The translations under genes and the position numbers were made by a program. Shown here piece after piece: positions 1 to 36,647 of a stretch of 36,647 bases of DNA. Positions within the stretch are counted from its first letter, which is position 1; each line of letters starts with the position of its first letter. A model generated the notes under the pieces. That model worked only from the letters and a program-made list of their open reading frames with translations, ran no database searches and was not told the DNA's origin. The stretch is from an uncultured Chlorobiaceae bacterium (lineage in GTDB: Bacteria > Bacteroidota > Chlorobiia > Chlorobiales > Chlorobiaceae): positions 1-36,647 of the forward strand of contig CAIPMW010000008.1 of assembly GCA_903866255.1 (NCBI GenBank). The letters are read 5' to 3'.

Positions 1-991
1 AGGAAAAGGCAAACAGCTCAAACCTTGATCTGTCGTGCTCTTCAAACAGCCCCGCCATCAAAAAGGAGACCGGATGGTCATGAAAGTCTGCTGAATAGTA
101 ACCAATACGGATGGTATCACGACGGGTATGTTTGGCAAGAGCAGGAAGCGCGGGATTGGCCGGAAATTTTGCCTGTGTATAAATTTTCGCGGCCTGGTGC
201 TGTATCGAAAGAGAATCCACCCGGGCGAGAACACCAAATGGATGTGATACCTTTTCGCCACCCAGGATTTTTGAAATAAGGCTTTGACAATGAGCATCAC
301 TGCCACGCCAGTCGCACATCTTCATGTTTGCACCCAACCACATACCAAACAAAAAATCGCGATCAGGTTCCAAGGCAAGCGCCCGCTCATAACTCACGAC
401 AGCCTCTTCGTAGCGTTTCAAATCATGTAACGCAAGACCGCGATTATAGTGAACCTCTGTATAGTCCGGATTGAGAGCAAGAGCAGCATCATAACTCAAC
501 AGTGCCTCGCCATAACGCTCTAACTCTTGCAGCACCACACCCCGATTACAATATGGATCAACATAATCCGGGTTGATGATAATCGCTTTGTCATAACTCA
601 ACAATGCCTCATCATAACGCCTGAACTCCCGAAACACATTGCCAATATTGTTATATGCCTTCGCATGGTCGGGTTTTATCGCTGCTGCATGTTCATAACT
701 TGCAAGCGCCTCCTCATACCGCCTCAACGACATAAGGGCATTTCCGCGATTATAACATGCAGCGGGATTATCAGGGTTTACGGCAAGCGCCTTGTCATAG
801 CTCAACACCGCATCATGACAGCGACCAAGCTCCTGCAAGGCAAGGCCACGGTTATAGAGCAATCCGGCAAGATTCGGGTTCGTCGCAAGCCCCTCATCAC
901 ACAAGAGAAGAGCTTCTCCAAAATCTTTTCGCAACAAGGCCGTTGTTGACCGTTGCAGAAACGCCTCAGCCTGATTTACAAGATCAGCCAT
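1..991 (-). CDS. TPR / GT41 (OGT/SPINDLY-type) glycosyltransferase, 3' part outside window
   Basis: Read on the minus strand from the ATG at 991 and open to base 1, so only about 330 N-terminal residues are visible. About five 34-residue tetratricopeptide repeats come first, each with a YNRG...A...SYD.ALA.NPD pattern. A linker follows, then the start of the catalytic part: the segment IRIGYYSADFHDHPVSFLMA near the window edge is the typical opening of the Glyco_transf_41 (O-GlcNAc transferase/SPINDLY) domain. Family members transfer a sugar from a nucleotide-sugar to Ser/Thr (or, in the HMW1C branch, Asn) of cytoplasmic proteins. The start overlaps the end of the DUF4347/VCBS gene by 16 bp, so the two are probably co-transcribed and translationally coupled. 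That makes the adhesins the obvious candidate substrates (inference). No signal peptide is seen. The catalytic lysine and UDP-binding region lie beyond the window. Confidence 0.88.
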   Translation of the reverse strand, partial: MADLVNQAEAFLQRSTTALLRKDFGEALLLCDEGLATNPNLAGLLYNRGLALQELGRCHDAVLSYDKALAVNPDNPAACYNRGNALMSLRRYEEALASYEHAAAIKPDHAKAYNNIGNVFREFRRYDEALLSYDKAIIINPDYVDPYCNRGVVLQELERYGEALLSYDAALALNPDYTEVHYNRGLALHDLKRYEEAVVSYERALALEPDRDFLFGMWLGANMKMCDWRGSDAHCQSLISKILGGEKVSHPFGVLARVDSLSIQHQAAKIYTQAKFPANPALPALAKHTRRDTIRIGYYSADFHDHPVSFLMAGLFEEHDRSRFELFAFS

Positions 992-3900
992 GCAAGAAGG
1001 CCAAGTCCACCAACCCCGGCAAGAATAACTCCTGCACCACCACCGCTGCCACCATGATCTCCTGCATAAGGATCGGATCCGGTAGTTACAAAAGCTACAT
1101 CAGGAGTAGATGCGCTGTTCATGGATTCCGGTGTACCCAACTGGTCGGTGTAGCTTGCTGTTACAGAAATATTTTTGCCAACATCGGACGGCTGGAGCGT
1201 ATAGCTGCTCCCCGCAGCTCCGCTGATTGCCACGCCATCAGCACTCCAGAGGTAACTGATTGCGCCAAGACCATCGACATCAACAAGCGTGTTATGAGCT
1301 GCGAGCGTCTGACCCTGAGTTGCTGTACCGGTAATGGTTACAGCTCCATCCGGTGCATGGTTAAGCTGTGTTTGACCGGCAATTGGCACAAAGAGCTGCC
1401 CGACACCGCTTTCCTTGTCAAGAATTTGCTGATTAATCGTTGCGGCATCTGTGGTAATCAGTGTATTATTGTGCTGCAGCACAACCTGCACAACCTGTTC
1501 GGCCAGAGTTGTCTGCGCAAACATCTGGGCGCTGACCATCCTGACAAGCGAATCGGAGACATTGGCAACACCAGTTGACGCATTTAAAATAGAAGAAGTA
1601 ACCTGGCAAACAGCAGTTGCAATAGCATTGGCATTACTGGTTGTAACCGTCCCCGGGTCAAGAGTCGTTGCGGCAGACAGAATAACATCAGCAACAACTG
1701 TATTATCAGTAAGATTGAGAGGATTAGAAGTTGCCGTCGCAAGGCTTATCAGCTTGTCTGCAACGTTTTTTGCAATATCAGTTGTGGTGGTGCTGCCTGC
1801 ACCGCCAGCTTCAATGGCTTTTGCTGTAATCTCCATAAGCGTGGCAATCTGAAGCGCGGTACTCTGCACTTTCAAGGCCATGGCATCATTGGCGGTGCCA
1901 GTGGTCGAAAGTCCTGCCAGTGGATCGTATGTGGTAAAGTCCAATGCGGGATCAAGACCGAAGGCGGTTGCAACAATTGACGCACTGCTGCCAACAGAGC
2001 CAAGAAGAGTGGTCAGCGGATTAACCACCGAGGAACCGGCAGGTGCGGAGTAACTGCCGGTAAATGGTTTTCCTGTTGAAATATCAACAGTACCCCCTGC
2101 AGGATTGGCCGTAAGACGAAGAGTACCTGAACCGGTTAGTCCACTGAACCGGCCGTTACTATCGGTCAATGTCCACGATTCCCCTTCGGAGGCATCGTAA
2201 CTGCTGTTGCCATTAAGATCGTTCCAATCGCGCACACCATCATTATCGGTATCAGTCCAGACCAGTGCGTGAGCCAGATAACCATCCTGGGCAACACCCG
2301 GGACAAGCGTCACGGTGGCTGTAGGCTGGCTGCTGACACTCTCATGCACACCTCCGACATCGGTATAATTCGCCTTTACTGTAATCGTCTTGCCAACTTC
2401 CGATTGCCCCACAATCAGTGAGTTCCCGTTCGCTCCTGCGATATCAACTCCTGCTGCCTGCCACTGATAACTGATACCACCCAATCCATCTGCATCAGCG
2501 AGAGTATTGGCTGCGGTCAGTGTGGCGCCCTGCATCGCCTCGCCGGCAATAGTCACTCCTCCTGTCGGCAAGTCGTTCTGGCCAATAAACGACACCTTTA
2601 CAGCGTGCGTTGTGCCGCCGGCAGTCGTAACCGTAAACGACTCTGTTGCTGTCGGAGTGGTTCCACCAAACACCTGAAGCTTGCTGTTATCTGCCGTGTA
2701 AACCCAATTGCCACCGGCATCTATGCTGAACGATCCGTAACTGCCTGCAAAACCTGTTTGTGCAGTCACGGTGGCCGGACTGTCAACGTCGCTCACAATC
2801 AGCGTGCCGCTCTTCACATAACTGCCACTATCCTCCGTCACACTCGCGGTGTCCGTCCCGGAAAAGGTGGCAGCATCGTTCACACCAGTCAGCGTCACCT
2901 CAATGTTATGGGTTGTGCTGTCGGCAGTTGTAATCATAAACGACTCTGTTGCTGTCAGGGTGATGCCACCCAGGGGCTGAAGCCTGGTGTTGTCTGCTGT
3001 GTAACTCCAATGGCCACCGGCATCGATGCTGAACGATCCGTAACTGCCTTCAACACCTGTTTGGGCAATCACGGTGGCCGGACTGTCAACGTCGCTCACA
3101 ACCAGCGTGCCACTCTTCACATAACTGCCACTATCCTCCGTCACACTCGCCGTGTCCGAACCGGAAAAAGTGGCTGCATCGTTCACTCCAGTCAGCGTCA
3201 CCTCAATGTTATGTGTTGTGCTGTCAACAGTGGTAATCGTAAACGACTCTGTTGCTGTCAGGGTAGTTCCGCCCAGCGTCTGAAGCTTGCTGTTGTCTGC
3301 CGTGTAACTCCACAGACCATCAGCATCGATGCTGAACGACCCGTAACTGCCTGCAACACCTGTTTGTGCAATCACGGTGGCCGGACTGTCAACGTCGCTC
3401 ACAACCAGCGTGCCGCTCTCCACAGAACTGCCACTATCCTCCGTAACACTCGCCATGTCCATCCCGGAAAAGGTCGCAGGTTGACTCTTTTTGACAATGG
3501 TAACAGTTTCCATCTGCTGCACACTGGCACCGTAGCTGTCAGTGATGGAGTAGCTGAGAACTATGGTGGAACTTCCATGAACAGGAATATCACTATAGGC
3601 CGTATTGGAGGGATCAACAGTCAGTGTCGTGCCTGAAAGAGTGAATCCAGAAGGCAGATCCAGTCCGGAATTGCCCGTCGGCACACCATCCACACTGCAG
3701 ACAATATTGCTGACATTCAGCATGTCACCTTCACTGTCACTCGCATGTAACAATAAATCAAGATGATAAGGGTCAGCGCCATTATTGGTGATACTACTCT
3801 CTGCAACTGAAACTGTAGGCGCATCATTGGTGCCGGTCATCGACACCGCAATACGTTCAGAGGTCAACCCGTCAACCGTTACTGCTGTAATAGTGTCGGT

Positions 3901-5100
3901 ATAAACAGCACCCTGAACAAATTCATTGTGCGCGCTATTGGCCGTGTAGCTCCACCCTGTTGAGGATATGGTAAAAAGACCATAACCGCTTGAACCTGGA
4001 ACAGTTGCCTGAGGAACAAAGGTATGGGCAGCAGTAACAGAAGAGGAGGTCACCAGAGTACCGGAGGCGGAAAGTACCGCATCAGTCTCCTTAAGGTTGC
4101 ATAATACTGGCAACGCTCCCAAAGAGACAGGTGAATCATCGTTATAAAAATTTGTATTCCAGACAATTGCCGTACTGCATCCCTCGCTGTTGCCACCAGT
4201 AAAGCTGATAGTGTCAAGCAGAAGGTCGGTGCTGCTTGAGATTGCTGGCTTTGAAAAAGCAAAAGCTGTTAATCGCACAATACCCGACGTATAAGGATTA
4301 TACATCAAGCTCCATGTCTTTATTGCGGGATTAGGTGTATAATCAGGTGTGTAGTCGGGATCAATTGCCAATGCAGCAGTTGCCAATGCAGCATCATAGG
4401 TAAGCACCACACCAAAGTTATTGGTAACAGTACCGGCTTTCAACCAAACCTGAACATCCACACCTGTCGCAGTATCAACATTTTTCAGCTCAAGAACGGA
4501 ATCCTGAAGCGTATACGGATAAAGGTGAACAGAACCAAACGGGACAGAAATGCTATCGACCCCGGACGACATCACATCAGGCGCCCAACAACCACCAAGG
4601 CTCTCTGCTCCAACAAGAGTGCTGAATGCGGTAACAGCAGAGCCATAAGCCCGGGTAATACGGTCAACGAACTGCCTGCCCTTTGCTCCTGAGCCTGTCA
4701 GGCATGACCAAAAATGAAAGGATGGAACAGCAACCATCTTCGTGGCTTCATCAGGAGCATGGCGGGTAAAATCGGCATGGCCAAGCGATCGGCCTCCCAG
4801 AGTGATACTCCCCGGCTTACCATGACCCAGAAAATGAAGCTGTTCATAACCATGCAGCAACGCCTTCCTCAGCATCTCCAGGGGGTTATCATCGGCAGTC
4901 ACACGCCAAAGGTCTATGTCCGGCCTTAAATGATCAAGCAATACCTCTCCATCGGCTATACCTGCATCCGCAATAAGAAGCTGCCGACCTCTCCGAAAAA
5001 AGCTGTCGATCGCTGCTGTTTGATCTCTTTTCAACAGCGCCAGCTCTTCAGATACCATGAGGTGAGGTGCAACAGCAACATGAGTCAACCGAATATCCAT
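976..5100 (-). CDS. DUF4347 / VCBS-repeat large surface protein (1374 aa)
   Basis: A 1374-residue modular protein without an N-terminal signal peptide. Residues about 8-175 match DUF4347, a CHAT/caspase-like domain: the HFLGHGKPG segment puts a His at 93 and WSCLTG puts a Cys at 133, the spacing expected for a His/Cys dyad. A VCBS-type repeat follows at about 345-425, then a cadherin-like segment to about 535, and three nearly identical VCBS repeats of about 101 residues (540-840). Next come an Ig-like module, a TDTDNDGVRDWND calcium-loop segment near 930, an Ala/Thr-rich helical stretch, and a second Ig-like module. The last 25 residues are Gly-rich then hydrophobic (ending GLGLLAWLIL) with no basic tail. 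The likely role is a secreted or surface-attached adhesin, possibly with autoproteolytic or peptidase activity (inference). The Shine-Dalgarno is weak. The gene follows the 5365-9834 paralog by 264 bp and overlaps the downstream GT41 gene. Confidence 0.9.
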   Translation of the reverse strand: MDIRLTHVAVAPHLMVSEELALLKRDQTAAIDSFFRRGRQLLIADAGIADGEVLLDHLRPDIDLWRVTADDNPLEMLRKALLHGYEQLHFLGHGKPGSITLGGRSLGHADFTRHAPDEATKMVAVPSFHFWSCLTGSGAKGRQFVDRITRAYGSAVTAFSTLVGAESLGGCWAPDVMSSGVDSISVPFGSVHLYPYTLQDSVLELKNVDTATGVDVQVWLKAGTVTNNFGVVLTYDAALATAALAIDPDYTPDYTPNPAIKTWSLMYNPYTSGIVRLTAFAFSKPAISSSTDLLLDTISFTGGNSEGCSTAIVWNTNFYNDDSPVSLGALPVLCNLKETDAVLSASGTLVTSSSVTAAHTFVPQATVPGSSGYGLFTISSTGWSYTANSAHNEFVQGAVYTDTITAVTVDGLTSERIAVSMTGTNDAPTVSVAESSITNNGADPYHLDLLLHASDSEGDMLNVSNIVCSVDGVPTGNSGLDLPSGFTLSGTTLTVDPSNTAYSDIPVHGSSTIVLSYSITDSYGASVQQMETVTIVKKSQPATFSGMDMASVTEDSGSSVESGTLVVSDVDSPATVIAQTGVAGSYGSFSIDADGLWSYTADNSKLQTLGGTTLTATESFTITTVDSTTHNIEVTLTGVNDAATFSGSDTASVTEDSGSYVKSGTLVVSDVDSPATVIAQTGVEGSYGSFSIDAGGHWSYTADNTRLQPLGGITLTATESFMITTADSTTHNIEVTLTGVNDAATFSGTDTASVTEDSGSYVKSGTLIVSDVDSPATVTAQTGFAGSYGSFSIDAGGNWVYTADNSKLQVFGGTTPTATESFTVTTAGGTTHAVKVSFIGQNDLPTGGVTIAGEAMQGATLTAANTLADADGLGGISYQWQAAGVDIAGANGNSLIVGQSEVGKTITVKANYTDVGGVHESVSSQPTATVTLVPGVAQDGYLAHALVWTDTDNDGVRDWNDLNGNSSYDASEGESWTLTDSNGRFSGLTGSGTLRLTANPAGGTVDISTGKPFTGSYSAPAGSSVVNPLTTLLGSVGSSASIVATAFGLDPALDFTTYDPLAGLSTTGTANDAMALKVQSTALQIATLMEITAKAIEAGGAGSTTTTDIAKNVADKLISLATATSNPLNLTDNTVVADVILSAATTLDPGTVTTSNANAIATAVCQVTSSILNASTGVANVSDSLVRMVSAQMFAQTTLAEQVVQVVLQHNNTLITTDAATINQQILDKESGVGQLFVPIAGQTQLNHAPDGAVTITGTATQGQTLAAHNTLVDVDGLGAISYLWSADGVAISGAAGSSYTLQPSDVGKNISVTASYTDQLGTPESMNSASTPDVAFVTTGSDPYAGDHGGSGGGAGVILAGVGGLGLLAWLIL
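2580..3480 (-). repeat. three tandem VCBS repeat units, about 303 bp each
   Basis: Three in-frame copies of a roughly 303-bp unit inside the DUF4347 gene. The landmark ACTGCCACTATCCTCCGT recurs near 2820, 3122 and 3425. Copies differ at scattered positions and remain mostly identical at DNA level, which suggests recent unequal exchange. Each encodes one VCBS domain starting TFSG.D.ASVTEDSGS. Confidence 0.9.
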
Positions 5101-5272
5101 TGTCGTTCAGATAAAAAAATTAGTCGGACTATAAACAAGCACTCCTTTCCAGACATCATCATCAACAGCGCAAAAGCAGGAGGAATTAAATGCAATATCG
5201 TAAAAAGAAATTTACCAAAAACAGCATTGCATACAAGAAGGTGGTATAACACCAATACTCGACGTAAAACGC

Positions 5273-5317
5273 GCAAACATCAATAACCAGCAAGAACGCC
5301 TGATTATTGATGCTTGC
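5273..5317. repeat. inverted repeat between adhesin genes
   Basis: The arms 5273-5286 and 5304-5317 (GCAA-A/G-CATCAATAA and its complement) are complementary over 14 bp with one mismatch and a 17-nt loop. It lies in the 264-bp gap between the 5365-9834 gene's stop and the start of the DUF4347 gene. It lacks a T-tract, so it is a weak terminator candidate; it could be a transcript-processing or attenuating hairpin. Nothing else was recognised in this gap. Confidence 0.5.
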
Positions 5318-5364
5318 CACAAAAGAGAACAGGAGATCATCTTTTCACTGTGCCACAACCCTGA

Positions 5365-8300
5365 TTATCCGGCCTGCGACACTGGCGCCATCCAGCTCCC
5401 GTTCACATCCCCCAGCACAACGCCAACCAACTGAAGATCGGTCTCTTCGTGGAGGTAGAAGGCCACAGGCGAGCTATCATTATTGGTTGATGCCAAAATG
5501 GCATCCTGGTTGATCTCATCCTGGTTACCTAACTCATCCTGGGGTACACTGCCATTAACAAAAACCCAACCACCCTGATATTTGGAAGAAGGGTTATGCA
5601 GTGCCATCTGCTGTATAATACTAATATCACGAGAGTTAACCTCGCCATCACCATTCACGTCAGCAGCGAATAACTGGTAGGCATTCAGACCATCCCCTTC
5701 ACTGGAGTAATGATGGTGGCTGCTGTGATCCTCACTCAGACTGCCATTTGGATCAAGGCCGGTTGCAATTCTCTGGGCAGCCCAGACATCAATCGCCGTC
5801 ACCGTACCAGCAGGAATGTTGTCACCAAGGCGGTCGGCGCTCAGAACATGCACACCCTGACTGATATCCTCAAAAGTCGCTTCGCCCTTCTCGTCAGTAA
5901 CAGCGCTATCCACCTTCGTATCAAGGGTTCCAGCTTCAGTCAATGGTATGGCAACATTATCAACACCATACTCGCCACCTGTCAACACAACAGGGACATC
6001 ATCTCCTTGATAGATAGTTCTGATAACACCAAGCAGTACTGAGCCACTATCCAATGCCTTGTGATCCATATAATCCAAAGCATTCTCATAATCCTTGACT
6101 GTCAGATTAAAATCCCCAAGCGTCTTGTGATAACTGATGTCTGCGAGATAATCCTGGGGAACGAGAACACCAACCTGCTTCTCCGTGAAAGGCGGCGCAC
6201 TATTGACAAACTGTGCATAATCCTCACTTGACAGACTATTGACATAACCCAGAAATTTTATAGACGATTCATAATCACCGACTGTTACATAATCACCAGG
6301 TGCCAGATGATTTTGGAGATAGCCAGCTAAATCATCCAGTGACAGTTGATGGATAAAATTAAAATAATCGTAAGGAGTCAGATTATCCAGCGGCGGTTGA
6401 TTATTGACATACGCAAGGTAATCCAAAGCATTCAAATAATCCGCCGTAGTTATATCAAAGTCACCAGGAGTTGTATGATTTACGGCAACAACCGTCAGCC
6501 TGCCTGCGTCTGCATTAGTGGCCTCTGAGGAAGAGGTATCAACTCCCCAGCCACAGCTATCCTCACCGAGAATATCTACCCATTCCGGCGATTTTCCAGC
6601 AACTGTTTCTGCGGCAAACTCAAGCTGAATACTGTTGATATCAGAACCTGCTCCCGGCAACTTCCACACCTCATACTCAACATACTGAACATGCTCATGC
6701 TCTCTGTTCGCATCGGAAGAACCAGGCTCTACCTGTTGATCTGTATACCTGACGTTATCAGAAATATGCATGTTTCTAAATTCAATGAGGCCATTGCCAA
6801 TAGAGCCAGCCCTCTCAAGATTCACACTCTCAACAGGATCACCTGGTGCAATTGCTGCTCCAACATCCGGCGTTCCCAGCGCCTCGCGCCCCTTGTTCCA
6901 GAAATTTACCGATTCAGTAAAGGTATAGGCATCATCGTGACCGTAAATTGTCACATGAACATCCTCGTGATCTGTTTTTAAACCATCTGTAACGGCTAAA
7001 GTGAACGTTGCTTCTACCTTATCACCAGCCTTGAGATAGTCAAGATGTGACTGGTCAACCGTTAAATTCCAGGTGATTACGCCATCGTTACCGTTGTTCA
7101 AGGAGGGGGTTACAGTAAATCCCTGCACAATACTGTCATACATCTCCTTGAGAGCATCCCCGCCCACGACACGGTCCTCGCCAGAGGAAAACGATGAATG
7201 TTGAACATCGTATCCACTAACATCCCATTTAGAAACCGAAACTACAGGTCTGTTGGCAGTATCAGGGTCAGTAAAATGAATCCTGCCTGAAACACTATGA
7301 ACGGCCGTGCCAACATCCCCACTCTCACCTTCATCAATCTGCCCATACAATGAATCCTTTTTAAGAGAGGAGAACTCCGGTGCATCATTCACTCCAGTCA
7401 CAGTTATCGTGAGCGTTCCACTGTCTGTTGCGCTCTGATCATCGGTTACCGTAAAGGTCGCCACAACGTCCTCGGTTTCTCCCTGAGAGAGGTGATCGTA
7501 GGCAGAGTCACTCGCATTAAAGCGGTAACTGCCACCAGTGGCTATTGTCAAACCGTCCAGTGTGCCGTCAAGCGCATAGCTCGCTGAATGATTGTCATCA
7601 ACGTCACTTGATGTCAATGAGCCGGAAACGCTTCTCCCCTCTTTCACCGAATTTGTAGCATCGGTCGCTGACGGATCATCGTTGACACCTGTCACCGTTA
7701 TCGTCAGCGTTCCACTGCCTGTTGCGCTCTGATCATCGGTTACCGTAAAGGTTGCCACAACATCCGTTGTCGCTCCGGCAGAAAGGTGGTCGTAGGCAGA
7801 GTCACTTGCATCAAAGCTGTAGCTGCCATCAGTGGCTATTGTCAAGCCGGCGACTGTGCCGTCAAGCACATAGCTCGCTGAATGATTGTCATCATTATCG
7901 CCACTCGATGTCAACGTGCCGGTAGCGCTGCTTCCCTCTGTCGCATCATTTGTAGCATCAGTCCCTGACGGAGCATCATTAACACCTGTCACCGTTATCG
8001 TCAGCGTTCCACTGCCAGTACCACTGGCACTGTCGGTCACCGTAAAGGTTGCCACAACATCCGTAGTCGCTCCTTCCGAAAGGTGATCGTAGGCAGAGTC
8101 ACCCGCATCAAAACTGAAGGCACCATCGGTGTATATTGTCAAGCCAGCTATATCCGTACCATCCAGCACAAACGTATATGTATCAGGAGGGACAGGCTCC
8201 GTATAATTCAGCGGGCCTGTTACCATATCTCCCTCCGACACATCAGCCGTTGTTACCGGCGGAATCTTAATGTGAATTATCGCCTGGGTGGTTGGCCCGT

Positions 8301-9834
8301 CCACATCACCCAGTGACGTACCAACAAAATTCACGACACGGTCAGTCTGATCAATATTATCTTGAGATTCGGTGTTAAGATAAGTTATGTGATCAAGATA
8401 CATTGAAAGAACCGAAGGGTCAAACCCCTCCGCTTCAACAGTTCCTGTAAAGGTAATTGAGTGCTTATCTGCATCAAAGGCAACATCATAACCAACATCG
8501 AAAGGACCATCATAGGCCAAACTTTCTGATGTTCCATCAGGGGTATTGGTCAATGTCACCGTCAAACTCTTGACATTCACACCCGAAAGGTATGAATAAT
8601 ATGGCATAAGATTCGCATTGCTACTATCAGCAAGAGCTACTGCGGTACCTCCTTCATTAAAATCAACCGCAATATCACCACTTGACGTGTTGCTCCCTCC
8701 AAGGTCAACAGCGGGAAGCCAATCTATGGCAATAGTGGTAACAGCCCCGCCAAAATAATAGGACGATTGGGGTGGTATCGTTGCTATTGTAGAGCCCGAT
8801 TCATTCACAAAGGTTATGTTCACCTGTGAACCGTCAGAGGGCATCGATGTTAAAGGGCCACCAGCCAGAAAGTGCTTATTGTCAGCGGAAACCGCTACAA
8901 GCACCTCACCGCTATCCACACCATTAACATGAATACGCGCCCCAAGGGGGACTGGTAAAGAATTATAGAGTATTGAGGTATTTGATGTAAACGATGCCGT
9001 ATTCGATTGGAGGCCATAAACATCGGTCACGGATATATGGACATAGCGAACATTACTATTCTGATCAAGAACATCCGTATCATTCTGGTAGCGAAGCGTT
9101 GCAATCGCGGCTTCATAGTCTGCCAGCGTACCCAATCCATTGAGTGTCACATACTTTATCGCGTGTGAAGAGACGTCAACATCACTTGTGTCTGAAGAAA
9201 TGGCAATATCTCCAAGAGTACCTTTATAGGTATATGAGTCAGCCACCATATCCAATGTAGAGGTCAAATGCTCAGTATCTCCTATATTCACTCCCGACAA
9301 GGTAATCCTGGCTACAGTAAGGTACTCCGCCGTAAGATCAACATCGGTAATAACAAAATCATCAGCCACCAGTTTCAGTGGATCTCCGAGTGGATGGTAC
9401 GACACCGCATAATCATTGTTACCCGCCGCGTCTGATAGCCCTCCGGCATCCACAACAGGAGCATCGTTAGAGGGGACAAGCGTCATTGCTACTTGTGTTG
9501 GTGTAATAACTGGTACTGCACCCGAAAACGAGGAATGGGTAAGAATATCATCGCCAAGCAAGCCATTGGGCGAAGAGAGATATCCAACTCGATCAACAAC
9601 ACTCAGCCAAGCTGTCAATTCAGCATTGGTGGCACCTGTAAGTGTTAAAGTACTTGTGCCAACACCGCTAACCGCTACACCTCCAGAAGATCCAGGTACC
9701 CGGAACGTGCCGTCTACCACGCTCAGTACAAGCTTCGTAGCTCCTGCACCAAGATAATTCAGAAGAGAATTCGGAAGAGTACCCGTTGCCAACGACAAGC
9801 GATGATCTTCAGTAAACGAAATATTTATAGCCAT
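5365..9834 (-). CDS. VCBS/cadherin-like adhesin with dockerin-like C-terminus (1489 aa)
   Basis: A 1489-residue acidic protein starting at an ATG preceded by GGGGAAAG. It has no signal peptide, which is compatible with type I export. The N-terminus (to about 130) is a cadherin-like 'tandem' module ending in NDAPVVDAGG, followed by a DYEAAI...VHISVTD module. Three VCBS repeats of about 98 residues occupy about 530-820 (GTLTITVTGVNDAP signatures). Then comes a long beta-rich region, three DY-rich repeats (about 1120-1265), and a dockerin-like end: TAIDVWAAQRIATG, then ADVNGDGEVNSRD (an EF-hand-type Ca loop), and a closing GVVLGDVNGSW. It is homologous along its length to the neighbour at 10026-13286, sharing both ends, so the pair arose by duplication. 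The likely role is a calcium-stabilised extracellular adhesin or matrix protein; no enzymatic motif was seen. Confidence 0.88.
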   Translation of the reverse strand: MAINISFTEDHRLSLATGTLPNSLLNYLGAGATKLVLSVVDGTFRVPGSSGGVAVSGVGTSTLTLTGATNAELTAWLSVVDRVGYLSSPNGLLGDDILTHSSFSGAVPVITPTQVAMTLVPSNDAPVVDAGGLSDAAGNNDYAVSYHPLGDPLKLVADDFVITDVDLTAEYLTVARITLSGVNIGDTEHLTSTLDMVADSYTYKGTLGDIAISSDTSDVDVSSHAIKYVTLNGLGTLADYEAAIATLRYQNDTDVLDQNSNVRYVHISVTDVYGLQSNTASFTSNTSILYNSLPVPLGARIHVNGVDSGEVLVAVSADNKHFLAGGPLTSMPSDGSQVNITFVNESGSTIATIPPQSSYYFGGAVTTIAIDWLPAVDLGGSNTSSGDIAVDFNEGGTAVALADSSNANLMPYYSYLSGVNVKSLTVTLTNTPDGTSESLAYDGPFDVGYDVAFDADKHSITFTGTVEAEGFDPSVLSMYLDHITYLNTESQDNIDQTDRVVNFVGTSLGDVDGPTTQAIIHIKIPPVTTADVSEGDMVTGPLNYTEPVPPDTYTFVLDGTDIAGLTIYTDGAFSFDAGDSAYDHLSEGATTDVVATFTVTDSASGTGSGTLTITVTGVNDAPSGTDATNDATEGSSATGTLTSSGDNDDNHSASYVLDGTVAGLTIATDGSYSFDASDSAYDHLSAGATTDVVATFTVTDDQSATGSGTLTITVTGVNDDPSATDATNSVKEGRSVSGSLTSSDVDDNHSASYALDGTLDGLTIATGGSYRFNASDSAYDHLSQGETEDVVATFTVTDDQSATDSGTLTITVTGVNDAPEFSSLKKDSLYGQIDEGESGDVGTAVHSVSGRIHFTDPDTANRPVVSVSKWDVSGYDVQHSSFSSGEDRVVGGDALKEMYDSIVQGFTVTPSLNNGNDGVITWNLTVDQSHLDYLKAGDKVEATFTLAVTDGLKTDHEDVHVTIYGHDDAYTFTESVNFWNKGREALGTPDVGAAIAPGDPVESVNLERAGSIGNGLIEFRNMHISDNVRYTDQQVEPGSSDANREHEHVQYVEYEVWKLPGAGSDINSIQLEFAAETVAGKSPEWVDILGEDSCGWGVDTSSSEATNADAGRLTVVAVNHTTPGDFDITTADYLNALDYLAYVNNQPPLDNLTPYDYFNFIHQLSLDDLAGYLQNHLAPGDYVTVGDYESSIKFLGYVNSLSSEDYAQFVNSAPPFTEKQVGVLVPQDYLADISYHKTLGDFNLTVKDYENALDYMDHKALDSGSVLLGVIRTIYQGDDVPVVLTGGEYGVDNVAIPLTEAGTLDTKVDSAVTDEKGEATFEDISQGVHVLSADRLGDNIPAGTVTAIDVWAAQRIATGLDPNGSLSEDHSSHHHYSSEGDGLNAYQLFAADVNGDGEVNSRDISIIQQMALHNPSSKYQGGWVFVNGSVPQDELGNQDEINQDAILASTNNDSSPVAFYLHEETDLQLVGVVLGDVNGSWMAPVSQAG
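6045..6475 (-). repeat. DY-rich internal protein repeat (three degenerate copies)
   Basis: Within the 5365-9834 gene, three related segments occur: DFDITTADYLNALDYLAYVN, GDYVTVGDYESSIKFLGYVN and GDFNLTVKDYENALDYMDH, separated by variable DY/DL-rich spacers. The pattern is visible only at protein level. The paralog at 10026-13286 lacks the block and has a short calcium-loop segment at the same place. Confidence 0.7.
7385..8240 (-). repeat. three VCBS repeat units, about 294 bp period
   Basis: In-frame units within the 5365-9834 gene. GATCATCGGTTACCGTAAAG occurs at about 7437 and 7731, exactly 294 bp apart, and a diverged version at about 8030. The middle copy is very close at DNA level to the units at 11640-12120 in the neighbouring gene. 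Confidence 0.88.
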
Positions 9835-10025
9835 AAGTCTTTCCCCTTTGCTTATTTAAGTAGTTACACAACAAATATCATTGCAAAAAAAGCGTCACAA
9901 GCATTCCAACGGAAATGTTCAAAAAAAATCACCATCACTCCACAGCAGCGCTTGCTTTTTCTTTTGGCAGGCGATATTTGTCATAATTTCAAAGCACTGT
10001 ATGTTCATGCAAATAACCTCGCCTG

Positions 10026-13000
10026 TCAGGCCACTTCCGGCAAAGACCAACTACCATTAACATCACCAAGAACAACTCCAATCACAGGGACCTCTGTCGG
10101 TTCATGAGAAGAGAGCCATGGAGAATCTGCCGATGTCGACACCCCGGATATTTTGTCATTGTCATCTCCCGGTTTTGAAGAGTGCCCTGGAGAATCTGCC
10201 GATGTTGACAACCCTAAAACAGCATCAGTATTGATATTCAATTCCCCGTACTTCTGCCAGCAATCAATATTATATAGTTCTTTATCGGGATCCAGACGCC
10301 CGTCAACAAATACCCAGCCACTCGTTTCCTCATGAAGCGCCATCTTCCATATAGCCCAAACATCATGGCTATCAACATTGCCATCCTGGTTAACATCGGC
10401 AGCAAAAACCTGGTACCCATTCAAATCCGTGCCGTCACCATTGGGACTGTACCCTGAGGCCATCCTCTGGGCACACCAGACATCAATCGCCGTAACTGTG
10501 CCAGAAGAGATATCGTCTGCAGATTTTTCAGCAGTCAGCAGTTGATTATGACCCTGCATAATGTCAGTGGCAAAAGTAACAGCGCCTTCGTCACTGCTGA
10601 CAGCACCCTGTACGGTAACAACAAGAGGGTTGTCAGCAACGACCACCGGTATTGCGAGGTTATTGACTCCAAACTCGGCAGATGTTAATTGTACCGTACC
10701 AGTATCGCCCGTAAAGGTGGTTTTCAGTTTGCCCAAATAATAGTCGTCACCACCAGACCAGTAATCTATAACACCATCACCATTATAATCTACACCATCG
10801 CCTTGATGACCCAAATCATGCCGCTGACTGGACGCAACGACCGTCAGATGTCCTGTATCCTTTCCAAGAAAAGAATCAACAAACCAGCCCTCTTCGTCGA
10901 CCTTGCCTTCACTCCATCCGGTTATGGTGTTTCCATCGCCGGCATCAAATTCAAGTTGAATACTGTTGATCCCTGATTCTGCTCCATGTAATTTCCATAC
11001 TTCATAAGTGGCGGTGGTAACGTTGGTCTCACAATCAGTACTCAGTTTAATGTTTCTGAATTCAATGGAAGAATTTTCTGCAAAGCTGATATTGTGAACT
11101 GAAACCCCTTCAACTGGCGCACCACCATTCCAGAACGTTATTGATTCTGTTACCGCATACGCATCGTCCTTACCTGCAATGGTTACCTCTACTGGCTGAT
11201 GAACAGTATCAATTCCATCCGATACTTTGATATCGAATGTTGCATACAATTCATCGCCACCCTGGAGAAGGTCTATCGCAGACTGGGCAACGGTCAAGTC
11301 CCAGGTGACCATGTTGTTTGCGTCAAGTGTTACAGTAAAACCGTGGGCAACGGCATCAAACAAATCTCCCAGAGCCGAGTGAATACTGTTCTCATCAGAA
11401 GCAGAATTAACATGAGACATTCTTTCCGCCACATGTACCTTGAATGTGACATTGGAATCCGGAGAAAAAGCTACCCTGTCTTCTATTGATATGCCAGACG
11501 ATACAGACAGGGCATCTCCATCAGCGTCACTAGCGTGAATTGTTCCTGAAATGGAATGAGAGGCCGTTCCAACGTCACCGCTCTCACCTTCATAAATGGT
11601 GCCTGCAACTGAATCACCGTCATGAATCGCAATCACAGGGGCATCATTGACACCCGTCACCGTTATCGTCAGCGTTCCAGCGCCTGTTGCGCTCTGATCA
11701 TCGGTTACCGTAAAGGTTGCCACAACATCCGTTGTCGCTCCGGCAGAAAGATGATCGTAGGCAGAGTCACTCGCATCAAAGTTGTAGCTGCCGTCAGTTC
11801 CTATGGTCAAGCCAGCTACTACGCCCTGAAGCGCATAGCTCGCCGAATGATTATCATCAGGGTCACTTGAGGTCAATGTACCTGTACTACTTACGCCCTC
11901 TGTAGCCGAATTTGTAGCATCAGTCCCTGACGGAGCATCATTGACACCCGTCACCGTTATCGTCAGCGTTCCAGCGTCTGTTGCGCTCTGATCATCGGTT
12001 ACCGTAAAGGTTGCCACAACATCCGTTGTCGCTCCGGCAGAAAGATGATCGTAGGCAGAGTCACTCGCATCAAAGTTGTAGCTGCCGTCAGTTCCTATGG
12101 TCAAGCCGGCTACTGAGTGATCCCACGAATATCTGGTCGAATTGGGGTTAAAGCCTATGGAAGTCAACGTACTGTCCAGCGAGTTACCCTCCGTCACCAG
12201 GCTGGTTTTGGGAACCGCTACCGGCACCCACTGCACTCCAATGGTAGTTGTTGCCAACACCGATCCATACTGGATTATTGTACCCCTGACCGTTGTATCA
12301 TTCTGAACATCATGAAATGTTACTGTGCAACCTTCAACAAACGCTGCCCCCAGCGGCCCACTGGCGAGGAAATGTAAACCATCGCTGCTTTTTCCCTCCA
12401 GTATCTGACCAGTATCGACATTATTGATATAAATTTTGCTTCCCAGAGGAATAGCGGGTTTTGGATTTAGCGCCGTGATGGAGGCTGAGTTAGACACGGC
12501 GCCAGACGCATCTGTTACAGAAATCTCAACGTGGCGTGAGGTGGTATTTTGAGCTGAATCTATACTGCTGTTGTTGTACACAATCGTTTTGAGCACACCT
12601 TCATAATCCGCAAGGGAAGCGTTACCGGTTAATGTCAACTGCGTCTTGTCTGCATTGGCGGTAACAGTTATACTGCCAATCGGAACTCCCAACGTACCGG
12701 AGGCAAGAGAAAGGCCCTCTGAAGAGGCAAGAGGATTACTTGTCAACGGAGCCTTCAATACGACTGTGGCCCCCTGGAGAGTGGAGCCGGTGTCAACATC
12801 AGTGATGGTAAAATCACTCGCAACAACTCTCACGGGATCATTAACAGGATTAAATGTAACCGCATAATTATTCCCCAATGTTCCCGGACCACCAGCATCC
12901 ACAACCGGTGCATCGTTAACACCTGTCGTAACATTAATTACGCCTACAGTGCCGGAATTTACAGCAACAGCTCCATTAAACGATGCATAAGAGAGTGTTG

Positions 13001-13286
13001 CCGGGGCGGCAGTGGCAGAGGGAACAAAATAGACAAGTTGCTGGGCAAGCCAGGGAGCCAGCGCACCTGCAACTTTTTCTGTGAGCGTCATGGTAGAATA
13101 TCCGGTCAGCGCATCAACCACAATCGCAACACCTACGTTATTCGGTGTCAAAGCTAATGGAATAGAGGCGGTCAAAGAACCTTCCGTCACACGCAAAACG
13201 AGCTTATTTGCACCACTGGCGAGCAACAATGCAAGATCGGTAAGAACAAGCTTCCGATCTTCATTAACACTAATAGGATACGGCAT
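10026..13286 (-). CDS. VCBS/cadherin-like adhesin with dockerin-like C-terminus, paralog (1086 aa)
   Basis: A 1086-residue paralog of the 5365-9834 product, starting at an ATG behind AAGGGG. Both share the N-terminal module (ISVNEDRKL versus ISFTEDHRL), the NDAPVVDAGG junction, the IPLG.KI.(N)VDTG segment, VCBS repeats, the F.N.G...G..V segment and the dockerin-like end (TAIDVWCAQRMASG, ADVNQDGNVDSHD, GVVLGDVNGSW). It has two complete VCBS repeats (about 390-550) against three in the neighbour. Instead of DY repeats it carries DYNGDGVIDYWSGGDD, which looks like an extra Ca-binding loop. Near the C-terminus a STSADSP segment is duplicated. There is no signal peptide; type I secretion is inferred. 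It is the first gene of the minus-strand surface cluster, 191 bp upstream of its paralog, so its 461-bp upstream region probably holds the cluster's main promoter. Confidence 0.88.
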   Translation of the reverse strand: MPYPISVNEDRKLVLTDLALLLASGANKLVLRVTEGSLTASIPLALTPNNVGVAIVVDALTGYSTMTLTEKVAGALAPWLAQQLVYFVPSATAAPATLSYASFNGAVAVNSGTVGVINVTTGVNDAPVVDAGGPGTLGNNYAVTFNPVNDPVRVVASDFTITDVDTGSTLQGATVVLKAPLTSNPLASSEGLSLASGTLGVPIGSITVTANADKTQLTLTGNASLADYEGVLKTIVYNNSSIDSAQNTTSRHVEISVTDASGAVSNSASITALNPKPAIPLGSKIYINNVDTGQILEGKSSDGLHFLASGPLGAAFVEGCTVTFHDVQNDTTVRGTIIQYGSVLATTTIGVQWVPVAVPKTSLVTEGNSLDSTLTSIGFNPNSTRYSWDHSVAGLTIGTDGSYNFDASDSAYDHLSAGATTDVVATFTVTDDQSATDAGTLTITVTGVNDAPSGTDATNSATEGVSSTGTLTSSDPDDNHSASYALQGVVAGLTIGTDGSYNFDASDSAYDHLSAGATTDVVATFTVTDDQSATGAGTLTITVTGVNDAPVIAIHDGDSVAGTIYEGESGDVGTASHSISGTIHASDADGDALSVSSGISIEDRVAFSPDSNVTFKVHVAERMSHVNSASDENSIHSALGDLFDAVAHGFTVTLDANNMVTWDLTVAQSAIDLLQGGDELYATFDIKVSDGIDTVHQPVEVTIAGKDDAYAVTESITFWNGGAPVEGVSVHNISFAENSSIEFRNIKLSTDCETNVTTATYEVWKLHGAESGINSIQLEFDAGDGNTITGWSEGKVDEEGWFVDSFLGKDTGHLTVVASSQRHDLGHQGDGVDYNGDGVIDYWSGGDDYYLGKLKTTFTGDTGTVQLTSAEFGVNNLAIPVVVADNPLVVTVQGAVSSDEGAVTFATDIMQGHNQLLTAEKSADDISSGTVTAIDVWCAQRMASGYSPNGDGTDLNGYQVFAADVNQDGNVDSHDVWAIWKMALHEETSGWVFVDGRLDPDKELYNIDCWQKYGELNINTDAVLGLSTSADSPGHSSKPGDDNDKISGVSTSADSPWLSSHEPTEVPVIGVVLGDVNGSWSLPEVA
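10118..10215 (-). repeat. short duplication, about 70 bp period
   Basis: GGAGAATCTGCCGATGT recurs at about 10119 and 10190, with GACA-CCC following both. It encodes the doubled STSADSP segment in the linker of the dockerin-like tail, and looks like a recent local tandem duplication. Confidence 0.8.
11640..12120 (-). repeat. two near-identical VCBS repeat units, 294 bp period
   Basis: Stretches of roughly 170 bp starting near 11650 and 11944 differ at only a few positions. GATCATCGGTTACC occurs 294 bp apart. The same sequence recurs, slightly diverged, at about 7690-7860 in the neighbouring gene, so exchange between the genes is likely. Confidence 0.9.
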
Positions 13287-13747
13287 AAATCCCCTTATTT
13301 TTATATTCTGGTAAGTAATTTCCCCAAAAGCTCAACTTCGAGAAAACGATTGACGGATAACAGGGCTCCAACATCCCTCTATTTTTTTACGAACAACTTT
13401 GATTCAAGACGAAAAAAACGTTAAAATATATCAAAACACAGCCATAAATACTTTCAGAATCACTAATATCATAAACCCCGTTATGGTGTCTTATGAAAGA
13501 TACATCAATAAATAAATCTTTACCATAACTATTTTTTTCGTAAACAGATAGTTTACGAAAAAAATAACGTATAATGCGCTTCTTTTACGTTATTTGTTGG
13601 CAGCCAGGATAATCCAAAGGTACTGTTTTTCTCTGAAAGCCGCACGAAACAGGTCAGTGTACCAGATTTGCAAGTCTCTTATTTAATTGACTACTTTTTC
13701 GGTATCGATATTTCAGACATCTTCATTTCATGGTATAGTTTTTTTCA
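13287..13747. promoter_or_regulatory. 461-bp divergent intergenic region with two overlapping perfect palindromes
   Basis: AT-rich region between the divergent adhesin cluster (minus) and recX (plus); no gene was seen in it. A perfect 15-bp inverted repeat ATTTTTTTCGTAAAC lies at 13531-13545, with its complement at 13551-13565 and a 5-nt centre. A second perfect 10-bp pair, AAATAACGTA (13562-13571) and TACGTTATTT (13586-13595), overlaps the right arm of the first, so the two hairpins could exclude each other. Low GC in the stems argues against an ordinary terminator; an operator or DNA-bending site is more likely (inference). No confident -35/-10 pair was assigned. Confidence 0.6.
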
Positions 13748-14230
13748 ATGGCCACTTCAGAACTTCCCTCCGCCATGACATTCGCTCTCAAATTGCTCAG
13801 CCTGCGTAATCACAGCCACGATGAGCTTGAGCGGAAACTTATGAAAAAGGGATATACTGCGGAGAGAATCAGGCCCGTACTGGACAAGCTTACTACAGAG
13901 GGCATACTGGATGACAAGGTGTTCAGTATGGAGCTGATCAGAAGCCGCTCAAGACGAAAACCATCGGGAAAATTGGCACTCTGTTCCGAGCTTAAAAAAA
14001 GAGGGATTTCCAACACCATCATTGAAGAGCTTCTTCATGAGTATCAAAGCGTCGAACTATGCCATAAAGCCGCAGAAAAAAAAATCAGTTCACTGCATGG
14101 AGGAGCTAAAAACGAGCAAAGGAAAAAGCTTGAACTCTTCCTCCGTAACCGGGGATTTGGATGGCAGGAGATTCAGGTGGTACTCAAGCGTTTTTTTGAG
14201 TATGATCAGCATGATAACGACCCCTGTTAA
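13748..14230 (+). CDS. recX: RecX family regulatory protein
   Basis: 160 residues, the usual RecX length. The first helical repeat has the [20 protein letters not shown] pattern, followed by [16 protein letters not shown] and a [20 protein letters not shown] repeat, the tandem three-helix arrangement of RecX. RecX binds RecA filaments and moderates recombinase and co-protease activity in the cytoplasm. recA is not adjacent. The gene stands alone on the plus strand, converging with pyrH: their stop codons overlap (recX TAA at 14228-14230, pyrH TAA at 14227-14229). No clear Shine-Dalgarno precedes the ATG. Confidence 0.9.
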
Positions 14231-14946
14231 GGAAGCTCCCCGTGAACAAGTGAACCAATTTTTTCGCCGCGCAGCAGCCTGGTAAAGTTCCCCTTTTCGT
14301 TCATGTTCATGATCATGATCGGCAAGGCATTCTCGCGACAAAGCGTTATTGCCGTCATATCCATAACCCGCAGGTTTTTCCGTATGACATCCAGATAAGA
14401 GATATCCGAAAAAAAATGAGCATTTGAATTTTTTTCAGGATCGGAGTCGTAGATACCATCAACCCTGGTACCTTTAACAATAATATCAGCCTGAATCTCA
14501 ATGGCCCTCAGAGAGGCTGCCGTATCTGTTGTAAAATATGGGTTGCCTGTTCCTGCCCCGAAAATGACAACACGCCCTTTTTCAAGATGACGAACAGCGC
14601 GACGCCTGATATACGGCTCGGCCATCTGCTCCATTTTTATGGCTGTCTGAAGACGGGTAAATACCCCTTTGCGCTCCAGTGCATCCTGAAAAGCCAATGA
14701 ATTGATCACTGTTGCCAGCATACCCATATAGTCGGCCTGAACACGATCCATATTAGCCGCAGCCTCCGACATACCCCGGAAAATATTGCCTCCGCCAATA
14801 ACCAGAGCAATCTGAGCGCCCATATCCCTCGCCTCTTTTATCTCCTCCGCATAACGCTCCAGCATTTCAGAATTAATACCATAGCCATCATCACCGGCCA
14901 GTGCTTCACCACTCAATTTCAGCAGGACTCGCTTGTACTGGAGCAT
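14227..14946 (-). CDS. pyrH: UMP kinase
   Basis: 239 residues, full length for bacterial UMP kinase of the amino-acid-kinase fold; it phosphorylates UMP to UDP with ATP in the cytoplasm. Visible landmarks are [12 protein letters not shown] (phosphate loop), [28 protein letters not shown] (the UMP-binding stretch) and the [13 protein letters not shown] segment. The ATG at 14946 is preceded by AAGGATAATGAT. It lies downstream of tsf, as in many genomes, but a strong hairpin terminator at 15100-15131 and about 190 bp separate them, so pyrH probably has its own promoter. Confidence 0.97.
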
Positions 14947-15011
14947 ATCATTATCCTTACAAACAAATGGTTAACAAGAAACAAGCATCAAGAAAAGTAT
15001 CAATCAACAAA

Positions 15012-15055
15012 CCCTGCAACAGAGCAACAGGGTATGAATTCATGTTCATGAATTC
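15012..15055. promoter_or_regulatory. palindromes upstream of pyrH
   Basis: GAATTCATG at 15036-15044 and CATGAATTC at 15047-15055 form a perfect inverted repeat with a 2-nt centre. A weaker CCCTG/CAGGG pair (15012-15016, 15028-15032) lies next to it, nearer pyrH. They sit 65-110 bp upstream of the pyrH start and could be an operator or a leader hairpin; function unknown. Confidence 0.4.
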
Positions 15056-15099
15056 CTTCACAAACCAGAGCTTCGAGGAATATGTCCTCAATCGATTAA

Positions 15100-15131
15100 A
15101 AAAAAAGCCTCGAACAACGAGGCTTTTTTCT
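15100..15131 (-). terminator. rho-independent terminator of rpsB-tsf (bidirectional)
   Basis: An 8-bp stem AAGCCTCG/CGAGGCTT with a 5-nt loop, flanked by A and T runs on both sides. It sits just past the tsf stop on the minus strand. Confidence 0.9.
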
Positions 15132-15133
15132 TC

Positions 15134-16000
15134 TTATTCTCCTAACTGATAACGAACAAATCCAATCACATCAACCTTCGCCAGATGCTTTTTTCGACAG
15201 TCGCCCAGCACACCTGAGACCTTTGCCTTGTCATCCTTGATAAAAGCCTGCTCCGTGAGCACAACGTCCTGATAATATTTCTCAAGCCTGCCAAGAACAA
15301 TCCTGTCGACAAACTCCTCCTTTTTACCCTGTTCGAGAGCCTGCTGACGATAGATTTCGGACTCTTTTGCAATATAATCGGCTGGCACACAGGAGCGATC
15401 AACAACAATCGGCGCGGCAGCGGCTACCTGCATGGCAAGATCTTTTGCCAAATCCTTTATAACCTCTGGTTTATCAGTATTGATATGAATAACAGCGCCA
15501 AGCTTTGCGCCAGGATGAATGTAACCTTCGACAAGCCCATCAGGGGCATCATAAAAAGCAAGGCGTCTGAGATTAATCTTTTCACCCAGTTTGCCGGTCA
15601 TGGTCTTCATGGCATCATCCACAGTTTCGCCGCTATAAGCCTCTCCAAGCGTGAGCGCCAGAAGCGCTTCGGTCGAAGTGGTGCGGTTGGCAAGTGCAAG
15701 ATCGCCAAGCGCTGCCGTAAAGCCTGTGAAATCCTCGCCACGTGCAACAAAATCAGTCTCACAGTTCAATTCAAGAATAACAGCACTCTTGTGATCTGCT
15801 GTTACCTTGATAATGACCATCCCCTCTTTGGCATCCCTGTCTGCACGCTTGGCCGCCAAAGCTGCACCTTTCTTGCGCAGATAATCGATAGCCTGCTCAA
15901 TATCCCCACCTGTTTCATCAAGGGCTTTCTTGCAATCCATCATCCCTGCACCTGTTATATCACGAAGATTTTTTACATCTTTTGCTGAAGTCTGGCTCAT
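15134..16000 (-). CDS. tsf: Elongation factor Ts
   Basis: 288 residues, normal for EF-Ts, the nucleotide exchange factor that regenerates EF-Tu-GTP. The N-terminal UBA-like domain carries [19 protein letters not shown] and the [16 protein letters not shown] signature. The core has [18 protein letters not shown] and a C-terminal helix region ending in [11 protein letters not shown]. It follows rpsB by 33 bp on the same strand, the standard rpsB-tsf pairing, and is closed by the hairpin at 15100-15131. Confidence 0.98.
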
Positions 16001-16033
16001 TGAAATTTTACTCTTATTATTATGTAACGGTGA

Positions 16034-16789
16034 TTATTCGCTGATCTCCTCTTTTTCGACATCCACCTCCACTTCATCCATCTCGGCAAGCACCTCATTT
16101 TCAACCTTCAGCTCACGTGCCTTGATAACGGTATCAGCAACGGCCTTGACCATAAGCTGAATTGAACGAATGGCATCATCATTTGCCGGAATAACATAAT
16201 CGACCAACTCAGGATCGCAGTTGGTATCAACCATCGCGATAATCGGAATACCGAGCGAACGAGCCTCTTTGATAGCAATATGCTCTTTCTTGATATCAAC
16301 GATAAAGAGTGCTGCCGGAAGCCTTGTCATCGTGGCAATGCCGCCAAGAATCCTCATAAGCTTCTCCTTCTCTCGACCAAGCATGAGACGTTCTTTCTTG
16401 GTAATCATATCATAAGTGCCGTCAGTAGCCATCCTGTCAATAGAGTTCATGCGTCTGATGCTTTGACGGATAGTCTGGAAGTTGGTGAGCATACCGCCCA
16501 GCCAGCGTTCACAAACATAGGGCATACCTGCACGCCCGGCCTGCTCGGCAATGATATGCTTGGCCTGTTTTTTGGTGCCTACAAACATGATCTCCCTGCC
16601 AGTCTGCGCAATAGCTTCGAGAGCCTTGAGCGCATCATCGGCAAGCACAACAGTCTTCTGGAGATCAATAATGTGGACACCGTTTTTTTCCATAAAAATG
16701 TACGGCTTCATTTTCGGACACCAGCGACGTGCCAGGTGACCAAAGTGAACTCCTGCACGGAGGAGCTCTTCAAGCTGAAAATGTGACAT
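16034..16789 (-). CDS. rpsB: 30S ribosomal protein S2
   Basis: 251 residues from the ATG at 16789, which is preceded by AAAGGAAAG. The reading frame is open for 35 more codons upstream, but S2 proteins begin with this [18 protein letters not shown] segment, so the upstream extension is leader. Landmarks include [29 protein letters not shown], and [20 protein letters not shown] near the C-terminus. An acidic tail ([13 protein letters not shown]) extends beyond the core. S2 binds the small subunit near S1 and commonly autoregulates rpsB-tsf. It lies between rpsI and tsf. Confidence 0.97.
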
Positions 16790-16962
16790 GGCGACTTTCC
16801 TTTTGTGATTTAGTTTTTCCTCTACCGTGACACTACTGACCGGTATCCGGCGCAGGGCGCCAGACACTTCCGGAAAGCTTCGTCTGAACTGCAATACTCA
16901 GACTGTCATGATATGTGACGTTGTGTTCTGAAATTGTACAATACAAACAAGAGTGCGCCAGA
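16790..16962 (-). promoter_or_regulatory. rpsB 5' leader with GC-rich hairpin
   Basis: A 173-nt gap between the rpsI stop and rpsB start. It contains a perfect GGCGC-AGG-GCGCC hairpin (16849-16861), flanked by CCGG-type elements (16840-16850 and about 16871-16875) that could pair further. The GC content contrasts with the neighbouring AT-rich sequence. A structured S2-responsive leader is possible by analogy with other rpsB genes; no known family was matched. Confidence 0.4.
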
Positions 16963-17352
16963 TTAACGTTTTGAGAACTGGAAACGTTTGCGGGCTTTCT
17001 TTCGTCCAAATTTTTTGCGTTCAACCATTCGGGGATCTCTGGTCAACAGCTTCTCCGTTTTAAGGATGGCGCGGGCAGCTTCATCAAATTCGGTCAGGGC
17101 ACGGGCAATGGCAAGGCTGACCGCTCCGGACTGGCCGCTGATACCACCACCCTGAACATTTACCCTGATATCAAATTCTTCCGATTTTTCGGTAATCACA
17201 AGCGGTCGGAGTGCCTGCTGGCGCTTGAATTCATCCTTGAAATACTCTTCAACCGGCTTTTTGTTGATAATAACCCTACCTTTTCCCGGAGTCATAAAGG
17301 CTCTGGCCACGGCAGTTTTACGGCGACCTACTGTATCAATTACCTCTTTCAT
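16963..17352 (-). CDS. rpsI: 30S ribosomal protein S9
   Basis: 129 residues from the ATG at 17352. An in-frame TTG two codons upstream (17358) is the only alternative; the ATG start gives the family-typical [18 protein letters not shown] opening. The Gly-rich [22 protein letters not shown] segment, the [24 protein letters not shown] basic tail and terminal KR that contacts P-site tRNA are all present. It follows rplM by 18 bp, the conserved rplM-rpsI pair. Confidence 0.97.
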
Positions 17353-17370
17353 TCCCAATGCTTTAATAAT

Positions 17371-17820
17371 TTAGTTTACCTTCATTTCAACTGGTGACTG
17401 CGAAATATGCGGATGACTTGCACCAGGATAGACTTTGAGTTTTCTGAAGAGCTGACGACCAAGATTGTTATGCGGCAGCATTCCCCACACTGCATTCTCA
17501 ACAATTCTTTCCGGCTTTTTCTTCAGCAAATCTTTAACATGGTCAACCTTTACACCGCCAGGGTAATGAGAGTGTGAAAAGTAGCTCTTCTGCTCCTGTT
17601 TTTTGCCGGTAAGTAAAACTTTTTCCGCATTGGTTACCACAATAAAGTCGCCAGTGTCGATATGTGGAGTGAACTGTGGCTTGTGCTTGCCCCTCAATAC
17701 TATTGCAATTTCAGAAGCCATTCTGCCCAATACCTGACCCTCGGCATCAATCACATACCATTTGCGGTCAACTTCTGCAGGCTTGGCCGAATATGTTTTA
17801 AAACTTAACGTCTTGCTCAT
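17371..17820 (-). CDS. rplM: 50S ribosomal protein L13
   Basis: 149 residues, full length. It shows [21 protein letters not shown] near the start (positions 20-40), [24 protein letters not shown] and the conserved [22 protein letters not shown] segment. L13 is an early-assembly large-subunit protein. It is the first gene of the minus-strand rplM-rpsI-rpsB-tsf cluster; its promoter should lie within 17821-17970, between it and the groEL terminator. Confidence 0.98.
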
Positions 17821-17970
17821 GCTCTTACTATGGATTAACTGGACTTATTGCGAAAAATAAAGTTCGTCAATGTAAATTATTCCGCTTAATTCTACAAATT
17901 ATACCTTTCAAGTCCGAAAATGATGTGAAGTAATATCTTCTTATGGATGGCACTCTGGCATGAAAACAAT

Positions 17971-18001
17971 AAAAAAGCCAGCCCCGAGGCTGGCTTTTTT
18001 A
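17971..18001 (-). terminator. rho-independent terminator of groESL
   Basis: A 13-bp stem AAAAAAGCCAGCC/GGCTGGCTTTTTT with a CCGA loop and flanking T run, 28 bp past the groEL stop. Confidence 0.93.
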
Positions 18002-18028
18002 TTGGAATTATAACGTGCTGAGCGTTGA

Positions 18029-19672
18029 TTAATACATGCCGCCCATACCACCCATTCCACCTTGAGGCATTGCCGGCATATCGGCTTTATCTTCCTTGAT
18101 GTCAGTAATAGCAGCTTCGGTGGTCAAAAGAATACCGGCAACCGATGCAGCGTTCTCAAGAGCGCTTCTGGTCACCTTGGTAGGATCAACAACACCTGCA
18201 TCAACCAGGTTTTCGTATACTTCAGTTCTGGCATTGAAACCAAAATCACCGGTTCCTGCCTTCACCTTCTCAAGCACAACAGCACCGTCGGTGGTGCCTG
18301 TGTTGGCAACAATCTGGCGAAGTGGCTCTTCGAGTGCACGGCGGATAATTTCAATACCGGTCTTCTGATCTTCATTGTCTGCAACAGCTCTGTCAAGACC
18401 CTTGATCGCACGGATCAGGGCAACACCGCCACCGACAACAATACCTTCCTGCACAGCAGCGCGGGTAGCGTGCAGCGCATCTTCAACACGGGCCTTCTTC
18501 TCTTTCATCTCAACTTCTGTGGATGCGCCAATGTTCAGCACAGCAACACCACCTGAAAGCTTGGCAAGACGCTCCTGAAGCTTTTCGGTATCGTAATCAG
18601 AGGTTGATTTTTCGACCTGTCCCTTGATCTCGTTAATGCGGGCCTTGATCTCTTCGGCAGTGCCTTTGCCCTCAACAATCGTGGTATTATCCTTGTCGAT
18701 AGTGACGTGGCCAGCCTGACCAAGGTAGTTGATGGTGGTATTTTCGAGTTTGTAGCCCTTCTCTTCGGAGATAACCGTACCACCGGTGAGAATTGCGATA
18801 TCTTCAAGCATGGCCTTGCGGCGATCGCCAAAGCCCGGAGCCTTGACTGCACAGACGCGCAGGGTACCACGCAGCTTGTTCACCACAAGCGTTGCAAGAG
18901 CTTCGCCTTCTATGTCTTCTGAAATGATCAAAAGAGGACGACCAGACTGTGCTGATTTTTCAAGAATCGGGAGCAGCTCCTTCATGTTGCTGATCTTCTT
19001 GTCGTGGATCAGAATCAGCGGATCTTCAAGCTCAGCTTCCATCGTCTCAGAGTTGGTCACGAAATAAGGCGAGAGGTAGCCACGGTCAAACTGCATACCC
19101 TCAACAACCTTCAGCTCGGTCTCCATTCCCTTTGCTTCTTCAACGGTGATGACACCATCTTTTCCAACCTTCTCCATCGCTTCGGCAATCAGTTCACCGA
19201 TTTCAGGATCGTTGTTTGCAGAGATGGTTCCAACCTGGGCAATCTCTTTTTTCCCGGAGATGCTGCGGCTGATGTTTCTCAACTCCTGAACAACCTCTTT
19301 CACGGCGCGATCAATACCTCTCTTCAGGTCAATCGGACGAGCACCGGCGGTGACGTTCTTCAACCCTTCACGGTATATAGCCTGGGCCAGGACGGTGGCT
19401 GTGGTTGTGCCATCACCCGCGACATCGCTGGTTTTGGATGCAACTTCACGCACCATCTGAGCGCCCATGTTCTCTACTGCATCAGAGAGTTCAATCTCTT
19501 TAGCAACGGTCACACCATCCTTGGTTGAGGTTGGAGCACCAAATTTTTTGTCAATCAGAACATTACGTCCGGCAGGTCCGAGGGTAACTTTTACAGCATT
19601 GGCCAGTTTATCCACGCCAACTTTAAGCCTCGCCCTGGCTTCGGTATCATAAAGAATATCTTTTGCAGTCAT
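18029..19672 (-). CDS. groEL: 60-kDa chaperonin GroEL
   Basis: 547 residues from the ATG at 19672, which follows GGAGGAGA at good spacing. The frame is open 31 codons further upstream, but GroEL begins [20 protein letters not shown]. Landmarks are [17 protein letters not shown], the ATP-binding [15 protein letters not shown] loop, and the GGM-repeat C-terminal tail ([13 protein letters not shown]). It is the ATP-dependent folding chamber working with GroES. It lies 43 bp downstream of groES in one operon under the CIRCE operator. Confidence 0.98.
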
Positions 19673-19715
19673 TGTACTGTTCTCCTCCAATAAGGTTTTA
19701 AAAGGTTCGTAACTA

Positions 19716-20000
19716 TTAAAGAATGGCGAAAATATCCGACTCACGCATGATGAGGTAATCCTCACCTTCCACGCTCACTTCCGTGCCGGAATATTTGCCG
19801 TAAAGCACTTTGTCGCCAGCCTTCACCTGCATTTCAAGCAGTTGACCGCTATCAGCAACTTTACCTGCACCTACGGCTACAACTTCACCATACTGGGGTT
19901 TCTCTTTCCCGGTATCAGGAATGTAAAGACCACCTTTGGTTTTTTCTTCCGCCGCTGCTGGCTTAACAATAACTCGATCAGCTAAGGGTTTCAAGTTCAT
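19716..20000 (-). CDS. groES: 10-kDa co-chaperonin GroES
   Basis: 94 residues, standard length, starting [14 protein letters not shown]. The mobile-loop region [19 protein letters not shown] and the [14 protein letters not shown] segment are present. GroES caps the GroEL ring. It is the first gene of groES-groEL, with CIRCE 66-92 bp upstream of the start. Confidence 0.98.
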
Positions 20001-20065
20001 TGTCTTCTCTCGTTTGGGTTTTTGATTGAATAGTAAGATACTACGGTAAACAAGTTATATCACTT

Positions 20066-20092
20066 TTAGCACTCGAACACATAGAGTGCTAA
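20066..20092. promoter_or_regulatory. CIRCE operator (HrcA binding site)
   Basis: An exact consensus inverted repeat: TTAGCACTC, a 9-nt spacer, GAGTGCTAA. HrcA represses groESL through this element. It is placed between groES (minus) and a small plus-strand gene starting at 20181, so it could affect both. Confidence 0.98.
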
Positions 20093-20180
20093 ATTGATTT
20101 TCAATAATAAGAAAAATTTTATCTCATCCAAACATTTTCTTGCTGGATGAACAGAATTTTTCACTCTCCCGATAGAGACC

Positions 20181-20456
20181 ATGAACCAGACACTCTGCTG
20201 CACCATTGGCAAGGTCGCCACGGAAAAACTGGCAAGCATCCACTCAAAAATGCAGGATGATACGGCAACTGCTGACGATCGATTACTGGCTGTTTACCTG
20301 GAGGAAATCACCGCGCTTGCAAAAAACCGCATCTCGGTTGCTTCAAACGAAACCGAGCATAACAAGGGCGGTGACGTATGGGTTGAACGCACTCATGGTC
20401 ATTTTCCGCACATCAGGCTGCATGGCGGCGCACTGGAAGACGATCCGCTTGTCTGA
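20181..20456 (+). CDS. small hypothetical protein (91 aa)
   Basis: 91 residues, not recognised. It has no signal peptide or membrane segment. The composition is soluble, with a helical N-terminal two-thirds (KLASIHSKMQDD...LLAVYLEEITALAKN) and a His-rich tail (ERTHGHFPHIRLHGG). It is divergent from groES, with the CIRCE element about 90 bp upstream, so heat-shock co-regulation is possible but unproven. The TGA stop falls inside GTCTGAACC, the left end of the palindromic repeat at 20449-20546, so the final residues may derive from that insertion. The Shine-Dalgarno is weak; coding status is probable, not certain. Confidence 0.6.
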   Translation: MNQTLCCTIGKVATEKLASIHSKMQDDTATADDRLLAVYLEEITALAKNRISVASNETEHNKGGDVWVERTHGHFPHIRLHGGALEDDPLV

Positions 20457-20590
20457 ACCTTGATTCTCCTGATTTTCATGATGGCTTGATTCTTGAGTTA
20501 CGCAAATCAAGCCAATCCTTGAATCCTTTAATCAAGGTTCAAGACACTTTGCAGCATCAGCCCAGAATCCTTTAATCATGGTTCAAGACA
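20449..20590. repeat. palindromic MITE/REP-like element plus partial second copy
   Basis: The left end TGTCTGAACCTTGATT (20450-20465) is the inverted complement of 20530-20546 with one extra base. Inside is a second pair, GGCTTGATT/AATCAAGCC, near 20484-20513, so the ~97-bp unit can fold almost fully. The right-end sequence at 20521-20546 recurs at 20565-20590 with one change, as a partial second copy. The element ends in the stop regions of both flanking genes. Similar GTCTGAA...TTCAGAC-type repeats are, from memory, dispersed in several phyla; this needs a genome search. Confidence 0.7.
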
Positions 20591-23424
20591 AGCTGCTTGA
20601 TATACCTCCCCGTCAGCGACTCATCGCAAAGCGCAATCTCTTCGGGTGTCCCTTCAGCCACAATGGAACCACCCCTGTCTCCAGCGCCAGGCCCGAGATC
20701 AATAACCCAGTCTGCCTGTTTGATGATATCCGGGTTATGTTCAATAACAACAAGAGTGTTATTTTGCTCAAGGAGCTTCTCAAAACAGAGAATCAGTTTG
20801 TTGATATCCTCAAAATGGAGCCCTGTAGTGGGTTCATCAAAGATAAACAGCGTGTGTGCAGTATCGGCATGAGCGATAAAACTGGCCAGTTTAAGGCGCT
20901 GCGCCTCTCCACCAGAAAGCGTGCTCGACGACTGACCAAGCCTGATATAACCAAGCCCCACCTCATCAAGCACCATCAGTTTTTTAACAACGCCTTTCTC
21001 TTTGCTGAAAAAGCTGATTGCCTCCTCTACCGTCATCTCCAGCACCTCCGCAATGGAGTTGCCCCCATACTTCACCGCAAGAGCCTCTGACTTATATCGA
21101 AGGCCACCACAATCCTCACAGACTGCTTCAATATCAGCAAGAAACTGCATTTCAATATGTACACTTCCTTCGCCCGCACAAGTTTCACAGCGACCACCTG
21201 GAATATTGAAAGAAAAATAGCCTGCCTTCAGTCTCCGTTGCTGTGCATCCGGTGTTTGTGCAAAAAGGTTACGGATATCATCAAATATTTTCAGATAGGT
21301 GACAGGGTTGCTCCGACTTGATTTTCCAATGGGAGACTGGTCAACATGCTCAACGCGATCAACAAGCCATGCGCCTTTCATTGAGCGATGGGCACCAACA
21401 CTCTCTTTTGTCCCGGCTTTTGCGCGTGAAATTCCCTTGTTGAGAATATCGTTGACCAGCGTGGACTTGCCCGAGCCACTCACTCCAGTCACACAGGTCA
21501 TGACGCTCAGAGGGAAGCGCACATTTATATTCTTCAGGTTGTTCTGCATCGCGCCAGTAATCTCGATACAACAGGTTAAATCGACCGTTCTGCGACACTG
21601 TGGCACCGCAATCTCTTTCTTGCCATTCATATATTGTGCGGTAAGCGACATACCCGTCTCCCTCATCTCTGCAACCGAACCATGAAAAACCACCTCTCCT
21701 CCAAGACGCCCTGCATAAGGACCGAGATCAATGACTTCATCAGCCGCTTCAATAATTTCACGGTCATGCTCAACAACCACCACCGTATTTCCAAGATCGC
21801 GCAACTTCCTGAGCAGCGTAATAAGACGAGCTGAATCGCTTTGGTGGAGACCTATGCTTGGTTCATCCAGAATATAGATTGCTCCGACCAGAGGAGAGCC
21901 AAGAGAGGTGGAAAGATTAATGCGCTGAAACTCGCCACCACTGAGCGTGTGGGTCAGGCGGTCAAGAGAGAGATAGTTCAGGCCAACATCAAGCAGATAA
22001 CCAAGACGCTTGACGATCTCCTGCAAAATAACTTCAGCCACTTTTCGATCAAAAGGTGAAATATCGAGATTCCGAAAAAAATCCGAAGCCTCGGCAATGT
22101 TCATGCGCGACACTTCAGCAATATCGCGGCCTGAGACCCTCACAAGCCGGGCATCAGGGTTGAGACGGCTCCCCTCACAATCAGGACAGACAGCATATCC
22201 CCGATACCGACTCAAAAAGACCCTGTAGTGCATCTTGTACCCGGCCTCTTTTTCTATCTCGGCAAAAAAAGCACGAATCCCCTTATAGCGCCCATCCGCC
22301 ATACCCTTCCAGATCATCTCTTTTTGCGCATAAGAGAGCTTTTCATAAGGCACGCGGATCGGAACACCCATATCATCGGCGTACGTAAAAAGCTCCATGA
22401 GATTCCAACGGTATTTTTCAGAGTTCCAACAGGCAATAGCACCCTCTTCAAGTGTGAGCGATTTGTCAGGAACAACGGCATCCTCATCAATACCGGCAAT
22501 ACGCCCGAATCCCTGGCAGGTTGTGCATGCGCCGATGGGAGAATTAAAGGCAAAAAGTTGTGGCGATGGCTCCTGATATTCAATCCCGTTCAGCTCAAGC
22601 CGATCACTGAAAAGATAGCTTTTACCTCCGACAACCTTCAACACCGCATATCCGCCAGATTCATTAAAACAGCTCTCCGCCGCTTGCGACACACGGCTGA
22701 ACACCTTTTCATCCTTCCGCGCCACAAAACGGTCAACCAGCACGAGCAGCGCAGCCCGATCAATGGAAGGCATCTCCAGCACCCGCTTGCATGCAGCTTG
22801 CTGGTTGAGATCAAGAATCTCCTCTCCGGCAACCACTCTGAAAAAACCTTTTTTCAGGAGACTTGCTATCTCATCCTGCACGGAGCAACTATGGTGTCCG
22901 GCATCCTGATGGGCGGGAAAGAAAAAACCGGCATAAAATTTTGTCCCCTCCTCAAAAAATCCGGCCTGCAAACTCATATCATCAGGGGTGTGCTTGAGTA
23001 CAAGCTCATTGGTATCACGAGAGTAGATTTTACCAATACGAGCATATAACAGACGGAGATAGTCATAGATTTCCGAGACGGTACCAACCGTTGAACGCGG
23101 ATTTTTTGGAATGGGTTTCTGCTCTATGGCAATGGCCGGGGCAATCCCTTCAACACTGTCAATATCAGGCCGGGGCATTCGTTCAAGAAACTGCCGCACA
23201 TAAGCAGAGAGTGACTCCACATACCGGCGATGGCCTTCAGCATAGAGCGTATCGAAGGCAAGACTTGATTTACCAGACCCACTCACCCCCGTTAACACAA
23301 CAAACTTGTTTCGGGGAATACAAACTGAAATATTCCTGAGATTATGAGTATTAATTCCCTTGAAAACTATATCCGGCAAACTTGTTTGACTGACTGCAAA
23401 ATTACCTGGTCTGTTACTGGTCAT
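20572..23424 (-). CDS. uvrA: Excinuclease ABC subunit A
   Basis: 950 residues, typical UvrA length. It has two ABC ATPase halves: Walker [10 protein letters not shown] at 46-54 and GVSGSGKST near 655, and signature motifs [12 protein letters not shown] and [12 protein letters not shown]. Zinc-module cysteines are visible in both halves (CTTCQGFGR / CPDCEGSRL, and CETCAGEG / CEDCGG). The N-terminal part has [14 protein letters not shown]. UvrA dimers find bulky DNA lesions and load UvrB in nucleotide excision repair. The last codons (LVLNHD) lie in a copy of the palindromic repeat, so the extreme C-terminus is repeat-derived. The Rrf2 regulator gene lies 42 bp upstream on the same strand. Confidence 0.97.
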
Positions 23425-23466
23425 ATCAATTGAAATATCATCTTGTTTTTTTATACGATCAGATAG

Positions 23467-23892
23467 TCACTTACCCATCTGCTGCAAAAGTGAGTGTATG
23501 GTGGTTGATTCCAAAAGTTGTTGTATAGTATTCTGCAACGTGCCCATATATCCCCTGTGGTGACAGGATGAAAAAACTTCACAACGATCCCTGTTGACAC
23601 CACATCGAACCAGATGAGGCTTCCCCTCAATGGCTACAGCAACATCAGCAACGGTTATGTCGTGCGTCGTCCTGCACAACATATATCCTCCCTTGACACC
23701 CTGGACAGAATTTGCAATACCAGACCTTTTGAGACTCTGCAATGCCTTGGAGAGAAACTCCTGTGAAAAGCCAATATCGTCAGCCATCTCCTTGACCGTT
23801 ACGACTCGACCGAGACCCTTTGTTGCAAGGTAGGTAACGGCGTGCAGCCCATATTCAAATTTTCTGGAAACCTGAAGCATAATATGAACCAT
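23467..23892 (-). CDS. Rrf2 family transcriptional regulator with three-Cys cluster
   Basis: 141 residues, usual Rrf2/IscR/NsrR size. The winged helix shows EYGLHAVTYLA, VTVKEMADDIGFSQEFLSKALQSLKRSGI and the S.QGVKGGYMLCR wing. Cysteines at 97, 104 and 110 (C-X6-C-X5-C) match the place where IscR and NsrR hold an iron-sulfur cluster; one more Cys (73) is in the wing. It probably senses redox, NO or Fe-S status (inference). The start is the ATG at 23892; an in-frame ATG at 23880 is the alternative. It is divergent from the alpha/beta hydrolase gene and upstream of uvrA. Confidence 0.92.
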   Translation of the reverse strand: MVHIMLQVSRKFEYGLHAVTYLATKGLGRVVTVKEMADDIGFSQEFLSKALQSLKRSGIANSVQGVKGGYMLCRTTHDITVADVAVAIEGKPHLVRCGVNRDRCEVFSSCHHRGYMGTLQNTIQQLLESTTIHSLLQQMGK

Positions 23893-23941
23893 TAAATCTT
23901 TTCTGAAACCGGATAAATTTAACCCTATTATTCTTATTAAC

Positions 23942-23957
23942 CAATATTTATATATTG
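23942..23957. promoter_or_regulatory. small AT-rich palindrome in rrf2/hydrolase divergent region
   Basis: CAATAT-TTAT-ATATTG is a perfect 6-bp inverted repeat between the divergent Rrf2-family and hydrolase genes. It could be an autoregulatory operator; AT-rich composition makes chance occurrence likely. Confidence 0.3.
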
Positions 23958-24023
23958 ATTCAGGCCAGATTTTCGGATAGACAGGTTTTTACCATCATTG
24001 AACATTTTACCGATTTTCCAATC

Positions 24024-24905
24024 ATGAGCAGAACAGTCAAAGATCAATACTTTCAATGGCAATTGTCCGCTGACACAGTAGCAAAAATCAGATATCAGGA
24101 GTATGGTGACGATAATCCGGAAAGAGTCCCAATACTGTTTCTTCACGGTTATGGCGGAATGATTGAGCACTGGAATCTGAATATTCCCCAGTTTGCACAC
24201 CGATATAAAATTTATGCAATGGATTTGATCGGATTCGGAAAATCACAAAAACCAAATGTCCGATACTCTCTGGAACTCTTTGCCTCACAGATTGAGACCT
24301 TTCTCTATCTGAAAAACATCGATTCTGTCATTATTGTTGGCCATTCGATGGGCGCGGCAAGCGCCATCTACTTTGCGCATCATCGTCCTGAAAAGATAAA
24401 AGCGCTCATACTGGCAAACCCGTCCGGACTTTTTGGTGATACGATGGATGGCATGACCAGCATATTTTTTGGACTGGTGGCCTCCCCGTTCATCGGAGAG
24501 ATGCTGTTCACTGCTTTCGCCAACCCCGTCGCTGTAGGCCAAAGCCTTACGCCGACATATTTCAATCAGCAAAAGGTTGATGACGTACTCATCAACCAGT
24601 TTACCCAGCCACTGCAAGACAGGGGCGCCCAATACTCTTATCTCTCCCCTTCAAAAAGACCTCTCGATTTCAGGCTTGATCATCTGGACAAACCATGCAA
24701 CTACAAAGGAGCTGCATTTCTGGTCTGGGGTGCTGAAGATGTTGCCCTCCCGCCACACAAAATTATCCCGGAATTTCAGGAGCTTTTGCCACAGGCGGGC
24801 GCATACATTATCCCCAAAGCATCGCACTGCATCCACCATGATGCCGATGAAGGGTTTAACAAACGACTGGCAATGATTCTTGACCTGATTGATGACAAAA
24901 AGTAG
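24024..24905 (+). CDS. alpha/beta hydrolase fold protein
   Basis: 293 residues from the ATG at 24024; a TTG at 23955 in the same frame would add 23 residues with no family likeness. It shows the oxyanion [13 protein letters not shown], the nucleophile elbow VGHSMGAAS (Ser about 108), the acid region [12 protein letters not shown] (Asp) and the catalytic His in [14 protein letters not shown], so all three triad residues are present. The substrate is unknown; esterase, lipase and lyase-like members share this pattern. A cap-like segment ([20 protein letters not shown]) is hydrophobic and may face a lipid or pigment substrate (inference). It is transcribed divergently from the Rrf2 gene and converges with lptD, 9 bp away. 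Confidence 0.88.
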
Positions 24906-24914
24906 TACCGATTG

Positions 24915-27461
24915 CTACAGGGCTTTCAGGCCTATCTGGAAGGCGTAGCCTTTGAAGACGCCGGAAGGCACCCACTGAAAGCCCATCTGCCAGCAATGCA
25001 GATCACGATGAAGCTGAAGCATCGGAAAAATAACTTTTCCATTTCCAAGATCATACCCTGTATTCACGCCTGTCTGCCAATTTTTTGACCATGCCACTTT
25101 CGCTGAAACATTGAGCAACTTGTCATAAGTGCTCGCCAGTGGGTTACTTTTATCAGTTTGCATCAAAAAAGAGAATCGAAGTTGCCAGTCACCGGTCGTA
25201 AAAGGTTCATGAAACAGTGCATAATCAGAATAAGAGTCAAAAGGCGATGCATGGGTTGATGCAAAAGAGGCAACAGAACCAGCCTGTCGACTACCCTGCA
25301 TACTCAGACTCATGTTCATAAATCCTTTAACAAAACGCAACGGAGCGTTTCCATCGTCACTGTTGTAGCGGTTCACCCTGATGCCGGTGACCGGATGATA
25401 ACTGTAAAAATCATACATTGCACCTCCACTCAAAAGAAAGTTTGGCATCAGCACATTGCTCGTTGTGACAACGGTCAGCGGCGCCAGACGAAAAGCATCA
25501 ACTGCGCCATTAAAGGCTGTGGATGCTGTCAATGAGAGTAGCTGAACCGTACGCTCCCCATCAGCCACATTACCCTCTTCGGCATCAGACGAAGCTTTGA
25601 ATTTACCATGAAACAGGTTTTTCAGAGTAATACCAATCGTACTTTGCCCTGCTGGAACGCCGGTAAACTTTGTCGCCTCAAAGCTGTTGAAGAGCGTTGC
25701 ATTCGGCCAGTCATAGGCATTGCCCGATGCTGCACCATACCAATGACCGGAAAATGGAGAATTCCAGGTATAGCTGATGACAGGAATAAAGGTATGACGC
25801 AACGACTTCAGCCCAATACTCTGTTCAAACAAACCTGTGCCAAGAGTACCATAAAGCCGTGTTCCAGCATCCACAGAGAAAACCGTCGTAGAAAAAGGGC
25901 TCTCTTCACCATCCATTCGCAGAGAGTGTATGGAGGTGATGGATGGATTGATATTGAGATGATGAAACAGTGTGGATTGCATCCTTAATGGCAACAGCAG
26001 TCTCGTACCGCTATACCCGCTCCCCGATGCCTGTTGCACACTCTGAAAACTTATCCCCTGCGTAAACAATGCCTTATAACCATCAGCAAACTCCCGATAA
26101 TACCCAAGTTCCCCGTGGGCATATCCCCGATAGCCTGAAGATGAGACGCTGTTCACCGAAAGGGATTCAACAGCAAGAGATGCGCCGGTTGTTATTGATA
26201 CTGCCGATCTCCAGCTCTCATCCTCCCGGGAAAAACCGGAACGAAAAGGATAGAGACGGTTCTGATAAAAGGCTGCCTCGGTACTTTGACGATCATTGTG
26301 GTTGCGCAGATCAGAGGAGCGATTACTGGTTGCGGCAAGAATGCTGTTCTCATCATGAAAGCTCTTTACCAGAGATGCTCGTGAATTGGTTTGTTCAGTC
26401 AAAACAGTCTCCACATTCATCGCATTCAAATCGTCGTGACGTTTACCGCCCTGAAGCTGAACAGCAACATCCAACTGTGATGATGCATCAAGAACCTGAT
26501 GGTGAACAATATTGGCATTCCACTCAGACGAGAGTGGCAGAGTAGCATCCACGACATAGCGCTTGTACTCCCCGTCGATCTGCCCCGATATGGTATCCCG
26601 TTTTGTATATCGATACCTCTCCCCAAGTCGCCAACTCCCGTTCAGGGCGATATCTCCCGCTGCCCTGAGATCGGAGTAATCATTTATGGCCCAGTAATAG
26701 CCAAGATTCGACAAAGCAAGACTGTGCGAGTAACTCGAAAGCGTGGGCATAAGAAAACCCGACGTCCTTTCACGTTTGGACGGGAAGCTCATACCGGGAA
26801 GAGCCATAACCGGTATGGCAGGAAGGCGCACCGAAAAGATCTCGGGCCTGATATACATATAAAGCGGCTTTGCCCTGATACCTCTATCGGGATTAAACGT
26901 GATGAACGGGGAGGAGAACCAGTAATGCGGCTCAATCTCATCACAGGTGGTAAAGGCACCGTCCCTGACAACCATATCACCATTTTCAAGCCTGGAAACC
27001 TGAGCCCCCTTAAATTTGACAACCCCTGAAGAGGATGAAATATTTGTCGTCTCTCCCCTTCTGGTTTGAAAATTATAGGTCATCGTTTCGGAAAGAAAGC
27101 TCCCCTGCCTGTCACTGAACATCGCTGGTTCTGCAACCGCTTTTGAAGAGTCTACGGTACCAAAAGCACGCAACAGGGAGGTAGTGCCATCAATGACTAT
27201 TTTTGGAGCCTTGACACTGATGTCATCGTAATTGATCCTCGCTTTACCCCGGAGTTCCATGCTCCTGCGATCAAAATTATAGACAACTGAATCCTTTGCC
27301 GTAAAGAGGACAACACTTTTCATGGTGCTCCGCTCTTCCTGCCTGTCGGCAGCATACAAAACCCTCTGAAAAACAAGGGTCAAGAGCAGCATAACGATGC
27401 TCGAAACAGGCAGAAATAAGGATTTTCGCTTGATAAACGTCAATGCAGTAATGTTCCCCAA
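24915..27461 (-). CDS. lptD: LptD/OstA-like LPS-assembly outer-membrane protein
   Basis: About 848 residues. A basic-hydrophobic signal (KRKSLFLPVSSIVMLLLTLVF...YAA) is followed by an OstA_N-type periplasmic domain (VVYNFDRRSMELRGKARINYDD...) at about 50-200. Then comes the LptD hallmark stretch: FTTCDEIEPHYWF, RLPAIPVMALPGMSFPSKRERTSGFLMPT. The rest is an aromatic-rich beta-barrel of about 600 residues ending in a short amphipathic strand (GYAFQIGLKAL). LptD inserts lipopolysaccharide into the outer leaflet with LptE. Only one cysteine lies in the conserved region, so the disulfide arrangement of E. coli LptD is absent. The start is uncertain: the long frame opens at TTG (27461), and a TTG at 27443 also fits. 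Confidence 0.85.
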   Translation of the reverse strand: MGNITALTFIKRKSLFLPVSSIVMLLLTLVFQRVLYAADRQEERSTMKSVVLFTAKDSVVYNFDRRSMELRGKARINYDDISVKAPKIVIDGTTSLLRAFGTVDSSKAVAEPAMFSDRQGSFLSETMTYNFQTRRGETTNISSSSGVVKFKGAQVSRLENGDMVVRDGAFTTCDEIEPHYWFSSPFITFNPDRGIRAKPLYMYIRPEIFSVRLPAIPVMALPGMSFPSKRERTSGFLMPTLSSYSHSLALSNLGYYWAINDYSDLRAAGDIALNGSWRLGERYRYTKRDTISGQIDGEYKRYVVDATLPLSSEWNANIVHHQVLDASSQLDVAVQLQGGKRHDDLNAMNVETVLTEQTNSRASLVKSFHDENSILAATSNRSSDLRNHNDRQSTEAAFYQNRLYPFRSGFSREDESWRSAVSITTGASLAVESLSVNSVSSSGYRGYAHGELGYYREFADGYKALFTQGISFQSVQQASGSGYSGTRLLLPLRMQSTLFHHLNINPSITSIHSLRMDGEESPFSTTVFSVDAGTRLYGTLGTGLFEQSIGLKSLRHTFIPVISYTWNSPFSGHWYGAASGNAYDWPNATLFNSFEATKFTGVPAGQSTIGITLKNLFHGKFKASSDAEEGNVADGERTVQLLSLTASTAFNGAVDAFRLAPLTVVTTSNVLMPNFLLSGGAMYDFYSYHPVTGIRVNRYNSDDGNAPLRFVKGFMNMSLSMQGSRQAGSVASFASTHASPFDSYSDYALFHEPFTTGDWQLRFSFLMQTDKSNPLASTYDKLLNVSAKVAWSKNWQTGVNTGYDLGNGKVIFPMLQLHRDLHCWQMGFQWVPSGVFKGYAFQIGLKAL

Positions 27462-27558
27462 CAGTATTGTGGCAGCCGCTGATAAAAGTTTCAGAATATA
27501 TTATTTTATTGTCCCATGATAATTGTTTTTACAGACACTCTTTTTGCCTTTTCGTTCC

Positions 27559-28758
27559 ATGAAGCCAACACCATATTGCGCTCCCGATGCAACCGGACAT
27601 TTCGGCAATTTCGGAGGGAAATTTATACCGGAAACACTCATAAAAAATGCTGCCGATCTCGAAGCAGAATACCTCAGGGCAAAAAGTGATCCAAGCTTCC
27701 GCTCAACACTTGACCAGCTCCTTCGCGACTATGTTGGCAGACCAACGCCACTCTATCATGCTGAGCGGCTGAGCAAAACACTGGAAGGGGCACAGATTTA
27801 TCTCAAACGGGAAGATCTCTGCCATACCGGCGCCCATAAAATAAACAATGCCCTCGGCCAGGTACTCCTTGCCCGACGTATGGGTAAAAAACGGGTTATT
27901 GCTGAAACCGGCGCTGGCCAGCATGGGGTAGCGACAGCAACTGTCTGCGCACTTTTTGATCTTGAGTGCATCATCTATATGGGCGAGGAAGACATCCGGC
28001 GACAGGCACCCAATGTTGCACGAATGAAACTTCTTGGGGCTGAGGTGTGCGCTGTCGGCAACGGCTCAAAAACTTTGAAAGATGCCACCAGCGAAGCAAT
28101 CCGCGACTGGATGCATGACCCCGAAGAGACCTTTTACATCATCGGTTCAGTTGTCGGCATGCACCCCTATCCCATGATGGTTCGGGATTTTCAGGCGATC
28201 ATCGGCCAGGAGACTCGTTCGCAGATTATTGCGCAGACAGGAAAACTTCCTGATGTGATAACGGCATGTATCGGAGGCGGAAGCAATGCCATCGGCATGT
28301 TTTATGAGTTTCTGAAAGATGCTGAACAGATCGAACTGATTGGAGTTGAAGCCGCTGGCGAGGGGCTTCAGGGGCGACACGCGGCCTCACTGACTCTTGG
28401 CACACCCGGGGTACTTCATGGAGCCATGACAAAGCTCCTGCAGAATGAAGATGGGCAGGTACAGGAGGCACACTCCATCTCTGCTGGCCTTGACTATCCC
28501 GGTGTCGGCCCTGAACACTGCTATCTGCAAGAACTGGGCATTGTCACCTACACCTCCGTCACTGACAGCGAAGCCCTTTCAGCTCTTGCAACACTGGCAA
28601 AAACAGAAGGGATCATCTGTGCGCTTGAATCCGCCCACGCCGTCCACTACGCCATCAAGAGAGCCCCCGGTATGGCAAAAGATGCTATCCTTGTGGTCAA
28701 TCTTTCAGGACGGGGAGATAAAGATATGGAGACCATTATCCGTGAGCTGGCACTGTAA
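27559..28758 (+). CDS. trpB: Tryptophan synthase beta chain
   Basis: 399 residues from the ATG at 27559 (an upstream TTG at 27523 adds 12 residues unlike the family). It opens [15 protein letters not shown]. The PLP lysine is K94 in [20 protein letters not shown], and the phosphate-binding [10 protein letters not shown] and catalytic AETGAGQHG motifs are present. TrpB condenses indole with serine to make tryptophan, in complex with TrpA. No trpA or other trp genes are next to it, so it stands apart from a trp operon. It is divergent from lptD and is followed by tRNA-Gly. Confidence 0.97.
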
Positions 28759-28815
28759 AAAATAGTCTCCAGAGTTGCACAAGAAAAAAATATCTTTATA
28801 TTTGTCCCTCATCAA

Positions 28816-28889
<74 letters not shown>

Positions 28890-28903
28890 AAAGATTAAAA
28901 GCA

Positions 28904-28934
28904 GAAAAGCCTCCTTCAACAGGGGGCTTTTTCG
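28904..28934 (+). terminator. hairpin terminator after tRNA-Gly
   Basis: Stem AAAAGCCTCC with GGGGGCTTTT (one G-T pair), a short loop and trailing T run, 16 bp past the tRNA. Confidence 0.8.
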
Positions 28935-28985
28935 TTTACGCTCAAGCTCTTGAAAGAAACGATACTGTTCAGCAACAAACGGCCT

Positions 28986-29441
28986 ATGGAACCGAATCTT
29001 CTGGTCATCATCCCGCTCTTACTCCTCACCACTCTTGTCATTGGTATCGGCGCTGGTATGATCCTTGGCAGAAAAGCTCCATGGATTCCTCGAAAAATTG
29101 TTGCAATCGAGGCCTCAACTGTCAGTGGACGGGGAGCTTTTGCCCTGAAAAAGATCAGGGAAGGGGACATCATTGAACGCTGCCCGGCGCTTGAAGTTAC
29201 CGATAAAGATATCGGCGGGGAACTTCTGAACTACGTCTTTTACGGCAAAACAGAGAACGCCCGTCTGGTGGCAATGGGCAATGGAATGCTTTTTAACCAC
29301 TCATCCACACCAAATGTCGCCTATTATCGAGAGGAGACGTCACTCGGACCTGAGCTTGTTCTCTACGCCCTGCAGGATATCAGTAAAGGTGAAGAGCTCT
29401 TCTACTCCTATGGTGATGAGTGGTGGACGACAAGGCAATAG
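28986..29441 (+). CDS. membrane-anchored SET-domain protein
   Basis: 151 residues from the ATG at 28986; a TTG at 28950 gives 163. The N-terminal segment EPNLLVIIPLLLLTTLVIGIGAGMIL is a clear transmembrane helix, followed by a basic stop-transfer PWIPRK. The rest is a compact SET domain (pfam00856): STVSGRGAFALKKIREGDIIE, then NGMLFNHSSTPNVAYY (the NH.S.PN AdoMet/pseudoknot motif), and DISKGEELFYSYGDEWW at the end. SET proteins methylate protein lysines using AdoMet. Pre- and post-SET cysteines are absent. The substrate is unknown. The membrane anchor is unusual and orients the domain most likely to the cytoplasm (positive residues follow the helix; inference). The Shine-Dalgarno is weak. Confidence 0.87.
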   Translation: MEPNLLVIIPLLLLTTLVIGIGAGMILGRKAPWIPRKIVAIEASTVSGRGAFALKKIREGDIIERCPALEVTDKDIGGELLNYVFYGKTENARLVAMGNGMLFNHSSTPNVAYYREETSLGPELVLYALQDISKGEELFYSYGDEWWTTRQ

Positions 29442-29674
29442 TTCTCAACTGCGGTTTGTGAGCATCCGCTTTCTGGCATGCGGCCGCCGCCAACTGCGAA
29501 ATTATGCCCATTGATGCCATCGCTATCACCAACCAGCGAGAAACAACCCTCGTCCAGAATAAAAGAAGCAACTTTTTCAAGAATAACCTCTTCCGCAAAT
29601 TCAGCAATTCATTTATTCAATTTTACCTGTTATTTTCCGTCACCCACTGTTTTTCAACCTATAAGCCAGGAAGT

Positions 29675-30673
29675 GTGAGCGATTTGCGTACTACCAGAAA
29701 TTCAGGACAGCCGCAAGAGAGTGGTGAGTTCCAAACACCACTCAATGTGCGCAAGCTGGTGCAAGCCCGCCCGATGCCCGCTGAGAGTCTGTCGAAGCTG
29801 GCGCTGATTATACGGTTTCTTAAACCGGTCACCTGGATTCCGGTTATCTGGAGTTTTTTGTGTGGCGCCGTAGCAAGTGGCGCGTTTGGATGGGCGGATC
29901 TACCCGGCATGAAGTTCATTCTTGGCATGTTGCTGACCGGCCCGCTGGCCAGTGGTACCTGCCAGATGCTGAACGACTATTTTGACCGTGATCTTGATGA
30001 GATCAACGAACCCAATCGCCCGATACCCGGCGGAGCAATATCATTGAAAAACGCCACCATCCTCATTGCCCTATGGTCGGTTCTATCGGTCATCACCGGC
30101 TACCTGATTCATCCACTGATTGGCTTTTACGTGATCATAGGTATTATCAATGCACATCTCTACAGCGCTAACCCTGTGAAGCTGAAAAAGCGACTCTGGG
30201 CAGGCAATATCATTGTGGCAGTCTCCTATCTTATCATCCCCTGGATGGCGGGAGTGATCGCTTATAATCCAGCTTTTTCCCTCTCTTCGCTGCAACCATC
30301 ACTGATTGTTGCTGCCCTTTTTACCCTTTCCAGCACCGGCACCATGACCATCAACGATTTCAAATCTATTGAGGGAGACCGACAGGTTGGCATCAGAACA
30401 TTGCCGGTGGTTTTCGGTGAAACCAATGCTGCCATAATTGCTGCGGTGCTGATTAATGCTGGCCAGATTCTTGCCGCCCTCTATATGTGCATGATCGGGC
30501 AATCCACATACGGGATAGTGGTTGGTGCGCTCGTTATTCCGCAATTCCTGTTGCAGTTTTCTCTGGTCAAATCACCGGCCACCATGGATGTGCGCTATAA
30601 CGCCATCGCCCAGAACTTTCTGGTTGCAGGCATGCTTGTCTGTGCGTTTGCAATCAGAAGCGCAAGACCATGA
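29675..30673 (+). CDS. bchG: Bacteriochlorophyll/chlorophyll synthase (UbiA family)
   Basis: A UbiA-type polyprenyltransferase that esterifies (bacterio)chlorophyllide with a geranylgeranyl or phytyl chain in the membrane. The Asp-rich site NDYFDRDLDEINEPNRPIPGGAIS and second motif INDFKSIEGDRQVGIRTLPV are intact, with LKPVTWIPVIW opening the homologous region and about eight hydrophobic helices. The MT.NDFKS...GIR.LPV wording resembles BchG more than cyanobacterial ChlG, while other parts look ChlG-like; green sulfur bacteria carry BchG, ChlG and BchK, so the subtype is uncertain. Start unclear: the frame is open from an ATG at 29504, but the first part looks non-coding. GTG at 29675 or ATG at 29774 fits better. 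It overlaps the next glycosyltransferase by ATGA. Confidence 0.88.
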   Translation: MSDLRTTRNSGQPQESGEFQTPLNVRKLVQARPMPAESLSKLALIIRFLKPVTWIPVIWSFLCGAVASGAFGWADLPGMKFILGMLLTGPLASGTCQMLNDYFDRDLDEINEPNRPIPGGAISLKNATILIALWSVLSVITGYLIHPLIGFYVIIGIINAHLYSANPVKLKKRLWAGNIIVAVSYLIIPWMAGVIAYNPAFSLSSLQPSLIVAALFTLSSTGTMTINDFKSIEGDRQVGIRTLPVVFGETNAAIIAAVLINAGQILAALYMCMIGQSTYGIVVGALVIPQFLLQFSLVKSPATMDVRYNAIAQNFLVAGMLVCAFAIRSARP

Positions 30674-31299
30674 GATTCAGTTACACGCCTGGCATCTCGG
30701 TTATTCTGCCCACCTTTAACCGGGCAGCGCATCTTGAAAACGCAGTAAAGAGTGTTATTGCCCAGACATTCAGCAACTGGGAACTCATTGTTGTCGATGA
30801 TGGCAGTACAGACAACAGCGTCGAAATAATCGAACCATTTCTTGAACATCACCCTAACATCCGGTATATGAAGCATAAAAACCGGAACGTCGCCCTCTCC
30901 AGAAATGCGGGAATACAGGCTTCATTTGGACGATATATCACCTTTCTCGACAGTGACGACCATTATCTGGAGAGCCATCTGGCATCAAGAATCGCACTCA
31001 TGGAGGCAATGCCTGATGTTGACCTGTTCTCTGGAGGCTTTCTCTGTGATGAAACAATTATGGTGAAAAACTGTCGGGATATCACTCAACTTATCCACAT
31101 TCGTGAGTGCGTCCTTGGTGGAACTTTCTTTGGTAAAAGAGAGCTTTTTTTTGCTCTGGAAGGGTTCCGAAATCTTGATTATGCTGAAGATACTGACTTG
31201 TGGGAGAGAGCATCAACGATTTTTGCGGTGAAAAAGATAGACAACCCGAGAAGCTACGTTTACCAGCGCGCTAACGACAGCATTACCCTCAAACGTTAA
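30670..31299 (+). CDS. family 2 glycosyltransferase
   Basis: 209 residues of GT-A fold. It starts ISVILPTFNRAAHLENAVKSVIAQTF, with the nucleotide-sugar aspartates in VVDDGSTDNS and the metal-binding FLDSDDHY. The acceptor-side acidic pair is AEDTDLWERA. It has no transmembrane segment. It is short compared with many GT2 enzymes (250-350) but ends in the usual Y..R.NDSIT region, so it is probably complete. The start overlaps the chlorophyll synthase stop by 4 bp (ATGA), which implies translational coupling. The substrate is unknown; a link to pigments or glycolipids of the photosynthetic membrane is only suggested by position. Confidence 0.88.
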   Translation: MRFSYTPGISVILPTFNRAAHLENAVKSVIAQTFSNWELIVVDDGSTDNSVEIIEPFLEHHPNIRYMKHKNRNVALSRNAGIQASFGRYITFLDSDDHYLESHLASRIALMEAMPDVDLFSGGFLCDETIMVKNCRDITQLIHIRECVLGGTFFGKRELFFALEGFRNLDYAEDTDLWERASTIFAVKKIDNPRSYVYQRANDSITLKR

Positions 31300-31608
31300 G
31301 ATGGCACTCCACACGCGTCTCCGTTTGTTGCGACGATAAGGAAATGCCTCCTGAAGCGCCTGAATGACCAGCGGCATTGCCGGTTCGTGCCACCGCTGAG
31401 GGTTTTTTTCCAGCCACAGCCCAACAACAGCGCACACCTGCCCCTGTGTAGTTCCCTCAGGAGTGGTAAACAGCCAGCAGTTACAGACATCGCAAACCCC
31501 TGCCACATACCCTCTGAAATCCCCGATATTGATGTCAACGGTTGCTTGACCACTGTCAAGCTTCCTGTACTCCCGCCACACACCAACAAGGTCATATCCG
31601 CTTATCAT
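31213..31608 (-). CDS. Rap1a/Tai-family immunity-like protein, possibly degraded
   Basis: 131 residues. Residues 1-92 match the Rap1a/Tai (immunity) fold pattern: SGYDLV...DFRGYVAGVCDVC, TPEGTTQGQVCAVVGLWLEKNP and HEPAMPLVIQALQEAFPYRR. Family members are normally exported proteins protecting against T6SS amidase effectors or related enzymes. Here no signal peptide precedes the domain: a TAA lies in frame two codons upstream of the ATG. At the other end the frame runs about 40 residues past the usual FP(C) end, antisense into the glycosyltransferase gene. It may therefore be a truncated remnant or use an unrecognised start. No T6SS genes are nearby. Confidence 0.5.
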   Translation of the reverse strand: MISGYDLVGVWREYRKLDSGQATVDINIGDFRGYVAGVCDVCNCWLFTTPEGTTQGQVCAVVGLWLEKNPQRWHEPAMPLVIQALQEAFPYRRNKRRRVWSAILTFEGNAVVSALVNVASRVVYLFHRKNR

Positions 31609-31707
31609 ACCTTAAAGAAAAAGGAGGGGTTGGTAACAGACTGCACACAAACCTGTTGCCGATTGACAAACGATGTACACACTCCCGAAGCTGCTTCATC
31701 CTCAAAG

Positions 31708-32643
31708 CTAAAAACGTTTTTGATAGATGTGGCAGTAGGGTTGATGACCGGTTTTTGCGTAGTAGTCCTGATGGTAATCCTCTGCCGCCCAGAAAGTCCC
31801 TGCCTTTTCAACGGCTGTCACGACATGATATCCTTTACTCTTCAACTCCCCAATCAGCTTTTCGGCCACCATTTTCTGCTCTTCATCGGTATAAAAAATG
31901 GCAGAACGATACTGAGTGCCAATATCAGGCCCCTGCCGATTCATCTGTGTCGGATCATGAATCTCAAAAAAGAGTTTCGCAAGCGTCTCATAGCTGACCA
32001 GAGAAGCATCGAACTCAATCTCAACCGCTTCCGCATGCCCTGTTTTGCCACTGCAAACCTGCTTGTAGGCCGGATGCTCAACAAGCCCTCCCGTATAGCC
32101 CGATGTGACGGAGAGCACACCCTTGATTTTACTGAAATGGTACTCAACTCCCCAGAAACATCCGCCAGCAAAAATAGCCTTTTGCCTCACAGCAGAAGAT
32201 GTCTGCTGCGGCAAAAAACTCAGGGAGAGTGAGTTAACACAATGACGAACATTTTTTTCCGTCAGCCCCTCTTTGAAAAAAACATGGCCAAGATGAGCGC
32301 CACACCTGGCACACACAATCTCCGTACGTCGTCCATCAGCATCAGGAACCTGCTTGACAGCGCCGGTAATGGCATCATCAAAGCTTGGCCAACCGGTACC
32401 TGAATCAAATTTATCAGAAGAGCTGAAAAGAGGTGCATCACACTGACGACAGAGATAGAGGCCAGCATCCTTGTTAAGATAATATTTTCCACTTCCGGGC
32501 ATTTCAGTGCCTTTGTGCAGAATCACCCTCTTTTCGTCAGGTGTCAATTGATTATATCCCATAGCATTACATGATAAAATGAGAAACAGCACACACCAAT
32601 GCAACATACCTGCAAAACATGGCTGAAAAAAGCTGCCTACCAT
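31708..32643 (-). CDS. msrBA: exported MsrB-MsrA methionine sulfoxide reductase fusion
   Basis: 311 residues. MsrB comes first (about 30-142), with zinc cysteines C65, C68, C111, C114, the FDSGTGWPSF motif and nucleophile C135 in RHCVNSLSL. MsrA follows (about 153-311), with GCFWG (nucleophile C162), GYTGG and DPTQMNRQGPDIGTQYRSAIF. Together they reduce R- and S-methionine sulfoxide. The N-terminus MLHWCVLFLILSCNAMG (from M13) looks like a signal sequence with a lipobox-like ILSC, so a periplasmic lipoprotein is likely; start M1 or M13 (32607) is uncertain. The first ATG overlaps the end of the upstream PAP2 gene by 7 bp. Confidence 0.93.
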   Translation of the reverse strand: MVGSFFQPCFAGMLHWCVLFLILSCNAMGYNQLTPDEKRVILHKGTEMPGSGKYYLNKDAGLYLCRQCDAPLFSSSDKFDSGTGWPSFDDAITGAVKQVPDADGRRTEIVCARCGAHLGHVFFKEGLTEKNVRHCVNSLSLSFLPQQTSSAVRQKAIFAGGCFWGVEYHFSKIKGVLSVTSGYTGGLVEHPAYKQVCSGKTGHAEAVEIEFDASLVSYETLAKLFFEIHDPTQMNRQGPDIGTQYRSAIFYTDEEQKMVAEKLIGELKSKGYHVVTAVEKAGTFWAAEDYHQDYYAKTGHQPYCHIYQKRF

Positions 32644-33215
32644 ACATGAGAAAGATTAACTCCATAAAAGGAGCTGGCAACTGCAGGTTGCATAAACCAA
32701 TCTTTATATGGCTCAGTAAATAACAAACTGCTGCCTATTCCGATTGCAGCACCGGCAAGCACATCCCGGGTGTAGTGTCTTTTTGAATCTACCCTGCTAT
32801 ACCCTGCATAAGAGGCTGCAACATAAGCGGGAATACCGTAATTCCAACCGTATCGTTCACGGATAAACTCCGCTGCGGAGAACGAAATAGAGGTATGTCC
32901 CGATGGAAAGGAGTGATCTCCTCCATCAGGGCGAGTAGCAGGAATGGTATACTTCATCCCAAAAGTGAGGGCAAGCGTGAGGGCCTCTGATCTGGCAAGC
33001 TGCTTGAGCCCCTCCTTGTCACCCCGGGAAAGAGCAATACCAGCTCCGCTGACCGGCAACACAATCTGGAGAATATCGCCAACGCGTTCAACCCCATCAC
33101 TGGCAACAGCCGCATTGCTGAACAGAAGAGAGAAAAGCAGCAGCGCCATGAACACTCTGCCACAAAAACAATGTGCCAACGTTCTCGCTTTAGTTACCTG
33201 ATTCGTTCTATCCAC
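32637..33215 (-). CDS. PAP2-family membrane phosphatase
   Basis: About 192 residues from a GTG at 33215 with AAGGGG 7 nt upstream; other in-frame starts are TTG 33275 and ATG 33149. All start at or before a hydrophobic signal (MALLLFSLLFSNAAVASDG). The three PAP2 phosphatase motifs are present: KYTIPATRPDGG, FPSGHTSISFS and YSRVDSKRHYTRDVLAG, so the catalytic His residues and Arg are intact. PAP2 enzymes dephosphorylate lipid phosphates (phosphatidate, undecaprenyl-PP, lipid A). The single signal followed by a weakly hydrophobic body suggests a periplasmic-facing enzyme. It is coupled to the downstream MsrB-MsrA gene. Confidence 0.9.
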   Translation of the reverse strand: MDRTNQVTKARTLAHCFCGRVFMALLLFSLLFSNAAVASDGVERVGDILQIVLPVSGAGIALSRGDKEGLKQLARSEALTLALTFGMKYTIPATRPDGGDHSFPSGHTSISFSAAEFIRERYGWNYGIPAYVAASYAGYSRVDSKRHYTRDVLAGAAIGIGSSLLFTEPYKDWFMQPAVASSFYGVNLSHVW

Positions 33216-33301
33216 ATTTTCACCCCTTGAGATTAAAAAAATAACGATGAACAACGTTGCAAAAATGATTCTCAAACCCTATAATGCAGCTTCAAAATTA
33301 T

Positions 33302-33375
33302 GGACAATTAGCTCAGTTGGTTAGAGCGTTCGCCTCACACGCGAGAGGTCAAAGGTTCGAGTCCTTTATTGTCCA
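33302..33375 (+). tRNA. tRNA-Val (anticodon CAC)
   Basis: The acceptor arms GGACAAT/ATTGTCC pair. D arm GCTCAGTTGGTTAGAGC, anticodon loop CTCACAC on a TTCGC/GCGAG stem (one U-G), T-loop GGTTCGAGTCC and discriminator A fit. No CCA is encoded. Degraded accessory DNA begins on its 3' side. Confidence 0.95.
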
Positions 33376-33480
33376 CACCCTGCCCTGCCTTCGTTGGCGA
33401 ACCCCCTGCTCTCTTTACGCTGTTGTCATGACGCACAAGTAGTGAACAAGAATTGATCACTGTCGTACAGCAATATAAGC

Positions 33481-33500
33481 AAAACCGTTTCGGTTTTTCT
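33481..33500 (+). terminator. short hairpin with T-tract after tRNA-Val
   Basis: AAAACCG-TTT-CGGTTTTT, a 7-bp stem followed by T-rich sequence, 105 bp past the tRNA. The rest of the 253-bp gap to 33629 shows nothing recognisable. Confidence 0.45.
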
Positions 33501-33628
33501 ATTTCAACGCCAAACCAATAGTTAAAAATCCACCCACTGCACACAACGTTCTCTCCTGTTCGGCTTCGGGACATATTTCAAGAATCAGCCATTTTCCGGA
33601 ATGTGCAACATTGTCCGCACTGCAAGGT

Positions 33629-35089
33629 TCAACCCAGTGGCATCATTTTTCCCACAACCTCAGAGGCATAAAAAGATTGCTTCGGGTTGTGCATAAGCTC
33701 AAGAAATCGTTCCAGGAGAAAGGTTTGTCCCCCGGCCTTCAGAGTCAAATCTATTCTCCCCCTGTTGCTCACATCCTCGGCAATGATGTCCACCCAGAAG
33801 CCAACAAAGAAAGCAAAGAGCACGCTGGCGTAAAAGCCCTCGTAACGCTCAATGTGATTATTGGTGTAGTTATTATAGGCAATACTCGCAAAAAGGTGGC
33901 GGATAACAGACTCCAATTTTGTAACATCTCCGGTTTCGATAACATCAAGCAGCTCATCGTGGAGCAGCTCTTTTTCCGAAACGCTGATCATCGATTGCAG
34001 GATAGCGTCATTAAAACTAATCTGCACCTCCTTGTTGGGAAAACCCAGCTCATATCGAACTCCCGTACCCGACGGCATCAGGCGCTTTATGGTCAAATAG
34101 CCGCTCTGAAACAGAATCGTCTCCAGATTAAGATTTTCAATATCAAAGCTGTTGAGCAGAGACTTGTTGACGGACAGTCTCTCAAACCGGGGTATAAAAT
34201 AGCTGCTCTTTTTGATCAGCTCAACCAGGAAACGCGGCGTACCGGTTTCAAACCAGTAATTGTCAAACTCATAATTGTTTTTGATAAAGAGCATGATATC
34301 AAAAGGGTTATAGACCTTGTCACCCAAAAAGTTATAGCCGTTGTACCACCGTTTGACCTGTTCCATATCCACACCTTCGAGATAGGGGGCAAACGTGGTG
34401 TCGAGGTCAAGCTGGGTGTAGCCGCAGACATTGCCAAAGGCAGGGTTGAGGCTGATGTCTTCAAGATTGTTCAGGCCGCTGAAAATCGACACTTTGGGGA
34501 ATTTGCTCACCCCGGTGAGAAAGGCGAAGCGCAGGTACTCGTGATTCTCCTTGATCTTTGTGTAAAAGTCACGCATTCCATCACGGATGAGCAGGGCCTC
34601 AGGAATGTTCTCAATATTGTCCAGAATCGGTTTGTCGTACTCATCAATCAGGATGACCACCTTGTGATGATATTTCTCATAAGCTTTCTCGATTAATTCT
34701 GCGAAGAAGTGTTGTGGCCTGACTCTGTTTTAACACTTTAGCCCAAGTCGCTTCTCATTGGATTGGAGTATGAACAATAAATCCGCCTCCGGATCGGCTT
34801 TCGAGTGAATACCGCCACTAAAGCTGATTTTGATGACCGGATATTTCACCTCCCAGTTCCACTGCTCCTCAATCAGCAGACCCCGGAACAGCTCCCGATT
34901 TCCCTCAAATATATTTTTCAGAGTGTCGAGAAACAGGCTTTTCCCGAATCGCCGGGGCCGCGACAGAAAGACATATTTAAAGTTGTCGATCAGGCTACAG
35001 GCTATCCCCGTTTTGTCGATATAGAGGTAATTCTCGTTTATAATCTCGCTGAGGGTCTTTATTCCTACTGGCAGCTTTTTCATCGTCAT
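33629..35089 (-). pseudogene. AAA-ATPase-like / PD-(D/E)XK nuclease superfamily gene, broken
   Basis: The start is an ATG at 35089 or 35083. The N-terminal part has MKKLPVGIKTLSEIINENYLYIDKTG and Walker A SRPRRFGKSLFLDTL, typical of AAA-ATPase-like (pfam09820) proteins. An in-frame TAA at 34730-34732 interrupts it after GLKC. The same frame then continues without shift as NRVRPQHFFAELIEKAYEKY and Walker B-like VVILIDEYDKPILDN, down to a PD-(D/E)XK_9 region with GRIDLTLKAGGQTFLLE. After LLE the sequence changes to RFLELMHNP..., so the expected E-x-K of the nuclease active site is lost. There are thus two lesions: a nonsense codon and a truncated 3' end. Intact members are about 500-520 residues, common in Chlorobi and Bacteroidetes, of unclear role. 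Confidence 0.85.
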
Positions 35090-35435
35090 CCTATAAGTCC
35101 ATCGCAGGTATAAACACTCCAACAGATCAGCAACGCCGTTTAACACTTGTTTACTACACACCGAAATATATAACTTTTTTACATAAAATGAGTCAGACAC
35201 CTCAGTGTTGACGAACTACTCTTTCCCTGCGAATGTATGAATCACGAAAAACATGATCTGGTATGCAGTGAGCACCGCTTTTCGGGACTAATCATGCGCA
35301 TTTGTGTCGTTGAGTCCGGCGCTTTCCGTGTCGAACAATGGTCAGATTTCACCAATCTGATAACATCGTAGAGATGCTACAAGAGTCTGATAATCCCCAA
35401 AAATAATTTTCAAAGATGCCTCTGTCAACAAAACA
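35090..35435. other. 346-bp gene-poor remnant region
   Basis: Between the broken AAA-ATPase-like gene and the asd remnant. No reading frame longer than a few dozen codons has family likeness, and no RNA gene or strong hairpin was seen. It probably holds decayed sequence and the old promoter of the AAA-ATPase-like gene. Confidence 0.5.
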
Positions 35436-35699
35436 TCAATTCTTCGCAACAATAACCTCAGCAATCTGCACCGCATTGGCGGCGGCACCTTTGCGCAGGT
35501 TATCAGTCACAATCCACATATTCAGCGTTTGCGGATGCCAGTAAATCTCGTCTGATGCGCCCGACAAACACCTCGTCGCGCTCGCAGAAGGCCTGCGGCA
35601 TGGTATAAATGAGTCATCCTGCAGGATAATGCCCTGCATCGTGCGAAAAAGCTCGCGGACGCAGTCAATATCAAAATCCATGGCCTGCTCAATGTTTGG
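35436..35699 (-). pseudogene. asd: 3' remnant of aspartate-semialdehyde dehydrogenase gene
   Basis: Only about the last 90 codons remain, split over two frames. Frame A gives NIEQAMDFDIDCVRELFRTM followed by QGIILQDDSFIP. A one-base loss near 35601 moves it to MPQAFCERDEVFVGRIRRD. A second shift near 35545 returns to HPQTLNMWIVTDNLRKGAA, then NAVQIAEVIV. Together these read as the Asd C-terminal dimerisation/catalytic part, whose end in intact enzymes is DNLRKGAA.NAVQIAE. The N-terminal NADP-binding part and catalytic Cys are absent. A functional asd presumably exists elsewhere. It ends 33 bp from the P-type ATPase gene's stop. Confidence 0.8.
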
Positions 35700-35731
35700 C
35701 GACTCACTTCATAAGGGGAGAACAACGTTTT

Positions 35732-36647
35732 TTAACCGGCATCAGCCCTGCGCATCCGGAACCACTTCAGCGCTTCAAACCAGAGCACACTCCCAATCCC
35801 GGCAAAGAACGCGAGCAGCAAATCAGTGGAATCTAAAGCCGAAAATCTGAACAGGGTAACAAAAAAGGGCACATAAAGCACAACGCCCAAAAACAGGAGC
35901 GCCCCGGCAACCACCGGCAGCAGCGCCATATTGGGGTACCGCAAGGTGGCAGCGAAGGTGCAGCTCCAGGAGCGATTGGTGAGAATCAAGCCGAGATTTG
36001 AAATCATCAGTGTGGTAAAGGTCAAGGCGCGCACCTCCTGCTCGCTCTCTCCCCGGGAGCAGGCCAAAAGGAACACCCCAAGAACAACCACAAGAACCAC
36101 AATGCCCTGCATCAGGCTGAGCAGAACGGTCGTGCGGCTGAATAACGGCTCCCGGGAGTTGCGGGGTTGACGGCTCATGACATCTCTCTCCTCCCCCTCG
36201 GCTTCAAAGACGATGGAGCAGGCAGGATCAATAATAAGTTGCAAAAAAGCGATATGGGCAGGCAGCAAAAGAAGCGGCCACTGAAACAGCACCGGAAGGA
36301 GGGAGAGCCCGGCAATGGGAACATGAATAGCAAGAATGTAGGCAATGGCTTTGCGGATATTATCAAAGATCCTGCGACCAAGTTTAATTGCCTGCACTAT
36401 CGACGAAAAATCGTCATCAAGCAACACCAGTGAGGCTGACTCACGGGCCACATCCGTACCGCGTCCGCCCATTGCGATGCCAATGTTGGCGGCTTTCAGT
36501 GCCGGTGCATCATTCACCCCGTCACCAGTCATGGCAACAATCTCCCCGTTGGCCTTGAGGGCCGTCACCAGACGCAATTTCTGTTCCGGCACAACCCTGG
36601 CAAAAATATTCACCTCATTGATGCGCTCCTGCAGCTCCTTGTCCGTC
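35732..36647 (-). CDS. P-type cation-transporting ATPase, C-terminal part (5' outside window)
   Basis: About 305 C-terminal residues are visible and the frame stays open to the window edge ([23 protein letters not shown]). The hinge [22 protein letters not shown], the distal end of the P domain, is intact, followed by [13 protein letters not shown] and six predicted transmembrane helices. In the M5/M6 region [16 protein letters not shown] replaces the N..TD..PA pattern of classical P2 pumps, so ion specificity (Ca, Mg, Na/K-like) cannot be assigned. Phosphorylation site DKTGT lies outside the window. It is the last gene read towards the asd remnant. Confidence 0.92.

Follow-up and report, generated by a model that had tools for sequence, protein, structure and literature searches.

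The window, i.e. the whole stretch of 36,647 nucleotides that was analysed, starts at base 1 of contig C8 of an uncultured Chlorobiaceae genome (G000; 2.8 Mb, 117 contigs). The following features were located in its first part:

10026..13286, minus strand: VCBS/cadherin-like protein of 1086 aa (TIGR01965, E = 6.4e-23; Cadherin_4), with a dockerin-like C-terminal tail (...GDVNGSW...)
5365..9834, minus strand: VCBS/cadherin-like protein of 1489 aa (TIGR01965, E = 1.9e-30), with a dockerin-like tail
976..5100, minus strand: protein of 1374 aa with N-terminal DUF4347, VCBS repeats and a C-terminal DPY...GLLAWLIL tail
4522..4980, minus strand: DUF4347 domain, predicted clan-CD cysteine-peptidase fold (PF14252, alignment, model)
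979..1158, minus strand: C-terminal DPY...LLAW tail of the 1374-aa protein, probable secretion or sorting signal
2..991, minus strand: start of a tandem TPR-GT41 gene (330 aa up to the contig edge, comprising TPRs and 44 residues from the beginning of the first GT41 domain)
13748..14230, plus strand: recX, chromosomal border of the island (synteny with G003)
14227..16894, minus strand: pyrH, tsf and rpsB, conserved flank and anchor for the join of C8 to C87

Three large VCBS/cadherin-type open reading frames on the minus strand, followed by a TPR/GT41 gene, had been reported in the first-pass annotation and were found as described, the GT41 start codon lying over the stop of the 1374-aa adhesin gene in a 16-bp overlap (976-991). 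The intergenic gaps among the three VCBS genes measure 191 and 264 bp, and a terminator-like site was found in neither of them. A promoter scan was not informative, and the base composition of the island differs only slightly from that of the flanks. The cluster had also been described as ending in the GT41 gene: the gene is there, but this end is the contig edge, and what is predicted is a multi-module gene whose remainder lies on contig C87.

Profile search detected VCBS repeats (TIGR01965) in each of the three large proteins (E = 2e-70, 2e-30 and 6e-23), those of the 1374-aa protein forming four stretches (E = 2e-70). The 1489-aa and 1086-aa proteins are paralogues (59% identity over residues 610–1119), in which Dockerin_1 scored 26.3 bits (over the cut-off) and 21.3 bits (just under the cut-off of 22.9), respectively. 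Their dockerin-like tails recur at the ends of other large proteins in the genus, with no transporter tied to them. Ser and Thr together make up 20–24% of the three proteins, and a high content of these residues is common in repeat proteins of such kind, with GT41 nearby or not. As already noted from the window, the proteins appear to be devoid of signal peptides, a hydrophobic N-terminus being seen in none of the three by crude hydropathy; likewise, no TPS or haemagglutination domain was detected in them using Pfam and NCBIfam.

The DUF4347 domain (PF14252) comprises residues 41–193 of the 1374-aa protein (E = 9e-19). In an alignment of 30 sequences, His93 (His-Gly) was nearly invariant and Cys133 invariant. 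Comparison of an AlphaFold model (pLDDT 83) with CHAT/caspase structures using Foldseek gave a probability of 1.00, but at E-values of 3e-4 to 1e-3 and TM scores below 0.5. The domain looks like a predicted caspase-like clan-CD domain with a His-Gly/Cys dyad, and this putative peptidase may process its own adhesin. Co-localisation of DUF4347 with GT41 as a general rule was considered and rejected, the two being mostly on different contigs and rarely together; in one related genome (G014), 29 DUF4347 matches were counted.

Within the window, the GT41 match follows several TPRs and is limited to the initial ~44 residues of the domain (model positions 76–117); it scores 28 bits, the cut-off being 25. 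Relatives matching this fragment were Chlorobiaceae MAGs and some Proteobacteria. GT41 pieces in G000 are restricted to C8, with one orphan start, and C87, with one orphan end: there, an open frame of 2030 aa (C87:1-6094) opens with the final portion of a GT41 domain, with two complete TPR-GT41 modules after it. The module of the window was grouped with the two C87 modules in the tree (support 92/90 and 94/88).

The two contigs were related to each other via the flanking genes. In 10 of 12 other genomes searched, tsf and bchV share a strand and are separated by ~1.1 to 6.5 kb (different contigs in the remaining two, G054 and G048), and in G003 the order rpsB-tsf-pyrH-recX-bchV-SDR-DeoC-RuBisCO-like is contiguous with a recX-bchV gap of ~170 bp; G060 and G076 share the order from rpsB to bchV. 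In G000, rpsB-tsf-pyrH-recX is followed by the three VCBS genes, the GT41 start, the gap, the rest of GT41, a short ORF and bchV-SDR-DeoC-RuBisCO-like. The short ORF (133 aa; C87:6157-6558) has no match at the corresponding sites of G003, G046, G054, G060 and G076, and no other genes besides it, the three VCBS genes and GT41 were found in the recX-bchV interval of G000. By synteny, C8 is thus predicted to continue into C87 at the GT41 gene. Since tsf and bchV are neighbours in most relatives examined but split between C8 (tsf) and C87 (bchV) in G000, the VCBS genes, the GT41 start and C87:1-6094 are, on gene order, a single island that was inserted in the recX-bchV interval. The putative GT41 protein would have at least ~2590 aa (330 + ~231 + 2030 aa) and at least three TPR-GT41 modules, a lower bound as the gap between C8 and C87 is unsequenced.

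One C87 module was aligned to human OGT, XcOGT and SPINDLY (E = 5e-129 to 2e-81). The best matches of the G000 enzyme were OGT, with XcOGT and SPINDLY also matched, and a TPR array is followed by the GT41 domain (PF13844). The catalytic His (NH motif) was present in 49/49 and the catalytic Lys (YKI) in 45/45 of the GT41 modules that cover these residues, most of the catalytic domain of the first G000 module falling into the C8-C87 gap. By its TPR-GT41 architecture and the conserved His and Lys motifs, the protein is classed as a predicted OGT/SPINDLY-type enzyme. XcOGT, Thermobaculum terrenum OGT and human OGT are likewise built of a TPR superhelix and a bilobal GT41 domain with aligned catalytic Lys/His motifs, but have one TPR-GT41 unit, whereas at least three are fused in G000, within an adhesin island. 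Caulobacter FlmG, a cytoplasmic TPR-containing flagellin glycosyltransferase dedicated to an exported surface protein, is similar as a dedicated cytoplasmic TPR transferase and differs by its flagellin substrate and single module. HMW1C of Haemophilus and Actinobacillus, which had been brought up as a parallel in the first-pass annotation, is a GT41-family enzyme modifying a large adhesin before export (PMC3012730, PMC3983070). It carries an AAD domain instead of TPRs (PMC3983070) and makes N-linked hexoses, and its partner HMW1 uses two-partner secretion. The parallel holds for function only: the G000 enzyme has TPRs in place of the AAD domain and partners without a TPS domain, and membership of the HMW1C group was rejected on these grounds.

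G000 does have type I secretion genes, the search for which had been suggested earlier: an ABC-ABC-HlyD-TolC set found throughout the genus is located on C87, at a distance of ~100 kb from the island. The DPY...GLLAWLIL tail of the DUF4347 protein is shared by three other large G000 proteins (C37, C58 and C61), and 48 of 61 genomes of the genus gave some match, many of them weak, to a DPY...G-G-GLLAWxxL tail at E = 0.01. In G073, G018, G014 and G008, a large protein with a DPY...LA(W/F) tail is encoded directly upstream of ABC-ABC-HlyD-TolC; the one of G073 combines an N-terminal DUF4347 domain with the DPY tail. The tail is a possible type I secretion or sorting signal that has gone unrecognised, and the DUF4347 protein is probably a type I substrate, for which the tail common to the operon-adjacent proteins provides the best evidence.

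GT41 genes with several modules were also found in other genomes of the genus. Complete ORFs of 3510 aa with four GT41 modules and of 2178 aa with three are located in G024 (C79 and C80, respectively), and further multi-module frames, all truncated, in G010, G002, G070, G020 and G071. In a 296-genome sample of the phylum (38 genomes with GT41), frames with several modules were confined to the genus of the window and other families had one GT41 per frame, both among the matches listed; the novelty of the tandem fusions is to be read within this sample of the phylum. The open-access literature searched yielded no paper that links type I secretion to GT41 or to O-GlcNAc transferase.

Because the island holds little besides adhesins and a multi-headed OGT, cytoplasmic glycosylation before type I export would be the most economical explanation. 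O-glycosylation of type I-secreted adhesins by a multi-module OGT-like enzyme, in the context of the island, is given a probability of roughly 0.55, on the basis of gene order, domain content and conserved motifs. The giant GT41 protein would act in the cytoplasm on unfolded VCBS proteins, its modules adding single sugars, O-linked on Ser/Thr, at many VCBS sites; repeated GT41 heads would suit repeated acceptors. Export of the VCBS proteins by type I secretion would come next, and the caspase-like domain of the DUF4347 protein may process the protein that carries it. Gene content and gene order, the borders of the island, the tandem modules with their conserved OGT residues and comparable pairings in relatives were observed; autoproteolysis, the route of secretion and the substrate, sugar and linkage of the transferase are what we infer here. 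A more specific version, a dedicated system in which several fused OGT-like modules sugar-coat repetitive type I adhesins, possibly with sites or sugars of their own for each module, and a caspase-like adhesin processor is included, is put forward tentatively, at somewhat less than even odds.

Adhesin adjacency could alternatively result from co-transfer or an insertion hotspot, the tandem GT41 protein being a general cytoplasmic modifier of the O-GlcNAc/O-fucose type or a TPR scaffold. The OGT of Thermobaculum terrenum is an example of an intracellular bacterial enzyme (PMC4683255), and GT41 genes in the genus are for the most part solitary, with housekeeping genes around them. Single-module GT41 genes are mostly located away from adhesins, among housekeeping or restriction genes, and the three-module gene of G024 (C80) has a restriction enzyme gene and others around it; conserved neighbours at other GT41 loci, as far as identified, are restriction enzymes, GlgE, SpoT, FtsK, purB, AAA and CobN. 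Tandem fusions, on the other hand, recur beside type I secretion/adhesin operons at a chromosomal place other than that of the G000 island: in G024, G010 and G070, genes for a large repeat protein, TolC, PPIase, ABC and HlyD are directly followed by tandem GT41. G012 has the same order up to a contig end within the first GT41 module, and in G020 tandem GT41 comes directly after the HlyD gene, at a contig end (the Pfam assignments of OEP (TolC), PPIC, cNMP/C39-like ABC and HlyD come from the G012 copies and were transferred to the other genomes by sequence clustering). G000 yielded neither a close match to the cNMP-type transporter nor one to the PPIase. The transporter operon also occurs without an adjacent GT41 gene (G042, G073, G008, G051, G064, G004 and G046); in G042, it is directly followed by the genes otherwise lying beyond GT41, which is therefore an optional addition. 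The occurrence of GT41 without adhesins in most relatives, named beforehand as an argument against the link, was accordingly observed in part, in the rare co-occurrence of DUF4347 and GT41, for most single-module genes and for transporter operons without GT41. The proposed pairing of an OGT/SPINDLY-type enzyme with non-TPS adhesins is upheld by gene order in the island and several relatives, but does not extend to most of the single-module genes. An association with adhesins is thus no general property of GT41 but is frequent for the fused form, the three-module gene of G024 (C80) being an exception, and the loci are phylogenetically dependent. As the G000 island contains almost nothing else and the GT41 start overlaps the adhesin stop, a general modifier is regarded as unlikely, if still worth considering.

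The main task of the GT41 protein may also be that of a TPR chaperone, holding the large adhesins in an unfolded state until export, while sugar transfer is minor or lost. HMW1C has been discussed as a possible chaperone (PMC3983070), the TPR arrays are long and the related operon includes a PPIase gene; the catalytic residues, however, are kept in every covering module and would not be needed by a pure chaperone, making this explanation improbable. Repeated GT41 genes do break many contigs in MAGs, but that their misassembly produced the multi-module gene is highly improbable, given two complete ORFs with start and stop, a DNA identity between modules of one ORF of mostly ~57–94% in 200-base windows, and modules 1 to 4 of G024 pairing one to one with those of G070 (tree support 100) in the two species, so that the architecture is inherited and not an assembly error.

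Giant RTX-type adhesins, Cag_0614 and Cag_0616, are encoded in genomic islands of the green sulfur bacterium Chlorobium chlorochromatii (PMC4053972). These are also very large repeat adhesins on islands, but far larger than those described here, and no word beginning with 'glycosyl' occurs in the main text of that paper (PMC4053972). By pairing repeat adhesins with a multi-module OGT, the G000 island points to an enzyme and to its likely substrates at once, so that the question can be put to a direct test. For intracellular OGT-like glycosylation in bacteria, few clear substrates are known.

Many MAG contigs of the genus end inside GT41 domains or genes (G010 C12/C189, G012 C91/C3, G060 C48/C3, G070 C71/C57 and others), and tandem GT41 genes are therefore probably under-counted in public genomes. 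Further arrangements were seen in G054, where a DUF4214 protein is followed by two GT41 genes, and in G014, where GT41 and DUF4915 genes occur with a giant DUF4347 protein. DUF4915-type genes follow GT41 in both G014 and G006 (L126, L150), one of the G014 copies having a GNAT acetyltransferase domain. Genes of nucleotide-sugar type, as judged by a look at their sequences, lie ~8 kb beyond the GT41 gene of G000 (L111, 14081-19999 on C87) and could possibly supply a donor.
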